Shown here piece after piece: positions 1 through 57,966 of a stretch of 57,966 nucleotides of DNA; positions within the stretch are counted from its first letter, which is position 1; each line of letters opens with the position of its first letter. The notes beneath the pieces are model-generated. The model did not search any database. It saw only the letters and a list, made by a program, of their open reading frames with translations, and was not told the DNA's origin. Origin of the DNA: Prevotella sp. (lineage in GTDB: Bacteria; Bacteroidota; Bacteroidia; Bacteroidales; Bacteroidaceae); assembly GCA_017557405.1 (NCBI GenBank), contig JAFYYV010000050.1, positions 1 through 57,966 of the forward strand. Reading direction: 5' to 3'. The position numbers were made by a program, and so were the translations under genes.

Positions 1-111
1 AATATAAATATATATTATATATTATAATAACCCATGATAGAGGGGTGTGCTTGAACAAAATGAAAAGTGCTTAATGTCACTTTGTCACTTTGTCATTTTG
101 TCACTTTTCAT
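1..111. repeat. AT-rich core followed by a short-repeat hairpin, cut by the window edge
   Basis: Bases 1-30 are almost pure A/T. A 10-bp perfect inverted repeat, ATGAAAAGTG at 60-69 and CACTTTTCAT at 102-111, encloses four direct copies of an 8-bp word (GTCACTTT, third copy GTCATTTT) at 76-107. The layout of AT core followed by an arm of short direct repeats matches the larger elements at 12074-12397 and 41054-41215, so this may be the right half of a third such element. No credible gene lies in the first 348 bases. Confidence 0.55.
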
Positions 112-262
112 TTTTATTGCATGTGTCAACGATTCCAGTAAAGTGTCAACCCATTCAGGAAAACGTCAGTCATCTGTCATAACCGCAAGGGGTGGGGTGC
201 ACTTTTTTATTGAAAAGTATGCTCTCACATAAACGTTGTTGTAAAAATTTTTTACCTTGAAA

Positions 263-294
263 TTTGGAGGTTTCAAAAATAATTACTATCTTTG
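263..294 (+). promoter_or_regulatory. Promoter of the BspA-like gene
   Basis: TTTG at 263-266, a 20-base spacer, then TATCTTTG at 287-294. This is a full match to the Bacteroidota sigma-factor consensus (TTTG, 19-21 bases, TAnnTTTG). The chosen ATG lies 54 bases downstream. Confidence 0.75.
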
Positions 295-348
295 CAAACA
301 GAGAGAAATACAAATCTATTAACAACAATAACTAAAACCATAAAAGCA

Positions 349-2202
349 ATGAAAACATTGAAAACCTTATATTTGCCGCTCCTGATCCTCGCCCTCACGT
401 TCCTTCCGATGATGGCAAGTGCAGATGCCGTGGAGATCGATGGCATTTACTACAATTTGATTCCTAAAGCAAAGCAAGCAGAAGTGACAAGTAACCCTAA
501 CAAATATACGGGTGATGTTGTTATTCCCGATGTGGTTACCTATCAGAATGTGGAATACAGCGTGACCAGCATCGGAGAGAGTGCTTTCGAGGAATGCTCC
601 CGTCTCACCTCCGTGACCATCCCCAACTCCGTGATCAGCATTGAAATGAGTGCTTTCCAATGGTGCTCCAATCTTACCTCCATTGACATCCCCAACTCTG
701 TGACCAGCATTGAAATGAGTGCTTTCTCTAATTGCCCCAGTCTCACCTCAATCAGAGTGGAACCGGGGAATACGAAATATGATTCGCGTGATAACTGTAA
801 TGGTATTATTGAAACAGAAACCAATACGCTAATAACTGGTTGCCGAAATACAACCATCCCCAATTCTGTGACCAGCATCGGAGATTATGCTTTCTCTGGT
901 TGCAGACTAACCTTCACTATTGACATCCCCAATTCTGTGACCAGCATCGGAGATTATGCTTTCTGTTATTGCACACTAACCACTATTGACATCCCCAACT
1001 CTGTGACCAGCATAGGTGAGGGTGCATTCTTTGGTTGCGGACTAACCACTATTGACATCCCCAACTCTGTGACCAGCATCGGAGGTTCTGCTTTCTATGA
1101 CTGCTGGAGTCTTACCTCCATAGACATCCCCAACTCTGTGACCAACATAGGAGCGTATGCTTTCTATAATTGCTACGGTCTCACATCCGTCACCATCCCC
1201 AACTCTGTGACCAGCATTGGCGACGGGGCTTTTGTAAGTTGCTCCGGTCTCACATCCGTCACCATCCCCAACTCTGTGACCAGCATCGGAGGTTCTGCTT
1301 TTTACGATTGCAGGAGTCTCACCTCTGTGACCATCCCCAACTCTGTGACCAGCATCGGAAGTTGTGCTTTCCAATGGTGCTCCAATCTTACCTCCATAGA
1401 CATCCCCAACTCTGTGACCATCATTGAAATGAATACTTTCTATGGTTGCTCCAGTCTCACCTCTGTCACCATCCCCCACTCTGTCACCTTAATTGACGTT
1501 TATGCTTTTAAGGATTGCACGGAACTAACAGACTTCTATTGTTATGCTGAAGACATCCCCGAAACAGACAGTTGGGCTTTTGATAATACAAATATAAGAT
1601 ATGCAACATTGCATGTGCCTGATGCTTCCGTTGAGAATTATAAGAAAACTTCTCCTTGGAGTGGTTTTGGAATCATCGTAGGATTGGAAGGTGTTGAGAT
1701 TCCGAAATGTGCTACACCTACCATTTATTATTCTAATGGGAAACTATCTTATAAGAGTGAGACAGAGGGCGCCACTTTCAATTATATGATTACCGATACA
1801 GACATACAGTCAGGTAGCGGTAATGAGGTGCAACTGACTGTAACTTATCACATTAGTGTCTATGCTTCGAAAGAAGGTTATCAGGATTCTGATGTGGCAG
1901 AAGCAACACTCTGCTGGATAGAAGTTGACCCACAGAAGGAAGGAATCACGGAAGAGACTGCTACTGACGCAAAGCAGATGAAAGCTATGCCTGTGCTGAT
2001 TCAAGCGAATGATGGGCAAATCAGCGTGGAGGGTGCTCCTGAAGGAACTCCTATCAGCGTTTACAACCTGTCGGGACAGATGGTTGGCTCGGCAACGGCA
2101 TCAGCTGCGAGCACCACAATCGGTACCGCACTCCCAAACGGAGAGGTGGTTGTAGTGAAAATTGGGGAGAAGGCGGTGAAAATAAAAGTACAGAAAGAAT
2201 AA
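349..2202 (+). CDS. BspA-like leucine-rich repeat surface protein with type IX-like C-terminal tail
   Basis: Predicted secreted surface protein of 617 residues. The start at 349 gives a clean signal peptide (MKTLKTLYLPLL..., ending near MASADA); an in-frame upstream start at 292 would lie inside the promoter. After a short N-terminal segment come about a dozen BspA/TpLRR-type repeats of about 23 residues with the core TIPNSVTSIG.xAF..C..L, interrupted once near residues 120-165 by a divergent segment. A chitobiase-like C-terminal domain (from about TPTIYYSNGKLSY) follows. The last 50 residues (ISVYNLSGQMV ... VVVKIGEKAVKIKV) resemble a type A sorting signal of the type IX secretion system, consistent with sprA at 49755. 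BspA-like proteins of this group often mediate adhesion; the ligand here cannot be told. Confidence 0.85.
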   Translation: MKTLKTLYLPLLILALTFLPMMASADAVEIDGIYYNLIPKAKQAEVTSNPNKYTGDVVIPDVVTYQNVEYSVTSIGESAFEECSRLTSVTIPNSVISIEMSAFQWCSNLTSIDIPNSVTSIEMSAFSNCPSLTSIRVEPGNTKYDSRDNCNGIIETETNTLITGCRNTTIPNSVTSIGDYAFSGCRLTFTIDIPNSVTSIGDYAFCYCTLTTIDIPNSVTSIGEGAFFGCGLTTIDIPNSVTSIGGSAFYDCWSLTSIDIPNSVTNIGAYAFYNCYGLTSVTIPNSVTSIGDGAFVSCSGLTSVTIPNSVTSIGGSAFYDCRSLTSVTIPNSVTSIGSCAFQWCSNLTSIDIPNSVTIIEMNTFYGCSSLTSVTIPHSVTLIDVYAFKDCTELTDFYCYAEDIPETDSWAFDNTNIRYATLHVPDASVENYKKTSPWSGFGIIVGLEGVEIPKCATPTIYYSNGKLSYKSETEGATFNYMITDTDIQSGSGNEVQLTVTYHISVYASKEGYQDSDVAEATLCWIEVDPQKEGITEETATDAKQMKAMPVLIQANDGQISVEGAPEGTPISVYNLSGQMVGSATASAASTTIGTALPNGEVVVVKIGEKAVKIKVQKE

Positions 2203-2250
2203 TTCACAATTATCAATGTTCAATCGTCAATGTTCAATGTTCAATGAATT

Positions 2251-3345
2251 CTAGTAAGCTGTGAATTCCTGATACTCGGGGTCACTATAACTGTTGATTT
2301 CCTCTTGGTTTGCGTTGCTTTCAGTTTCGTGTTCATTCTTTTCCGGATGATCTTCATTCAGGAAGCGTTCGATGTCGGCTTGTATGCGGCGGAATGGTTC
2401 GGCGACCATGTAGCCGAGGTTTTTCTTGAGCATGCTGCGGATGTCCTCGGTGCTTTTCGTGTAGCATGACAGTTCGTTTCGGCGTTGTGTGCCGTGCATG
2501 CTTTGCTGGTAGATCTCGTTCTGCCGCTCGCGGATGAGCAGGTCGCAGATTTTCTTCATCATGGGCACGACAATCTTGTCGAACAAGCTGTGACCTTGTA
2601 TGTAAAGATAGGTGGTATCGGGTGTCACACCGAGGCGTTTGATGTCCTCCTTCACGGCGAGATACGACTCTTTGGCATCGGGGTTGGCATTTTGCAGTTG
2701 CCGTATGCGAGCACCCACCTTGCGACGGACATTTTGTATGAGACGCTCGGCGTTCTGCAGGTTGAAGTTGCCCGTTTCGATGATGTGGTTGAAGTCGCTG
2801 ATGGTGAACTCCTTGTAGTTAGGAGAGCGGTAGTACCAGATGCTCCAGACGAAGAGGGGGAAGATGGCTTGCGAATACTGCCGCAGATACTCGTCGATGT
2901 TGAAGATGGCGTGGTCGTTGAGGGTGGTGGCCACACAGACTTCGTAGAGTGAGGGAGCGAAGCATTGCAGGTTCTCGATGGCGTAGGCGTAGGTGTGGAA
3001 GACATAGGGGTTGCGAAGCACTTCGCGCGATGTCTCGGTCGCCCCCTGGATAAGATAGTCGTAGTCGGCATCGACACAGGCTATCATGTCGTGTCCCACT
3101 TGTTGCGACAGCAATCGCATCATGACGGCTTTCTTTCCGCGCTCCAGATGGTTGAGTCTGGAGGGCAGCATCACCTGGAAATACAGGGAATCGTTCTCGA
3201 ATCGGCTGAGCACGGTGCGCCAAAAGAACACATCGTCGTAGCTCTCCACGTAGGCCACGATTCTGCGTCGTGCTTTTTTCGAGGTCAGGCTGTTGGCGGC
3301 CTCAAAGTATTTGGATGTCAGGTTGTCGCGGAGCCGTTTGCCCAT
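2251..3345 (-). CDS. DUF4435 family protein, TOPRIM-like (PARIS AriB-like)
   Basis: A 364-residue protein with the start at MGKRLRDNL. An alternative start at 3432 would add 29 low-complexity residues and overlap the upstream gene, so it was not used. TOPRIM-type acidic motifs are visible: a glutamate in YVESYDD (residue 34) and a DxD in CVDADYD (residues 92-94). DUF4435 is the family of AriB, the nuclease subunit of the PARIS phage-defence system, whose partner is an ABC-type ATPase. The gene immediately upstream on the same strand is such an ATPase, 46 bases away. The last 60 residues are hydrophilic and probably disordered. The defence role is an inference; a conserved non-defence role in Bacteroidales chromosomes is the main alternative. 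Confidence 0.75.
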   Translation of the reverse strand: MGKRLRDNLTSKYFEAANSLTSKKARRRIVAYVESYDDVFFWRTVLSRFENDSLYFQVMLPSRLNHLERGKKAVMMRLLSQQVGHDMIACVDADYDYLIQGATETSREVLRNPYVFHTYAYAIENLQCFAPSLYEVCVATTLNDHAIFNIDEYLRQYSQAIFPLFVWSIWYYRSPNYKEFTISDFNHIIETGNFNLQNAERLIQNVRRKVGARIRQLQNANPDAKESYLAVKEDIKRLGVTPDTTYLYIQGHSLFDKIVVPMMKKICDLLIRERQNEIYQQSMHGTQRRNELSCYTKSTEDIRSMLKKNLGYMVAEPFRRIQADIERFLNEDHPEKNEHETESNANQEEINSYSDPEYQEFTAY

Positions 3346-3391
3346 GATACGGAAGGTGTTGTGTGATGGGGTGTTGTGTGTTGGTGGTTTG

Positions 3392-4210
3392 TTATTTGTC
3401 TGTGATGTCCGAAACTTCTGTGACGTTGTCAACCCATCCGTTCATGATGACGGCTGGCGAGTGGGTGGTCAGGATGATTTGTACGTTGGGGTTCAATTCC
3501 AACAACAGGTCGATGAGTTGTTGTTGCCAATCGACATGAAGGCTCACTTCGGGCTCGTCCATGAAGAGCACGTAGTTCTGGTTGTCTTCCACGAGCACGG
3601 TGAGCAGGATGGCCAACATCTGTTTCTCGCCGCTGGAGAGCTGGTAGGGAACGAGCGACTCACCAATCTGTGCGAATCGGATTTCGTTCTCGGTGCGGAT
3701 GATTTTCTTTCCCGTATCAGCGAACAAGTTGTCCACGATGTCTTGGAACCGCCGTTTGGGTTCGCTGATTTGTTGGGCTTTTGCGGCAGCATCGGGTTCT
3801 CCGCTCTGCAGTGTCTCGATGATGCGGTTTCCGATGTTCACCTGATAGTCGAGGTATTTGCGTTGCAGGTGGTAGAGTTGGAAGTCGAGTGCCGACGAGA
3901 TTCGCGTATCGACGTGGGTCATGGTCTCCAAGTCGAGCACAGGACTATCGAGCGAGCGGATGATGTCGTAGCGAATCCACTTGGCGTCTTCAGGATACAC
4001 CTTCAGTCGCACCCCCTTGAGCATGTGGCTGGGGAACTCTCCGCCTTGCGCGAGTCCTTTCACCACCTTGTTGATGATGGTGCTTTTGCCCACTCCGTTC
4101 ATACCACTAAGGATGTTCACTTGGCGGTCGAGATTCCAAAGGATGTGCTTCCTGCCACCCCAAAGCGAGTCAATCTCGATCTGCACGATGTAGTCGGCGT
4201 ACTTTTGCAT
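3392..4210 (-). CDS. ABC-type AAA ATPase (AAA_21/OLD-like), partner of the DUF4435 protein
   Basis: A 272-residue stand-alone ATPase. Visible motifs in order: Walker A GMNGVGKST (residues 36-44), ABC signature LSSGEKQ (191-197), Walker B YVLFMDEPE (213-221) and a switch histidine in LTTHSP (250). The insert between Walker A and the signature is short and mostly helical, so the protein lacks the long coiled coil of SMC/RecF proteins. It has no transmembrane part, so it is not a transporter subunit. It is the first gene of a two-gene unit with the DUF4435 protein and has its own promoter. It is shorter than characterised AriA proteins of PARIS (over 400 residues as I recall), so any equivalence is by architecture only. 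Confidence 0.8.
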   Translation of the reverse strand: MQKYADYIVQIEIDSLWGGRKHILWNLDRQVNILSGMNGVGKSTIINKVVKGLAQGGEFPSHMLKGVRLKVYPEDAKWIRYDIIRSLDSPVLDLETMTHVDTRISSALDFQLYHLQRKYLDYQVNIGNRIIETLQSGEPDAAAKAQQISEPKRRFQDIVDNLFADTGKKIIRTENEIRFAQIGESLVPYQLSSGEKQMLAILLTVLVEDNQNYVLFMDEPEVSLHVDWQQQLIDLLLELNPNVQIILTTHSPAVIMNGWVDNVTEVSDITDK

Positions 4211-4238
4211 GATATTCGAGTTTTAATGTTCTTTGGTG

Positions 4239-4268
4239 CAAATATAATAAAAAACTGTCAACTTGCAA
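4239..4268 (-). promoter_or_regulatory. Promoter of the ATPase-DUF4435 unit
   Basis: On the minus strand TATATTTG (4246-4239) is preceded by ATTG 19 bases upstream (around 4266). It lies 28 bases before the ATPase ATG and is back to back with the promoter of the AraC gene. Confidence 0.6.
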
Positions 4269-4288
4269 TGTGGATATCCTTTTTTTCG

Positions 4289-4296
4289 TATCTTTG
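4289..4296 (+). promoter_or_regulatory. -7 box of the AraC-family gene
   Basis: TATCTTTG, a perfect TAnnTTTG box, 85 bases before the ATG at 4381. It is divergent from the ATPase promoter about 45 bases away. Confidence 0.6.
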
Positions 4297-4380
4297 TAGT
4301 CGAAAAACCTCAATTCTTGTCGAAAAGGATGAGGGATGGAACTAAAAACCTTGAACATGTCGTATTAAACGTCTTGAAAT

Positions 4381-5256
4381 ATGCAAACGAGCAAGTACAT
4401 GTTGGCCACCGAGCGTGATTCGCTTTGGGGACTCACGGTGAGCACTGTGGGGTACGAGGAGATTGCCCCAGGCGACGACTATCCAACGAAAGGTCATGCC
4501 GACGGCTACTATTTCGACCTGAAAAAGGGGCGTGTGCTGAACGAGTATCAATTGCTTTATCTGACTGAGGGCGAAGGCATCTTCGAATCAACCAACCAAC
4601 GGCCCATCCGCATCAAGGAGGGCGATTTGTTCTTGCTTTTCCCAGGCGAGTGGCACACTTATCATCCACTTCCTTCACGTGGTTGGAAAAGCTATTGGAT
4701 TGGTTTCAAGGGGCGCAATGTGGACGATCGTGTGAGAGCGGGTTTCCTGTCGCCCACGAAGCCGATTTATCATGTCGGATTCAGTAGCGACCTCGTTCAT
4801 CTTTACGATGAAGCCATGAAGACGGCACGCGAGGAAGCCGCTTATTCGCAACAGACGTTGGCGGGAATCGTGAACCATCTCGTGGGGTTGATGTATTCGT
4901 TGGAACGCAACCGTGTGCTCAACAAGGACTTGGGTCATGTTGATATGGTGAACAGGGCTCGTTTGCGCATTCGCGAATCGTTGGAGAGCGACCTGACCAT
5001 CCAACAGGTGGCTGAGGAGATGGGCATCAGTTATTCGAATTTCCGCAAGCTTTTCAAGGAGTTCACAGGTATCGCTCCCGCCATGTATCAGCAGGAGTTG
5101 CGTCTGCAACGAGCTAAGGAGATGCTGTCGACCACCGACATGAGCATCAAAGAGATTGCCTATCGGTTGAATTTTGAGTCACCCGACTACTTCTCTTCGA
5201 AATTCAGAATGAAAACAGGACGGAAACCAAGTGATTTCCGTCAGGAGATGAGATAA
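4381..5256 (+). CDS. AraC family transcriptional regulator
   Basis: A 291-residue regulator with an N-terminal cupin-like sensing domain (about residues 20-150; the segment EGDLFLLFPGEWHTYHP is typical) and a C-terminal double helix-turn-helix of AraC/XylS type. The first helix-turn-helix is around LTIQQVAEEMGISYSNFRKL and the second around SIKEIAYRLNFESPDYFSSKF, ending GRKPSDFRQ. Such proteins usually sense sugars or related small molecules. The gene converges on manA only 6 bases away, which gives no firm clue to its targets. The ligand is unknown. Confidence 0.9.
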   Translation: MQTSKYMLATERDSLWGLTVSTVGYEEIAPGDDYPTKGHADGYYFDLKKGRVLNEYQLLYLTEGEGIFESTNQRPIRIKEGDLFLLFPGEWHTYHPLPSRGWKSYWIGFKGRNVDDRVRAGFLSPTKPIYHVGFSSDLVHLYDEAMKTAREEAAYSQQTLAGIVNHLVGLMYSLERNRVLNKDLGHVDMVNRARLRIRESLESDLTIQQVAEEMGISYSNFRKLFKEFTGIAPAMYQQELRLQRAKEMLSTTDMSIKEIAYRLNFESPDYFSSKFRMKTGRKPSDFRQEMR

Positions 5257-5262
5257 GCGGTT

Positions 5263-6240
5263 TTATACGTAGGTCTCCAAGAACCTCAATGTTCCTTCTA
5301 CTTGCAGGTTTTGCGTGACGGCTGGAATCAAAACCGTCTCACCGGCTTCAAGGGTAAAAGTGTTGCCTTCGTTGTCGGTGAACTTCGCATGTCCTTCCAC
5401 GCCGATGAGAACGACAAACGAGTCGAGTTGGCTGTAATCGAGCGTCATAGGTTGGTCGAGGTCGTAGAGGGCCGTGATGAAATGGGGGCATGCAACGAGT
5501 TCAACGCGTTGGTTCTTCTGCGGCTGATAGTGTGTTTGATAGTCGTCGAGCACATTGAAATCGATGCTCTCAGCGGCCTGCTGGGTGTGCAAAGGACGAT
5601 AATTTCCGTCTTTGTCGCGGCGTTTGTAGTCGTAGATGCGCCAGGTAACATCGCTGGTTTGTTGTATCTCCACGAGGAAACAACCCGTTCCAATGGTGTG
5701 GATACGTCCTGCGGGCAGGAAGAACACATCGCCTTCGCTGACTTCATATCTTGCCAAAGCATCGCAGATGGTGTCGTTATCAACCATTTGCTTGTATTCC
5801 TCGGGCGTGATTTGATTCTTGAGACCACAATAGAGTTTGGCTTCGGCATCCGACTTCATCAGATACCACATTTCCGACTTTCCTCGTTCGTATCCTTGTC
5901 GCTGGGCAACCTCGTCGTTGGGATGCACCTGGATGGAAAGGTCTTGCGAGGCATTGATGAACTTGATGAGCAGAGGGAATTCCGTGGAGAAACGCTCCAA
6001 ATTCTTCTTGCCCACCAGTTGTTCGCCAAGCAAAGCCACCAGTTGATTCAAACTGAGGCCTTTGTATTCGCCTTCAGCCACAGTGGTTTCGTGTCCTGGC
6101 ACTCCACTGATTTCCCAACTCTCGCCGATCTGGGTGTTGGATGAAGGCTGTTGGTTGTTGGTGATATGTTTGAAGGGGATGAGCTTGGAGCCCCCCCAGA
6201 TTGTTTCTTTGAGTATTGCGTTGAACTTCAATGGTTTCAT
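5263..6240 (-). CDS. manA: Mannose-6-phosphate isomerase, class I
   Basis: A 325-residue cytoplasmic zinc enzyme interconverting mannose 6-phosphate and fructose 6-phosphate. The N-terminal TIWGG, the metal-binding QVHPND segment and the GRIHTIGTG segment fit the short type I family. It is the last gene of a minus-strand run dxs-trkA-trkH-manA, 36 bases after trkH. A short Asn/Gln/Pro/Ser-rich peptide (residues 28-37) sits between IPFKHIT and IGESWEISG, a loop where relatives have only about five residues. It belongs to an in-frame repeat family also seen in other genes of this window. Confidence 0.92.
   Translation of the reverse strand: MKPLKFNAILKETIWGGSKLIPFKHITNNQQPSSNTQIGESWEISGVPGHETTVAEGEYKGLSLNQLVALLGEQLVGKKNLERFSTEFPLLIKFINASQDLSIQVHPNDEVAQRQGYERGKSEMWYLMKSDAEAKLYCGLKNQITPEEYKQMVDNDTICDALARYEVSEGDVFFLPAGRIHTIGTGCFLVEIQQTSDVTWRIYDYKRRDKDGNYRPLHTQQAAESIDFNVLDDYQTHYQPQKNQRVELVACPHFITALYDLDQPMTLDYSQLDSFVVLIGVEGHAKFTDNEGNTFTLEAGETVLIPAVTQNLQVEGTLRFLETYV
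6130..6159 (-). repeat. In-frame NTQ-type peptide repeat inside manA
   Basis: Encodes NNQQPSSNTQ. The plus-strand DNA is built from GTTGG and GGTGTTGG words also seen in the inserts of dxs, cls, queE, dnaG and the 19640-21361 gene. Confidence 0.6.
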
Positions 6241-6276
6241 TTCGCGTTCTTATACATTATTGATTGTTATCCTTAC

Positions 6277-7734
6277 TTAATTTTCTTTCCAAAAAGCTCG
6301 TGTGAAGATGATGAGTACGCTGAAGATTTCCAAACGTCCCATCAACATCATGGCCGAGCAAAGCCATTTGACGGTGACGGGCAATGTTACCCACGAGATG
6401 TTTGGACCTACACCCGTTTCGAGTGATGGTCCTACGTTGCTGATGCAACTGAGTGTGATTTTTGCGGAGTTGATATAATCCACGCCGAAAATCATGAGCA
6501 ACGTGAACATGATGAGACATAGCAGCACGAATATGGTGAAGAATGCCAGCAATGTGACACGTTGTTGTTGCGGAATGTTCATCCCGTTGATGCGCAATGG
6601 GAGAACGGCGTTGGGGTGAAGGATCTGACGGAATTCGTTGCGGACGATTTTCAGCAACATCACCACACGCACACCTTTCATACCTGAAGAAGTTGAACCT
6701 GAACTTGCACCAACAATCATGCACAATCCGAGGATGATGATGGCTGCAGGTGGCCAGTCGCCCACGTCTTCGTTGAAGAGTCCTGTTGACGTGATGAACG
6801 AAACCACCTGGAAAATGCTGCTACGGAAAGCACGTGCGGGTGAATAGCCGGTTTGGAATATCAGCATGAGCATCACAGCCACCGTGCAAATCAGGGTCAT
6901 ACTGATATAGAATTTGAACTCTGAGTTGCGCAGCAGGTTCTTCAGACGTAGTTTCGAAATGGAGAAGTATAATAAGGTGAAATTGATTCCGCAGAGGAAA
7001 CAGAACAGCGTGCAAGTGTATTCTATGGACGCTAATCCAAAATGCTGGAGTCCATCGTTATGAATGGCGAATCCACCTGTAGCGGTGGTGGTCATCGCAT
7101 AATTGATGCTGTCGAACCAAGGCATTCCACAAAGGAAATAGCAAACGATGCAGGCCAATGTGAGGAATATGTAGATGGACCAAAGCCATTTGGCGTTGGT
7201 GCTGAGTTTGGGATGCAGTTTGGCGCGTAGGGGGCCTGTTGCTTCGGCTGCAAACACCTTCACACTTCCACCTACCATCGAGGGCAGCAGGGCGATGGTG
7301 AAGAACACGATACCGAGACCTCCAATCCATTGCGACATAGATCGCCAGAAAAGAATGCCGTGTGGAAGTCGTTCCACATTGTTGATGATAGAAGCACCTG
7401 TGGTGGAGAATCCCGCCATTGTCTCAAAGAAGGCATCGGTCAGGTTGTTGATGTAGCCGCCAATCATGAAGGGAAGCATGCCGAAGATACTGAATGCCAC
7501 CCACGTGAGCGATACCAGCAGATAGGAGTCGCGGCGTGAAAGGGTGTTGTCGCTGTCTTGTCCGACATATTTCAGCAGGAAGGCACACGATATGGTGAGG
7601 GCTGTTGAGACGATAAATGCCAATGTGTCGTCTTCTGCATAATAAAAGGCTATGCAGAGACACAGAAACATGAGCGATGCTTCGATGAGAAGCAACTGCC
7701 CCAGTACCTTGTATATCGTCTTCAGATTGATCAT
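6277..7734 (-). CDS. trkH: TrkH family potassium uptake protein, membrane subunit
   Basis: A 485-residue polytopic inner-membrane protein of the Trk/Ktr potassium channel family. It has many hydrophobic segments and repeated P-loop filter-like segments (TTGASI, TATGGFAIH, SSGSTSSGMKG). Length is normal. It follows trkA, the cytoplasmic gating subunit, by 39 bases on the same strand, so the two should form one transporter. The gap between them consists of the GATGAAGGATGA-type word repeat common in this genome. Confidence 0.93.
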   Translation of the reverse strand: MINLKTIYKVLGQLLLIEASLMFLCLCIAFYYAEDDTLAFIVSTALTISCAFLLKYVGQDSDNTLSRRDSYLLVSLTWVAFSIFGMLPFMIGGYINNLTDAFFETMAGFSTTGASIINNVERLPHGILFWRSMSQWIGGLGIVFFTIALLPSMVGGSVKVFAAEATGPLRAKLHPKLSTNAKWLWSIYIFLTLACIVCYFLCGMPWFDSINYAMTTTATGGFAIHNDGLQHFGLASIEYTCTLFCFLCGINFTLLYFSISKLRLKNLLRNSEFKFYISMTLICTVAVMLMLIFQTGYSPARAFRSSIFQVVSFITSTGLFNEDVGDWPPAAIIILGLCMIVGASSGSTSSGMKGVRVVMLLKIVRNEFRQILHPNAVLPLRINGMNIPQQQRVTLLAFFTIFVLLCLIMFTLLMIFGVDYINSAKITLSCISNVGPSLETGVGPNISWVTLPVTVKWLCSAMMLMGRLEIFSVLIIFTRAFWKEN

Positions 7735-7773
7735 ATTCGAATGAATAAGGATGAACGATGATGGATGAAGGTG

Positions 7774-9117
7774 TTAGATGAACATTTTCTCAATCTTCTT
7801 CATGTTCATGTCGTGACAGAACACCATAACCGAGTCGCCAGCTTGTATTTGAGTCATACCCGAGACAAGCATGCCTTGTCCGTTGCGCACGAGTCCTCCG
7901 ATAGTCATACCTTTGGGTAATCCCAGGTCTTTCACAGGTTTCTTGGTCACTTTCGAACCTTCTTTCGGGATGAACTCGGCCACATCGGCATTCACCGTAG
8001 TCAGGAAGTGCACGCTAACAACTGTTGCGTTGAGCATCATCTGATAGATGTGGCTGGCTGCGATGGCTTTCTTGTTGACGATGGTACCAATATCGAGGCT
8101 TTCTGCCATCGACACGTAATCGAGGTTTTCCACCATCGCCACCGTCTTCCTGACACCCAACCGCTTGGCGGTAAGACAGGCAAGGATGTTGGTTTCAGCA
8201 TTACCTGTAAGAGCCACGAATGCCTGTGTGTTCTTGATGCCCTCCTCGATGAGCAACGGGATATCGCGACCATCTCCATTGATAACGAGCGTCTTGTCGT
8301 TCTCCAGCAAGTTGTTGAGGACCTCGCAGCGTTTGCTGTCCATCTCAAGAATCTTCGCATCCATATACTCGGGCAGCATCTTGATGGCTCTGACGGCAGT
8401 CGCTCCACCTCCCATGAACATCACGTTCTTCACGTCGGCATATTTCTCTTTGCCCACAATCTCACGGATGTAGGGGATGTATTGGCGCGTTGTCATGAAG
8501 TAAGCCTGGTCGTAAAGCATCAACTCATCGTTTCCACCAGGGATGATGGTGTCGGTTCCACGTTTGATGGCCACGATATGATAAGGGTCTTCAGGACCGC
8601 AAAGCTCGCGAAGCGGGCGATTCAGAATGGTACACGACTCTCTCAGTTTGATGCCCAGCATCACAAGTGCGCCGTCATGAATCTCCAAACGTTGGCGCAC
8701 CCACGACATTTTCAAGCCGTTGATGATGTCTTTGGCTGCCAAAAGCTCAGGATAGATGAGCGAGTTGATTCCCAACTTCTCGAAGAACTGTTGCATCTCA
8801 GGCGCAAGATGTTCAGAGTCGTCGACCTTTGCAGCTGTGCGTTTGGCTCCCAACGCCTTAGCCATGATGCAACTATTGATGTTTTTGCTTTGGTCAGGCG
8901 TCACAGCAATGAACAGGTCGGCATGTGAAGCATCGGCGTCGCGCAATGCTTTGACGCTGACTGGCGAAGCCTGCATGGTGAGCAAATCGTAATCGGAGCC
9001 GATTCGCGAAAGGCGTTCTTCGTCTTCGTCGATAAGCGTGATGTCATCGTTGTTGCGCGAGAGCATCTGTGCCAAATGGGTTCCAATGGCGTAAGCGCCG
9101 GCAATAATGATCTTCAT
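7774..9117 (-). CDS. trkA: Trk system potassium transporter regulatory subunit TrkA
   Basis: A 447-residue cytoplasmic protein with two RCK (NAD-binding plus TrkA_C) units. The first Rossmann strand is [17 protein letters not shown], the second [16 protein letters not shown] near residue 230, each followed by a regulatory C domain. It gates the TrkH channel in response to nucleotide. Its start overlaps the dxs stop by 4 bases (ATGA), so translation is probably coupled with dxs. Confidence 0.93.
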
Positions 9118-11084
9118 GAGCGTTGGGTGTTGAGTGATGGATGTTGAGTAATGGCATTCAGAATAGAGTCGGTGTCAATGCCCACGATGTGTTGCAGTTC
9201 TGACACAGTGCCGTGTTCCACAAACTCATCGGGCAATCCGAGGCGTACGATATCGGGTTTGTATCCGTGGTCGCTCATCCATTCAAGGACAGCCGACCCC
9301 ATTCCACCTTTGAGAACACCGTCTTCCACCGTGATGATTCGTTTGAAACGTCTTCCTACTTCATGTAGTAGTTCCTCATCGAGCGGTTTCAAGAATCGCA
9401 AGTCGTAGTGAGCTACGGAGAGGGCGTTGGCAGTTTTCTGTTGGAGGCGTTCGATGGCTTCTTCCACATTGTTTCCTATCGGTCCGATGGACAATACAGC
9501 CACATCGTTGCCATCAACGAGTCGTCTGCCTTTTCCGATAGGCAGTTCTTCGAAAGGTTGTTCCCAAACAGGTTTCTCGTCTTCGCTTGGGGTGAATTGT
9601 CCGCAACCACGTGGATAACGAATGACAAACGTTCCTTTTTCGGGCAGTTGGGCCGTATACATGAGGTTGACCAAATCGCGTTCGTTCATAGGCGAAGCAA
9701 TGGTCAGATGGGGTATGGGACGCAGAGCCGCCATATCGAAAGCTCCGTGATGGGTAGGACCGTCTTCGCCCACAAGACCTGCACGATCGAGACAGAGCAC
9801 CACAGGCAGCGACAGAATGGCAGCATCGTGGATGATATTGTCGTAGGCGCGTTGCGCGAAGGCACTGTAGATGTTGCAGAATGGTTGCAATCCCTCTTTC
9901 GCCATACCGGCAGAGAAGGTCACAGCATGACCTTCAGCGATACCTACATCAAAAGTCCGATCGGGCATTTCGGCCATCATGATGTTCATTGAGCAACCTG
10001 TGGGCATAGCGGGGGTTACACCTACAATACGCGGGTTTTCTTTGGCAAGCCGCAACAACGTATGTCCGAAGACATCCTGATATCTTGGCGGTTTGTTCTT
10101 TTCATCACCCATGATTCGCTCTCCCGTCTCAGGATCGAATTTCCCAGGTGCGTGCCAAACGGTGGCGCTTTCCTCAGCAGGCTTGTATCCTTTTCCTTTC
10201 TTGGTGTGCAAATGCAGCAGTTTGGGGCCTTTCATGTCCTTCAACTGTTGCATTACACGAACCAATTCAACCACATCATGCCCATCGTAAGGGCCGATGT
10301 AACGAATGTTCATGCCTTCGAAAATGTTCTGTTGGTGGGCGAGAGCCGACTTCAGCGCGTTGTTCAGACGTATGAGTCCTTTGCGGCGGTTGTCGGTCAT
10401 CATACCGCGAGCCTTGAGCCACTGCGATGCTTTGAAACGCAGTCGGTTGTAGGTCTCGTTGGCGTCGAGGCTAAGCAGATATTTTTCCATTCCACCCACA
10501 GCATGATCAATCGACATATCGTTGTCGTTGAGCACGATGAGCAGGTCGTTCGGAGTCGATGAAACATTGTTCAATCCCTCGAATGCAAGCCCTCCACTCA
10601 TAGCGCCATCGCCAATGATGGCTACTACTTTAGGGGTGTTGGCGGTTGACTGTTCATTGTCAGGGGATGATTGATGAGCGTAAGCTACAGCCATACCCAG
10701 CGCCGCTGATATGGAGTTCGAGGCGTGTCCACAAGTGAACGAGTCATATTCGCTTTCGAGTGGAGTGGGGAACGGGCGCAATCCATTCAGTTTACGATTC
10801 GTGCAGAACGATTCGCGTCGACCTGTGAGAATCTTATGTCCGTAAGCCTGATGCCCCACATCCCAAACAAGTCGGTCCTCGGGCGTGTTGAAGACGTAGT
10901 GCAATGCAACAGTAATCTCAACAACACCGAGCGACGAGGCAAAATGCCCAGGATTGACGGACACCTCTTGAATGATGTCGTCGCGCAGTTCTTGGCATAC
11001 CTGTGGCAGTTGCTCAACGCTGAGTTTCCGCAGGTCAGAGGGTGTTTTTATGTGGCTTAATAGCTTAAATTCGCTCTTCTCCAT
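9114..11084 (-). CDS. dxs: 1-deoxy-D-xylulose-5-phosphate synthase
   Basis: A 656-residue thiamine-diphosphate enzyme that joins pyruvate and glyceraldehyde 3-phosphate at the entry of the non-mevalonate isoprenoid pathway. Visible motifs: [17 protein letters not shown], the cofactor GDG...NDND signature (about residues 158-190), and the catalytic-glutamate segment [16 protein letters not shown]. Length is slightly above the usual 620-640, partly because of a peptide [13 protein letters not shown] (about residues 139-151) inserted just before the cofactor-binding GDG strand. It heads the dxs-trkA-trkH-manA run and has a clear promoter. The link to potassium transport looks like operon history, not pathway logic. 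Confidence 0.95.
10632..10673 (-). repeat. In-frame NTQ-type peptide repeat inside dxs
   Basis: Codes for a Ser/Asn/Gln/Thr-rich loop between AVAYAHQ and KVVAIIGDG. Relatives have a short variable turn here. The DNA shares the GTTGACTGTT/GTTGG word style with the other inserts. Confidence 0.5.
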
Positions 11085-11108
11085 TTACATATTTATGGAA
11101 TAACGTTG

Positions 11109-11139
11109 CAAAGTTACAAAAAGTCGAGCGCAAAACAAA
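11109..11139 (-). promoter_or_regulatory. Promoter of the dxs-trkA-trkH-manA run
   Basis: On the minus strand TTTG (11139-11136), a 19-base spacer, then TAACTTTG (11116-11109). The dxs ATG is 24 bases downstream. Confidence 0.7.
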
Positions 11140-11349
11140 GAAACTTGTTTCTTTTTTTGCCGAGACGTAGGAGTTTCCTTGAGCAGAGCGAAAAACTTCG
11201 GCATTCAGGTGATGGGTGTTGAATGTTGGGTAATATTGTATGTAATGGCTGTTAAACGCAGTTTTTTAACGAAAAAATCAATAAAATTAAGGTTACTGAA
11301 AAAATGAACGTTGTTTTTGTTTAATTCGTTTTAATGGATGTTCACGATG
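11140..11349. other. Non-coding spacer between divergent genes
   Basis: AT-rich sequence between the dxs promoter and the promoter of the 11404 gene. It includes a GGGTGTTGAATGTTGGG word of the genome-wide NTQ-type repeat near 11215. I see no gene or structured RNA. Confidence 0.5.
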
Positions 11350-11381
11350 TTTGGATGATTGCCGAAAACATTATATCTTTG
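11350..11381 (+). promoter_or_regulatory. Promoter of the 11404 gene
   Basis: TTTG at 11350-11353, a 20-base spacer, and TATCTTTG at 11374-11381. The ATG is 22 bases downstream. Confidence 0.7.
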
Positions 11382-11403
11382 TCAAAAATTTTGAGTACGG
11401 TTT

Positions 11404-11910
11404 ATGCTATTTATGTTTCGATGGGTATTGCTTTTGTTGTTGCTGGGCTTTTGCAATCGTGCAACAGGGCAGAGGCGCTTGTTCGTGTACGATATGGACA
11501 CTAATAAGCCCGTTCCTGGCGTTTCCGTGAAAGCCGACCAACAAAAAGCTGTCACGACAGGGCTTGATGGTGCAGTCGTGCTCGAAGAACCTTTCGACAG
11601 CGTGAGTTTCCGTCATGTGCAATATGGTTTTGAACGATTGGCCGCCCGCGAACTCCCCGACACGATGTTTTTGCTCCCCAACGACCACATGTTGCCTGAG
11701 GTTACTGTGACCGAACTCGACCCGCGTGTGAAAGGGCTCATTGCTGCATGGGCAATGCAGGGCGCCATGATGGGTGCTGCCGAGGCACCAGTGGGAATCG
11801 CTTCGTTCGATTTTGCCAATCTTCTTGACCGTCGTGGGCGCCGCGATCGCAAGCATAAGAAGCAAGCTGAAGTGATTCTCGAGGAGTGGGATAAAAAGAA
11901 AGTGGAGTGA
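11404..11910 (+). CDS. Secreted protein with carboxypeptidase-regulatory-like domain
   Basis: A 168-residue protein with a signal peptide (very hydrophobic leader ending near RATGQ). Residues 24-100 (FVYDMDTNKPVPGVSVKADQ ... TGLDGAVVLEEPFDSVSF) look like the small beta-sandwich CarboxypepD_reg-like fold found at the N termini of Bacteroidota outer-membrane proteins. The rest is a short region ending in a strongly basic, charged tail (RRGRRDRKHKK). No receptor barrel follows, so this is a stand-alone domain protein of unknown role. Confidence 0.7.
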   Translation: MLFMFRWVLLLLLLGFCNRATGQRRLFVYDMDTNKPVPGVSVKADQQKAVTTGLDGAVVLEEPFDSVSFRHVQYGFERLAARELPDTMFLLPNDHMLPEVTVTELDPRVKGLIAAWAMQGAMMGAAEAPVGIASFDFANLLDRRGRRDRKHKKQAEVILEEWDKKKVE

Positions 11911-11950
11911 CGGCAATCGGAAGATTCTTTTATTGAATTCTTTCAGTTTT

Positions 11951-12060
11951 GTCAAAGGATACAAATGACGTTGTCAAAGACCACAAATGAGCCGCTCAAA
12001 GCTATGCAATGACGTGGTCAAAAGCCACAAATGACGTTGTCAAAGACCATCAATGACAAC
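11951..12060. repeat. 22-bp periodic array A, five units
   Basis: Five consecutive 22-bp units at 11951, 11973, 11995, 12017 and 12039. Each starts NTCAAA and has TGA at unit positions 16-18, giving the frame NTCA-N11-TGAN plus a 3-base linker. Centre words (positions 8-12) are GATAC, ACCAC, CTATG, GCCAC and ACCAT. A period of 22 is not a multiple of three and no reading frame spans the array. The same unit structure recurs at 25925, 40403 and 57713. Confidence 0.85.
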
Positions 12061-12073
12061 ACTGCTTTTTTCC

Positions 12074-12397
12074 GTGTGGGACAAATGGGACAATTAGACA
12101 CCTCCTTTTTACGCCTCCCACTTTCCGTAGAAATTCCTGAACAGATTGATTATCAATAAGTTATATAAATTATTTAATATATATTAATAATTATAATTAT
12201 ATATTTAACTAAATATTAACATAGTTGTAGCTCATTTTTGTAGCTTTTTAATCAATTTTGATGCTCGTTGATTCAAATTCTTACTGAGAACCTCTCCATT
12301 TCAACATGCTAATAATCTTTTCCCTTTGTAGGAAGGTTGGGAGGGAGATTTGAAGCGTGTAAAAAACGTGTGTCTAATTGTCTCAATTGTCACAAAC
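12074..12397. repeat. AT-rich core flanked by imperfect inverted arms
   Basis: The left arm 12074-12120 and right arm 12338-12397 are imperfect inverted repeats. Best-matched parts are ACAATTAGACAC near 12090 against GTGTCTAATTGT near 12370, and TTTTTACGC against GCGTGTAAAAAA. Between them is about 220 bases, very AT-rich at 12150-12215 and including GATTATCAATAAG, a word that also occurs inverted near 41013-41025. Together with array A this fills the 594-base gap before the aminopeptidase gene. Confidence 0.65.
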
Positions 12398-12443
12398 TTG
12401 AAAAAGCAAACGAGGTAAAATGCAAATTCTTCGTTGCGATAGG

Positions 12444-12473
12444 TTTGTTATTCGGGAATTTTATGTATATTTG
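12444..12473 (+). promoter_or_regulatory. Promoter of the aminopeptidase C gene
   Basis: TTTG at 12444-12447, an 18-base spacer and TATATTTG at 12466-12473, 31 bases before the ATG. Confidence 0.6.
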
Positions 12474-12504
12474 CACGTAGAAAACCAATCTCAATGAAAA
12501 CTAT

Positions 12505-13908
12505 ATGAACAAACATTTTTTATTAGCATTGTGTCTGATGGCTTCGTTGTCGGCTTCGGCACAGAAATCCAATGGTGGCATTTCACCGCAGATGCTCGCG
12601 CAGATGGAGAAGGCGCAGGCTTCCAACCCCTCGCAGAAAGCCCTTTTCAACGCTATTGCGCAGAATCCTATTGACGACTTGGCCAAGAATTTTGCCAATC
12701 AGGGAGACATCGATACCTATTTTAGTATAGAGACGCCCAAGCAGAGTATTCACGACCAGAAATCGAGTGGTCGTTGCTGGATGTTCTCAGGGTTGAACGT
12801 GCTTCGCTCCAACTTTGCCAAGCAGCATGAGGATACGCTCGCTGTTGAGTTCTCGCACGACTATTTGTTCTTCTACGACCAATTGGAGAAGGCTAATCTG
12901 ATGCTGCAGGGTGTCATCGACTGTGCTGATAAACCCATCGATGACTTGCGTGTGCAGTTTTTCTTCCATCATCCCATCAACGATGGAGGAACTATCTGCG
13001 GTGTGGCCGACTTGGCAAGCAAATACGGATTGGTTCCCAAGGGTTTGCAACCGGAGACGTATAGTGCCGACAACACCAGTCGCATGGCGCGTATGATGAG
13101 TTCCAAGTTGCGCGAATTTGGTTTGGAGTTGCGCCAGATGGTGGCCGACAAGAAGAAACCTGCTGCCATCGAGCAGCGTAAGACTGAGATGCTGACGACC
13201 ATTTATCGCATGCTTTGTCTCACGTTGGGCGAACCTGTGAAGGAGTTCACCTACGCACATAAGGACAAGTATGGAAAGCAGGTGGTCGAGCCACGCCGAT
13301 ATACGCCGAAGGAGTTCTATGCTGAGACGGTGGGTGGCGACCTAAACGGCACTTTCATCATGGTGATGAACGACCCGCGACGCCCTTATTACAAGACTTT
13401 CGAGGTGGAATACGACCGCCACACCTATGATGGTCATAACTGGAAATACCTGAACTTGCCGATGGAGGACATCGCGAAGTTGGCCATCGCTTCGCTGAAA
13501 GATGGTCGGAAACTGTATTCCAGTTATGATGTAGGTAAGCAGTTCGATCGCAAACGCGGTTATCTTGATACCGAGAACTACGATTTCGACTCGCTTTTCG
13601 GCACTACATTCTCGATGGACAAGGCTCAACGCATCTCGACATTCGATAGTGGTTCTACTCACGCAATGACACTCACTGCGGTTGATTTAGATGCCAACGG
13701 CCAACCCAAGAAGTGGAAAGTGGAGAACTCGTGGGGTGCTAGCAGCGGACAGGGCGGCTATCTGATCATGACCGACCGTTGGTTCCGCGAGTACATGTTC
13801 CGCCTGGTGGTTGACAAACAGTATGTTCCTCAAGAGACTTTGCAGCAGTTTGAACAGAAGCCAATCATGGTGATGCCCGAAGATCCGCTGTTCCAAATGG
13901 ATGAATAG
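12505..13908 (+). CDS. pepC: C1B family aminopeptidase C / bleomycin hydrolase-like, exported
   Basis: A 467-residue papain-fold cysteine peptidase. A signal peptide (MNKHFLLALCLMASLSASAQ) suggests export, unlike the cytoplasmic PepC of lactic acid bacteria but usual for Bacteroidota members. Catalytic cysteine in SSGRCWMFSG (about residue 92), histidine in GSTHAMTLTAVD and asparagine in KVENSWGASSGQGGY. The family trims N-terminal residues from peptides as a homohexamer. Confidence 0.93.
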   Translation: MNKHFLLALCLMASLSASAQKSNGGISPQMLAQMEKAQASNPSQKALFNAIAQNPIDDLAKNFANQGDIDTYFSIETPKQSIHDQKSSGRCWMFSGLNVLRSNFAKQHEDTLAVEFSHDYLFFYDQLEKANLMLQGVIDCADKPIDDLRVQFFFHHPINDGGTICGVADLASKYGLVPKGLQPETYSADNTSRMARMMSSKLREFGLELRQMVADKKKPAAIEQRKTEMLTTIYRMLCLTLGEPVKEFTYAHKDKYGKQVVEPRRYTPKEFYAETVGGDLNGTFIMVMNDPRRPYYKTFEVEYDRHTYDGHNWKYLNLPMEDIAKLAIASLKDGRKLYSSYDVGKQFDRKRGYLDTENYDFDSLFGTTFSMDKAQRISTFDSGSTHAMTLTAVDLDANGQPKKWKVENSWGASSGQGGYLIMTDRWFREYMFRLVVDKQYVPQETLQQFEQKPIMVMPEDPLFQMDE

Positions 13909-13925
13909 AGTTCCCCTTTTAGGGG

Positions 13926-13981
13926 GATGAGGGATGAAGGATGAGGGATGAAGGATGAGGGATGAAGGATGAGGGATGAAG
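13926..13981. repeat. Four perfect 14-bp tandem repeats
   Basis: Unit GATGAGGGATGAAG repeated four times without a mismatch, right after the pepC stop. A complementary stretch (CATCATCCATCATCC and following, about 14015-14044) forms the last codons of the convergent helicase gene, so a transcript across the junction could fold back. The same GGATGAAGGATGAG words occur near 7741-7773 and 18626-18660. Confidence 0.85.
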
Positions 13982-14023
13982 GTTTGTTTGTCTTGAAAGA
14001 TAAAACTATTAAACCATCATCCA

Positions 14024-15559
14024 TCATCCTTCTTCCTTCATCATTTTATTCGGCCAATTAACGAGGAAAAGCGTTTCGGTGGCTCGTGTGAAAGCGGTGT
14101 AGAGCCAATGGATGTAGTCAGGAGTCAGCATATCGTCGGTCATGTATCCTTGATCGATGTAGACGTGGCTCCATTGCCCGCCTTGTGCTTTGTGGCAGGT
14201 CACGGCGTAGGCGTATTTTATCTGCAGGGCATTGAAATGCGGGTCTTCACGTAGTCGTTTCAATCTGTCGGTTTTCAAAGGAATATCAGCATAATCCTCC
14301 ATCACATTATTATATAATAGATCGCTCTGCTCGCGTGTGAGTGCTGGTGCTTCAGCGGTGAGTGTGTCGAGCACAACGGTGGCATGCAATTCAAGGTTTT
14401 CGTAGTCGGGGAACTGCAACGATACATCTGCGAAGGTGAATCCATAGAGTTGCCGCACATGTCTTACTCGTTGAACTCGTGCGCAGTCACCGTTTGCGAT
14501 GAAAGAGAGATTAGAAAGCCCCTTCCCGACCTCCCCCCGTAGGGGAGGAGATAGTTGGTTGTCGGGTGATGGTGGATTGTTTTGTGTCAGCCAGTAGTAG
14601 TTGTTTTTCACAACGAGCAGTTGATCGCCCATGCAAAGCATGTCCTCGCGTCCGAGGATGGTGTTCCTGATGCCCATGTTGTAGGCGTTTGCACGTTTGT
14701 TCGACCGTGTGACAATCATTGTTTCATCAATCCCCACGTGGCTGTAGCTGCTGCTGATGGATTCGATGAGTTCATCGCCCGTTACGATGCGCAGGTCGGC
14801 GAATCCTTGGAAGCGGATTTGTGGCAGTTGGGTCATCTCATCGTGCGTGATCATCTGCCGTATTTCGTTGGCATTCATCAGTATTCCGCTTTCCTGACTT
14901 TGGCGCAGCACTTCGTTGAGGTCGGCTTCGTGGACGATTAATCCATAGCCGCGCATCCAATTTGCATCGAGCGCGGGAGACTCTTCCATCCCTACAGGCG
15001 GCAACTGTGCGTGGTCGCCAATGAGCATCAGTCGGCAGTCGCGTCCATTATAGACGTAAGAGACAAGGTCGTCGAGTAGGTTGCCGCTGCCGAAAAATGC
15101 CCCCTCCAAACTTTCCCCTGTAGGTGAGGCTGTTCCCCCTCTACGGGAGGGGGGTAGGGGGAGGCTAGAGTTGGCAATCATCGATGCTTCGTCAACCAGA
15201 AAAAGGGTATTGCTGTGCAGATTGTCGTTCAGATTGAAGTCGCCCATCAACGACCGCTGTCGATAGATTTTTCGATGAATAGTGAATGCAGAGTGTCCAC
15301 TGTTCAATTCAAAAACCTTTGCTGCACGTCCTGTTGGTGCGAGGAGTACCACTTTCTGCCCACATTTCACCAAAGTCTGTACGATGGCCGATGCCAACGA
15401 TGTTTTTCCTGTACCGGCTGAGCCGCGCAGAATCATCAATGCCGAGGGTGACGAATCGGCCACAAAAGCAGCGAATTCGTGGATCGCACGCTCCTGGTCG
15501 GCGGTGGGTTGAAAGCCAAACTGTTGACGTATTTGAAAGATTAACGAATCGATAGGCAT
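14024..15559 (-). CDS. RecD-like superfamily 1 DNA helicase
   Basis: About 511 residues from the chosen start MPIDSLIFQIRQ; an upstream start at 15631 would place the promoter inside the gene. Motifs: Walker A RGSAGTGKTS, Walker B FLVDEASMI, GDHAQLPPVG, and the C-terminal UvrD-like TCHKAQGGQWSHVYID and YTAFTRATETLF. This matches RecD/Dda-type ATP-dependent 5'-3' helicases of about 450-480 residues found alone in Bacteroidota, without RecB/RecC. Two in-frame repeat insertions (14504-14581 and 15092-15169) add Pro/Arg/Gly/Ser-rich loops, and the last residues (NKMMKEEG) are encoded by word-repeat DNA. Confidence 0.88.
   Translation of the reverse strand: MPIDSLIFQIRQQFGFQPTADQERAIHEFAAFVADSSPSALMILRGSAGTGKTSLASAIVQTLVKCGQKVVLLAPTGRAAKVFELNSGHSAFTIHRKIYRQRSLMGDFNLNDNLHSNTLFLVDEASMIANSSLPLPPSRRGGTASPTGESLEGAFFGSGNLLDDLVSYVYNGRDCRLMLIGDHAQLPPVGMEESPALDANWMRGYGLIVHEADLNEVLRQSQESGILMNANEIRQMITHDEMTQLPQIRFQGFADLRIVTGDELIESISSSYSHVGIDETMIVTRSNKRANAYNMGIRNTILGREDMLCMGDQLLVVKNNYYWLTQNNPPSPDNQLSPPLRGEVGKGLSNLSFIANGDCARVQRVRHVRQLYGFTFADVSLQFPDYENLELHATVVLDTLTAEAPALTREQSDLLYNNVMEDYADIPLKTDRLKRLREDPHFNALQIKYAYAVTCHKAQGGQWSHVYIDQGYMTDDMLTPDYIHWLYTAFTRATETLFLVNWPNKMMKEEG
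14504..14581. repeat. GC-rich palindromic repeat in frame in the helicase gene, second copy
   Basis: The plus strand shows CCCCTTCCCGACC, then CTCCCCCC, a short loop and GGGGAGG, followed by NTQ-type words (GTTGGTTGTCGGGTGATGG). The gene reads it as a Pro/Ser/Leu/Arg/Gly-rich loop of about 26 residues between WLTQ and FIANGD. The same palindrome is intergenic at 36771-36808. Confidence 0.75.
15092..15169. repeat. GC-rich palindromic repeat in frame in the helicase gene, first copy
   Basis: The plus strand carries CCCCTCTACGGGAGGGG followed by GGTAGGGGGAGGCT. It is translated as a Pro/Arg/Gly/Ser-rich loop of about 26 residues directly after the Walker B motif (VDEASMI), where related helicases go straight on to the next helix. 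Confidence 0.75.
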
Positions 15560-15586
15560 GAAATTCAAAAGATTTTCGTAATTTTG

Positions 15587-15594
15587 CAAAGGTA
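15587..15594 (-). promoter_or_regulatory. -7 box of the RecD-like helicase gene
   Basis: TACCTTTG on the minus strand, 27 bases before the ATG at 15559. It supports that start over the upstream one. Confidence 0.6.
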
Positions 15595-15611
15595 ATACAA
15601 ATGAACGAGAA

Positions 15612-15716
15612 ATGAAAATAAAACCAAACAATAATTTGCTGTTGGCGCTATGTGTGCTCGCTTTGGCTATCGTGTGCCTGCTGAGTGTGCTTTCATCTAT
15701 CGGTCATCAACCCTAA
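15612..15716 (+). CDS. Tiny membrane protein ORF, possibly a truncated remnant
   Basis: A 34-residue ORF (start MKIKPNN, end SIGHQP) with one strongly hydrophobic helix (LLLALCVLALAIVCLLSVL). It lies just upstream of DUF3822-rsmD. From memory, many Bacteroidales have a longer single-pass protein with a similar N-terminal helix at this place, so this may be a shortened relic of it. Alternatively it is a real small membrane protein, or chance. Confidence 0.45.
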   Translation: MKIKPNNNLLLALCVLALAIVCLLSVLSSIGHQP

Positions 15717-15755
15717 TCCACATTACTATTCTTTCATCCTTCATCAATAATAGAC

Positions 15756-16577
15756 ATGCCCGACTTAGAAAACAGAACCATGAACCAACGTGTGAGATTG
15801 AATATACGTATCAGCCGCAACACGCTCGCATTTGCCGTGAGTGACCCTACGGCTGTAAACCAAGTGGTATATGAGCCTTATATCGTGAAAAGTGGCATCT
15901 CGCTGGCTGCGAACCTGCGTGAGGCATTCAGGGAGTGCGACCTGCTGAATCGTGGTTACCAGCGTGCGCAAGTACTCGTTGATTCTCCCGTATTAATGAT
16001 TCCCATCCAGGAGTTCGATGAGACGGCTAAGGAGCAACTTTACCATCATTCCGTTACGGGTATGGAGGGGTGTGTGGTGTTGCATAGTGTGTTGCCAGAC
16101 CTTAATGCGGTGGCGGTGTTCTCTATCAACAAAGACTTGAAACTGGTCATTGACGACCATTTTGATGATGTACGTTTTGTTCACTTGGTGCAACCTGTCT
16201 GGAGTCTTCTTCACCAACGAAGCCATACGGGTGTGCATAAGAAACTCTACGCTTATTACCACGACAAGCGCTTGGAGGTGTTCTGTTTTGACAAGAATCG
16301 TTTCCGTTTCTGCAATTCCTTTGATGCCGCACATTCCCGTGATGCTGTCTTTTTCGTGCTTTATGCGTGGAAACAGATGGGGATGGATGTGCAGAACGAT
16401 GAGTTGTATGTGACGGGTGACATTCCCGACCGCGAATGGAGTATCGAGGCACTGCGCACGTATTGCCGAAAAGTTTATGTAATCAATCCAGTAGCAGAGT
16501 TCAACCGCGCACCTGTCACTCAAATCAAGGGAATGCCTTTCGATTTGCAAACATTGTTTGTGAAAGGGGGAGGATGA
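15756..16577 (+). CDS. DUF3822 family protein
   Basis: A 273-residue cytoplasmic protein of a Bacteroidota-specific family usually placed directly before rsmD, as here (62 bases before). The segment YAYYHDKRLEVFCFDKNRFRFCN and the acidic DAAHSRDAVFFVLYAWKQ are typical of an actin/ASKHA-like fold proposed for the family; that fold is from memory and not shown by a motif. No catalytic function can be given. An internal Met at residue 9 is an alternative start. The gap to rsmD contains AGATAAAAGA-type words. Confidence 0.8.
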   Translation: MPDLENRTMNQRVRLNIRISRNTLAFAVSDPTAVNQVVYEPYIVKSGISLAANLREAFRECDLLNRGYQRAQVLVDSPVLMIPIQEFDETAKEQLYHHSVTGMEGCVVLHSVLPDLNAVAVFSINKDLKLVIDDHFDDVRFVHLVQPVWSLLHQRSHTGVHKKLYAYYHDKRLEVFCFDKNRFRFCNSFDAAHSRDAVFFVLYAWKQMGMDVQNDELYVTGDIPDREWSIEALRTYCRKVYVINPVAEFNRAPVTQIKGMPFDLQTLFVKGGG

Positions 16578-16639
16578 AAATCTATAGATAAAAGACAAGT
16601 AGATAAAGAGATAAGAGATATTGATGAAAGGTTGAAAAT

Positions 16640-17212
16640 ATGAGAATCATCACTGGGCTATACAAAGGTCGTCATTTCGAGATTCCGCGTTCGTTCAAAG
16701 CAAGACCGACGACTGACTTCGCAAAGGAGAACATCTTCAATGTGCTGAATGGTTACTTGGATTTTGACGGTCTTGTGGCATTGGACCTTTTTGCGGGAAC
16801 AGGTAGCATCTCGTTGGAACTGATTTCTCGCGGTTGCCGACAGGTGGTCAGCGTGGAACAAGACCGCGATCATGCTCGGTTCATCGACCAATGTATGAAA
16901 AAGATTGGAACCGATCGCTGCTTGCTCATTCGTGGAGATGTGTTTCGGTTTGTGAAGTCTTGTAAGCAGAAGTTCGATTTCATCTTTGCTGATCCACCTT
17001 ACAACTTACCCGATTTGCCAAAGGTGCCTGACTTGGTTTTCGAACATCAGTTGTTGGCTGACGAAGGTGTGTTCGTTTTCGAGCATGGAAAACACAACGA
17101 TTTTTCGAGTCATCCCTGTTTCCGTGAGCATCGTGCTTACGGAAGCGTGAATTTCTCGATTTTCAAGAATTTGGTTGAGGAAGAAGATGCATTAGAGGAG
17201 CGGCGAGAGTAG
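16640..17212 (+). CDS. rsmD: RsmD family rRNA methyltransferase
   Basis: A 190-residue S-adenosylmethionine methyltransferase that N2-methylates a guanine (G966 in E. coli numbering) of 16S rRNA. It has N-terminal MRIITGLYKGRHFEIP, cofactor motif ALDLFAGTGSISLELISRG and catalytic motif FADPPYNLPDL. Length is normal. Its 3' end overlaps the convergent cls gene by 21 bases. Confidence 0.92.
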   Translation: MRIITGLYKGRHFEIPRSFKARPTTDFAKENIFNVLNGYLDFDGLVALDLFAGTGSISLELISRGCRQVVSVEQDRDHARFIDQCMKKIGTDRCLLIRGDVFRFVKSCKQKFDFIFADPPYNLPDLPKVPDLVFEHQLLADEGVFVFEHGKHNDFSSHPCFREHRAYGSVNFSIFKNLVEEEDALEERRE

Positions 17213-18625
17213 TCGTATGAGCGACTCCCATAGCCTGTGAACGAATGGTCGGCGGTGAGCGAAGGTTTGTTCATCGACAAGACTGCAATGTTCTTGGTCA
17301 TCTAGGAATACTTTCTTCATGCGCATGGCCATTGTTTCATCGTAGAAGAAAATGTTTGCCTCGAAATTGTTTTCAAAAGAACGGAAGTCGATGTTGGTGC
17401 TTCCGCAAGTGCATAATGAGTCGTCGGCAACAAGTAGTTTGCTATGGTTGAACCCTGCTTCGTAGAGATAGACCTTCACTCCAGCATCCAATGTTTCGAC
17501 AAGATAGGAACGTGACGCCCATTCAAGCAATCGTGAGTCGGGATGGGTGGGCACCATGAGACGAACGTCAACTCCAGCGAGTGCTGCTGTGCGCATAGCG
17601 AAGAGAATGGGTTCTGTTGGAAGGAAATAAGGAGTCTCCATATAGACGTATTGTTTCGCTTCGAGAAGGATGCGAACATAGCCTTGCATGATGTCGGGCC
17701 ATTGGGCAATGGGACTGCTTGTGACAACTTGAGCCAAATTGGGTGTTGGCAGTTGGGTGTCGGTTGTTGGTTGCTCCGGATAGTATTCCTCTCCGCTGAC
17801 AAGAGTTCGATCGACGAAATACCAATCGACGAGAAAGGCGCGTTGTATGCCATAGACAGCTCCACCACGAACAAGAAGATGGGTGTCGCGCCATGAAGAA
17901 CGGGTCGTTCCACGAAGATATCGCATAGCGATGTTCATACCACCAATGAATCCCAATTCTCCATCAATGATGCAGAGCTTTCGGTGGTTACGATAGTTGA
18001 CTTTGCTGGTGAAGGCTGGGAAGTGAACGGGCATGAATGCATGTACGTCAATACCACCAGAGCGCATGCGTTCGAAGAAGGAGTTGGGTACACGCCAGCA
18101 GCCCACATCATCGTAGATGAGTCGCACCTCGACACCTTGTTTGGCACGGTCGATGAGTGCGTCAGCTATGAGTTGTCCGAGTGGGTCATTTTCAATGATG
18201 TATGTGGAGAGGTGAATATGATGTCGAGCTTGTCCGATGGCTTTTAATAGGGATGTGAAGAACGAGAAACCATCGGTGAAAATCTCCACATTATTGTTCT
18301 TGAAAGGCAAGGCCCAGTTCTGTTGTGTGAATTGTCTTATCAGAGTGTTGTGTTTCTCAGGTAGTTGCAGGTCTCGCTGTTCGACGAAGCTAAGCATGGA
18401 GCGTTTGGTCAGTTGGTCGAGGCTTCGCTGACTAATATATTTCTCTTTGCGAGTGTTCTGGCCAAAGAAATAATAGAGCACAATGCCAATGAGTGGGATG
18501 AAGAGGAGGACGAGAAGCCAGGCCACGGTCTTAGCAGGCTGACGGTTGTCCATCAGCACGGCTGTCATCGCACTTATGATAGTGGCGACATAGATGATGA
18601 GTATGGCCCAGTGGAGGTAGATCAT
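17192..18625 (-). CDS. cls: Cardiolipin synthase (phospholipase D family)
   Basis: A 477-residue membrane enzyme. It has two N-terminal transmembrane helices (residues 1-25 and 33-54) and two HKD motifs: HRKLCIIDGELGFIGGMNI (from 214) and HSKLLVADDSLCTCGSTNID (from 394). It condenses two phosphatidylglycerol molecules to cardiolipin. An in-frame repeat peptide QPTTDTQLPTPN (about residues 285-296) lies in the linker between the two phospholipase D domains. It is probably the distal gene of the minus-strand set containing queE and queD; the 35-base gap is word-repeat DNA. Confidence 0.93.
   Translation of the reverse strand: MIYLHWAILIIYVATIISAMTAVLMDNRQPAKTVAWLLVLLFIPLIGIVLYYFFGQNTRKEKYISQRSLDQLTKRSMLSFVEQRDLQLPEKHNTLIRQFTQQNWALPFKNNNVEIFTDGFSFFTSLLKAIGQARHHIHLSTYIIENDPLGQLIADALIDRAKQGVEVRLIYDDVGCWRVPNSFFERMRSGGIDVHAFMPVHFPAFTSKVNYRNHRKLCIIDGELGFIGGMNIAMRYLRGTTRSSWRDTHLLVRGGAVYGIQRAFLVDWYFVDRTLVSGEEYYPEQPTTDTQLPTPNLAQVVTSSPIAQWPDIMQGYVRILLEAKQYVYMETPYFLPTEPILFAMRTAALAGVDVRLMVPTHPDSRLLEWASRSYLVETLDAGVKVYLYEAGFNHSKLLVADDSLCTCGSTNIDFRSFENNFEANIFFYDETMAMRMKKVFLDDQEHCSLVDEQTFAHRRPFVHRLWESLIRLLSPLL
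17735..17773 (-). repeat. In-frame NTQ-type peptide repeat inside cls
   Basis: The plus strand reads GGGTGTTGGCAGTTGGGTGT followed by CGGTTGTTGG. It is translated as QPTTDTQLPTPN between the two HKD domains. Confidence 0.7.
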
Positions 18626-18660
18626 TTTGGATGAGGGGTGAAGGATGAGAGATGAAAGTT

Positions 18661-19254
18661 TTATTTGAATCCCACGAGTTTATGTGTCTGGAGGGAGAGT
18701 CGCCATCGTGGATGGCGTTTGATATAGTCTATGCACTGCTGGATGATAAGATGGTTCTGGGTGGCATCTCTTGTATCGCAAGGTTGCAGATAATAATAGT
18801 CGGCTTGGATACCGAAGTCGTTGACATCCCCCGACATGTCGAAGATGCATTTCAGTTCGTTGCATCGTTCGACTACGACATTTTGTTTGGGTGAGATGGT
18901 CAGCCAGTCAAGATTGAATGGTGGCAGGTGGGTTCCATTACTTTCCATCGCCACTTCGTAGCCAACCTCGTGCAGACGGTCGATGAATGATTCATCAACC
19001 TGCAAAGTGGGTTCGCCTCCTGTCAGGACAATAAGGGGCAGGCTTGGGCGTTGGGTGTTAGATGTTGGGTGATAGATGTTGGCTATCTGAGTGAGAATCT
19101 CTTCGGTCGTGAGTTCTTTGTATCGAGCAAATTCGGTGTCACAAAAAGGACACTTCAGGTTGCACCCTGCGAACCTGACGAACACGGCTGCACGCCCAGT
19201 ATTGTGGCCTTCGCCTTGTAGGGAATAAAAGATTTCGTTGATTCTATAGCTCAT
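18661..19254 (-). CDS. queE: 7-carboxy-7-deazaguanine synthase (radical SAM)
   Basis: A 197-residue radical SAM enzyme converting 6-carboxytetrahydropterin to 7-carboxy-7-deazaguanine in queuosine/preQ1 synthesis. It has the cluster motif CNLKCPFCDT (C31, C35, C38), N-terminal INEIFYSLQGEGHNTGR and TGGEPTLQ for S-adenosylmethionine binding. It overlaps queD by 4 bases, the preceding pathway step. An inserted peptide HPTSNTQRPS (about residues 62-71) sits just before the LIVLTGGEP strand, close to the active site. Confidence 0.93.
   Translation of the reverse strand: MSYRINEIFYSLQGEGHNTGRAAVFVRFAGCNLKCPFCDTEFARYKELTTEEILTQIANIYHPTSNTQRPSLPLIVLTGGEPTLQVDESFIDRLHEVGYEVAMESNGTHLPPFNLDWLTISPKQNVVVERCNELKCIFDMSGDVNDFGIQADYYYLQPCDTRDATQNHLIIQQCIDYIKRHPRWRLSLQTHKLVGFK
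19039..19074 (-). repeat. In-frame NTQ-type peptide repeat inside queE
   Basis: The plus strand reads GGGCGTTGGGTGTTAGATG then TTGGGTGATAG, giving the peptide HPTSNTQRPS. It is nearly identical in sequence to intergenic words such as GGGTGTTGAATGTTGGG near 11215. Confidence 0.7.
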
Positions 19255-19589
19255 ACAAAATCCTTTTCGTAAATAGCAACATTGCCATCACTCTCTTGCA
19301 CTCGTGCCTTATAGCATTCTGGTATTTGTTCCGTAATCCATCGTGCGATGTTTTCGGCAGTAGGATTGAACGGAAGCACTTGGTTCAGGTTTTGGTGATC
19401 GAGCGGTCGCTTGATGCGTTTCTTCACTTCGGAAAAATCGATGACCATCCCGTCTTTGTTCAGTTCTTTAGAACGACAATAGACGGTGATTTTCCAATTA
19501 TGACCATGCATCTGGCAGCACTTGCTCTGATAGGAAAGTGCAAGTTGATGACTGGCGGAAATCTCAAATGTTTTTTCGATATAGTACAT
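19251..19589 (-). CDS. queD: 6-carboxy-5,6,7,8-tetrahydropterin synthase
   Basis: A 112-residue zinc enzyme making 6-carboxytetrahydropterin from dihydroneopterin triphosphate. Zinc-binding histidines are visible in SASHQLAL and CQMHGHNWKI; a catalytic cysteine precedes the latter. Length is typical for the short queD form. It directly precedes queE. No queC or queF is present in the window. Confidence 0.92.
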   Translation of the reverse strand: MYYIEKTFEISASHQLALSYQSKCCQMHGHNWKITVYCRSKELNKDGMVIDFSEVKKRIKRPLDHQNLNQVLPFNPTAENIARWITEQIPECYKARVQESDGNVAIYEKDFV

Positions 19590-19639
19590 TGGAAATTATT
19601 TTATTTTATTTTTGATATTCGATATTTGAAAAAGAGGGT

Positions 19640-21361
19640 TTATGAATCTGAGAGTCCTTTTCTTTTTTGCAAGAACGCCAACTCGCTGATGGCGAAATCG
19701 CTATTTTCGGGTTCGTCGAGCATTTGCTGCAACATAGCTTTGGCTTCGTCAAACTTCTGTTGTTCAATAAGGACATAGGCTTTTCGCCGCTTGAGGAAGC
19801 TTATGAAGGCTTTGATGTGAGGTGGAGGTGTTTCGTTCTCGTCTTCAATGGGATTCTGAGCTTCGCTCATCAAATTGTCAATGATATCGAGGGCTCGGAA
19901 GTCGGCGCTGTTGACCATGCAGTTCACATATTCCTCCGTGTAGGTGATGCGTCTGATGGGCATTGTCATCTCCAGATAATAATATGCTTTTTCGTATTGC
20001 TCGAGTTCGGTGTAACAGAAACCGATGAGGTAGCAGATGTGGAAGAACAACTCTTTCTCAGAAGGTTTCATGTCTTTTACCTGCGATTTGCAATACTGAT
20101 AAGCGTTTTCCAGATAACGTATTGCCTCGTAGAAACGTTTGTCTCTGTACATGACTGAGCCCATGAAGATGTTGAAACTCAGATGAGAATCCATGCATTC
20201 GCTGATGAGTCGTTGTTCTTCAGTGAGTTCCTCGGGATTTGTCTTGATTAGTTCCAACGCCTCTTTCCACATATAATGAAACTTGTCGAGTCGTTGTTTG
20301 GGCGACGACAAATCATAAGCAGTCAGGAACGAACAGATGGCTGGACGGTTTTCCCGACTACCAAATTGAATATTTGAAGTTGGATGATGCGTGATGGATA
20401 GTGGCACAACAGAGATGGTGACTCTGAAATAGAGAGTTTGATCTGCTTTGCGCTCAGCTTTGAGGTGAATGTTGATATTACGTTCAGCTTCGGGCATTGA
20501 AGGTGCAGCATATTTCAGATTAAGCAATGTTTCATCGGCAATGAAATCACCTCCTTTTATCAATGGGTTTGAAAGATGGTAGGCCAAGATGGCATCAGAG
20601 TTTTCCATCGAGTCGATGCTATCGTTTGCAATGATGGTGAGTCGTTGCGGAACGATGTCTTTCAAATCCAGTGCAGTAGCTAAAACGTTTCTCAATTCCA
20701 AAGGTTCAGCTTCGTTGCTACGCCAGCCAGGACCATCATCTTGATGCATGATTTCCTGCTCGCTCAGCAATTCCAACTCGCGCTTCCATTGAGCTTTGTC
20801 TTTCTCGGCATCATGATTCTCCGCCTGTTCGTTGTCTTTTTGGGATTCGTTGAATTGTCTGATAAACGCGTTTCGGCATTGGAACGAACTATTCATCGCA
20901 CGTTTCAGCACTTGCTGAGCTGTTTTTTGTTCAAGCAAGATGTTGGTGATAGCATGAATATCGACGTTGTTGCTACCATCGGAAATTGAATAGATGGCAC
21001 GCGTGTTCTCGATGTTGATGTTACATGAATTGCAGACGGTACGCACGAGATGAATGTTCTCAACGCTTGTCTGATAGAAGAACAAGAACAACAAGTCAAC
21101 GTAGGGGGTGTCCTTTTTTATCCTGATGCTGAAATGTCCGCTTTGGAATTCGAATATGGCAACCTCTTCATCGTCTTCCGTCTGCCATTTGCACTCGCAG
21201 TTCAAACCTTTCAGCGCTTGTGCAACAGTATCTTTCCGTTGGTTTTGTATGTCAACCAGCGGATCTTTTTGTTCTTTTTTTTGTTTGTCATTCTGATAGT
21301 GTGTCATGAAAATCACCGCTCCGATGATAATCAAAGACAACACTATGATAAAAATATCCAT
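19640..21361 (-). CDS. Membrane-anchored protein with C-terminal tetratricopeptide-like helices
   Basis: A 573-residue protein of unknown function. Residues 1-20 form one transmembrane anchor, followed by a charged linker. The middle (about 40-320) has no motif I recognise. The C-terminal 200 residues (SVMYRDKRFYEAIRYLENAYQYCK ... ELEQYEKAYYYLEMTMP) read as tetratricopeptide-type helix pairs. It begins 17 bases after the dnaG stop. An NTQ-type peptide HHPTSNIQFG lies at about residues 325-334. Confidence 0.7.
   Translation of the reverse strand: MDIFIIVLSLIIIGAVIFMTHYQNDKQKKEQKDPLVDIQNQRKDTVAQALKGLNCECKWQTEDDEEVAIFEFQSGHFSIRIKKDTPYVDLLFLFFYQTSVENIHLVRTVCNSCNINIENTRAIYSISDGSNNVDIHAITNILLEQKTAQQVLKRAMNSSFQCRNAFIRQFNESQKDNEQAENHDAEKDKAQWKRELELLSEQEIMHQDDGPGWRSNEAEPLELRNVLATALDLKDIVPQRLTIIANDSIDSMENSDAILAYHLSNPLIKGGDFIADETLLNLKYAAPSMPEAERNINIHLKAERKADQTLYFRVTISVVPLSITHHPTSNIQFGSRENRPAICSFLTAYDLSSPKQRLDKFHYMWKEALELIKTNPEELTEEQRLISECMDSHLSFNIFMGSVMYRDKRFYEAIRYLENAYQYCKSQVKDMKPSEKELFFHICYLIGFCYTELEQYEKAYYYLEMTMPIRRITYTEEYVNCMVNSADFRALDIIDNLMSEAQNPIEDENETPPPHIKAFISFLKRRKAYVLIEQQKFDEAKAMLQQMLDEPENSDFAISELAFLQKRKGLSDS
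20360..20392 (-). repeat. In-frame NTQ-type peptide repeat in the 19640-21361 gene
   Basis: Encodes HHPTSNIQFG; the same HPTSN core is found in queE. The plus-strand DNA is AATATTTGAAGTTGGATGATG-like (split words TTGAAGTTGG and ATGATGCG). Confidence 0.6.
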
Positions 21362-21378
21362 ATACTCCTCCTTGATGT

Positions 21379-23322
21379 CTATAGAATTATGTTGCTTCCT
21401 ACCTTTTTCGCCAATGCGTTCCTCATTTCCGATTTCTCCATGAATTCGGTCATCAGTTCGCGGGTTCGCTCGGCACTATTTTGTACGTTGGTGATTTCTC
21501 TCTTTATTTCTTTCAGTCGTTTGTCCAGATAATCCATCCTGAAATCGAGCACCAGATGCATAGCTTGTTGCTGAAGCGTTTCGATATCCAACTGTGGCTG
21601 TTGGGTGTCGGGCAAATGGAATTGATCTTGTGTCAACTCGACGGCAATTCGACTGATATTGATATCGTCGTGATTGATGAAATACGATTCGGCTTTCGTT
21701 CCATCTGCGCCGCATTTCTCGGTCGCTTCGTCCAAGATTCGGTTGAAGAGTTCGTTGCTGAAACGCAATCCGTCTTCCGCCAAATTGTAGGCGAAGAATT
21801 GAGCAACAGTCAGGTTCGTCGTGTTTCCGTCATCTGTCTCAACATTTTCAAATATCACTTGTTCACCAAATCGAATCAGCATTTGGATGATCATGCGTTC
21901 CACTTTCTCAGAAGCCCCTGTGTTGTTCGCAACCGCTGAAACGGGTGTTGGATGTTGGTTGGTTGGTGCTGGTTGTTGAGCATCGGTTGTCGATTGCTGA
22001 TTGTTTCCGTTTTTCGCATCACGAATGAATCGGTTCATCTGATTGATGAGCGTAGCTTCGTTGATGCCCATTCGTTGAGAACAGTCTTGAATGTATGTGT
22101 CGCGCAGGATTGGATTTTGCACCACCGAGATGCTCTTCACGATGGAGTTGATGGCTTCCGACCGTTTTAGCGGGTCGCGCTCGTTGCGTAGCAGCAAGTC
22201 AGTTTTGAACTGAATGAAATCAGTTTGATGTTGCTCGATATACTGCTTGAAGTCGTTGGCCGTATGCTTTCGGGCAAACGAATCAGGGTCGTCGCCATCA
22301 GGCAGAAGCAACACTTTCATGTTCATTCCTTCTGCCAGCATCATGTCAGTTCCGCGCAATGCGGCGTGGATTCCAGCTTCATCACCATCATAGAGAAGAA
22401 CGACGTTTTGGGTGAACCGCCGCAGGATATGAATCTGATGCACCGAGAGAGCGGTTCCTGAGTTCGCCACCACGTTCTTGATACCAGCTTGATGCATTGC
22501 GATGACGTCAGTATAGCCTTCCACCATGTAGACGCAGTCTTCTTTGGCGATGGCTCGTTTGGCTTGATAGATGCCGTAGAGTTCGCGGTCTTTATGGTAG
22601 ATGTCGCTATCGGGTGAGTTTACGTATTTCTGTTGCACACCTTTCGTGGCAGCATCGAGCTTGCGTCCACCGAATCCAACCACCTTTCCGCTGACGCCAA
22701 TCCACGGGAAGATTACTCGTCCAGCAAAGCGGTCGATGAGCTCACCGCGTTCGTTCTTATAGCAGATGCCCACTTTCTCGATGAACTCAGGCTTGTATCC
22801 TTTTTGAATGGCTTCTCGTGCAAAGGCCAAACGGTCGTTGGGGTCGAATCCCAGTTGGAACTCGCGTATGATATCGTCGCGTATTCCACGTTGACGGAAA
22901 TATTGCATACCGATAGCCACACCATCAGTCGTGTTGTGGAGTGTGTCTTCGAAATACTTCAAGGCGAATTCATTCACGATAAACATCGATTCACGGTTGC
23001 TTTGCTCCTCCTTCTCCGCATCGCTCAATTCGCGTTCCACAATCTCGATGTGATATTTGTTGGCGAGCCATCTGAGTGCTTCGGGGTAGGTTATCTGCTC
23101 ATGTTCCATAATGAACGTGATGGGCGTGCCACCCTTGCCGCAACCGAAGCAGTGGCAGGTATTGCGGGCAGGCGTCACTATGAACGAGGGAGTCTTCTCA
23201 TTGTGGAAGGGGCACAAACCTTTGTAGTTGGCACCGCTTTTACGCAATGTCACAAACTCCGACACCACATCCACAATGTTGGCAGCGTCTTTTATTTTCT
23301 CAACCGTTTGTCTGTCTATCAT
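21379..23322 (-). CDS. dnaG: DNA primase
   Basis: A 647-residue replication primase. It has the zinc-binding CHC2 domain (C37, H40, C58, C61 in CPFH ... CHCFGCG), the TOPRIM core with E268 in VEGYTD and D312/D314 in YDGDEAG, and a C-terminal helicase-binding region. A 23-residue Asn/Gln/Thr/Pro-rich stretch (about 440-462, DAQQPAPTNQHPTP) separates the polymerase and helicase-binding parts and is the longest NTQ-type insertion here. The gene starts 8 bases after the upstream secreted-protein gene, so it is probably co-transcribed with it. No rpsU or rpoD neighbours it, unlike the classical macromolecular synthesis operon. Confidence 0.95.
   Translation of the reverse strand: MIDRQTVEKIKDAANIVDVVSEFVTLRKSGANYKGLCPFHNEKTPSFIVTPARNTCHCFGCGKGGTPITFIMEHEQITYPEALRWLANKYHIEIVERELSDAEKEEQSNRESMFIVNEFALKYFEDTLHNTTDGVAIGMQYFRQRGIRDDIIREFQLGFDPNDRLAFAREAIQKGYKPEFIEKVGICYKNERGELIDRFAGRVIFPWIGVSGKVVGFGGRKLDAATKGVQQKYVNSPDSDIYHKDRELYGIYQAKRAIAKEDCVYMVEGYTDVIAMHQAGIKNVVANSGTALSVHQIHILRRFTQNVVLLYDGDEAGIHAALRGTDMMLAEGMNMKVLLLPDGDDPDSFARKHTANDFKQYIEQHQTDFIQFKTDLLLRNERDPLKRSEAINSIVKSISVVQNPILRDTYIQDCSQRMGINEATLINQMNRFIRDAKNGNNQQSTTDAQQPAPTNQHPTPVSAVANNTGASEKVERMIIQMLIRFGEQVIFENVETDDGNTTNLTVAQFFAYNLAEDGLRFSNELFNRILDEATEKCGADGTKAESYFINHDDINISRIAVELTQDQFHLPDTQQPQLDIETLQQQAMHLVLDFRMDYLDKRLKEIKREITNVQNSAERTRELMTEFMEKSEMRNALAKKVGSNIIL
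21937..22005 (-). repeat. In-frame NTQ-type peptide repeat inside dnaG
   Basis: The plus strand has iterated GGTGTTGGATGTTGG, GGTTGGTGCTGG and GGTTGTCGATTGC words. It is translated as a 23-residue disordered linker. Confidence 0.75.
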
Positions 23323-23330
23323 TTCGTTTC

Positions 23331-23930
23331 TTAGTCGTGAATCATGTTCATAGCTTCGAAGGCCTGATGCAGTTCAGAAGCGGGACGACCGCAATAGATA
23401 GCATCGCCGAAGAACTCGTGATCCTCCGAACTAATGTCTTCCTGCTTCTCTTTGAGCACCTTCTTTGTATTCTTGTCTACTTTCTTGTCAATCATCCAGA
23501 TGGGGCCGTTGTTGTCATAATAATAGCGTCGTTCGGTGAGCCCACCATCGCCATAATCGTTGCGAATGAAGGCGAACATCAGTCTTCCTTCATTGTCATA
23601 GAGGAATTCCTGATAAAAGACGCCCGATGTCTGGCGAGCCAGCACCAACGTGCAGGGATAAACCTCGAGTTCTTTAAACATCTCGGAGTTGTCGAAAAAG
23701 AACTCCGTCTTCATGTGGGAGTCGCCATTAGGGTCGTTTGTCCACGATTCAAAGACTTGATAGTTCTTCTTGGGACCTTTCATTCCCTTCTCAGCCAGTT
23801 GTTGTGCTTTGGCGTAAGCCGTACGTATCTCAGCCAATCTTGCTTTTGTCTTCGCATTCTGGGCGTTGATGTTGTTGGCGCCCAATGTAATGGCTATGAT
23901 GGCCAGCACGATGATTCTCAATGTCTTCAT
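23331..23930 (-). CDS. Secreted protein of unknown function
   Basis: A 199-residue protein with a signal peptide (MKTLRIIVLAIIAITLGANNINAQ). The mature part has a lysine-rich helix followed by antiparallel-strand-like segments with aromatic repeats (YQEFLYDNEGRLMFAFIRND, RRYYYDNNGPIWMIDKK), the style of MORN- or toast_rack-like periplasmic domains. I do not recognise the family. It lies between the esterase gene (29 bases upstream) and dnaG (8 bases downstream). Confidence 0.65.
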   Translation of the reverse strand: MKTLRIIVLAIIAITLGANNINAQNAKTKARLAEIRTAYAKAQQLAEKGMKGPKKNYQVFESWTNDPNGDSHMKTEFFFDNSEMFKELEVYPCTLVLARQTSGVFYQEFLYDNEGRLMFAFIRNDYGDGGLTERRYYYDNNGPIWMIDKKVDKNTKKVLKEKQEDISSEDHEFFGDAIYCGRPASELHQAFEAMNMIHD

Positions 23931-23959
23931 ATTATTTATCCTTTATCGTTTTTTCTTTA

Positions 23960-25648
23960 TCATTTAGCGAAGCGCAAGTATTCAGCCAGCGGCGAACCAT
24001 TTTGGCGAAGTCCCTTTGCAAAGCTTTGCGCGTTCAATTGCGCCCCTATCTTCGAAGCATGGGTGTGGTCTTTCTTGAAATAGACGCCCGCTTTCTGCTT
24101 GATGCGTTCCACCTTCTGCTTGGCCTTCTCCTTGTTTTTCGGCAGTTTCTTCACGGCGAACATCTTATCGAGCGCATCGGCAGAAATGTTGTGCATATCG
24201 ATGAATTCCACGCCTGTCTCTTCCACCACCTCGCGATACCATTTTCCGTATGTATTATCGCGTCGCTCAATGCGACCGCCTGGCCACTCGTTGCGCGGAG
24301 TGAGCGATACGAGAATCGGCGTAGCTCCCTTCTCTCTCGTATCGTCAATCATCTTCTTCAGATACCAACCGAACGAGTAAACCACCTCGTAGGTTCCATC
24401 GTCCATCTTGTAAACGTGCAGCGTATCTTTTGCGCTGGGAATCACGCCGCGAGCCTTCGCGTCGGTAATGGGACAGATGTCATTATGGCCGAATTGGATA
24501 GTCACAAAATCGCCAGGTTGCAACGATTCATACACCCTGTCCCACAAGCCTTCGCGAATGAACGAACGTGTGGAGCGACCTGCACGAGCGGCGTTGATGA
24601 GAGTGATTCTGTTCTCGTCGAACACCGTCGAAGCCTGCGAAGCCCATCCCCACATTCCATCCTCTTCGTTGTCGAAATTCTTCACCGTCGAGTCGCCTGT
24701 AAAGAAAACGCGAGGTTTGCCGTTGGTGGTGATATACTTCTGTGGAATCTCGACCTTCATCATCGCCTTCAGCGGCTTCAACTGCAGGTCTTGGCTCTCG
24801 AAGATGCCCATAGCGGCGCTTTCAGCATTCATTTCGGCGCCAAACTTCGACGTGTGAATCTTGTCGCCCAGGAAATGATAGTCAACCTTCCAGCGACTGT
24901 AGCTGTCGAGTTTTGCCCCGCTTATCTCGTTCAAGTCGATGAAAGGCACTCCTTCAGCGTTTGCCACTTGAATCGCCCACTCCGTGTGAGGTTTCCGGAC
25001 AATCTTCCCCTTGTTGTCGTAGGCGTTGCGAGGTGTGAGCGACATCAGAATAGGATTGGCTCCTTTCGCACGAATCTCGCTGATATAACGGCGCAGATAG
25101 TTGCCGTAGCTGTAGACGGTGTCGTTGGTTTGCTTGCGCTCGTTAAAACCAACAATCATCGTATCGGGGTCGACGCCGTTAATGACACCACGAGCCCTCC
25201 TCGCATCGAAGAAATCAGCTTGGTCATTGTGGCCAATTGAAACAAGCACCCAATCGCCTGGCTTCAGCGCCTCGCGAATGGCTGGCCAGAGGTCTGTATA
25301 GAACGTTCGTGTGGACATTCCGCCCAGCGCCTGATTCTCCACTGAAATCTTGTTCGCATCGAAATATTTCGGGAAGAAATAGCCCCAACCCCATTGTCCG
25401 TTGTTGCCGTTTCCCAGCGTTCCGTTGCGCATCGTACTATTGCCGATAAGGAACATCACGGGATTCGTTCCCTTGCGTGTGGAGCCTGGTTGCGGGCGGC
25501 TCATCAACGCTTTGGCAATCGAATCGGGCGTGTTGTCCACCACCTTTTCGGTGTCTCCAATCGGGTCGGGCAGGTTGTCGAATCCCTGTGCCCCAACCGA
25601 TAGGATTGAAGCCAGCACAAGAGCTATTGTTGCGAAACGTCGTCTCAT
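23960..25648 (-). CDS. Twin-domain SGNH/GDSL esterase, rhamnogalacturonan acetylesterase-like
   Basis: A 562-residue exported protein; the start at MRRRFATIALVLASILSVGAQ gives a good signal peptide and lies downstream of the -7 box. Two tandem SGNH hydrolase domains of CE12 type follow. Domain 1 has FLIGNSTMRNG (GNS in place of GDS), GHND and a DxxH in GDKIHTS. Domain 2 has FFTGDSTVKN, FGHND and DHTHAS. Both therefore keep Ser, Asp and His, suggesting two active sites removing acetyl groups from pectin-type polysaccharide. It is the first gene of a minus-strand set reaching dnaG; there are no other polysaccharide-utilisation genes nearby. Confidence 0.85.
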   Translation of the reverse strand: MRRRFATIALVLASILSVGAQGFDNLPDPIGDTEKVVDNTPDSIAKALMSRPQPGSTRKGTNPVMFLIGNSTMRNGTLGNGNNGQWGWGYFFPKYFDANKISVENQALGGMSTRTFYTDLWPAIREALKPGDWVLVSIGHNDQADFFDARRARGVINGVDPDTMIVGFNERKQTNDTVYSYGNYLRRYISEIRAKGANPILMSLTPRNAYDNKGKIVRKPHTEWAIQVANAEGVPFIDLNEISGAKLDSYSRWKVDYHFLGDKIHTSKFGAEMNAESAAMGIFESQDLQLKPLKAMMKVEIPQKYITTNGKPRVFFTGDSTVKNFDNEEDGMWGWASQASTVFDENRITLINAARAGRSTRSFIREGLWDRVYESLQPGDFVTIQFGHNDICPITDAKARGVIPSAKDTLHVYKMDDGTYEVVYSFGWYLKKMIDDTREKGATPILVSLTPRNEWPGGRIERRDNTYGKWYREVVEETGVEFIDMHNISADALDKMFAVKKLPKNKEKAKQKVERIKQKAGVYFKKDHTHASKIGAQLNAQSFAKGLRQNGSPLAEYLRFAK

Positions 25649-25676
25649 CGTTTTTGTTTTACTTTCAACTATTCTG

Positions 25677-25684
25677 CAAAGATA
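25677..25684 (-). promoter_or_regulatory. -7 box of the esterase-to-dnaG gene set
   Basis: TATCTTTG on the minus strand, 28 bases before the chosen ATG at 25648. Confidence 0.65.
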
Positions 25685-25924
25685 CAGAAAAATCATCACA
25701 AAGTCGCATTTTTTTCGCAAAATATCGTGCGTGTATATTTGAAAACGAAAGAACCTATAGGAAATTCTTATGAATTATCCTGACAAAACACCTTCATTTT
25801 TTGCTTCTTGACAGAGATTCGTGCATTTTGGGGCGAAAAATCGCGATTTTCCAGCGATTTGTTTAATCGGTTGATAATCAGATGGTTGTGCATTTTTAAA
25901 TAATCATCCTGTTTTTTCCTCAAT

Positions 25925-26034
25925 GTCAAAGCTATGCTTTCGCATTGTCAAAGCTATGGAATGAGGCGGTCAAAGCTATGCTTTCATCGCTCCATTTGTG
26001 GTCTTTGACAACGTCAAAAGCCACCTTTGACCCG
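25925..26034. repeat. 22-bp periodic array B, five units
   Basis: Units start at 25925, 25947, 25969, 25991 and 26013. The first three share GTCAAAGCTATG; the fourth is in the opposite sense (TTTGTGGTCTTTGAC), the fifth GTCAAAAGCCAC. Centre words are CTATG, CTATG, CTATG, GTGGT and GCCAC. The array sits in the 655-base gap between the divergent esterase and methyltransferase genes. The rest of that gap is AT-rich, with no gene seen. Confidence 0.85.
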
Positions 26035-26205
26035 AAAAGATGATGAAGAAGAGCTTTTTTCGAACGATTTTTGAGGTTGAAAACCTGTAAAATTGGCATT
26101 TTGAGAGTCGATTTTGCGCTAGAAGGAAGCGGGAAAATGACGCTAAAATTCGGAATTATGTTGACAAACAAGTCTTGCTTTTCATTTCTTATTTGGCAAA
26201 AGCCA

Positions 26206-26234
26206 TTGGATTTCCACATTTTTTATTATATTTG
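26206..26234 (+). promoter_or_regulatory. Promoter of the methyltransferase gene
   Basis: TTG at 26206-26208, an 18-base spacer and TATATTTG at 26227-26234. The ATG at 26304 is 69 bases downstream. Confidence 0.55.
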
Positions 26235-26303
26235 CATGCAGATTCATTCGAATCGCACGTGTTCCTTCAAAAGAGGGGCATAAGACATCATACGACAAAG
26301 AAG

Positions 26304-27014
26304 ATGGAGAAGAAGACGGATGCGATGGGTAGGGCTATTGCCGACTATGCGAAGAATGGGAGAGCGGGCAAGCTGCGCGTGTTTTCGCCGATGTTTGACG
26401 AAGACGAGATTCCTGTGCAGGTGCTCTTCCGTCGCTACGATGAAATGCCTATGCTGGAGCGGCGTGCGCTCGACTTGGTAAAAGGTCGCACGCTCGATGT
26501 GGGAGCCGGAGCGGGTTGCCATTCGTTGGTGCTTCAGGAGCGAGGTTTCGACGTGATGGCTATCGACCTGTCTCCTCTGGCCGTCGAAACGATGAAAAAA
26601 CGTGGTGTCAAGAAGGTGCGCGAACAAGATTTTTTCACCCTTGAAGGGAAATTCGACACCATACTGATGCTGATGAACGGCATTGGTATTGTGGGTTCGT
26701 TGGAGCGCATGAATGAGTTCTTCCATCGACTCGACAGTCTTTTGGCGCCTGATGGCCAGTTGCTTTGCGACTCGTCTGACATCAGTTATGTGTTTGAGAA
26801 CGAGGACGGAACGATTGATTATCCTTCGACTGACCGCTATTTTGGCGAGGTTGGCTTCCAAATGCAGTATAAGGACACGATTGGCGAGCCGTTCTCGTGG
26901 CTGTATATCGACTTCGACATGCTGAAACAAAAGGCTGAGGAGAATGGGTATCAGGTGGAAAAGGTGGCTCAAGGGGAGCATTATGACTATTTGGCCAGAA
27001 TCACTAAAAAATGA
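26304..27014 (+). CDS. Class I SAM-dependent methyltransferase
   Basis: A 236-residue protein; the start MEKKTDAMG was chosen because it follows the promoter, while an upstream in-frame start at 26175 would precede it. The Rossmann cofactor motif is LDVGAGAGCHSLVLQERGFDVMAIDLSP, followed by FDTILMLMNGIGIVGSLE and SLLAPDGQLLCDSSDI. The closest described style is the UbiE/Methyltransf_11/25 group. The substrate is unknown. The next gene starts 8 bases after its stop. Confidence 0.85.
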   Translation: MEKKTDAMGRAIADYAKNGRAGKLRVFSPMFDEDEIPVQVLFRRYDEMPMLERRALDLVKGRTLDVGAGAGCHSLVLQERGFDVMAIDLSPLAVETMKKRGVKKVREQDFFTLEGKFDTILMLMNGIGIVGSLERMNEFFHRLDSLLAPDGQLLCDSSDISYVFENEDGTIDYPSTDRYFGEVGFQMQYKDTIGEPFSWLYIDFDMLKQKAEENGYQVEKVAQGEHYDYLARITKK

Positions 27015-27021
27015 ATATGCT

Positions 27022-27480
27022 ATGGAAAAGGATAGAGACGAATTGATTGAAGAGTTGCTGGAGCGGCCGTATTGGATTGTTGACATACTGCCTTGTCAGG
27101 TTCCGAAGGGTGCGAAAGGTCAGTATTTCACGATTGAACGCTATATGCGGAGTCTTCCTCAGATTGACCGTTTGAGCCGGAAATTCACAAGCGTCGTTTT
27201 GAAATTGAATTGTTACGACGATATTTCCGTTCGCCATTCTGCGGAAGGATGGGTAAACAATCCTTCGCCTGAAACGCTTGAGAGATGGGTGGGGGAGAGC
27301 ATGCGAGGCGGCGGTTCGTTGTACATCGTGTTGGATTCGACGCAGACGATGCTGGCTATTGGCGACGATGCGTATATGACTCTCTACAATGCAGAACCCG
27401 ATGAATTAGAGTTGGTTCGCTTGCTGGCTACTTCCGAAGGTTTGTATGTTTGGCAACCATCAGCCGACGGTTTTCGTTAA
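27022..27480 (+). CDS. Conserved-looking protein of unknown function
   Basis: A 152-residue soluble protein starting MEKDRDELIEELL, 8 bases after the methyltransferase stop and so probably co-translated. An earlier in-frame start would overlap the methyltransferase by 71 bases and was rejected. It has no signal peptide. The segment YWIVDILPCQVPKGAKGQYF and a globular C-terminal half (YIVLDSTQTMLAIGDDAYMTLYN) are visible, but no family is recognised. Confidence 0.65.
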   Translation: MEKDRDELIEELLERPYWIVDILPCQVPKGAKGQYFTIERYMRSLPQIDRLSRKFTSVVLKLNCYDDISVRHSAEGWVNNPSPETLERWVGESMRGGGSLYIVLDSTQTMLAIGDDAYMTLYNAEPDELELVRLLATSEGLYVWQPSADGFR

Positions 27481-27517
27481 TTATCTTAAATCACAAGGTT
27501 TTTTGAATACCTTTTTA

Positions 27518-27525
27518 TATATTTG
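27518..27525 (+). promoter_or_regulatory. -7 box of the 27561 gene
   Basis: TATATTTG, 35 bases before the ATG at 27561. No good TTTG element was found at standard distance. Confidence 0.5.
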
Positions 27526-27560
27526 CACCATCAAAAATCATTAAAAGGACAAAGCAAACC

Positions 27561-28439
27561 ATGAAACAATTCATCACCTGTTTGGCTGCCGCCCTGATGT
27601 CTGTGGGTGGCGTTTTTGGACAAAAGACATTGGACGAAGAGAGCCTGAAACTCGTCAAAGATTTGAACAATCGCGGTTTTTATCGAAGCGATTGTCAATG
27701 GCTGTATGACGACGACCACATGGAGGGCTATCTCCGAATGTTGGGCGATTTCAGCGCTGATGCAAGGAATGACACTCGCGAGGCCATCGCCCGTGATAGA
27801 GAGCGCGCTCAGAAGATTGTCGATTTGAAGAAGGCCATCGTGGGCAAGACGAAGAAGGTCAAGAAGCAAAACAAAGCCCTCAGCCAATACTTCCCTGATT
27901 TGGCAGTCGCCAATCGAATTTTCAGCGAGGCCGAGGGTGTCGTCAAACGTTGTGATGTTCTTCAGAAAGCGCTGGGCCCCAAGACTTCGATTGATTCGGA
28001 CGATGGACGCTCAATGCCGAAAGGAAAGTTGCAGGAATTCGATTCATCGTCGAGTAATGGTTTTGCTGGTCGAAGGATGGATTTGCGTCTTTGGCGCGAT
28101 AAGGAAGGTAAGGGATTACTTTCGCTCAACACGAGTTTCCGCAATCGTGAAGCCAAAGCCATCGAGGTTGACGACTCGGTTTTCCAACGCGTTCGCGATA
28201 TGGTGGAGCAGAGGAAACTATATACTATCGGACGCCACTATGTACCCGACTACGAGATTATGGACGCGTCAAACTGGAGTCTCCACATCAAGTTCGAAGG
28301 GGGGGGCATCAGTTCGAGTGGTTATGCTACAGGCCCCGATCGCAGTTTGGGGCTCTATGATATAGAGAGATATCTCATCAATCTGTATCGCGAACAAGTG
28401 CCCGAGGAAGAAGAGGAAGAGCGTTTCATGAGACGTTGA
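27561..28439 (+). CDS. Secreted protein of unknown function
   Basis: A 292-residue protein with a signal peptide (MKQFITCLAAALMSVGGVFGQ). The middle is rich in charged helices (about residues 75-120), and the C-terminal half contains beta-like segments around RRMDLRLWRDKEGKG and SLHIKFEGGGISSSGYA. It ends with an acidic EEEEEE-like stretch and RR. I do not recognise the family. Confidence 0.65.
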   Translation: MKQFITCLAAALMSVGGVFGQKTLDEESLKLVKDLNNRGFYRSDCQWLYDDDHMEGYLRMLGDFSADARNDTREAIARDRERAQKIVDLKKAIVGKTKKVKKQNKALSQYFPDLAVANRIFSEAEGVVKRCDVLQKALGPKTSIDSDDGRSMPKGKLQEFDSSSSNGFAGRRMDLRLWRDKEGKGLLSLNTSFRNREAKAIEVDDSVFQRVRDMVEQRKLYTIGRHYVPDYEIMDASNWSLHIKFEGGGISSSGYATGPDRSLGLYDIERYLINLYREQVPEEEEEERFMRR

Positions 28440-28547
28440 GCCACCTGGTTGTCGAGGTGAGTTTTCCTTGTAGGGTGTTTTTCTATACTTTTTTATTGCA
28501 CAAAATCGACTGTTTGCGCACAAAATGGTCGTTTTTGTGCATTTTAT

Positions 28548-28578
28548 TTTGCAGAATGGGCAAAAAGGAGTACCTTTG
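28548..28578 (+). promoter_or_regulatory. Promoter of the etf-acyl-CoA dehydrogenase operon
   Basis: TTTG at 28548-28551, a 19-base spacer and TACCTTTG at 28571-28578, 45 bases before the etfB start. Confidence 0.75.
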
Positions 28579-28623
28579 CACCGTTTTGTAAAAAAGACAA
28601 CACATTATTATTAATTATATTTT

Positions 28624-29496
28624 ATGGCATTAAAAATTGTAGTACTTGCCAAGCAAGTACCCGACACAAGAAATGTAGGCAAAGACGCTATGACTGCCGA
28701 AGGCACTGTTAATCGTGCTGCTTTGCCTGCAATCTTCAACCCCGAAGACTTGAACGCCCTGGAGCAAGCTCTGCGCTTGAAAGAGCAGCATGAAGGCTCT
28801 ACAGTAGGAATCCTGACGATGGGCCCTCCCCGTGCAGGTGAGATTATCCGTCAAGGCCTTTATCGTGGCGCCGACACGGGTTGGTTGTTGACCGACCGTC
28901 AGTTTGCTGGTGCTGATACGTTGGCCACCAGTTATGCTTTGGCCACCGCCATCAAGAAGATTGGCGATGTGGACATTGTTATTGGTGGACGTCAGGCTAT
29001 CGATGGAGATACGGCTCAGGTAGGTCCTCAGGTGGCTCAGAAACTGGGTTTGAATCAAGTGACCTACGCAGAAGAGATCTTGAAAGTGGAAAATGGAAAA
29101 GCTTTGATTCGTCGCGTCATCGATGGTGGTGTGGAAACCGTTGAGGCTCCGCTGCCCGTCGTGATTACCGTGAACGGAAGTGCGGCTCCCTGCCGTCCGC
29201 AGAATGCAAAGCTCGTGATGAAATACAAGCGCGCCACCTGTCCGATGGAGCGTCCTGCTGAGGGAACGGCCTACGATTATCTGTACGACGAGCGTCCTGA
29301 GCTGACCTTGAACCAATGGAGTGTTGCTGATGTTGATGGAGACGTTCAGCAGTGCGGTCTCTCTGGTTCGCCCACGAAGGTGAAGGCAATCAAGAACATC
29401 GTGTTCCAGGCTAAGGAGTCGAAAACTTTGACGGCTTCAGATGCTGATATTGAGGGAATGATCAAAGAATTGTTGGACGAAAAGATTATTGGTTAA
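28624..29496 (+). CDS. etfB: Electron transfer flavoprotein, beta subunit
   Basis: A 290-residue FixA/EtfB protein that with EtfA binds FAD and AMP (or a second FAD) and carries electrons from acyl-CoA dehydrogenase. It has N-terminal MALKIVVLAKQVPDTRNV, the family segment IGGRQAIDGDTAQVGPQVAQKLG and VEAPLPVVITVNG. It is first in the operon with etfA, a small membrane protein and an acyl-CoA dehydrogenase. It is somewhat longer than mitochondrial-type EtfB, as in anaerobes. Whether it bifurcates electrons cannot be decided from this reading. Confidence 0.93.
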   Translation: MALKIVVLAKQVPDTRNVGKDAMTAEGTVNRAALPAIFNPEDLNALEQALRLKEQHEGSTVGILTMGPPRAGEIIRQGLYRGADTGWLLTDRQFAGADTLATSYALATAIKKIGDVDIVIGGRQAIDGDTAQVGPQVAQKLGLNQVTYAEEILKVENGKALIRRVIDGGVETVEAPLPVVITVNGSAAPCRPQNAKLVMKYKRATCPMERPAEGTAYDYLYDERPELTLNQWSVADVDGDVQQCGLSGSPTKVKAIKNIVFQAKESKTLTASDADIEGMIKELLDEKIIG

Positions 29497-29504
29497 AAAG
29501 AGAT

Positions 29505-30530
29505 ATGGCTAACAACGTATTTGTATATTGCGAAATAGAAGGTACTCAAGTACAAGAAGTATCTCAGGAGCTGCTGACCAAAGGTCGCAAGCTCGCCAAT
29601 ACGCTGGGTGTAGAACTCCACGCTGTGGTGGCTGGTACAGACATCAAGGGCAAGGTGGAGGATCAGATTCTGCCTTACGGTGTCGATAAGCTGTTCGTGT
29701 TCGACGCGAAGGATTTGTTCCCCTATACTTCAGCTCCACACACGGATATTTTGGTCAACCTCTTCAAGGAGGAGCAGCCGCAGATTTGTCTGATGGGTGC
29801 AACTGTTATCGGTCGCGATCTCGGTCCTCGTGTCAGCTCTTCGTTGACAAGTGGATTGACTGCCGACTGCACAGAGTTGGAGATTGGTCCGTATGAGGAC
29901 AAGAAGAATAATAAGGTGTACGACAATCTGCTTTATCAGATTCGTCCTGCTTTCGGTGGTAACATCGTGGCTACGATTGTGAACCCCGACCATCGTCCTC
30001 AGATGGCAACTGTTCGTTCGGGTGTCATGCAGAAGGCTCTCTATGAGGGAAAGGCCAAGAACGAGGTTGTTTACCCTGAGGTTTCTAAGTATGTGAGCCC
30101 TGAGGCTTTCGTTGTGAAGGTGCTCGACCACCACGTGGAGGCTGCCAAGCACAACCTGAAGGGTGCTCCCATCGTGGTTGCTGGTGGTTACGGAATGGGC
30201 TCGAAGGAGAACTTCGACCTGTTGTTCGATTTGGCTAAGGTTCTTCATGGTGAGGTGGGTGGTAGCCGTGCAGCTGTCGATGCAGGTTGGCTCGACCACG
30301 ATCGTCAGATTGGTCAGACGGGTGTTACCGTTCATCCGAAGGTGTATATCGCCTGCGGTATCTCTGGACAGATTCAGCACATCGCCGGTATGCAGGACTC
30401 TGGCATCATCATTTCTGTTAACTCAGATCCCGATGCTCCCATCAACCGCATTGCTGACTACGTGATTGTTGGAACAGTCGAAGAGGTTGTTCCGAAGTTG
30501 ATTAAGTACTATAAGCAGAACTCGAAGTAA
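29505..30530 (+). CDS. etfA: Electron transfer flavoprotein, alpha subunit
   Basis: A 341-residue FixB/EtfA protein, 8 bases after etfB. The C-terminal FAD domain is clear: GGSRAAVDAGWLDHDRQIG, then IACGISGQIQHIAGMQ and INSDPDAPI-like SVNSDPDAPINRIADYVIVG. It pairs with EtfB and passes electrons from the acyl-CoA dehydrogenase encoded downstream. Confidence 0.94.
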   Translation: MANNVFVYCEIEGTQVQEVSQELLTKGRKLANTLGVELHAVVAGTDIKGKVEDQILPYGVDKLFVFDAKDLFPYTSAPHTDILVNLFKEEQPQICLMGATVIGRDLGPRVSSSLTSGLTADCTELEIGPYEDKKNNKVYDNLLYQIRPAFGGNIVATIVNPDHRPQMATVRSGVMQKALYEGKAKNEVVYPEVSKYVSPEAFVVKVLDHHVEAAKHNLKGAPIVVAGGYGMGSKENFDLLFDLAKVLHGEVGGSRAAVDAGWLDHDRQIGQTGVTVHPKVYIACGISGQIQHIAGMQDSGIIISVNSDPDAPINRIADYVIVGTVEEVVPKLIKYYKQNSK

Positions 30531-30531
30531 T

Positions 30532-30696
30532 ATGAAAGTTTTAGATTATATCCTTCTTGTATGCGCAATAGCTGCGTGTGTTGCCAACTTCTTCGTTTAC
30601 AGTCCCTTTTTTACACTAATAGCCTGCTTATGCGGTGGTGTACTGGGAGGAAGAATTGGTGGAAGGATATACAAGAAGAATCAAGAAAACAAATAA
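30532..30696 (+). CDS. Small membrane protein between etfA and the acyl-CoA dehydrogenase
   Basis: A 54-residue ORF beginning one base after the etfA stop and ending 7 bases before the dehydrogenase ATG. It has a hydrophobic helix (LDYILLVCAIAACVANFFVY), then FFTLIACLCGGVLGG and a glycine/arginine-rich, basic tail (RIGGRIYKKNQENK). Tight spacing on both sides argues that it is translated. It could anchor the flavoprotein/dehydrogenase complex at the membrane, but that is speculation. Confidence 0.7.
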   Translation: MKVLDYILLVCAIAACVANFFVYSPFFTLIACLCGGVLGGRIGGRIYKKNQENK

Positions 30697-30703
30697 GGTA
30701 ATT

Positions 30704-32437
30704 ATGGCAAACTATTATAGCGATCATCCTGAGATCGGGTTCTACTTGAACCACCCCTTAATGAAGCGCATCGTTGAGCTCAAGGAGCGCAATTACGAAG
30801 ATGCGAAGAACTTTGACTACGCTCCTGTGGATTTGGCTGATGCCATCGAGAACTACAAGCAGATTCTCGACATCACAGGCGACGTGGCTGCCAATATCAT
30901 CGCCCCCAACTCTGAGGACGTTGACCTTGAAGGTCCACATCTCGAGAATGGCCGCATGATCTACGCCTCGAAGACTTATGAGAACCTCGATGCCACCCGT
31001 AAGGCTGGCCTCTGGGGAGTGAGTATGCCCCGTCGCTACGGCGGTTTGAACCTTCCCAATGCTGTATTCTCAATGCTTTCAGAGGTCATCTCAGCAGCCG
31101 ATGCTGGTTTCCAGAACATCTGGAGCTTGCAGAGCTGTATCGACACCCTCTATGAGTTTGGTTCTGAGGAGCAGCGCCAGAAGTATATCCCCCGCATTTG
31201 CGAGGGTGAAGGAATGTCGATGGACTTGACAGAGCCCGATGCTGGTTCCGACCTGCAGCGCGTGATGCTGAAGGCTACTTTCGATGAGAAGGAGAACTGC
31301 TGGCGTTTGAATGGTGTGAAGCGTTTCATCACCAATGGCGATTCTGATATCCACCTCGTGTTGGCTCGCTCTGAAGAGGGTACGAAGGACGGTCGTGGAT
31401 TGTCGATGTTCATCTACGACAAACGTCAAGGTGGTGTGAACGTGCGTCACATCGAGCACAAGTTGGGTATTCATGGTTCACCTACCTGTGAGTTGACATA
31501 TAAGAATGCGAAGGCAGAGCTTTGCGGAAGCACTCGTCTTGGTCTTATCAAGTACGTGATGGCCTTGATGAACGGTGCCCGTTTGGGTATTGCCGCACAG
31601 AGTGTCGGACTCTCGCAGGAGGCTTATAACGAAGGTCTAGCATACGCCAAAGAGCGTGCACAGTTCGGTGAGAAGATCATCAACTTCCCTGCAGTTTACG
31701 ACATGCTTGCCCGTATGAAGGCCAAGCTCGATGCAGGTCGTTCGTTGCTATACCAGACAGCTTGCTACGTGGACGTTTACAAGTGCCTCGAGGATATAGA
31801 ACGCGACCGCAAACTCACTCCCGAAGAGAAGCAGGAGTTGAAGAAATATCAGCGTCTTGCTGATGCATTCACGCCGCTTGCTAAGGGAATGAACTCCGAG
31901 TACGCCAACCAGAATGCCTACGATGCCATTTCCATTCATGGTGGTTCGGGCTTCATCATGGAATACAAGTGCCAGCGACTCTATCGCGATGCACGCATCT
32001 TCTCCATCTACGAGGGAACCACTCAGTTGCAGGTTGTCGCCGCCATCCGCTACATCAGCAATGGCACGATGCTCAACAACATCAAAGAGATGCTCGCCGA
32101 GCTCGAGAACAACGAAAGCACAGCAGCCCTGAAGGTTCGTGTGGAGAAACTCATCCCCGTTTACGAGGACGCTTTGAACTATGCTAAGAGCCTCGACAAC
32201 CAAGACGCTTTCGACTTCCTGGCTCGTCGTCTCTACGATATGACTTGCGAACTCGTGATGTCTCTCCTCATCATCCGCGATGCCTCGAAGGCTCCCGAGC
32301 TATTCCTCAAGTCGGCAAACGTCTATGTGCGTATGGCTGAGGAGAACGTGCTTGGAAAGGCTGCCTACATCAAGAACTTCCAAGTGGAGGATCTCGACAG
32401 CTTCAAGGCTGCTGAAGAGAGCGCTTCTGAAGAATAA
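30704..32437 (+). CDS. Acyl-CoA dehydrogenase family protein
   Basis: A 577-residue flavoenzyme; the start MANYYSDHPEIG was chosen because the preceding in-frame bases belong to the small membrane protein gene. It has the N-terminal helical domain, the middle beta domain with DLTEPDAGSDLQRV, and the C-terminal helical domain with YEGTTQLQ holding the catalytic glutamate position. About 180 residues follow the usual acyl-CoA dehydrogenase end, as in the long bacterial type with an extra C-terminal domain. It likely passes electrons to EtfAB; chain-length preference is unknown. A strong terminator ends the operon. Confidence 0.92.
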   Translation: MANYYSDHPEIGFYLNHPLMKRIVELKERNYEDAKNFDYAPVDLADAIENYKQILDITGDVAANIIAPNSEDVDLEGPHLENGRMIYASKTYENLDATRKAGLWGVSMPRRYGGLNLPNAVFSMLSEVISAADAGFQNIWSLQSCIDTLYEFGSEEQRQKYIPRICEGEGMSMDLTEPDAGSDLQRVMLKATFDEKENCWRLNGVKRFITNGDSDIHLVLARSEEGTKDGRGLSMFIYDKRQGGVNVRHIEHKLGIHGSPTCELTYKNAKAELCGSTRLGLIKYVMALMNGARLGIAAQSVGLSQEAYNEGLAYAKERAQFGEKIINFPAVYDMLARMKAKLDAGRSLLYQTACYVDVYKCLEDIERDRKLTPEEKQELKKYQRLADAFTPLAKGMNSEYANQNAYDAISIHGGSGFIMEYKCQRLYRDARIFSIYEGTTQLQVVAAIRYISNGTMLNNIKEMLAELENNESTAALKVRVEKLIPVYEDALNYAKSLDNQDAFDFLARRLYDMTCELVMSLLIIRDASKAPELFLKSANVYVRMAEENVLGKAAYIKNFQVEDLDSFKAAEESASEE

Positions 32438-32477
32438 ACCGAAACGCGACACGCAAGCGTGTTGTGAAACAAAACAA

Positions 32478-32517
32478 TAGGCCAACTGGTTTCTGAAATA
32501 GGACTAGTTGGCCTTTT
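32478..32517 (+). terminator. Rho-independent terminator of the etf operon
   Basis: Inverted repeat AGGCCAACT / AGTTGGCCT with an 18-base loop that can pair further, followed by TTTTT. Confidence 0.85.
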
Positions 32518-32559
32518 TATATCGAAAATCTTCCGCTTTTTCAACAAACCATCAATCCG

Positions 32560-32592
32560 TTGCACACTTTATCAGAAAAATCATTATCTTTG
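32560..32592 (+). promoter_or_regulatory. Promoter of the superoxide dismutase gene
   Basis: TTG at 32560-32562 and TATCTTTG at 32585-32592 (spacer 22), 31 bases before the ATG. Confidence 0.6.
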
Positions 32593-32623
32593 CAACAGAC
32601 ATTTTCATTTAATACAAACCATC

Positions 32624-33226
32624 ATGAAAACAACAATGCCCATCAACGGACAGTTCGAACTCATCCAACTGCCGTATGCACCCGATGCTTTGCAGCCGGT
32701 CATTAGTGCCGAGACCATCGGATTCCACCACGGAAAGCACTTGCAGACCTATGTGAACAACCTCAACGCTTTGCTGCCAAGAAGCCCATTTGAAGGTCTT
32801 TCGCTCGAAGAGATTGTCAAGACGAGCGATGGCGGCGCGTTCAATAATGCCGGACAGATTCTGAACCATAACCTTTATTTCACCCAGTTCGCCGCTCCGA
32901 AGGAGAATAACGTCCCTACAGGCCATATAGCCGACGCCATCAATGCGCAGTTCGGCTCGTTCGAGGCCTTCAAGGAGGAGTTCGAGAAGAAAGGTGCGAC
33001 CCTCTTCGGAAGTGGTTGGGTATGGCTCTCTGCCGATGCTGACGGAAAACTTGTCATCACACAGGAGCCGAATGCCGCCAATCCGTTGACAAAAGGATTG
33101 AAGCCCCTGCTTACCTTCGATGTTTGGGAGCACGCCTACTATCTCGATCATCAGAACCGCCGTCCTGCTCATCTGGCAGCCTTGTGGCAGATTGTGAATT
33201 GGGAGGAGGTCAACAATAGGCTCTGA
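32624..33226 (+). CDS. sodB: Superoxide dismutase, Fe/Mn family
   Basis: A 200-residue enzyme that converts superoxide to oxygen and hydrogen peroxide. The four metal ligands are visible: H35 (GFHHGKH), H82 (LNHNLYF), D166 and H170 (FDVWEHAYY). The ending HLAALWQIVNWEEVNNR is usual for the family. Iron, manganese or either may be used, as known for related Bacteroidota enzymes. No signal peptide is present. It stands alone with its own promoter. Confidence 0.95.
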   Translation: MKTTMPINGQFELIQLPYAPDALQPVISAETIGFHHGKHLQTYVNNLNALLPRSPFEGLSLEEIVKTSDGGAFNNAGQILNHNLYFTQFAAPKENNVPTGHIADAINAQFGSFEAFKEEFEKKGATLFGSGWVWLSADADGKLVITQEPNAANPLTKGLKPLLTFDVWEHAYYLDHQNRRPAHLAALWQIVNWEEVNNRL

Positions 33227-33255
33227 ACTAGCGACGAAAAAAACGACCATAATCC

Positions 33256-33286
33256 TTTGCGTTTACGTGCGTTTTCATTATCTTTG
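33256..33286 (+). promoter_or_regulatory. Promoter of the 33296 gene
   Basis: TTTG at 33256-33259, a 19-base spacer and TATCTTTG at 33279-33286. The ATG follows after 9 bases, a very short leader. Confidence 0.65.
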
Positions 33287-33295
33287 CAAACAGAT

Positions 33296-33718
33296 ATGAG
33301 AAAGTTGCTGTTTTTCGCAATCGCTGTGATATTCGCCTCTATGGTTTCCGTTTCCTGCCGCATGGCTCCTAACGAGCAGTTGGGCGATACATTGGCAGCG
33401 AGCGTCTTCGAACCCGAGGACACCACGACGGCTGTTGTGGCTGTTGCCGAACCCGATAGTGCCGCATTGGAGGAGGTCGCCCAAGCATTGGCCAGCATCG
33501 TCGATAGTACCGACGTGTTTGTCGTGGGTGCCGAGACCAATCGCCAATGGATACAGTTGCTCAGTTATCCCTCACGGCGCGATACTACGCTCTACGGAAA
33601 AGGTCAGCATTTCAAAGCCACAGGAAGCACCGAACCAGGTACTGTGGTGCGTGTGAAGTTCTATGCTTTGCCTTCGGGTACGCGTATCGTGACACGCACA
33701 GAGCAAGTGATACATTAA
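33296..33718 (+). CDS. Small putative lipoprotein of unknown function
   Basis: A 140-residue protein; the start MRKLLFFAIAV was chosen because it follows the promoter (an earlier in-frame start lies inside it). The leader ends in SVSC, a likely lipobox cysteine. The mature part is acidic at first, then has a small beta-rich segment (TNRQWIQLLSYPSRRDTTLYGK ... VVRVKFYALPSGTRIVTRTEQV). No family is recognised. Confidence 0.65.
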   Translation: MRKLLFFAIAVIFASMVSVSCRMAPNEQLGDTLAASVFEPEDTTTAVVAVAEPDSAALEEVAQALASIVDSTDVFVVGAETNRQWIQLLSYPSRRDTTLYGKGQHFKATGSTEPGTVVRVKFYALPSGTRIVTRTEQVIH

Positions 33719-33830
33719 AATTCAAAAATTAAAGAATTTAAAAATTTAGGTTATTCACTTACCTCTTACCACTTACCTCTCACCTCTAAAATTTATATTT
33801 AATAAACCTCATAAACTATAAACAAGAATT

Positions 33831-34442
33831 ATGAAGAAGATCTTAACAGTAATTGTGGCGCTGGTTATGGCAGTGCCAATGTCTGCCCAATACTACAGAG
33901 GCGGATCAAGTATTGACAAGTCCAACCTTTATTATGGTGCACGTTTCGGTTTGACGATGGCCAACACAAGTGGTGACATCGACCTGGGTACGAAGTCTGG
34001 AATGACGCTGGCTGGTGTGATTGGCATGCAAGTGTCGAGTGTCACTCCGCTTTTCATTGAGAGTGGTCTGTACTATACCCAACGTGGCGGAAAGGGAACA
34101 CATGAAGATCAGAAGTGGGACTCTAACCTGAACTACTTGGAACTGCCATTCCTCATCAAGTATGGCATCAAGACCAATAGCGATTTTGCCCTCCTTCCTT
34201 TCGTAGGACCTTATTTCTCCTATGCCATGAGCGGTAAGACTAAGAAAGATGGTGTGAAGCACAGCTCGTTTGTGAATAATGCTTTCCATCATCCCGACAT
34301 GGGCTTCAAGGTAGGTTGTGGTGTCGAGTACAACATGGTCTATCTGGAGGCTGGTTTCCAGATTGGTGTGGCCGATATCAGCGATACCGACGAGAGTACA
34401 CACGGCAACGCCTTCTTTGTGAACTTCGGTGTGAATTTCTAA
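33831..34442 (+). CDS. Outer-membrane beta-barrel protein (porin-family, OMP_b-brl-like)
   Basis: A 203-residue protein with a signal peptide (MKKILTVIVALVMAVPMSAQ) and alternating hydrophobic strands ending GNAFFVNFGVNF, the usual aromatic C terminus of a small outer-membrane barrel. Segments such as GARFGLTMAN and FIESGLYYTQRGG are typical of the family. Its role is unknown. The 112-base leader region contains TTACCTCT word repeats. Confidence 0.8.
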   Translation: MKKILTVIVALVMAVPMSAQYYRGGSSIDKSNLYYGARFGLTMANTSGDIDLGTKSGMTLAGVIGMQVSSVTPLFIESGLYYTQRGGKGTHEDQKWDSNLNYLELPFLIKYGIKTNSDFALLPFVGPYFSYAMSGKTKKDGVKHSSFVNNAFHHPDMGFKVGCGVEYNMVYLEAGFQIGVADISDTDESTHGNAFFVNFGVNF

Positions 34443-34455
34443 CCGATTCCAAAAT

Positions 34456-34593
34456 GTCATCTTCCGAGAGTACGCTGCAGCGTAGGTCTCGGGGCTATAA
34501 TCCGGCTTCGTCAGCTTCGAAGTCGGATTTCCATTTGTCGCTGCCGTAGTAGTCGGAAAGTTCCTTGATAAAAATATTGTAGAATGTATGGTT
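34456..34593 (-). pseudogene. Remnant of a DUF4298-like gene with an internal stop
   Basis: Minus-strand translation gives TFYNIFIKELSDYYG, then SDKWKSDFEADEAGL, a TAG stop at 34497-34495, and in the same frame PRDLRCSVLSEDD. This closely follows the C-terminal part of DUF4298 proteins as I remember it (YY.S..W..DFEADEAG.LP.DLKRGVLSED). No start or N-terminal half is left; a stop lies just upstream. It fills most of the gap between the barrel protein and the ADP-ribosylglycohydrolase. Confidence 0.55.
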
Positions 34594-34611
34594 CTAATAC
34601 ATATTTATATG

Positions 34612-34619
34612 TATCTTTG
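34612..34619 (+). promoter_or_regulatory. -7 box of the ADP-ribosylglycohydrolase gene
   Basis: TATCTTTG, 33 bases before the ATG at 34653. Confidence 0.6.
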
Positions 34620-34652
34620 TAACTGAAAGAATACCAAAAAAACAAAGAGACT

Positions 34653-35882
34653 ATGAATTCAAATGAAAAAGATCGGAAACTTAACCTTGTACGCGGTTCT
34701 TTGATAGGTGGTGCTGCAGGCGATGCACTTGGCTATCCTGTGGAGTTCAACTCCTATCGTTCGATTATTGATAGATATGGAAAACCTGGCATTACTGAAT
34801 ATGACTTGGATGGAGGTGTGGCCAAGATCAGCGACGATACTCAGATGACGCTGTTCACAGCCAATGGTATGTTGCTGGGACTGACGCGTGGCTTTATGCG
34901 AGGCGTTGGTAGCATGCCTGAGTTCTGTGTGGAATACGCTTATAAAGATTGGTATAACACCCAGATGAAATCGTATGAAAGCGTGATGGCTGAAAATGAG
35001 AATCGCCACTCTTGGTTGAGTGCCATACCTCAACTTTACGCTCGACGAGCGCCTGGCAACACCTGTCTGGCAGCCATCAGAGAGATTATGAAGGGTGAAA
35101 CGCCCCAGAACGATAGTAAAGGATGTGGTGGCGTGATGCGCGTGTCTCCCTATGCTTTGTTTAGTGCCTGCCATGAAATGCGATATAAGATAGAAAATAT
35201 CGATGTGGCAGGTGGTGAAATTGCCCGTCTGACGCATAAGCACCCATTAGGATGGTTTCCTGCCATTGTGCTGACACATATTATATACCGTTTGGTGAAA
35301 GATGGTGGTTTTGATGGTCTCGATAAGTCGTCAGCCGTTAGGTGTTTCTCTGGGATTGTCAACGAGGCTCTGCAATTGCTGCCCAGTCTAAAAGTCATGT
35401 GTCCTGTTTCTGAAATGACCTGGGACCAAGAGCGAACCATTGGCGAGGTGTTCCCCAATGCTGTTGTACGCCAACGAGAGTTGGTGGAACGTGCTTTGTT
35501 GCTTGCAGGCAACGACCAAACTGACATCGAGAATATCACCCGTCTTGGTCAAGGTTGGGTTGGCGAAGAAACGCTGGCCATTGCCGTCTATGCCGTAGCT
35601 CGTCATATCGACAGCTTCGAGGATACGTTGGTTGCCGCTGTCAACCACGATGGCGACAGCGACTCTACAGGTGCTGTAGCAGGCAACATCATTGGAGCTA
35701 TCGTTGGCTACGATGCCATTCCTGACAAGTTCACAAAAAATCTGGAACTCCACGATGTCATTCTCTCTGTCGCCAACGACCTCCATCAAGGCTGTATTAT
35801 CGCTGAGAGGGATTTGATGAATACGCCAGAGAAAATTCAATGGTACGAACGGTATTGCAAAATGGAGCCGTCAGGTTTTTAA
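34653..35882 (+). CDS. ADP-ribosylglycohydrolase family protein
   Basis: A 409-residue protein of the DraG/ARH fold, which removes ADP-ribose from proteins or nucleic acids with two Mg2+ ions. Metal-site segments are visible: GGAAGDALGYPVEF, ISDDTQMTLFTANG (first acidic cluster) and NHDGDSDSTGAVAGNIIGA (second). It is longer than DraG (about 300), with the extra length in the middle. No ADP-ribosyltransferase gene lies nearby, so the target is unknown. Confidence 0.9.
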   Translation: MNSNEKDRKLNLVRGSLIGGAAGDALGYPVEFNSYRSIIDRYGKPGITEYDLDGGVAKISDDTQMTLFTANGMLLGLTRGFMRGVGSMPEFCVEYAYKDWYNTQMKSYESVMAENENRHSWLSAIPQLYARRAPGNTCLAAIREIMKGETPQNDSKGCGGVMRVSPYALFSACHEMRYKIENIDVAGGEIARLTHKHPLGWFPAIVLTHIIYRLVKDGGFDGLDKSSAVRCFSGIVNEALQLLPSLKVMCPVSEMTWDQERTIGEVFPNAVVRQRELVERALLLAGNDQTDIENITRLGQGWVGEETLAIAVYAVARHIDSFEDTLVAAVNHDGDSDSTGAVAGNIIGAIVGYDAIPDKFTKNLELHDVILSVANDLHQGCIIAERDLMNTPEKIQWYERYCKMEPSGF

Positions 35883-35957
35883 TTGCGGTCGAAATTACTT
35901 TCATTCGGAACCAACGGTCATCGGCCACAACGTGGGAAAGATATAAGCCCAAATAAA

Positions 35958-36008
35958 TTTGGCTTTTCTCTCGTTTATTAGTAACTTTGTCAAAATTGAC
36001 GAAGTTAC
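35958..36008 (+). promoter_or_regulatory. Upstream purN promoter overlapping a near-perfect palindrome
   Basis: TTTG at 35958-35961, a 20-base spacer and TAACTTTG at 35982-35989. The -7 box lies inside a 28-base inverted repeat at 35981-36008: GTAACTTTGTCAA, two bases, then TTGACGAAGTTAC, one mismatch in 13 pairs. It could be an operator or an RNA hairpin at the very start of the transcript. Confidence 0.6.
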
Positions 36009-36038
36009 TAGCACTCGGCATAAAAAAGAATAAATTCT

Positions 36039-36069
36039 TTTGTTCTGCCCTCGTTTTTTAGTAACTTTG
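36039..36069 (+). promoter_or_regulatory. Proximal purN promoter
   Basis: TTTG at 36039-36042, a 19-base spacer and TAACTTTG at 36062-36069. The bases before the -7 box (TCGTTTTTTAG) repeat those of the upstream promoter (TCGTTTATTAG), so the two look duplicated. Confidence 0.7.
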
Positions 36070-36106
36070 CACCCAAATTGGATGTGAAGGTCCTGAATGT
36101 GTGAAA

Positions 36107-36685
36107 ATGAAGAAAACGAACATAGCGATTTTTGTGTCGGGAGGCGGCACGAACTGTGAGAATCTGATCAAGTATTTCAGTGGTTCCGACCATATTGCCT
36201 CGACGTTGGTGCTGAGCAATCGTGCCGACGCCTATGGTTTGGTGCGTGCCGAGCGGTTGGGTGTTCCCACAGTCGTAGTCAACAAGGCTCAGCTGAACGA
36301 TCCCGATTTCATGCTTCCGTTGTTGCGCGAGTATGGCGTAGGCTTCATCGTGTTGGCAGGCTTCCTGCCGTTGGTACCCGATTTCCTCATCGAGGCCTTC
36401 CCGCGCCGTATGGTGAATCTGCATCCCGCGCTGTTGCCCAAGTATGGTGGCAAAGGCATGTGGGGACATCATGTGCATGAGGCCGTGAAAGCGGCTGGCG
36501 AGACCGAGACAGGCATGACTGTCCACTATGTCTCTTCGGTATGCGATGGTGGCGAGATTATCGCCCAATATCGTGTGGCTCTATCCCCCGACGATACCGT
36601 TGATGACATTGCCGAGAAAGAACATCAATTGGAGATGCAGTACTTTCCGACAATTGTCGAGAAAGTGATATTGGAAAACAGATAA
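36107..36685 (+). CDS. purN: Phosphoribosylglycinamide formyltransferase
   Basis: A 192-residue enzyme that formylates GAR with 10-formyltetrahydrofolate in purine synthesis. ATG at 36107 is preferred to a GTG two codons upstream. It has the phosphate-binding loop SGGGTNCENLI, the catalytic Asn and His in VNLHPALLPKYGG, and the aspartate in SSVCDGGEII. It has its own double promoter and a terminator, so it is probably monocistronic. Confidence 0.93.
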   Translation: MKKTNIAIFVSGGGTNCENLIKYFSGSDHIASTLVLSNRADAYGLVRAERLGVPTVVVNKAQLNDPDFMLPLLREYGVGFIVLAGFLPLVPDFLIEAFPRRMVNLHPALLPKYGGKGMWGHHVHEAVKAAGETETGMTVHYVSSVCDGGEIIAQYRVALSPDDTVDDIAEKEHQLEMQYFPTIVEKVILENR

Positions 36686-36717
36686 TGAGATAATAGATAA
36701 AAGATAAAAACAAAAAA

Positions 36718-36747
36718 GGGACGCAAAAACTTGCGCCCTTTTTTTAT
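36718..36747 (+). terminator. Rho-independent terminator of purN
   Basis: GGGACGCAA, a 4-base loop and TTGCGCCC (one bulged A), followed by a run of seven T. Confidence 0.85.
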
Positions 36748-36770
36748 TTAATATCTAAACTCCATTCCTT

Positions 36771-36808
36771 CCTCCCCTCCCTTTTGGGGAGGGGTCGGGG
36801 GTGAGGCT
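36771..36808. repeat. Intergenic copy of the GC-rich palindromic repeat
   Basis: CCTCCCCTCCC, TTTT, GGGGAGGGG, then TCGGGGGTGAGGCT. It is the same element type that is translated twice within the helicase gene (14504 and 15092). It lies just after the nadB stop on the minus strand and could also act as a terminator for it. Confidence 0.75.
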
Positions 36809-36810
36809 TT

Positions 36811-38400
36811 TTACTTCTTATCATACGCATGCACTGGATAGTCGATAGTGTAGTGCAACCCTCGGCATTCCTTGCGCTCGATGGCCCATCGTGTGATGAG
36901 ATAGGCCGTGTTGATCATGTTGCGCAGTTCGCAGATATCGCGGCTGGCCTTCACGCGTTTGAACAGGTTCTCTGTCTCCTCAAAGAGCAGGTCGAGACGG
37001 TCCCAGGCGCGTTTCAGTCGGAGGTCGCTACGCACGATACCCACGTAGTTCGACATAATCTCACCCACTTCCTTCACGCTCTGCGTGATGAGCACTTGCT
37101 CCTCGTTCGACATCGTTCCATCGTCGTTCCACTCGGGCACCTTCTCGTTGAAGTCGTAGAAATCCACATGCTCCAGCGAGTGCTTGGCGGCGGCGTCGGC
37201 ATAGACAACGGCTTCGATGAGCGAGTTGCTCGCCAGTCGGTTGCCACCATGCAATCCCGTGCACGAACATTCGCCGAGCGCATAGAGTCGGTCGATGGAC
37301 GAACAGCCATTCAAATCGACCTTGATACCACCACACATGTAGTGGGCGGCAGGACGCACGGGGATGTATTCCTTGGTGATGTCGATGCCCAGAGAGAGAC
37401 ATTTCTGGTAGATGTTGGGGAAGTGGTGGCGAGTCTCGTCGGCAGGTTTGTGCGTCACGTCGAGACACACATGATCCAATCCGTGAATCTTCATTTCCTT
37501 GTCGATGGCGCGAGCCACAATGTCGCGTGGTGCCAACGACAGACGCTCGTCGTATTTCTCCATGAAAGTCTCGCCGTTGGGCAGCTTCAAGATGCCACCA
37601 TAGCCGCGCATGGCCTCGGTGATGAGATAGGCGGGATGTGTCTCACCTGGATGATGCAACACGGTCGGGTGGAACTGCACGAACTCCATATCGGCCACCG
37701 TACCCTTTGCACGATACACCATAGCGATGCCATCACCCGTCGCGATGATGGGGTTCGAGGTCGTCTGATACACGGCTCCCACGCCACCCGTACACATCAC
37801 GGTAATCTTCGACAGATAGGTATCCACCTTCTGCGTGTCGGGATTCAACACATAGGCGCCATAGCAGTTGATATACGGCGTACGACGCGTTACGCGGGCA
37901 CCCAGATGGTGCTGGGTGATCACCTCCACGGCGAAATGGTTCTCCTTCACCTCGATGTCGGGACAGGCACGCACGGCGGCCATCAATCCGCGTTGTATCT
38001 CGGCACCCGTGTCGTCGGCGTGGTGCAGAATGCGGAACTCCGAGTGTCCGCCCTCGCGATGCAGGTCGAACTCACCCTGTTCGTTGCGGTCGAAGTTCAC
38101 ACCCCACTTCACGAGCTCGTCAATCTGGCTGGGCGCGTTTCTCACCACCTGTTCCACGGCATCGCGGTCGCTGATGTAGTCGCCGGCAATCATCGTATCT
38201 TCGATGTGCTTCTCGAAGTTGTCAACCTTGAGGTTGGTCACGCTGGCCACGCCTCCTTGCGCGAACGAAGTGTTGGCCTCGTCAAGCGAGGTCTTGCAGA
38301 TCATGCAGATCTTCCCCTTCTTCGCCCTTGCCACCTTCAGCGCATAACTCATACCTGCGACGCCTGCGCCGATAATCAGAAAGTCGTACTTGTAAATCAT
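36811..38400 (-). CDS. nadB: L-aspartate oxidase
   Basis: A 529-residue FAD enzyme that oxidises aspartate to iminoaspartate, the first step of NAD synthesis. The start MIYKYDFLIIGAG was chosen; an upstream non-ATG start would overlap the -7 box. It has the FAD fold FLIIGAGVAGMSYAL, the capping-domain segment SLAPRDIVARAIDKEM, and the family signature CTGLHGGNRLASNSLIEAVVYA. Its usual partners nadA and nadC are not here. Confidence 0.94.
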   Translation of the reverse strand: MIYKYDFLIIGAGVAGMSYALKVARAKKGKICMICKTSLDEANTSFAQGGVASVTNLKVDNFEKHIEDTMIAGDYISDRDAVEQVVRNAPSQIDELVKWGVNFDRNEQGEFDLHREGGHSEFRILHHADDTGAEIQRGLMAAVRACPDIEVKENHFAVEVITQHHLGARVTRRTPYINCYGAYVLNPDTQKVDTYLSKITVMCTGGVGAVYQTTSNPIIATGDGIAMVYRAKGTVADMEFVQFHPTVLHHPGETHPAYLITEAMRGYGGILKLPNGETFMEKYDERLSLAPRDIVARAIDKEMKIHGLDHVCLDVTHKPADETRHHFPNIYQKCLSLGIDITKEYIPVRPAAHYMCGGIKVDLNGCSSIDRLYALGECSCTGLHGGNRLASNSLIEAVVYADAAAKHSLEHVDFYDFNEKVPEWNDDGTMSNEEQVLITQSVKEVGEIMSNYVGIVRSDLRLKRAWDRLDLLFEETENLFKRVKASRDICELRNMINTAYLITRWAIERKECRGLHYTIDYPVHAYDKK

Positions 38401-38421
38401 ACTTGTTTGATCTTGTTGGTG

Positions 38422-38429
38422 CAAAAATA
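38422..38429 (-). promoter_or_regulatory. -7 box of nadB
   Basis: TATTTTTG on the minus strand, 21 bases before the ATG at 38400. No clear TTTG element upstream. Confidence 0.55.
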
Positions 38430-38557
38430 AACAAAATTCTCGACACGACCATACTTCGTTGTCCGTTTTTTTGCAGATGCGGGAAATAATCCTTATTTTT
38501 GCAAAACAGAAAGCTTAATGTTCAATGTTCAATCTTCAACGTTCAATATCATAACTT

Positions 38558-38980
38558 ATGCGCAAGCAAGATATTTTCGCCGGAAATCCCAAGCGCGTGT
38601 TCCATCAGCGTTTCACGTTGGCTGCCAAGTGCGGCATCGCCTTGTGCGTGCTGTTAATGTTCTATTTCTTCTGGATCAAGACGGCCATCATCAGTCTCCT
38701 GCTGCTCATCGTTGGGGTGGGGATGATAGAGCGCGTGCTCCACACCACCTACACCGTCGGGAAGAGCGACGACCAATATTTCCTGCTGGTGGACAAAGGG
38801 CGCTTCTCGTTCCAGACGCTGGTGCCTGTCAACGAAATATCCCGCGTCATACCCATGCGTCGTCTGTTTGGCCTCTCGCGCTATCTGCTCGTTGAATATG
38901 GAGAGAACCGTCTGCTGAGCGTCGAGCCCGAAGACGAAGAGGAATTCATAGCCGAAATCAAGAAAAGAAAACAATCATGA
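38558..38980 (+). CDS. Small membrane protein with PH-like cytoplasmic domain
   Basis: A 140-residue protein with a hydrophobic hairpin (about residues 22-60) followed by a soluble part (TYTVGKSDDQYFLLVDKGRFS ... ISRVIPMRRLFGLSRYLLVEYGENRLLSVEPEDEEEFIAEIKKR). The soluble part resembles bacterial PH-type domains of YdbT/DUF304 style. Its last 4 bases overlap the PBP4 gene. Function is unknown; the coupling hints at an envelope role. Confidence 0.75.
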   Translation: MRKQDIFAGNPKRVFHQRFTLAAKCGIALCVLLMFYFFWIKTAIISLLLLIVGVGMIERVLHTTYTVGKSDDQYFLLVDKGRFSFQTLVPVNEISRVIPMRRLFGLSRYLLVEYGENRLLSVEPEDEEEFIAEIKKRKQS

Positions 38981-40242
38981 ATATCAGAAAATCACTCGTC
39001 ATACTCGCCCTCGCGGCTTGTTTCAATGTGTCGCTGGCACAACAAACTGTCACCTCGCCAGAAGAGTCGTTGGATAGCATTGCCGCCGACCTGCAGCTCA
39101 ACGACTCGGTGGCCATCGACTCGCTGTTGCCGTGGGAGCAGGCTGTAGCAGCCAAGCTCGACCGTTGTGTGCAATCGCCGTTGTTGCAAACCACGCAGGC
39201 GGCCATCATGGTGTGGGACCTCGATGCCGACTCGGCCATCTATTGTTTCAACCACCGCCAGCTCATGCGACCCGCCTCCACCGAGAAACTGCTCACAGCC
39301 ATCACGGCCATCGACCGTCTGGGCGGCTCCTATCAGTTCAAGACCGAGCTCGCCTACACGGGTTCCATCGACAACCACACGCTCAATGGCGACCTCCATT
39401 GCATCGGAGGCATGGACCCCCGTTTCAACGGCGACGACCTCAACGCCTTTGTCGAGAGTGTGCGCCGCATGGGCATCGACACCATTCGAGGCGGATTGGT
39501 GGCCGACCGTTCGTTTAAGGAGAGTGCCACGCTGGGCGAAGGATGGTGCTGGGACGACGACAACCCTGTGCTCTCGCCGTTGCTCATCAATCGCGAAGAC
39601 AATCTCCTTGAGCGCTTCGAGGCCCTCCTGCTGAAAGCCCACATCACCATCATCCCCACCACGACCACAAAACCTGGTCGCCGGGCGCCCGTTCCCAAGA
39701 AGATTTGCACGCGCTTCCACACCATCGACCAGATTCTCATGAAGATGATGAAGGACAGCGACAACCTATACGCAGAATCGATGTTCTACCAGATTGCTGC
39801 AGCCGATGGCAACCGACCCGCTACCGCCAAGAACACCGCCACCATCATCAAGCGGCTCATCACGAAACTGGGGCTCGACGCGTCTCAATATTACATCGCC
39901 GACGGTTCGGGCCTTTCGCTCTACAACTACGTCTCAGCCGAACTTGAGACCATGTTCCTGCGCCACGCCTTCCGCAACGAGAAAATCTTCATCCACCTCT
40001 ATCCCTCGCTGCCCATTGCGGGTGTCGATGGAACGCTGAAGAACCGAATGAAGCACACCTTCACGCAGGGCAACGTGCGGGCGAAAACCGGTACTCTCTC
40101 GCGAGTCATCTCCCTCGCTGGCTATTGCAAGGCAGCCAACGGCCACAATCTCTGCTTCGCCATCCTCAACCAGGGAATCCCCAAAGCCAGCATGGCACGC
40201 GCCTTCCAAGACCGCGTCTGCCAAATCCTATGCGAACCGTGA
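38977..40242 (+). CDS. dacB: D-alanyl-D-alanine carboxypeptidase/endopeptidase, PBP4 type
   Basis: A 421-residue exported serine peptidase (S13 family) trimming and cutting peptidoglycan cross-links. It has a signal peptide ending near VSLAQ, then SxxK in PASTEKLLTAI (catalytic serine), SxN in MKDSDNLYAES and KTG in RAKTGTLSRV. It is slightly shorter than E. coli PBP4 (477), with a reduced inserted domain between SxxK and SxN. Its start overlaps the upstream gene (ATGA). Confidence 0.93.
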   Translation: MNIRKSLVILALAACFNVSLAQQTVTSPEESLDSIAADLQLNDSVAIDSLLPWEQAVAAKLDRCVQSPLLQTTQAAIMVWDLDADSAIYCFNHRQLMRPASTEKLLTAITAIDRLGGSYQFKTELAYTGSIDNHTLNGDLHCIGGMDPRFNGDDLNAFVESVRRMGIDTIRGGLVADRSFKESATLGEGWCWDDDNPVLSPLLINREDNLLERFEALLLKAHITIIPTTTTKPGRRAPVPKKICTRFHTIDQILMKMMKDSDNLYAESMFYQIAAADGNRPATAKNTATIIKRLITKLGLDASQYYIADGSGLSLYNYVSAELETMFLRHAFRNEKIFIHLYPSLPIAGVDGTLKNRMKHTFTQGNVRAKTGTLSRVISLAGYCKAANGHNLCFAILNQGIPKASMARAFQDRVCQILCEP

Positions 40243-40402
40243 GCGTTAGGCAATCGTTCGCTAACTCCCTTTTAAATAGGTGGCCGAGACTTGTATTTAT
40301 TTTTACAAAATCTTGTCGACTTTTCCGTTCAATCTAGAAAAGAAAATGGAGTGAAATAACGACTTTTTCGCTCCAATTTCCTCATTTTCCACACTTGAAA
40401 TT

Positions 40403-40534
40403 GTTACATGTGGCACCTGAGGCGCTCATAGTTATGCTTTGACCCGCTCAGATGATAGCTTTGACGCTCTCAAAGCATAGCTATGACAACCTCATTCCAT
40501 ACATTTGACCACCTCATTGCATAGCTTTGACAAT
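40403..40534. repeat. 22-bp periodic array C, five clear units plus one weaker
   Basis: Units start at 40403 (weak), 40425, 40447, 40469, 40491 and 40513. They mostly read in the opposite sense to array A: CTCATTGCATAGCTTTGAC is the complement of GTCAAAGCTATGCAATGAG. TCA at positions 2-4 and TGA at 16-18 hold in the five clear units. Centre words are GTGGC, TTATG, GATAG, CATAG, CATAC and CATAG. The array lies in a 1,044-base gap between convergent genes. Confidence 0.85.
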
Positions 40535-41053
40535 GCTATAAAATGTAAAGAAAACGGAAACCGCTGATTATCAACCATTTCCGAAAATGCTCAAAACTCG
40601 CGTATTTGCCCGCGAGGGAGAATTTTTTCAAAACGTTGGCCTTCTCGTGGCATCAAAATCTATAATTTTCTTTACATTAGAAGCATTTGAGTTTTGGAGG
40701 TAGTATTTACCAACATTTTCGTTACATTATGGTTACAAAACGCTCTCACAATTGTTCCAATTCATAGTGAAAAATGGCATTTATTACTCTATTTTCTGCA
40801 ACATGATATGCTGTTTGACCGAAAAAAACCTCCAAATGAGATGATGATGTTGAATTTCAAAACCGCATAATTGTACGCAAAACGTAGGAAAAAGCATCGA
40901 AACAAGCATTTTTTGCTGTTTTTTTGAGCCTTTTTAGAGGAAAAAACAGCATGTTTTTGTCCTTTTTACAGGAGTTGAATCATGGGCGCAGAGTATTCTA
41001 AAAATTATATCTTATTGATAATCAGACTTTTAGATGAAAATTCTAATGACTAA
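40535..41053. other. Gene-free AT-rich stretch with one inverted repeat
   Basis: No gene found. A perfect 13-bp inverted repeat, AATGTAAAGAAAA at 40542-40554 and TTTTCTTTACATT at 40666-40678, starts right after array C. The phrase TTCATAGTGAAAAAT near 40762 is close to TTCATAGTAAAAAAT near 57690 beside array D. TTATTGATAATCAGA near 41013-41027 is the complement of a word in the 12074-12397 element. Confidence 0.5.
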
Positions 41054-41215
41054 ACATTTCAATTTCAGTTATTACAGTTAGTTTTCGAGAGGTGGTCATT
41101 TTTCTTCTTATTTATATAACTAATTAATAATTAATAAGTTATATAGTATATAATAGGGATTTTGAAAGATGACGATGCCTCTAAAACCTAACTGAAATTG
41201 AAATAACTGAAATGT
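41054..41215. repeat. AT-rich core with imperfect 47-bp inverted arms
   Basis: The left arm 41054-41099 begins ACATTTCAATTTCAGTTATT and ends GAGAGGTGGTCAT. The right arm 41169-41215, reversed, begins ACATTTCAGTTATTTC and ends GAGGCATCGTCAT. The 69-base core (TATATAACTAATTAATAATT and similar) is nearly all A/T. The arms are built of iterated TTTCAGTTA/TTTCAATT words. Confidence 0.75.
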
Positions 41216-41286
41216 ACTTGTCCGTAGATTTCTAATTCAGACTATTCTTCTACAAGGCTCTGCTCTATTGTTTCATTGCTATACCT

Positions 41287-43353
41287 TCATTGTCTCAATA
41301 GCCGCTCAATCTCATCGAAGTCGGGCACACTTAGGCTGTTCCCATTGCAAGTTGCAGGATAGATCCGTTGGCCTTCTGCATCGAAGACCATATAGACGTA
41401 ATCTGTAAAATCATTCGTCAATTGTTTCACGATATTCTGATATACAATCTGCGACGGCAGCGGATAGTGCTCACCGCGAAGTTGGGCTATCTGCTGTTTC
41501 CATGCCGGTTGATATGAGAAACTGAAATCAATGAAGACAAACACGGCCTTACTGTCAGCCAATCTTTTCTGCATGGGGATGACGGCATAACGGTTTAGTC
41601 GAGAACCATAATCGATAGGTGAAGAATTCCACATTTGCACATAGACTGGATGTCCCCGATATGGTGCTATGATGGAGTCTATGGTCAACGACATCAACTG
41701 CTCTTCTATTTTTTTCTTTTCATCCCATTTTAGATTAGGGGGTATCAAATCATGAATGGTATAGCCTGTACGATGGCGGTTCTCCTCTGTGAGTCGTGCC
41801 AATTTATCGCTGAAGTATTTCAGGTAGTTCCTGTAGTCTTGCGGCAGTGCTGCCAATTCTTGTTCTTGCTGCAGGGAGTCGATGGGTGTCAACTTGTCCA
41901 TCTGTAGTCCCTGTAAGGTACGAGCCTTTAGTTCGTTATCAAATAGTTCAGGTAAAAGTACTGGTAGTTGTTGTAAGAATCTCACGATCCTGTCATAGAA
42001 CGGCGGGCATAACAGTTGGCGAGGGTCTTGGAGTTGGCGCATGTATAGTTTGATATGTTCCATCTCTACAGTGTCTGCGTCTATCCAATAGTCTCCCCAT
42101 TCCCGTCTCCACTGATCAAGTTCTTCCTGTGTGGCACCATTACCAGGTCTGTTAGCATTGCGCTGTTTTTCACGTTCCCTAGTGACATTCTGCAGGGTGC
42201 CGCTTATAAAATGTACGGCTACCAGCGAATCGTTAAGTGCCAGCAACTGCCTCATCTGTGGTGAACCATTACGAGAGGCAGCATGACTGGTGAAAAAGTT
42301 TATGAGGTGTTCCTCCAGTTGCTGGATGCTGATGGCAAACGGCTCTTTCAGCAGACTGTCAGCCACACTTCTTGCCTGTGTCTCAAGTTCTATCCCCTGT
42401 TCAATGACTGTGGGCTTGAGTTGATTCCATTCCGTACTCAGTCGAGCCAAAGGTCCGCTGGTAACGTAGGCCAAGGGTGCCGAAATGCTATCACTTCCAT
42501 AGCGGCGGCGACGTGATACTTCGCGCATGTTGATATACAACTCGGTCTCTCGGTCTGGCTCGGCATAGAAGAACACGTCTTGGTCGCCTAATGGAATCTC
42601 AATAGGTGTGAGATGTGTCAGCGGCACCTGAACGAGGAAGTCGCCTGATGACAGCACGTTGGCCAAGATAGTATCACAAGGCGCCTTTATCTGATAGGAA
42701 CTGGCACCAATGCGCAGGCACACCTGTTCCTTCATGCCCGGACGATACTCTAACAGATGGCCGCGGACGGTGGCCATACCGAAATGTATTTTGGGAATGG
42801 GCAATGTGTCGCCGTCGGCAGGCATAGTCGATAGTTTTCGTTCCAGTTCCTTGGGCAGAGCCATTGGTGGCAGGGGGGTGCCGTCGATGCGAATGCCGAA
42901 GAATCCCCACTCGCCACGACCTCCCGTCTCTGTCAGGTCGATGGTGCGCACGCGTTTCGGTAGGGGCGGGAATACAAGACGCACCATAAAGTCGCCTTTC
43001 TTTGGAGCCTTGAAGTGCTGGCCTATACGGATGTCATAGTCGCCTTCTATGCTACGAATGAAATATTGCCTTCCCCGTTCATCGCGCAGACAGACGGTAG
43101 GGTCAAAGCGTTTCCAAAGGTATGATCCCATCTGAAGTTCTACGATGGTAGCCGTATCGTTACGCTCGATGGCTTTCAACCGTGTCGTCTCATCATGGCC
43201 ACGATAGACAAAGATTGTATATTGGAGGCCAGTAAATCCTTGTCCTTGATAGACGAATGGCGGATATTCTATGCGGATGTTCTTTGCCTGGGAGGTCAGG
43301 TTTGCCAACATCAGTAACAAAACGAAATAATAAATCTTTTTCATCTCATTCAT
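41287..43353 (-). CDS. Exported protein of unknown function with a cysteine-free thioredoxin-like C terminus
   Basis: A 688-residue protein; the start MNEMKKIYYF was chosen because it forms an ATGA overlap with the upstream BlaR1-like gene. The signal peptide ends near LTSQA. The N-terminal third is beta-rich, the middle helical. The last 120 residues (AVFVFIDFSFSYQPAWKQQI ... YVYMVFDAEGQRIYPAT ... PDFDEIERLLR) follow the pattern of a TlpA/thioredoxin-like domain but the usual CxxC position has no cysteine; this is a fold guess from pattern only. It is third in the blaI-blaR1-like operon, where resistance operons often carry the effector. Confidence 0.6.
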   Translation of the reverse strand: MNEMKKIYYFVLLLMLANLTSQAKNIRIEYPPFVYQGQGFTGLQYTIFVYRGHDETTRLKAIERNDTATIVELQMGSYLWKRFDPTVCLRDERGRQYFIRSIEGDYDIRIGQHFKAPKKGDFMVRLVFPPLPKRVRTIDLTETGGRGEWGFFGIRIDGTPLPPMALPKELERKLSTMPADGDTLPIPKIHFGMATVRGHLLEYRPGMKEQVCLRIGASSYQIKAPCDTILANVLSSGDFLVQVPLTHLTPIEIPLGDQDVFFYAEPDRETELYINMREVSRRRRYGSDSISAPLAYVTSGPLARLSTEWNQLKPTVIEQGIELETQARSVADSLLKEPFAISIQQLEEHLINFFTSHAASRNGSPQMRQLLALNDSLVAVHFISGTLQNVTREREKQRNANRPGNGATQEELDQWRREWGDYWIDADTVEMEHIKLYMRQLQDPRQLLCPPFYDRIVRFLQQLPVLLPELFDNELKARTLQGLQMDKLTPIDSLQQEQELAALPQDYRNYLKYFSDKLARLTEENRHRTGYTIHDLIPPNLKWDEKKKIEEQLMSLTIDSIIAPYRGHPVYVQMWNSSPIDYGSRLNRYAVIPMQKRLADSKAVFVFIDFSFSYQPAWKQQIAQLRGEHYPLPSQIVYQNIVKQLTNDFTDYVYMVFDAEGQRIYPATCNGNSLSVPDFDEIERLLRQ

Positions 43354-44852
43354 TGATTTTTGAATTGTATGGGTAATGTATATGACCACATTGTCGGCTT
43401 ACCTTCCCAATCACGGGCTGGTGACCAATGGGGCATCTCTTTCACAATCTGAGTGGCGGCACGGTCTATCTCTTCGTTCACGCTGCTGCGTACCTCAACC
43501 TCTCTGATTGATCCATCAAGAAAAACCTTAAAGCGCACATAGACAATTTCATCTGTAGGCATAATACCTGATTGTAAGGCTGCATTCACGTGTTCCCTCA
43601 GATAGTCACGCAAGGCTGATGCACCGCCCGGGAATGCGGGGAGTTGTCCTTGGACGCCTAATTGATAATACGCACTCGGCAACTCTCTACCATGAGGTTT
43701 TTCTTCTTTTGTTTCTGATTCTGGTTCGGTTGGTGAATCCGTTATTACCTTTTCCTCCTGTGGTTCCACCTTTTTCTCGAGTTCTATCTTTGTATCAGGT
43801 TCTTCTGTCCGAAGCATTTCAGGTTGTACCAATTCTTCGATATCTTCCACTTTCTCTACTGCCATTTCCACCACCTCCTTCAGTTTTGGTGTAGCGAAGG
43901 CCATAAGCGCAAATGCACTCAGCGGTAGGAGATAGAAGGCTTTCAAGGCAACCCATCGTCGAGATGGCTGGCGGTACATCATCTTGAACCTTCGTTTGAT
44001 AGGGCTTTGGTTCAAGGCATTCACCACAGGTTGTAGTCTTGTGCTAGTTGCTTTACGAATCAAGAACAACTGATAATCTTCATCTTTGATGCCAGTGGAG
44101 AGTACACGCTGGTCAGCCTGATATTCGTGGACGTCGCGCAGGTCTTGGCGCAGCATCCAAGCAAAGGGCACACACCACAGCATGCGGCAGGTCAGTTCGC
44201 AGAGCAACATGTCCCAGGAGTGGCCAAGACGGATGTGGGATAGTTCATGCTGGATGATGGGCCGTACGTCCACATCAGCAGGATTGAGTATCATCCATCG
44301 CATCCAGCTGCAAGGTGTCTTAATGTCAGGATGCGTGATGGCATGCACATGTTTGGGCAAACCTTCTATCTTGACCCTCTTGCCCTGATGGATGAGCCTG
44401 ATAAGCATCGCCAACGACCAGAAGTAGCGAAGCCAGGCGATGAACATACCAAAGACATATATTTCAATAAGGAGAAGAAGCGTCATGGCCCAATTCCATT
44501 TGCTATGACCGAGCAGGAAATGGTCAATGCTTACAGGCGTGTTGGTAATTCTGCTTATGTTTCGGGCGTATTCTGCCTCCGCATCGCTTGCCCAGTAGTC
44601 GCCCTCCTTCTTTACAATGCGTTCTTCAGCGAGAATGCGCGATTCCAGTATCTCGCGCCCTTGCGTCACGTAGTTGGGCGTCCTAGTTTCCAACTGAACA
44701 ACGGGAAGAACCATACTGCCCAATAATATAACCAACAACACCAAACGATTCATGCCATGAAGCGTCTCGCGCTTTAGCAACAAGCCAAAAAGCGAATAGA
44801 GCAATGTCAGACAGACGGCCCACCTAATTATATAAATGATGAATGCTGCCAT
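43350..44852 (-). CDS. BlaR1-type M56 metallopeptidase fused to a TonB C-terminal domain
   Basis: A 500-residue membrane sensor-protease. It has N-terminal transmembrane helices (WAVCLTLLYSLFGLLL and LVLLVILLGSMVLP; another pair near residues 115-160), then the M56 zinc site QHELSHIRLGH. A further helix (FYLLPLSAFALMAFA), an acidic proline/glutamate-rich linker and a periplasmic TonB_C-like domain (AFPGGASALRDYLREHVN ... VRFKVFLDGSIREVEV) follow. This M56-TonB arrangement is common in Bacteroidota and lacks the penicillin-binding sensor of staphylococcal BlaR1. It presumably inactivates the BlaI-like repressor encoded 3 bases upstream. Confidence 0.9.
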   Translation of the reverse strand: MAAFIIYIIRWAVCLTLLYSLFGLLLKRETLHGMNRLVLLVILLGSMVLPVVQLETRTPNYVTQGREILESRILAEERIVKKEGDYWASDAEAEYARNISRITNTPVSIDHFLLGHSKWNWAMTLLLLIEIYVFGMFIAWLRYFWSLAMLIRLIHQGKRVKIEGLPKHVHAITHPDIKTPCSWMRWMILNPADVDVRPIIQHELSHIRLGHSWDMLLCELTCRMLWCVPFAWMLRQDLRDVHEYQADQRVLSTGIKDEDYQLFLIRKATSTRLQPVVNALNQSPIKRRFKMMYRQPSRRWVALKAFYLLPLSAFALMAFATPKLKEVVEMAVEKVEDIEELVQPEMLRTEEPDTKIELEKKVEPQEEKVITDSPTEPESETKEEKPHGRELPSAYYQLGVQGQLPAFPGGASALRDYLREHVNAALQSGIMPTDEIVYVRFKVFLDGSIREVEVRSSVNEEIDRAATQIVKEMPHWSPARDWEGKPTMWSYTLPIQFKNQ

Positions 44853-44855
44853 TGC

Positions 44856-45221
44856 TTATACGTGTTTGTTTTCTTTCAGTTCCTTCAAGAAGTCCAGCAG
44901 TTCCTCCTCGCTTACTTTCTCGTCGGCCACGAGCGAGGAAACCAATTCAATGTACGAGTGCTTGAAATAGCGGTCGACGAATCCACCTAATTTCCTACGG
45001 CCGTAATCATCTTTGCTCACTATTGGTTCATAGATGTAGCCGCGGCCGACAGACTTGTGCGTTAGGAAATGCTTGCGTTCCAAAGACTGGAACATGGTGG
45101 CTATGGTATTGATATGCGGCTGAGGTTCGGGGTAGCGTGCCTGCACATCTTTTGGAGCACAAGGGCCTATCTCCCAAATCTGCTCCATCACTTCCTCTTC
45201 TTTGGTCGTTAGTTTGTTCAT
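44856..45221 (-). CDS. BlaI/MecI/CopY family transcriptional repressor
   Basis: A 121-residue winged-helix repressor; the start MNKLTTKEEEVMEQIW follows a good promoter, whereas an upstream start at 45281 would span it. The wing segment HINTIATMFQSLERKHFLTHKSVGRGYIYEP and the dimerising C terminus (LVSSLVADEKVSEEELLDFLKEL) are typical. It is first in the operon with the M56 sensor and the unknown exported protein, so it likely represses its own operon until cleaved. Confidence 0.93.
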   Translation of the reverse strand: MNKLTTKEEEVMEQIWEIGPCAPKDVQARYPEPQPHINTIATMFQSLERKHFLTHKSVGRGYIYEPIVSKDDYGRRKLGGFVDRYFKHSYIELVSSLVADEKVSEEELLDFLKELKENKHV

Positions 45222-45251
45222 ACTTTCAACGTGTTTTTTAGTTCGATACGG

Positions 45252-45282
45252 CAAAGATAGTTTTTTACTAGATAACTTCAAA
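45252..45282 (-). promoter_or_regulatory. Promoter of the blaI-like operon
   Basis: On the minus strand TTTG (45282-45279), a 19-base spacer and TATCTTTG (45259-45252), 30 bases before the ATG. Confidence 0.75.
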
Positions 45283-45376
45283 ACATTACCTTAGCTATTT
45301 AAACTATTTTTACCGTTGAATTGAAAAAAGTATGTCTAAAGTGTTTTTCTTCTTAACAAACTGTACTAAGGCGGTT

Positions 45377-46186
45377 TTAAATCTCGATGGTCGTCCCGCA
45401 ACTGAAGGGGTGGAGCTGCTGGCCCATGATAGTTTTGAGGGTTGCAAAGACTTTGTCGCCCGTGCAATGGCTGGTGTGGAATTGTGTGTCGGGATGGTTT
45501 TCGATGAGTCTCTGTGCGAGGGCAATGAGTTCTTGTGTTGAACCTTGCTCGGTCAGTTCGGCATCATCGAGGAGATGGAAGCCGCCGATGACCGTGTGGA
45601 CGGGGTAGGGGCAGGCGGCGAGGATGTTCTCCAATCCACTGTGGGCACAGCCCGTGAAGAGCAGCCCGTCGACGTAGAGAGCTAGTTCGTGGCGGAAATC
45701 ATCGTTCACGAAGTCGCCTTCGGCGGTTTGCACGAACAGGTGTTGGTTTCCTTTCGGCATCGGATGGTTCTGGGGTATGCGGGCGATGACGTGAAGGTCA
45801 TCGGCGATGTTGCAAGTATGATTGATCATCAGCAGCCGATGTTGCAAGTCAGAGGGCCAGTGGGGCGTGATGCTATGCAGGTATTTTCTCTTCGAATAGA
45901 ACCTTCCGCTGATGGCATCGGGCGAGACGATGACTTTGGCTTTGTTGTTGATCTTCATCAGGTGTCTCAACCCTCCTGCATGGTCGCTGTGCCCGTGGGA
46001 GATGAACACATAGTCGACCGTACTGAGGTCGATGTCCAGCCGTTCAGCATTGCGGATGAACACATCGCTGGCGCCCGTGTCGAGCAACAGGCGATGATGC
46101 TCGGTCTCAAGTAGTATTGACAAACCATGCTCGGTCTCGAGTCGGTTGTCGTTGGTTCGGTTGTCGGAGAGTACGGTCAGTTTCAT
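45377..46186 (-). CDS. Metallo-beta-lactamase-fold hydrolase
   Basis: A 269-residue protein with the zinc motif ISHGHSDHAGG and a late histidine in FTGCAHSGLENIL. This belongs to the group annotated as 7,8-dihydropterin-6-yl-methyl-4-aminobenzene phosphate synthase-like proteins. No signal peptide. It starts 4 bases after the esterase gene stop, so the two are co-transcribed. The substrate is unknown; it is not a true beta-lactamase by motif. Confidence 0.85.
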   Translation of the reverse strand: MKLTVLSDNRTNDNRLETEHGLSILLETEHHRLLLDTGASDVFIRNAERLDIDLSTVDYVFISHGHSDHAGGLRHLMKINNKAKVIVSPDAISGRFYSKRKYLHSITPHWPSDLQHRLLMINHTCNIADDLHVIARIPQNHPMPKGNQHLFVQTAEGDFVNDDFRHELALYVDGLLFTGCAHSGLENILAACPYPVHTVIGGFHLLDDAELTEQGSTQELIALAQRLIENHPDTQFHTSHCTGDKVFATLKTIMGQQLHPFSCGTTIEI

Positions 46187-46190
46187 GTTG

Positions 46191-47729
46191 TTATTGATTC
46201 ATACCGTTTTGTTGGCGCACGAACTTCATGAAGCCATCGATGACGCTTATTCTCTCTTTATTGGGCAGGGCAATCAACGAGGCACCATCCTTGAACTGCA
46301 TCACCGTTGGCTTGCCCTCGTCGAACACGGGCCATTTAGGAAGATTCTTTCCGTTGGGGTCCATTGTCTTGGCGAAGTTCACCCAGTATTGTTGCATCAA
46401 GTCGCTCACCTTCTTCTCTTGCGGATACTTCTGAGCCTCATTGTCAAACTCGCCTTTCAGATAAAGCATGTCATCGGCATGGGCAGCACCACGGCGATTG
46501 CCTTGTGCATAGACGGTGCGTTCAGAATTCTGTGCCAGGTAAGCCACGTAAACAGGACTCTTGCCCGTTTGCTTCTGCAGGGTAGCCCATGCGTAGGCAG
46601 GCCATCCGAAACCCACATCGCGCATGAGGTCGCGCAGACTGAAAAGACGCTCTTCGGCAGTGTTGCCCGGGTAGAGAGCTTTGGCTTTTTCGCCCCATTC
46701 TCCAGGCAGTTGGCTCATCTGCTGCTGGTACATCTCTTCGCTGACTGTTTCGAAAGAAACGGCACCCTCGTCGCTATTGTGCATAATCAGCACGGGCACG
46801 TCGTTGTAGTTACCTTTCTGGTAGAGGCTATAGATGGGTTCGGGGGTTACATAGCCATCGACGATGGGCGTACAGGCTGGGAAGTATACACCGTTGCCTG
46901 TGAGTTCTTTGGTGTCCATTTGGCGCATCTCCTCGATGGAGTTCTTTTTCAGTTGGCTCATGAACATCTGCCCCAGCATTTGTGCTTGTTCTTGATTGAT
47001 TACTCCTGTGGGCGACAAGAAGGCACCGCTTTGGCTGATGCAGGCGCGGAAAAGTCCTTTTGCCAATGGCGATGCACAGAGGATGTGGCAACTCATGGCT
47101 CCTGCCGACTCACCGAAGATGGTGACCTTTGAGGGATCGCCACCAAAGTTCTTAATGTTGCGTTGTACCCATTGCAGAGCGAATATCTGGTCGAGGATTC
47201 CATAGTTGCCAGAGTGCCCTTCGGGAGACTCTTTGGCAAGTTCGGCATGTGCCAGGAAGCCCAGCGAACCAGCACGATATTCGATGGACACGGCAACAAC
47301 TCCTTTGCGTGCGAGACTCTGCCATAGGTCGCCACCATAATGCTCTGTCTGGAATCCGCCTCCATGAATGAACACCATCACGGGAAGGGCATCGTTGACT
47401 GTCTTGGCAGGCGTAGTGACACTCAGATACAAGCAGTCTTCGCTCATCATATCGTATTTCACATAGCTTTTTTCGGGTTGTGGGGGCCATTTGGCCACAT
47501 CCTCCGCTTTCAGCACACCCTTCCAAGGTTTGGCGGGTTGTGGTGCCTTCCATCGCAAGTCGCCCACCGGCGCTGCCGCATAGGGAATGGCTTTGTATAC
47601 GGCAAGGTCGGTTCCATCGGGAGTTCCCTCCAGATCACCTGTTTCCACATGGGTTTTCAACAATGGCTGAGCCTCGACAGCCGACATGGCCAAAAGGCCG
47701 CAGACTAACATGAATAGTTGTTTCTTCAT
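46191..47729 (-). CDS. Exported carboxylesterase (type B, PnbA-like)
   Basis: A 512-residue alpha/beta hydrolase with a signal peptide (MKKQLFMLVCGLLAMSAVEAQ). It has the oxyanion-hole segment FIHGGGFQTEHYGG, nucleophile elbow FGESAGAMSC with the catalytic serine, an acidic residue near HNSDEGAVSFE and a histidine near GAAHADDM. It resembles para-nitrobenzyl esterases. It probably acts on ester-linked groups in the periplasm or outside. It is the first of a two-gene unit with the metallo-hydrolase. Confidence 0.9.
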   Translation of the reverse strand: MKKQLFMLVCGLLAMSAVEAQPLLKTHVETGDLEGTPDGTDLAVYKAIPYAAAPVGDLRWKAPQPAKPWKGVLKAEDVAKWPPQPEKSYVKYDMMSEDCLYLSVTTPAKTVNDALPVMVFIHGGGFQTEHYGGDLWQSLARKGVVAVSIEYRAGSLGFLAHAELAKESPEGHSGNYGILDQIFALQWVQRNIKNFGGDPSKVTIFGESAGAMSCHILCASPLAKGLFRACISQSGAFLSPTGVINQEQAQMLGQMFMSQLKKNSIEEMRQMDTKELTGNGVYFPACTPIVDGYVTPEPIYSLYQKGNYNDVPVLIMHNSDEGAVSFETVSEEMYQQQMSQLPGEWGEKAKALYPGNTAEERLFSLRDLMRDVGFGWPAYAWATLQKQTGKSPVYVAYLAQNSERTVYAQGNRRGAAHADDMLYLKGEFDNEAQKYPQEKKVSDLMQQYWVNFAKTMDPNGKNLPKWPVFDEGKPTVMQFKDGASLIALPNKERISVIDGFMKFVRQQNGMNQ

Positions 47730-47762
47730 CCTGATAAAATGTTAGAGTTTCAAATCACAAGG

Positions 47763-47770
47763 CAAAGATA
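47763..47770 (-). promoter_or_regulatory. -7 box of the esterase gene
   Basis: TATCTTTG on the minus strand, 33 bases before the ATG at 47729. Confidence 0.6.
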
Positions 47771-47799
47771 ATGATAATTTGGTAAAAGAAAGGCTTTTA

Positions 47800-47876
47800 G
47801 AAATATAAAGATAATAGATAAAAGATAAAAGATACAAAAAAGCGGAGCCCTATTTAGATATAAAGATAATAGATAT
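47800..47876. repeat. Intergenic AGATAATAGATAAAAGATA word repeats
   Basis: Iterated ATAAAGATAATAGATA and AAAAGATAAAAGATA words, twice within 80 bases. Similar words occur at 16580-16620 and 36682-36706. They probably expand by slippage or recombination. Confidence 0.6.
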
Positions 47877-47911
47877 GAAAACGCCCTGCTACTCGATGGA
47901 GTGGCAAGGCG
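47877..47911 (-). terminator. Terminator of ddh
   Basis: On the minus strand a 13-pair stem (CGCCTTGCCACTC with GAGTAGCAGGGCG, one mismatch and one G-T pair) around a CATC loop, followed by TTTTCAT. Confidence 0.75.
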
Positions 47912-47940
47912 AATTTATTTAATTTATTGTTTCGTTCCGA

Positions 47941-48840
47941 TTACACCAGATGGCTGATGAGTTCTTCGCGGTCGCCGGCCAGCAGGTCGATGACGGGAAT
48001 CTCAATCATGGTGTAGCAACCGGGTTGCTGACGCATGGAGGCGCGTGCCACGTTCACAAGCACCTGACCAGTCAGGGCGGGGTTGTTGATCGACATGTTG
48101 AACTCGAGGCGCTGGTTCTGCGTCTTTCCGCTGACACCCTTGCGCACGAGGTTCACACCGTGTCCCATATCGCGCACATCATCGACGGAATCAACGGCAA
48201 ATACGTGGGTCTCGTCGTTGGCGAAGTAGGGGTCGGCCTTGATGGCAGCTGTGACCTCTTCGAGCTTTGCGCCTTCCTCGAGTTCCACATAAACCATGCG
48301 ACGATGGATTCCTTCACCGAGGGGGATGGTCATCGAGAGCGCATTCTTCACACCGGCTTTTGAGCGTACGCAGACGCTATGTCCCATCGACATTCCAGGA
48401 CCGAAGTTGGTGTAGGAGAGTCCTTTGGGGGCGAGGCTCTGCATGAGGGTGCGCACCACGCTGTCGGAACCTGGGTCCCAACCGGCTGCAATCACGCTGA
48501 CAGCCTTCGACTCGCGGCAGATGGGGTCGAGAGCGCGGCGATAGTCGAGGATGCTGGTGTGGATGTCGAACGAATCGACAGTGTTGATGCCCAGGGGCAG
48601 TATCTTTTTGGCGTATTCCTCGCAAGAGCGGGTGGGTGTTGCCAGGATGGCCACGTCAACGTCTTTCAACTCGGTGATGTCTTTCACCACTTCGTATCCA
48701 GCCAGTTCAGCTGGCTTGTTCTCGGCGCCGTTGCGGCGTACGATGCCTGCCACTTCGAAATCGGCTGCAGCCTCGAGGGCCTCCAGCGCATAGCGTCCGA
48801 TGTTGCCGTAACCTACTACGGCTGCTCTGATCTTCTTCAT
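47941..48840 (-). CDS. ddh: meso-Diaminopimelate D-dehydrogenase
   Basis: A 299-residue NADPH enzyme that makes meso-diaminopimelate from tetrahydrodipicolinate in one step, for lysine and peptidoglycan. It has the Rossmann motif AAVVGYGNIGRYALEAL, then the family segments DSFDIHTSI, GWDPGSDSVVRTL and the substrate-site FGPGMSMGHSV. Length matches the family exactly. It is monocistronic, with its own promoter and terminator. Confidence 0.94.
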   Translation of the reverse strand: MKKIRAAVVGYGNIGRYALEALEAAADFEVAGIVRRNGAENKPAELAGYEVVKDITELKDVDVAILATPTRSCEEYAKKILPLGINTVDSFDIHTSILDYRRALDPICRESKAVSVIAAGWDPGSDSVVRTLMQSLAPKGLSYTNFGPGMSMGHSVCVRSKAGVKNALSMTIPLGEGIHRRMVYVELEEGAKLEEVTAAIKADPYFANDETHVFAVDSVDDVRDMGHGVNLVRKGVSGKTQNQRLEFNMSINNPALTGQVLVNVARASMRQQPGCYTMIEIPVIDLLAGDREELISHLV

Positions 48841-48883
48841 ACTTGGTTTTTGTCGTTTTGTTGGTTATTCGTAAAATTTGTTG

Positions 48884-48891
48884 CAAAATTA
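48884..48891 (-). promoter_or_regulatory. -7 box of ddh
   Basis: TAATTTTG on the minus strand, 43 bases before the ATG at 48840. Confidence 0.5.
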
Positions 48892-49112
48892 CACTTTTTC
48901 CGCGAAATCGCTTACTTTTTGTTCACTTTTTTGCGGTTTGTGGTAGATTTTTGTTGTAAATCAAGAGTCGCGTTCTTCCGCAACCCCCGTATTTGCTACT
49001 TTTTTCAATGTTTATGCAATAATTCACGAGGGACAACGTTATAAGTAATGTATATATACGAAACGCTTTTTCAACCGTTTTGGTTGTGGGGCGGCAGAAA
49101 AAATTAGTTTGT

Positions 49113-49727
49113 ATGATAGAATACATTAAAGGCGAGTTGACAGAGCTCTCGCCTGCGCAAGCCATTGTCGAGGCTCGCGGGGTGGGGTATGCGCTCCAGA
49201 TTTCGCTCAACACTTACAGCGCCATTCAAGGGCAGCACGATGTGAAACTCTATGTTGACGAGGCGATTATCACGGGCGGCCGTGATGATTCGTTCACGCT
49301 CTACGGATTTGCTACGAAACAGGAACGCGAGCTCTACCGACTGCTCATCACGGTGAGCGGGGTGGGGGCCAACACGGCGCGGATGATTCTCTCGAGTCTT
49401 TCGCCGTCAGAGTTGTGCAACGTCATTGCTAATGGCGACGAACGCATCCTGAAAGGTGTGAAGGGCATCGGCTTGAAGACCGCCCAGCGCATCATTGTCG
49501 ACCTGTGCGACAAGGTGATGACTAGTGGTATCGCCACCGAGTTGCACGTCAGTAAGCAACCTTCGGAGTCGGTGAGTTCGCCCGTGAAAGACGAAGCTGT
49601 GTCGGCACTCACAATGCTCGGCTTCTCGCCCGCACCCAGTGCGAAGGTGGTGATTGCCATCCTGAAGGAGCAACCCACGTTGCCCGTCGAGCAGGTGGTG
49701 AAGTTGGCGTTGAAGCAAATCAAGTAG
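49113..49727 (+). CDS. ruvA: Holliday junction branch migration protein RuvA
   Basis: A 204-residue DNA-binding subunit that holds Holliday junctions for the RuvB motor. The start [14 protein letters not shown] is the family start; a longer reading from 49080 adds a non-family leader. The OB-fold domain, the helix-hairpin-helix pair ([16 protein letters not shown] and [19 protein letters not shown]) and the C-terminal RuvB-binding helices ([11 protein letters not shown] ...) are all present. It is followed by sprA after 27 bases, an arrangement seen in other Bacteroidota. Confidence 0.95.
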
Positions 49728-49754
49728 TAAAGGAAATACAGGAATCAAACAGGA

Positions 49755-52700
49755 ATGAAGCGAGGTTCACGGACATACGTTGTCATGCTTGTGTTGCTGG
49801 TCATCAGTTTGGCTGGCTACGCTGTGTCTGTGCCTTATTTCCAAGACGACCCTCGGCGTCAGCAACGTCAGCAGCCTACTCCCCAACAACGTGGAAACAC
49901 GAACCAGCAGGGTAACAATCAACAAGGTAACAACCAGCAGGGCAACAACCCCAGACGGCGTGTTGCCAACCAGCAGCAGAACACGGTCATCGAGCAGCCT
50001 ATTTTGGACAACGAAGACTCCATTCCCGACTCTTTGCTGCATCCTCGTTGGCCCATCCAGCGAACCACTCCCATCACGTTCAGCGACCTGCGTCAGAATC
50101 CGATGGACCTGAATCGTCCGGAGAACATGCAGCAGAAGGTGGAATACAACGACACCATCGAGCGCTACGTCATTGGCAACAAGGTGGGAAACACGTGGTT
50201 GGCAGCTCCCATCATGATGACGCCCGAGGAGTATATGAACTACACCACGCAGCAGGAGATGCGCAAGTTCTTCCGTTCGAAGAACGACGAGATCTACCAA
50301 ACGAAGGGCAAGGAGAAGTTCGACTTCACCGACATGCACTTTGAGTTGGGTCCTGCTGAGAAGATATTCGGTCCTGGTGGCGTGCGCATCAAGACGCAGG
50401 GAACCGCCGAGCTGAAGTTCGGAGCCACCATGAAGAACATCGAGAATCCATCTTTGCCAGTTCGAAACCGCAAGACGACCACGATGGACTTCGACGAGAA
50501 GATCAACCTGAGTGTGAACGGACGTGTGGGCGACAAGGTGAACATGAACCTCAACTACAACACCGAGGCCACGATGGACTTCGACTCGCAGAACCTGAAG
50601 TTGAAATACGACGGAAAGGAAGACGAGATTGTCAAGCTTGTGGAAGGTGGAAACGTGTCGTTCCCCTCGAACTCCAGTCTTGTCAAAGGCGCTTCGAGCC
50701 TCTTCGGACTTCGCACCGACCTGCAGTTCGGCAAATTGCAATTGCAATTGGTGGCCTCGCAGAAGAAGTCGGCCACGAAGAGCGTTTCGAGCCGCGGAGG
50801 TGTGCAGTTGACGCCCTTCGAGATAGATGCTGCCAACTACGAGGAGAACCGCCACTTCTTCCTCTCGCAGTTCTTCCGCGACAAATACGACGCGGGCATG
50901 AAGACATTGCCCAACCTCACGACAGGCGTGAAAATCAACCGTTTGGAGGTGTGGGTGACGAACAAGACGGGCAATACCAACAACACGCGTAGCATCATCG
51001 CCCTGACCGACTTGGGAGAAAGTTCACGCATCTCGAATCCTCGTTGGAGTCCGACAGGCGTGCAGGTGCCTTCGAATGATGCGAACAACGAATACCGGGC
51101 GATGGTGAACGACTATGTCAACGCCCGCAATATCGACCAGACTTCGACCGTGCTCGACCAACAAGCCAATCTGACGGGTGGTACCGACTACGAGAAACTG
51201 CAGAGCGCAAGACTCCTGAACTCGTCGGAATACACGGTGAACACCGCGTTGGGATATATCTCGCTGAAGATGTCGTTGCAGACCGACCAGGTATTGGCGG
51301 TCGCCTACGAATACACATACGGCGGACAGACCTATCAGGTGGGTGAGTTCGCCAGCGATGTCACAGATGTCAGTCAGGCGCTCTTCGTGAAGGCGTTGAA
51401 GAACACGTCGAACAATCCTTCGCAAGGCAACTGGGACCTGATGATGAAGAACGTCTATTATCTGGCCACCAATGTCGAGAAGAACAAGTTCCGACTCGAT
51501 GTGAAGTTCCAGAGCGACACCGCGGGCGTTTACATCACCTACTTGCCCGAACCTCAAGTGAAGGACCAGACGCTCATCAAAGTGCTGGGCGCCGACCGAC
51601 TGGACAACAACATGAAAGCCCACCCCAACGGATATTTCGACTTTGTGGAGGGCTACACAGTTTCGAACGGACGCGTGTTCTTCCCCGAGGCTGAGCCATT
51701 CGGACAATATCTGCTCGACTACCTCGTGCAGAAGGGTGTGTCGCGCGATGTGGCGGCAAAATATGCATTCACCGAGCTCTACGACTCCACGAAGACCATC
51801 GCGAAGCAGATAGCCGAGAAAGACAAGTTTGTGCTCATGGGACAGTTCCGTGGCACCTCTGCCAACGTCATCTCCTTGGGCGCCGACAACGTGCCACAAG
51901 GTTCGGTGCATGTCGTTGCGGGTGGTGTGGAGCTCACCGAGGGCTCCGACTATAGCGTCGATTATTCGGCGGGTGAGGTGACAATTCTGAACCAGAGCAT
52001 CCTTGATGCAGAGACGCCCGTCAGCGCCTCCTACGAGAGCAATACCGACTACGGACAGACACGAAAGACGATGTTTGGTGTGAACTGGGCATACGACTTC
52101 TCGAAGAATTTCCAGATGAGCGGTACGCTCCAACATCTGACGGAGCAGGCGCTCACCACGAAGGTCGCTATGGGAGCCGAGCCGCTGAACAACACGTTGT
52201 GGGGCGTGAACCTGAACTGGAAGAAGGAGAGCCAGTGGCTGACCAACATGCTCGACAAGATTCCTTTCCTGCACGTCACACAGCCTTCGAACATCTCGTT
52301 CAACGCCGAGTTCGCACAACTGATAGCCGGCCAGAGTCACGGAACGCAGGACAACGCCTCCTACATCGACGACTTCGAGGACACGAAAAACTCCATCGAT
52401 GTGTCGGCACCAACCACGTGGATGCTCTCCAGCGTACCCACCATGTTCCCCAACTACGACGACAAGACGAGCTTGAAGAGCGGATTCGACCGCTCGCTGT
52501 TGGCTTGGTATAGCATCGACCCGTTGTTCACACGCCGTTCCTCTTCGCTCACGCCTGGACACATCAAGAGCGACCTCGAACAGCTTTCCAACCACTACGT
52601 GCGCGAGGTGTATGTGCGCGAGCTCTTCCCCAACCGAGACCTGAGCAGCTACAGCGGTGCGACAAGCATGCTTTCGGTGCTCAACCTGGCTTATTATCCC

Positions 52701-55700
52701 AACGAGCGCGGACCTTATAACTTCAACCCCGACCTCGCACAAGATGGAACGCTCAACAATCCCATGCAGCACTGGGGAGGTATGATGCGAAAGCTCGACA
52801 CCAACGACTTCGAAGCCGCCAACGTGGAGTACATCGAGTTCTGGTTGATGGACCCCTTCATCTACACCAACCGTCAGGCTGATGCCGCCGAATATGGAGG
52901 CGACTTCTACATCAACCTGGGTGAGGTGAGCGAAGACATCCTGCGCGATGGAAAGAAGTTCGATGAGAGTGGAATGCCTGTGAACGGCGCCCAGAACTTC
53001 ACCTTCACGCATTGGGGAAAGATTCCCGTGCAGACCAACGAGAACTACGCCTTTGCCACCAGCACGGGCAGTCGTGAGCGTCAGGACCTCGGTCTCAACG
53101 GTTTGAACAACGAAGAGGAACGCGCCTTCGAGACCTATCAGGACTTCCTTTCGGCCATCCAAGGAAAGGTCTCGCCGGCTGTGTTCGACTCCATCATGAA
53201 CGACCCTGCCAACGACGACTACCACTATTTCCGTGGACGCGACTACGACCAGATTCAGGCCAGCATCCTGCGTCGATACAAATACATCAACAACCCGCAA
53301 GGCAACTCGCCCGACACCGAGAGCCGCACCGAGAGCTACGACACTTCGTATAAGACCTCGCCCGACATCGAGGACATCAACCAAGACCACACGCTCAACG
53401 AGTACGAGAAATACTACCAGTATCATGTCTCCTTGCGTCCGCAAGACCTCGTGGTAGGACAGAACTACATCGTTGACAAGCGCGAGGCGGAGCCGACCCT
53501 TCGAAACGGTAACACCGACCATGTAACGTGGTATCAGTTCCGCATCCCCATCAAGGAATACGAGCGCCGTGTGGGTTCCATCAACGATTTTACCAGCATC
53601 CGCTTCATGCGAATGTTCCTCACGGGTTTCCAGCGTCCTGTTGTGCTTCGTTTCGGAACGCTCGAGCTGGTGTATGGCAAATGGCGCATCTACGAGCAGA
53701 ACATCGACAATTCGGCTTCCCAGTCGGGACGTCTTTCGGTCAGCGCCGTCAACATCGAGGAGAACAACGACAAGATTCCCGTCAACTACGTGCTGCCTCC
53801 TGGCATACGCCGCGATACCGACCCCACGCAGTCGCAACTCGTCGAGAGCAACGAGCAGGCACTCGATATGGTGGTCACCAACCTTGCCAACGGTGAGGGA
53901 AAAGCCGTCTATAAGAACACGACCATCGACATGCGGCAGTACAAACGCATCCAGATGTTCGTACACGCCAACGCCCTCGAGCAGAACACCACCAACCTTG
54001 CCGACAACCAGCTCGCTGTCTTCATCCGTTTGGGAAGCGACTACAAGAGCAACTACTACGAATATGAGATTCCGTTGAAGCTCACCGCGCCCGGCAACAA
54101 CTACAACCGCTATTCGATTGCCGACTGCCGAGCCGTGTGGCCCGAGGAGAACATGCTTGACGTTCCGCTCAGCATCTTCACACAGATCAAGAAACAACGC
54201 AACATTGCGAAGGCGCAAGGTTCTGCGTCCTATAATCGCGTCTTCTCGATGTACGACGAGGACCGCCCACAGAACAAGATCAGCATCATGGGTAACCCCA
54301 CGCTGGGCGAGGTGAAGACGATGGTCATCGGCGTGCGCAACCTGAGTGCTCAGGAGAAGAGCGGTGAGATTTGGGTGAACGAGCTGCGTCTGAAGGAATA
54401 CAACAACGAAGGTGGATGGGCTGCACAAGGAAACCTCAACATGCAGCTCTCCGACTTTGGCTCTGTGAACGTGCAGGGACGCTACACCTCCGAGGGCTTC
54501 GGTGGACTCGAAGAGAGCGTGGCCACTCGTTCCAACGACGATTTCAAGACCTATTCCGTCACCGCCAGCCTTGAGCTTGGCAAGTTCTTCCCCGACAAGG
54601 CGAAGGTTTCCGCACCGCTCTACTATTCGGTGTCAAAGGACGAGAAACGACCCAAGTACAACCCGCTCGACACCGATATGCGCCTCGGAGATGCCCTCGA
54701 TGCCGCCGAGGATTCCCATGAGCGCGACTCCATTCAGAGCATTGCCGTCAGCAAGACCACCAACACCAACTTCTCGCTCTCCAACGTGCGTGTGGGCATA
54801 CAGAACAAACGCCATCCCACGCCTGTCGACCCTGCCAACTTCTCGTTCACCTACAGCCACTCCCATCGCAACACGACGGGTGAGACGACCGTCTATGAGA
54901 ACGAGGACAACTGGAAGGGTTCCATGAGCTACAACTGGACGCCTGTGTTTAAACCCTTCGAGCCGTTCAAGAAAATCAAGAGCAAGTCGAAATACTACGA
55001 CATCCTCAAGCGATTCGGACTCAACTGGCTGCCGCAGAGCGTCGCCTTCAACACCGACATCCTCCGCAACTACTACGAGCTGCAGGAGCGCGATATGGAA
55101 ACCCTCACGATGGGAGGTGGCGGCAGCGGTCTGCCGTTGACCTTCAGCGAGCAGTTCCTCTGGAACCGCGATTTCTCTCTGCGTTGGGACCTCACGAAGA
55201 ACCTCCACATGAACTTCCAGAGTGCCACCCACGCAGAGATTGAGGAGCCCTACACGCCCGTCAACCGCAGTCTCTATCCCGACCAATACACCGCGTGGAA
55301 AGACTCCGTGAAGCAGAGCATGCGTTCTTTCGGAACGCCACTCGACTATCGCCAGTCGTTCCAGGCGCGCTATCAGCTGCCCCTCAATCTCATCCCCATC
55401 TTCGACTGGGTGACCGCCGATGCCTCCTACGACGCCAGCTACAACTGGATTCGTGGCACCGAGCTGGAAGACGGCACTTCGTTGGGCAACACCATCGCCA
55501 ACAACCGCACGTTCAACCTCAACGGCACCTTCAGTATGGAGAAGCTCTACAACCACATTCCGTTCCTGAAGAAGGCCAACGAACGCTTCAACAAGGAGCC
55601 GTCGAAGTCGGACATCGACAAGAAGAAGAAGGGGCGTGCCGACGCCAAGAAAAAGAAGGAAGAGGAGGAGAAGGCCAAGAGGGAGGCTGCCGCCAAGGGT

Positions 55701-57485
55701 GAGCAGACGGCTGCCAACGGTCAGGGTGCCGACGACAAGAAGGTTGAGCAGCAGAAGAAGGAGCTGCCGAAGAACCAGAAGAGTTTCGAGAAGGAAATCA
55801 CCCTGCTTCCCGACACCACCCTCGAGCTCAATCATGGAAAGAAGTCGAAGCGTCTGCGTGTGATGGCGAAGACCGCCGAGGGCAAGCAGTATGAGCTGAA
55901 GTTCAAGAAGTTGGACGACAACAAGATTCTCATTAAGAACAAGGTGGACTCCGCCCTCAAGTTGAAGGTCACCGTAACGCCCAAAGACCCGCTCGACGAC
56001 AAGCTCTGGTATAAGACCTCGCAGGCTGTCGCCCGACTGCTCATGTCGGTGCGCAATGTGGGCTTCACCTATCGCAACCAATATTCGATGTCGTTGCCGG
56101 GCTTCATGCCCACCGTAGGCGACGCCTTCGGACAGACACGCTCCACCAGCGTGATGGCTCCAGGACTCGACTTCGCGTTCGGAATGACGGGCGACTCGTT
56201 CATCGAGAGGGCTCGCGAGAACAACTGGCTCCTCATCTCCGATTCTGTGGCAACGCCAGCCACGAGCAACAAGACCGAGGACCTGCAGCTGCGCATGACG
56301 GTCGAGCCCGTCCGAAACTTCAAGATCGACCTCAATGCCTCGCGCACGATGACCACCGCCCGTTCCGTGCAGTACATGTATGCCGGCAACCCCACCACGC
56401 TGAGTGGAACCTTCACGATGACAACCATTTCGTTGGGCTCCGCCTTCGAAGGAACGGGCAACGCCAACAATGGCTACCGCAGTCGTACGTTCGAGAAATT
56501 CTGCCAGTCGCTCGATGGCTTCCGCGAGCGTGTGGAGGCGCAGTACACCTCGCTTACCTATCCTGTCACATCGCCCTACAGAGGACAGCCCTTCAACCCC
56601 GAGTACGGACAGGTGGGCCGCTACAGCGCCGATGTCATGATTCCTGCGTTCCTCTCCACCTACACCTCCATAGGTGGCAAGTCGCTCGACATCTTCCCCG
56701 CACTCACCCGACTGCTCCCCAACTGGACCATCCGCTACAGCGGACTCAGCAAGGTGCCTTGGTTCCGCGACCACTTCAAGTCGGTGAACCTCAACCACTC
56801 CTACAAGTCCATCTACGCCGTGGGTTCCTACTCTTCGTTCTCCACCTTCCAAGAGGTGTTCAACGGGCTCGGATTCATCTCCGACGCCACCTCAGGAAGC
56901 CCTGTGCCATCATCCATGTTCAACGTCTCCACCGTCTCCATCAACGAGTCGTTCTCGCCGTTGCTCGGACTTGACATCACCTTCCTCAACAACCTCACGA
57001 CGAAGATTGAATACCGCACCACACGCGTGCTCAACCTCTCGATGACGTCCATACAGCTCAACGAATCGACCAGCAACGACCTCGTTATCGGAGCAGGCTA
57101 TAAGGTCAACGACTTCAACCTCTTCGGCCGCGGTGGCCGTCGTGCAGCGAAAGGCTCCTCCAAGGGCAACAGCTCCGACAACCGACAGCAGTCGTCCACC
57201 TCGAAGAGCAAGTCCACTGCCAACCACGACCTCAACATGCGACTCGACCTCTCGCTTCGCAAGCAGGCCGCCATCTGCCGCGACATCGCCACGATGACCT
57301 CTTCGGCATCCAGTGGAAACACGGCGTTCAAACTCTCGCTGCAGGCCGACTACACGCTCTCCAAGCTCCTCACGATGACCTTCTACTACGACCGTCAGAC
57401 CAACACGCCGTTGCTCTCTTCCAGCAGCTATCCCACCACCACGCAAGACTTCGGCTTCGCCCTCAAAGTCTCGCTCACGAGATAA
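49755..57485 (+). CDS. sprA: Cell-surface translocon SprA (Sov) of the type IX secretion system
   Basis: A 2,576-residue outer-membrane protein, the giant 36-stranded barrel through which type IX substrates leave the cell. An N-terminal membrane-type leader (YVVMLVLLVISLAGYAVSV) is followed by a Gln/Asn/Gly-rich segment with three QQGNN repeats. The family region with DSQNLKLKYDGKEDEIVKLVEGG comes next, then many beta-strand segments. The C terminus DFGFALKVSLTR is a typical barrel end. Two unusual parts stand out: the QQGNN repeats and a Lys/Glu-rich stretch at about residues 1953-2015 (KKKKGRADAKKKKEEEEKAK), probably a loop. No other type IX genes are in the window; the BspA-like protein at 349 is a possible substrate. 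Confidence 0.96.
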   Translation: MKRGSRTYVVMLVLLVISLAGYAVSVPYFQDDPRRQQRQQPTPQQRGNTNQQGNNQQGNNQQGNNPRRRVANQQQNTVIEQPILDNEDSIPDSLLHPRWPIQRTTPITFSDLRQNPMDLNRPENMQQKVEYNDTIERYVIGNKVGNTWLAAPIMMTPEEYMNYTTQQEMRKFFRSKNDEIYQTKGKEKFDFTDMHFELGPAEKIFGPGGVRIKTQGTAELKFGATMKNIENPSLPVRNRKTTTMDFDEKINLSVNGRVGDKVNMNLNYNTEATMDFDSQNLKLKYDGKEDEIVKLVEGGNVSFPSNSSLVKGASSLFGLRTDLQFGKLQLQLVASQKKSATKSVSSRGGVQLTPFEIDAANYEENRHFFLSQFFRDKYDAGMKTLPNLTTGVKINRLEVWVTNKTGNTNNTRSIIALTDLGESSRISNPRWSPTGVQVPSNDANNEYRAMVNDYVNARNIDQTSTVLDQQANLTGGTDYEKLQSARLLNSSEYTVNTALGYISLKMSLQTDQVLAVAYEYTYGGQTYQVGEFASDVTDVSQALFVKALKNTSNNPSQGNWDLMMKNVYYLATNVEKNKFRLDVKFQSDTAGVYITYLPEPQVKDQTLIKVLGADRLDNNMKAHPNGYFDFVEGYTVSNGRVFFPEAEPFGQYLLDYLVQKGVSRDVAAKYAFTELYDSTKTIAKQIAEKDKFVLMGQFRGTSANVISLGADNVPQGSVHVVAGGVELTEGSDYSVDYSAGEVTILNQSILDAETPVSASYESNTDYGQTRKTMFGVNWAYDFSKNFQMSGTLQHLTEQALTTKVAMGAEPLNNTLWGVNLNWKKESQWLTNMLDKIPFLHVTQPSNISFNAEFAQLIAGQSHGTQDNASYIDDFEDTKNSIDVSAPTTWMLSSVPTMFPNYDDKTSLKSGFDRSLLAWYSIDPLFTRRSSSLTPGHIKSDLEQLSNHYVREVYVRELFPNRDLSSYSGATSMLSVLNLAYYPNERGPYNFNPDLAQDGTLNNPMQHWGGMMRKLDTNDFEAANVEYIEFWLMDPFIYTNRQADAAEYGGDFYINLGEVSEDILRDGKKFDESGMPVNGAQNFTFTHWGKIPVQTNENYAFATSTGSRERQDLGLNGLNNEEERAFETYQDFLSAIQGKVSPAVFDSIMNDPANDDYHYFRGRDYDQIQASILRRYKYINNPQGNSPDTESRTESYDTSYKTSPDIEDINQDHTLNEYEKYYQYHVSLRPQDLVVGQNYIVDKREAEPTLRNGNTDHVTWYQFRIPIKEYERRVGSINDFTSIRFMRMFLTGFQRPVVLRFGTLELVYGKWRIYEQNIDNSASQSGRLSVSAVNIEENNDKIPVNYVLPPGIRRDTDPTQSQLVESNEQALDMVVTNLANGEGKAVYKNTTIDMRQYKRIQMFVHANALEQNTTNLADNQLAVFIRLGSDYKSNYYEYEIPLKLTAPGNNYNRYSIADCRAVWPEENMLDVPLSIFTQIKKQRNIAKAQGSASYNRVFSMYDEDRPQNKISIMGNPTLGEVKTMVIGVRNLSAQEKSGEIWVNELRLKEYNNEGGWAAQGNLNMQLSDFGSVNVQGRYTSEGFGGLEESVATRSNDDFKTYSVTASLELGKFFPDKAKVSAPLYYSVSKDEKRPKYNPLDTDMRLGDALDAAEDSHERDSIQSIAVSKTTNTNFSLSNVRVGIQNKRHPTPVDPANFSFTYSHSHRNTTGETTVYENEDNWKGSMSYNWTPVFKPFEPFKKIKSKSKYYDILKRFGLNWLPQSVAFNTDILRNYYELQERDMETLTMGGGGSGLPLTFSEQFLWNRDFSLRWDLTKNLHMNFQSATHAEIEEPYTPVNRSLYPDQYTAWKDSVKQSMRSFGTPLDYRQSFQARYQLPLNLIPIFDWVTADASYDASYNWIRGTELEDGTSLGNTIANNRTFNLNGTFSMEKLYNHIPFLKKANERFNKEPSKSDIDKKKKGRADAKKKKEEEEKAKREAAAKGEQTAANGQGADDKKVEQQKKELPKNQKSFEKEITLLPDTTLELNHGKKSKRLRVMAKTAEGKQYELKFKKLDDNKILIKNKVDSALKLKVTVTPKDPLDDKLWYKTSQAVARLLMSVRNVGFTYRNQYSMSLPGFMPTVGDAFGQTRSTSVMAPGLDFAFGMTGDSFIERARENNWLLISDSVATPATSNKTEDLQLRMTVEPVRNFKIDLNASRTMTTARSVQYMYAGNPTTLSGTFTMTTISLGSAFEGTGNANNGYRSRTFEKFCQSLDGFRERVEAQYTSLTYPVTSPYRGQPFNPEYGQVGRYSADVMIPAFLSTYTSIGGKSLDIFPALTRLLPNWTIRYSGLSKVPWFRDHFKSVNLNHSYKSIYAVGSYSSFSTFQEVFNGLGFISDATSGSPVPSSMFNVSTVSINESFSPLLGLDITFLNNLTTKIEYRTTRVLNLSMTSIQLNESTSNDLVIGAGYKVNDFNLFGRGGRRAAKGSSKGNSSDNRQQSSTSKSKSTANHDLNMRLDLSLRKQAAICRDIATMTSSASSGNTAFKLSLQADYTLSKLLTMTFYYDRQTNTPLLSSSSYPTTTQDFGFALKVSLTR
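49905..49949 (+). repeat. 15-bp tandem repeats encoding QQGNN in sprA
   Basis: Three units of CAGCAGGGTAACAAT type (third-base changes between copies) encode three QQGNN pentapeptides after the SprA leader. Confidence 0.85.
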
Positions 57486-57712
57486 CCCTTTCAGTAGTGC
57501 ACTCCTGCCTCCTTGCTTCTTCCGTCGCCTCTTTTGGTTAATAGATTAGTTTTTTAATATTTTAATATTTTAATTTTTTAATTGTTCGAAGGAACTTCAG
57601 AATCTCGCCTGCGCGCTTGGCAAATAATCCATCATCCCTCTTCCATTTTTCACTACAAAGATACAAAAAATAAACATTGCCTCCAAATTTCATAGTAAAA
57701 AATCTTTACATT
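57486..57712. other. Gene-free region after sprA
   Basis: Contains iterated TTTTAATATTTTAAT words at 57550-57580 and a minus-strand -7 box (TATCTTTG at 57663-57656) with no gene downstream of it on that strand before sprA. I see no gene. Confidence 0.5.
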
Positions 57713-57800
57713 ATCAAAGGCCGCAAATAAGGATGTCATTTGTGGTCTTTGACCACCTCAAAGCTATGCAATGAGACGGTCATTGCTAGTCTTTTGCGCA
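57713..57800. repeat. 22-bp periodic array D, four units
   Basis: Units start at 57713, 57735, 57757 and 57779. The second reads GTCATTTGTGGTCTTTGAC, the third CTCAAAGCTATGCAATGAG, the same words as arrays A-C. Centre words are GCCGC, GTGGT, CTATG and CTAGT. The next 22 bases are only weakly similar. Confidence 0.8.
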
Positions 57801-57899
57801 ATCAAAACGAAGTTAGCGGAAAGACCGCAAGTTCAAGATAGAAGTGCAATTTCTTGGTGCGGTATACCCAGATAATCTATACCAGAAAACACCGAGGGG

Positions 57900-57923
57900 T
57901 CAGGGGGCGAGCAGCCCCCCTGA
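57900..57923. other. Strong GC-rich hairpin near the right edge
   Basis: TCAGGGGGC, a 5-base loop and GCCCCCCTGA pair almost perfectly in otherwise AT-rich DNA. There is no T-run after it, so it is not a classical terminator. It may be another repeat family whose context is cut by the window edge. Confidence 0.45.
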
Positions 57924-57966
57924 GACAGGGAATCAACTGGCAATGCATATAAAAAGAAAATGGGAG

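Follow-up and report, generated by a model that had tools for sequence, protein, structure and literature searches.

Intergenic arrays with a 22-bp pitch in a Prevotella genome: candidate sites for a dimeric DNA-binding protein

What are the tandem arrays of 22-bp units that recur between the genes of a single Prevotella contig? The window considered here is the whole 57,966-nt stretch analysed, contig C41 of a 3.56-Mb genome (G000, the source genome), and a preliminary description had placed in it four intergenic arrays whose units share a frame of TCA and TGA around an 11-base centre. All four are present with that frame (Table 1), although a profile scan gives 21 units where 20 had been counted, array 3 having seven units from 40382 rather than beginning at 40403. 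Searching the window for single units with TCAWWN7WWTGA gives 14 matches, one of which (at 25224) is outside the arrays, compared with a mean of 1.88 and a maximum of 6 in 100 dinucleotide shuffles. Tandem Repeats Finder, at a minimum score of 30, detects arrays 1 and 3 only. The genes next to arrays 1 to 3 are ordinary: a Pfam scan identified a peptidase C1-like protein, a GDSL lipase, a methyltransferase and a D-Ala-D-Ala carboxypeptidase, and two further neighbour proteins have no Pfam match.

Table 1. Arrays and associated repeated elements in the 57,966-nt window.
Feature	Position	Strand	Description
Array 1	11952..12056	.	5 units, single sense; linkers CGTTG/GCCGC/CGTGG/CGTTG
MITE-like element next to array 1	12075..12394	.	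ends inverted, about 25 bp, TGTGGGACAAATGGGACAATTAGACAC / GTGTCTAATTGTCTCAATTGTCACA, judged by eye
Array 2	25926..26030	.	5 units, senses mixed
'beta' host element	40300..40680	.	conserved left flank 40300-40400, array 3, conserved right flank 40538-40680
Array 3	40382..40530	.	7 units, of which the first two are weaker; lies in the middle of beta
'delta', repeated left flank of array 4	57669..57711	.	ccaaatttcatagtaaaaaatctttacat; related sequence at window 240-295
Array 4	57714..57796	.	4 units, last weak; close to contig end

The preliminary description had let its case depend on a genome scan, which proved favourable: over the 3.56 Mb, the frame pattern gives 270+273 matches, against 0+1 for the reversed pattern. 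We located arrays with a symmetric 22-column frame profile scored along 22-bp chains. At a cut-off of 18 bits or more this finds 53 arrays in 876 kb of the source genome and none in the reversed sequence, and at 16 bits it finds 56 against 2. With reversed controls of 0-1 genome-wide and 0 at 18 bits, a chance origin of the arrays can be rejected. Each unit consists of the 17-bp TCA-N11-TGA frame and a 5-bp linker that has G or C at both ends in 87% of 210 cases. Arrays hold two to seven units, most often five (26/53), and 45 of the 53 hold four to six. Throughout the 876 kb, strong units are separated by 22 bp in 85 cases and by 44 bp in 13, and by no other distance within 10-60 bp, with none in the reversed sequence. 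Extrapolation gives some 200 arrays per genome, a rough figure because the sampled stretches were partly picked for frame matches.

The centres of the units had been viewed as assemblies of interchangeable half-sites. A few centre words do recur in both senses among 229 units (CATAG/CTATG 90, GCCAC 32, ACCAC 29, ACCAT 23), but the halves associate non-randomly, TCAAAG being paired with TCATTG in 50 units and with itself in 10, and this association contradicts free recombination of half-sites. True palindromy is limited to the outer TCA/TGA; unit positions 4-14 and 5-13 are complementary at frequencies of 0.21 and 0.36, compared with 0.44 and 0.55 for independent halves.

A strict two-unit pattern, run against an 84,980-species collection, found eight stretches in three Prevotellaceae MAGs: RUG11493 (G200, also labelled G264), RGIG7148 Prevotella sp. 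(G201, also G367) and RUG12472 (G202, also G300), the second labels being assigned by identical coordinates. The profile scan of G200 yields 29 arrays in 380 kb and none in reversed sequence. With genes called by a purpose-written gene finder, none of the 53 source-genome arrays overlaps a called gene, and two of the 29 in G200 do so, by 27 and 7 bp. Of the 41 source-genome arrays for which both neighbours are known, 10 sit between convergent genes, compared with 10.5% expected from intergenic bases, and 9 of 25 in G200, compared with 16.8%. Where the flanking genes are co-directional, the array lies closer to the upstream gene's 3' end in 17 of 22 cases (7 of 10 in G200). There is no clear link between array sense and transcription strand among the 22 scorable source-genome arrays, 10 having the same sense and 12 the opposite; the corresponding numbers in G200 are 7 and 4. 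Stop codons occur in all six frames in 45 of 52 source-genome arrays (those of at least three units, the window's included), compared with 21 of 52 shuffled; because the 22-bp step sets TCA/TGA in successive frames, we do not take this as a sign of function.

The proposal that the arrays are a mobile repeat holds in part, since some lie within repeated elements whose flanks are conserved, and G200 lacks two of the eight that are collinear. The clearest host is the beta element, of which nine copies, both flanks confirmed by nhmmer, contain the array, with six units aligning without any change in length; one extra partial match to the right flank (L055) lacks it. The copies came initially from the frame scan, and because they are tied by their flanks, a test of divergence among them is less prone to frame-search bias. 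Mean pairwise divergence is 0.094 in the 36 TCA/TGA columns, 0.299 in the centres, 0.342 in the linkers and 0.329 in the flanks; the frame columns fall below the flank columns at a Mann-Whitney p of 8e-8, a value to be read with the copies being related and the columns not fully independent. Differences between centres cluster at 0-4 and 6-8 of 11 positions, as if centre words were exchanged whole between copies. Beta units 2 and 4 pair better within copies (14.3/17) than between them (11.8/17), an effect that largely tracks two groups of copies. Copies similar to the MITE-like element next to array 1 adjoin other arrays at varying distances.

Comparison with G200 indicates how these arrays change between species. 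Eleven source-genome arrays have both flanks in G200 blocks, and of these six are shared, with largely different centre words, two are absent and three lie at synteny breaks. The orthologous place of array 2 holds a four-unit array with other words. No array was seen at the matching G200 place of arrays 1, 3 and 4 (3 and 4 being matched by the left flank alone), and array 1 has a counterpart in G201 with the same flanks and four units instead of five. Across 23 unit pairs from the six shared arrays, centres agree at 6.0 of 11 positions, scored on a fixed strand at whichever of five unit shifts is best. Scored on the better of two strands, random source-genome units agree at 6.2 and random source-G200 units at 5.2; the latter agree at 3.8 on a fixed strand. 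The comparison of orthologs with paralogs is therefore not a strict one. Orthologs thus retain some likeness, not above that of units within one genome, and at 6.0 against 3.8 for random pairs the replacement of words is incomplete. Three of the orthologous arrays share a flank type; in them, three units are CTATG-type in the source genome and GTGGC-type in G200, while the outer units are alike in two of the three; a fourth G200 array of that flank type (L129) keeps CTATG-type words.

Beyond these sister genomes, at least one frame match occurs in 45 of 398 congeners (the source included), single matches being near the control level. Counts on the two strands are high in G000 (258/259), G264 (168/152) and G287 (119/121) and middling in G304 (12/10), G367 (10/10), G246 (6/6), G163 (9/3), G145 (5/4), G228 (5/3) and G376 (3/4). 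The same frame encloses other centre words in G287 (TCATTTCACTTAAATGA) and G202 (TCAAAGCGGCACTTTGA). An order-level scan found a single frame match in each of 7 of 39 other genomes.

The pitch was also assessed independently of the frame, by comparing intergenic self-similarity at a fixed lag with local shuffles in 12 congeners chosen without regard to it (11 have no frame match, and G028 has two). Little DNA was sampled per congener; G012, one of ten congeners picked by rule, and G390 were dropped for short contigs and G414, with 422 bases, was left out. The signal at lags 21-23 exceeds all shuffles in nine of the 12 (G003, G009, G010, G024, G026, G028, G049, G195 and G383), and in the limited DNA sampled it does not do so in G004, G016 and G029. 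The signals of G009 (heptamers) and G049 (an 11-bp repeat) are due to simple repeats, leaving seven congeners, and lag 22 is the strongest single lag in G010, G024, G026 and G195. Lags 21-23 are not above shuffles in five outgroup samples of 15 kb. A 50-kb control from E. coli K-12 gives a small lag-21 signal (18 counts against a shuffle maximum of 12), and the sole array found there sits in the annotated coding gene gfcA.

Two of these relatives carry abundant words of their own. In G195, AAACGGNCCGTTT is present in 239 copies and is absent from nine other genomes; reversed, it is absent from G195 and matches once per strand in G024 and likewise in G264. Among the first 100 places listed, closely neighbouring copies are 22 bp (35) or 44 bp (7) apart and form 58 arrays over 1.19 Mb. 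Some of the G195 arrays (L227-L232) appear by eye to be bounded by inverted ends like TTTACACNATTCCAATACATGCC, and the whole elements look palindromic. In G163, 260 copies of AAACATATATGTTT are interleaved with TCAAAGTTNAACTTTGA, with spacings of 23, 45, 46 and 68 bp among 66 of the listed places and peaks at 22, 45 and 23 in the lag spectrum. Unit symmetry exceeds that of the shuffled consensus at the 0.05 level in 6 of 8 arrays in G287, 2 of 4 in G195, 1 of 7 in G026 and 1 of 2 in G028, and is not significant in G024 (0/1), G003 (0/1) or G383 (0/4). Symmetry as a universal trait of period-22 arrays is therefore not shown for G383, G024, G003 and most G026 arrays, and the palindrome of one G026 array was set aside as low-copy (3+2 matches). 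From the lag and symmetry tests, the case for a genus-wide pitch is stronger than that for a genus-wide palindromic frame.

How do the arrays relate to repeats already described? Iterons of plasmid origins are tandem protein-binding sites about two turns long, confined to one locus per replicon and accompanied by a Rep gene, whereas the Prevotella arrays are dispersed through the chromosome. CRISPR loci consist of near-identical repeats separated by spacers of roughly repeat length, and the arrays have 5-bp linkers and varied units. The earlier statement that no known family matches is upheld across Rfam, IMG/VR, phage and plasmid collections (array 1) and the literature searched: Rfam gives no match in the window at the gathering threshold, IMG/VR gives no viral-contig match, and array 1, the one searched there, matches nothing in the phage and plasmid collections, so that viral or plasmid carriage is rejected within those searches. 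Among the literature matches listed, in which subscription journals are thinly covered, we found no description of such arrays.

The nearest systems in that literature are BrickBuilt, dRS3/NIME and REP/BIME. BrickBuilt of Porphyromonas gingivalis is a MITE/minisatellite with an intergenic 23-nt tandem repeat, present in 19 copies of 1 to 22.8 repeats with indels, and has IS5-like ends and predicted stem loops (PMC4596501). It shares with our arrays the Bacteroidales host, an intergenic tandem repeat of about two turns, imperfect units, predicted stem loops and, for some arrays, elements with conserved flanks, but no palindromic frame is described for it in the part of PMC4596501 consulted. The arrays also depart from it in their rigid 22-bp pitch, with two to seven and mostly four to six units in place of a 23-nt repeat of widely varying copy number, in their several host elements, and in the apparently bare arrays; flanks, compared here among the arrays themselves, are conserved for beta and other element types and missing for several of these apparently bare ones. 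The 20-bp dRS3 units of the neisserial intergenic mosaic elements (NIME) have a variable centre in an ATTCCC-N8-GGGAAT frame, distinct from TCA-N11-TGA, number about 700 intergenic copies, and are described with RS repeats of 30-160 bp in arrays of 200-2700 bp (PMC3898611). A fixed inverted frame, variable centre and intergenic location are thus common to both, whereas a fixed pitch is unmentioned in the portion of PMC3898611 used here. REP/BIME sequences are palindromes of 20-40 bp, tagged GTAG or CGTC and tied to tyrosine transposases, and like the arrays are high-copy, mostly intergenic and preferentially in unidirectional or convergent spacers (PMC3733652, in the part consulted). Such tags are found in 4.8% of 210 source-genome linkers, and Y1_Tnp, the REP-associated transposase, has no match in G200, G201, G202 or G012, one weak match in the source genome (24.9 bits, cut-off 23) and two in G145; its absence from the array-rich G200 leads us to reject a REP/RAYT origin.

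We propose, with a probability of about 0.42, that the arrays are DNA-level sites for a putative dimeric DNA-binding protein and that MITE-like elements carry some of them. The preliminary description had suggested either an array bound by a dimeric DNA-binding or nucleoid protein or a mobile repeat; the evidence favours a DNA-level site, and mobility is also real. This preference draws on the fixed two-turn pitch, the constrained frame, the lack of a clear strand preference and the failed RNA-structure control given below. Each unit would be a two-fold site, and because the pitch of about two turns would set successive dimers on one DNA face, several copies could dock side by side along an array. 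Dimers so arranged would impose a two-turn pitch, a two-fold frame, a set length, strand independence and species-wide words. In keeping with this are the exclusive 22/44-bp spacing, the 53 arrays with a mode of five units and none in reversed sequence, the absence of gene overlap and of strand preference, the convergent and 3'-side excess, the constraint on the frame relative to the flanks with six aligned units of fixed length in nine beta copies, and the similar pitch with unrelated words in G195, G163 (22/23 bp), G287 and G202. Against it, the frame constraint could be biased conversion, symmetry inside source-genome units is weak or negative and is non-significant in G383, G024 and G003 and confined to one of seven arrays in G026, five of the 12 sampled congeners (G004, G016, G029, G009 and G049) are without usable signal in the little DNA sampled, no array was seen at the G200 places matching arrays 1, 3 and 4, and word replacement between orthologs is incomplete. 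The excess of arrays at 3' ends and in convergent spacers would fit a nucleoid, supercoil-boundary or insulator-like role. The arrays may have spread partly inside MITE-like elements and been homogenised within species, in which case site words would turn over while the geometry stays. The near-same spacing and species-specific letters of several relatives suggest that spacing and symmetry matter more than exact sequence. A bolder version, which we consider rather unlikely, is that Prevotella chromosomes hold docking arrays by the hundred for a dimeric DNA-binding protein that evolves fast; the pitch would be constant across much of the genus, and the recognition word would be replaced between species at hundreds of sites together, in the manner of centromere or PRDM9 turnover.

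A close rival, to which we give serious weight while holding it somewhat short of even odds, is that the arrays are dispersed repeats, selfish or neutral, comparable to BIME, NIME or BrickBuilt elements. They would be copied inside small mobile elements, kept alike by recombination and without function for the host, and the frame would be a by-product of copying. Concerted evolution would explain the words equally well and tolerance alone would give the intergenic location, and the occurrence of arrays within several repeated elements, the orthologous places with no array or a different array type, and orthologous centres no better matched than random source-genome units (6.0 against 6.2 of 11, under differing strand and shift rules) all agree with it. 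It explains less well than a dimer array why the frame columns are far more conserved than the flanks of the same copies (0.094 against 0.329), and the six aligned units kept in nine beta copies and the recurrence of a similar pitch in other species whose words are unrelated also weigh against it. Were the arrays instead targets of a site-specific recombinase, for which dRS3 as the target of the Nf1 phage integrase and a suggested mediator of rearrangement offers a precedent in the part of PMC3898611 drawn on, recombination at the centres would reshuffle halves and rearrange the chromosome. Arrays do lie at 3 of 6 breakpoint junctions between the source genome and G200, compared with 4 of 29 collinear junctions (one-sided hypergeometric about 0.08), an enrichment that is suggestive only: the numbers are small, one breakpoint is probably a coding-repeat artefact and another is on a single contig of G200, and the junction count leaves out four shared arrays that lie within aligned blocks. 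Since the halves are associated rather than freely recombined, and neither viral contigs nor, for array 1, phages give a match, we regard this explanation as improbable.

Folding bears on a further alternative, that a transcribed structured RNA or single-strand hairpins are the selected feature. Relative to dinucleotide shuffles, arrays fold well (z about -3.4 for 52 source-genome arrays and -2.6 for 27 in G200), and the better pairing of beta units 2 and 4 within copies points the same way, although array 1 itself has z values of only -0.4 and 0.1. The signal is reversed when arrays are compared with redraws of their own units, against which they fold less well by +0.65+-0.14 z in the source genome and +0.49+-0.19 in G200, and with random strand flips (+0.94+-0.18 and +0.86+-0.24). 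We therefore reject RNA or single-stranded DNA structure as the selected feature and, with no clear transcription-strand preference and no Rfam match in the window, hold this alternative to be very improbable; selected hairpin folding of the REP/BIME kind is likewise not seen. Since redrawing the units gives better folding than the arrays themselves have, the feature would seem to reside in the duplex, as docking of dimers on DNA would have it.

Similarity searches would see the arrays of each species as unrelated, yet spacing, unit number and placement recur. If a protein does bind them, they form a system for organising the chromosome or setting boundaries that has gone unrecognised in Prevotella and whose specificity changes fast; if none does, they represent an abundant class of repeats whose concerted evolution is unusual. 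Array words may serve as species-specific markers, as the distribution of the G195 word illustrates. Short-read assembly, too, may be made harder by the arrays. Among the 23 source-genome contigs sampled, 11 (C1, C3, C5, C8, C10, C11, C12, C14, C20, C30 and the window's own) have an array at most 360 bases from a contig end, a count that covers part of all ends, and for this reason array-bearing, repeat-rich spacers may break assembly.

The window contains repeats of other kinds. Tandem repeats of period 7 or 14, with differing units, are found at 2213, 7747, 13924-13982, 14014, 16586, 17739, 19050, 33758, 38517, 46141 and 47807, and because they are so many, the heptamers look like a second repeat habit of the source genome; the congener G009 is also heptamer-rich, and G028 and G029 are octamer-rich. 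Coding repeats of 69 bp at 561-1508, within the open reading frame at 292-2202, may belong to a protein resembling the BspA-like leucine-rich repeat proteins.
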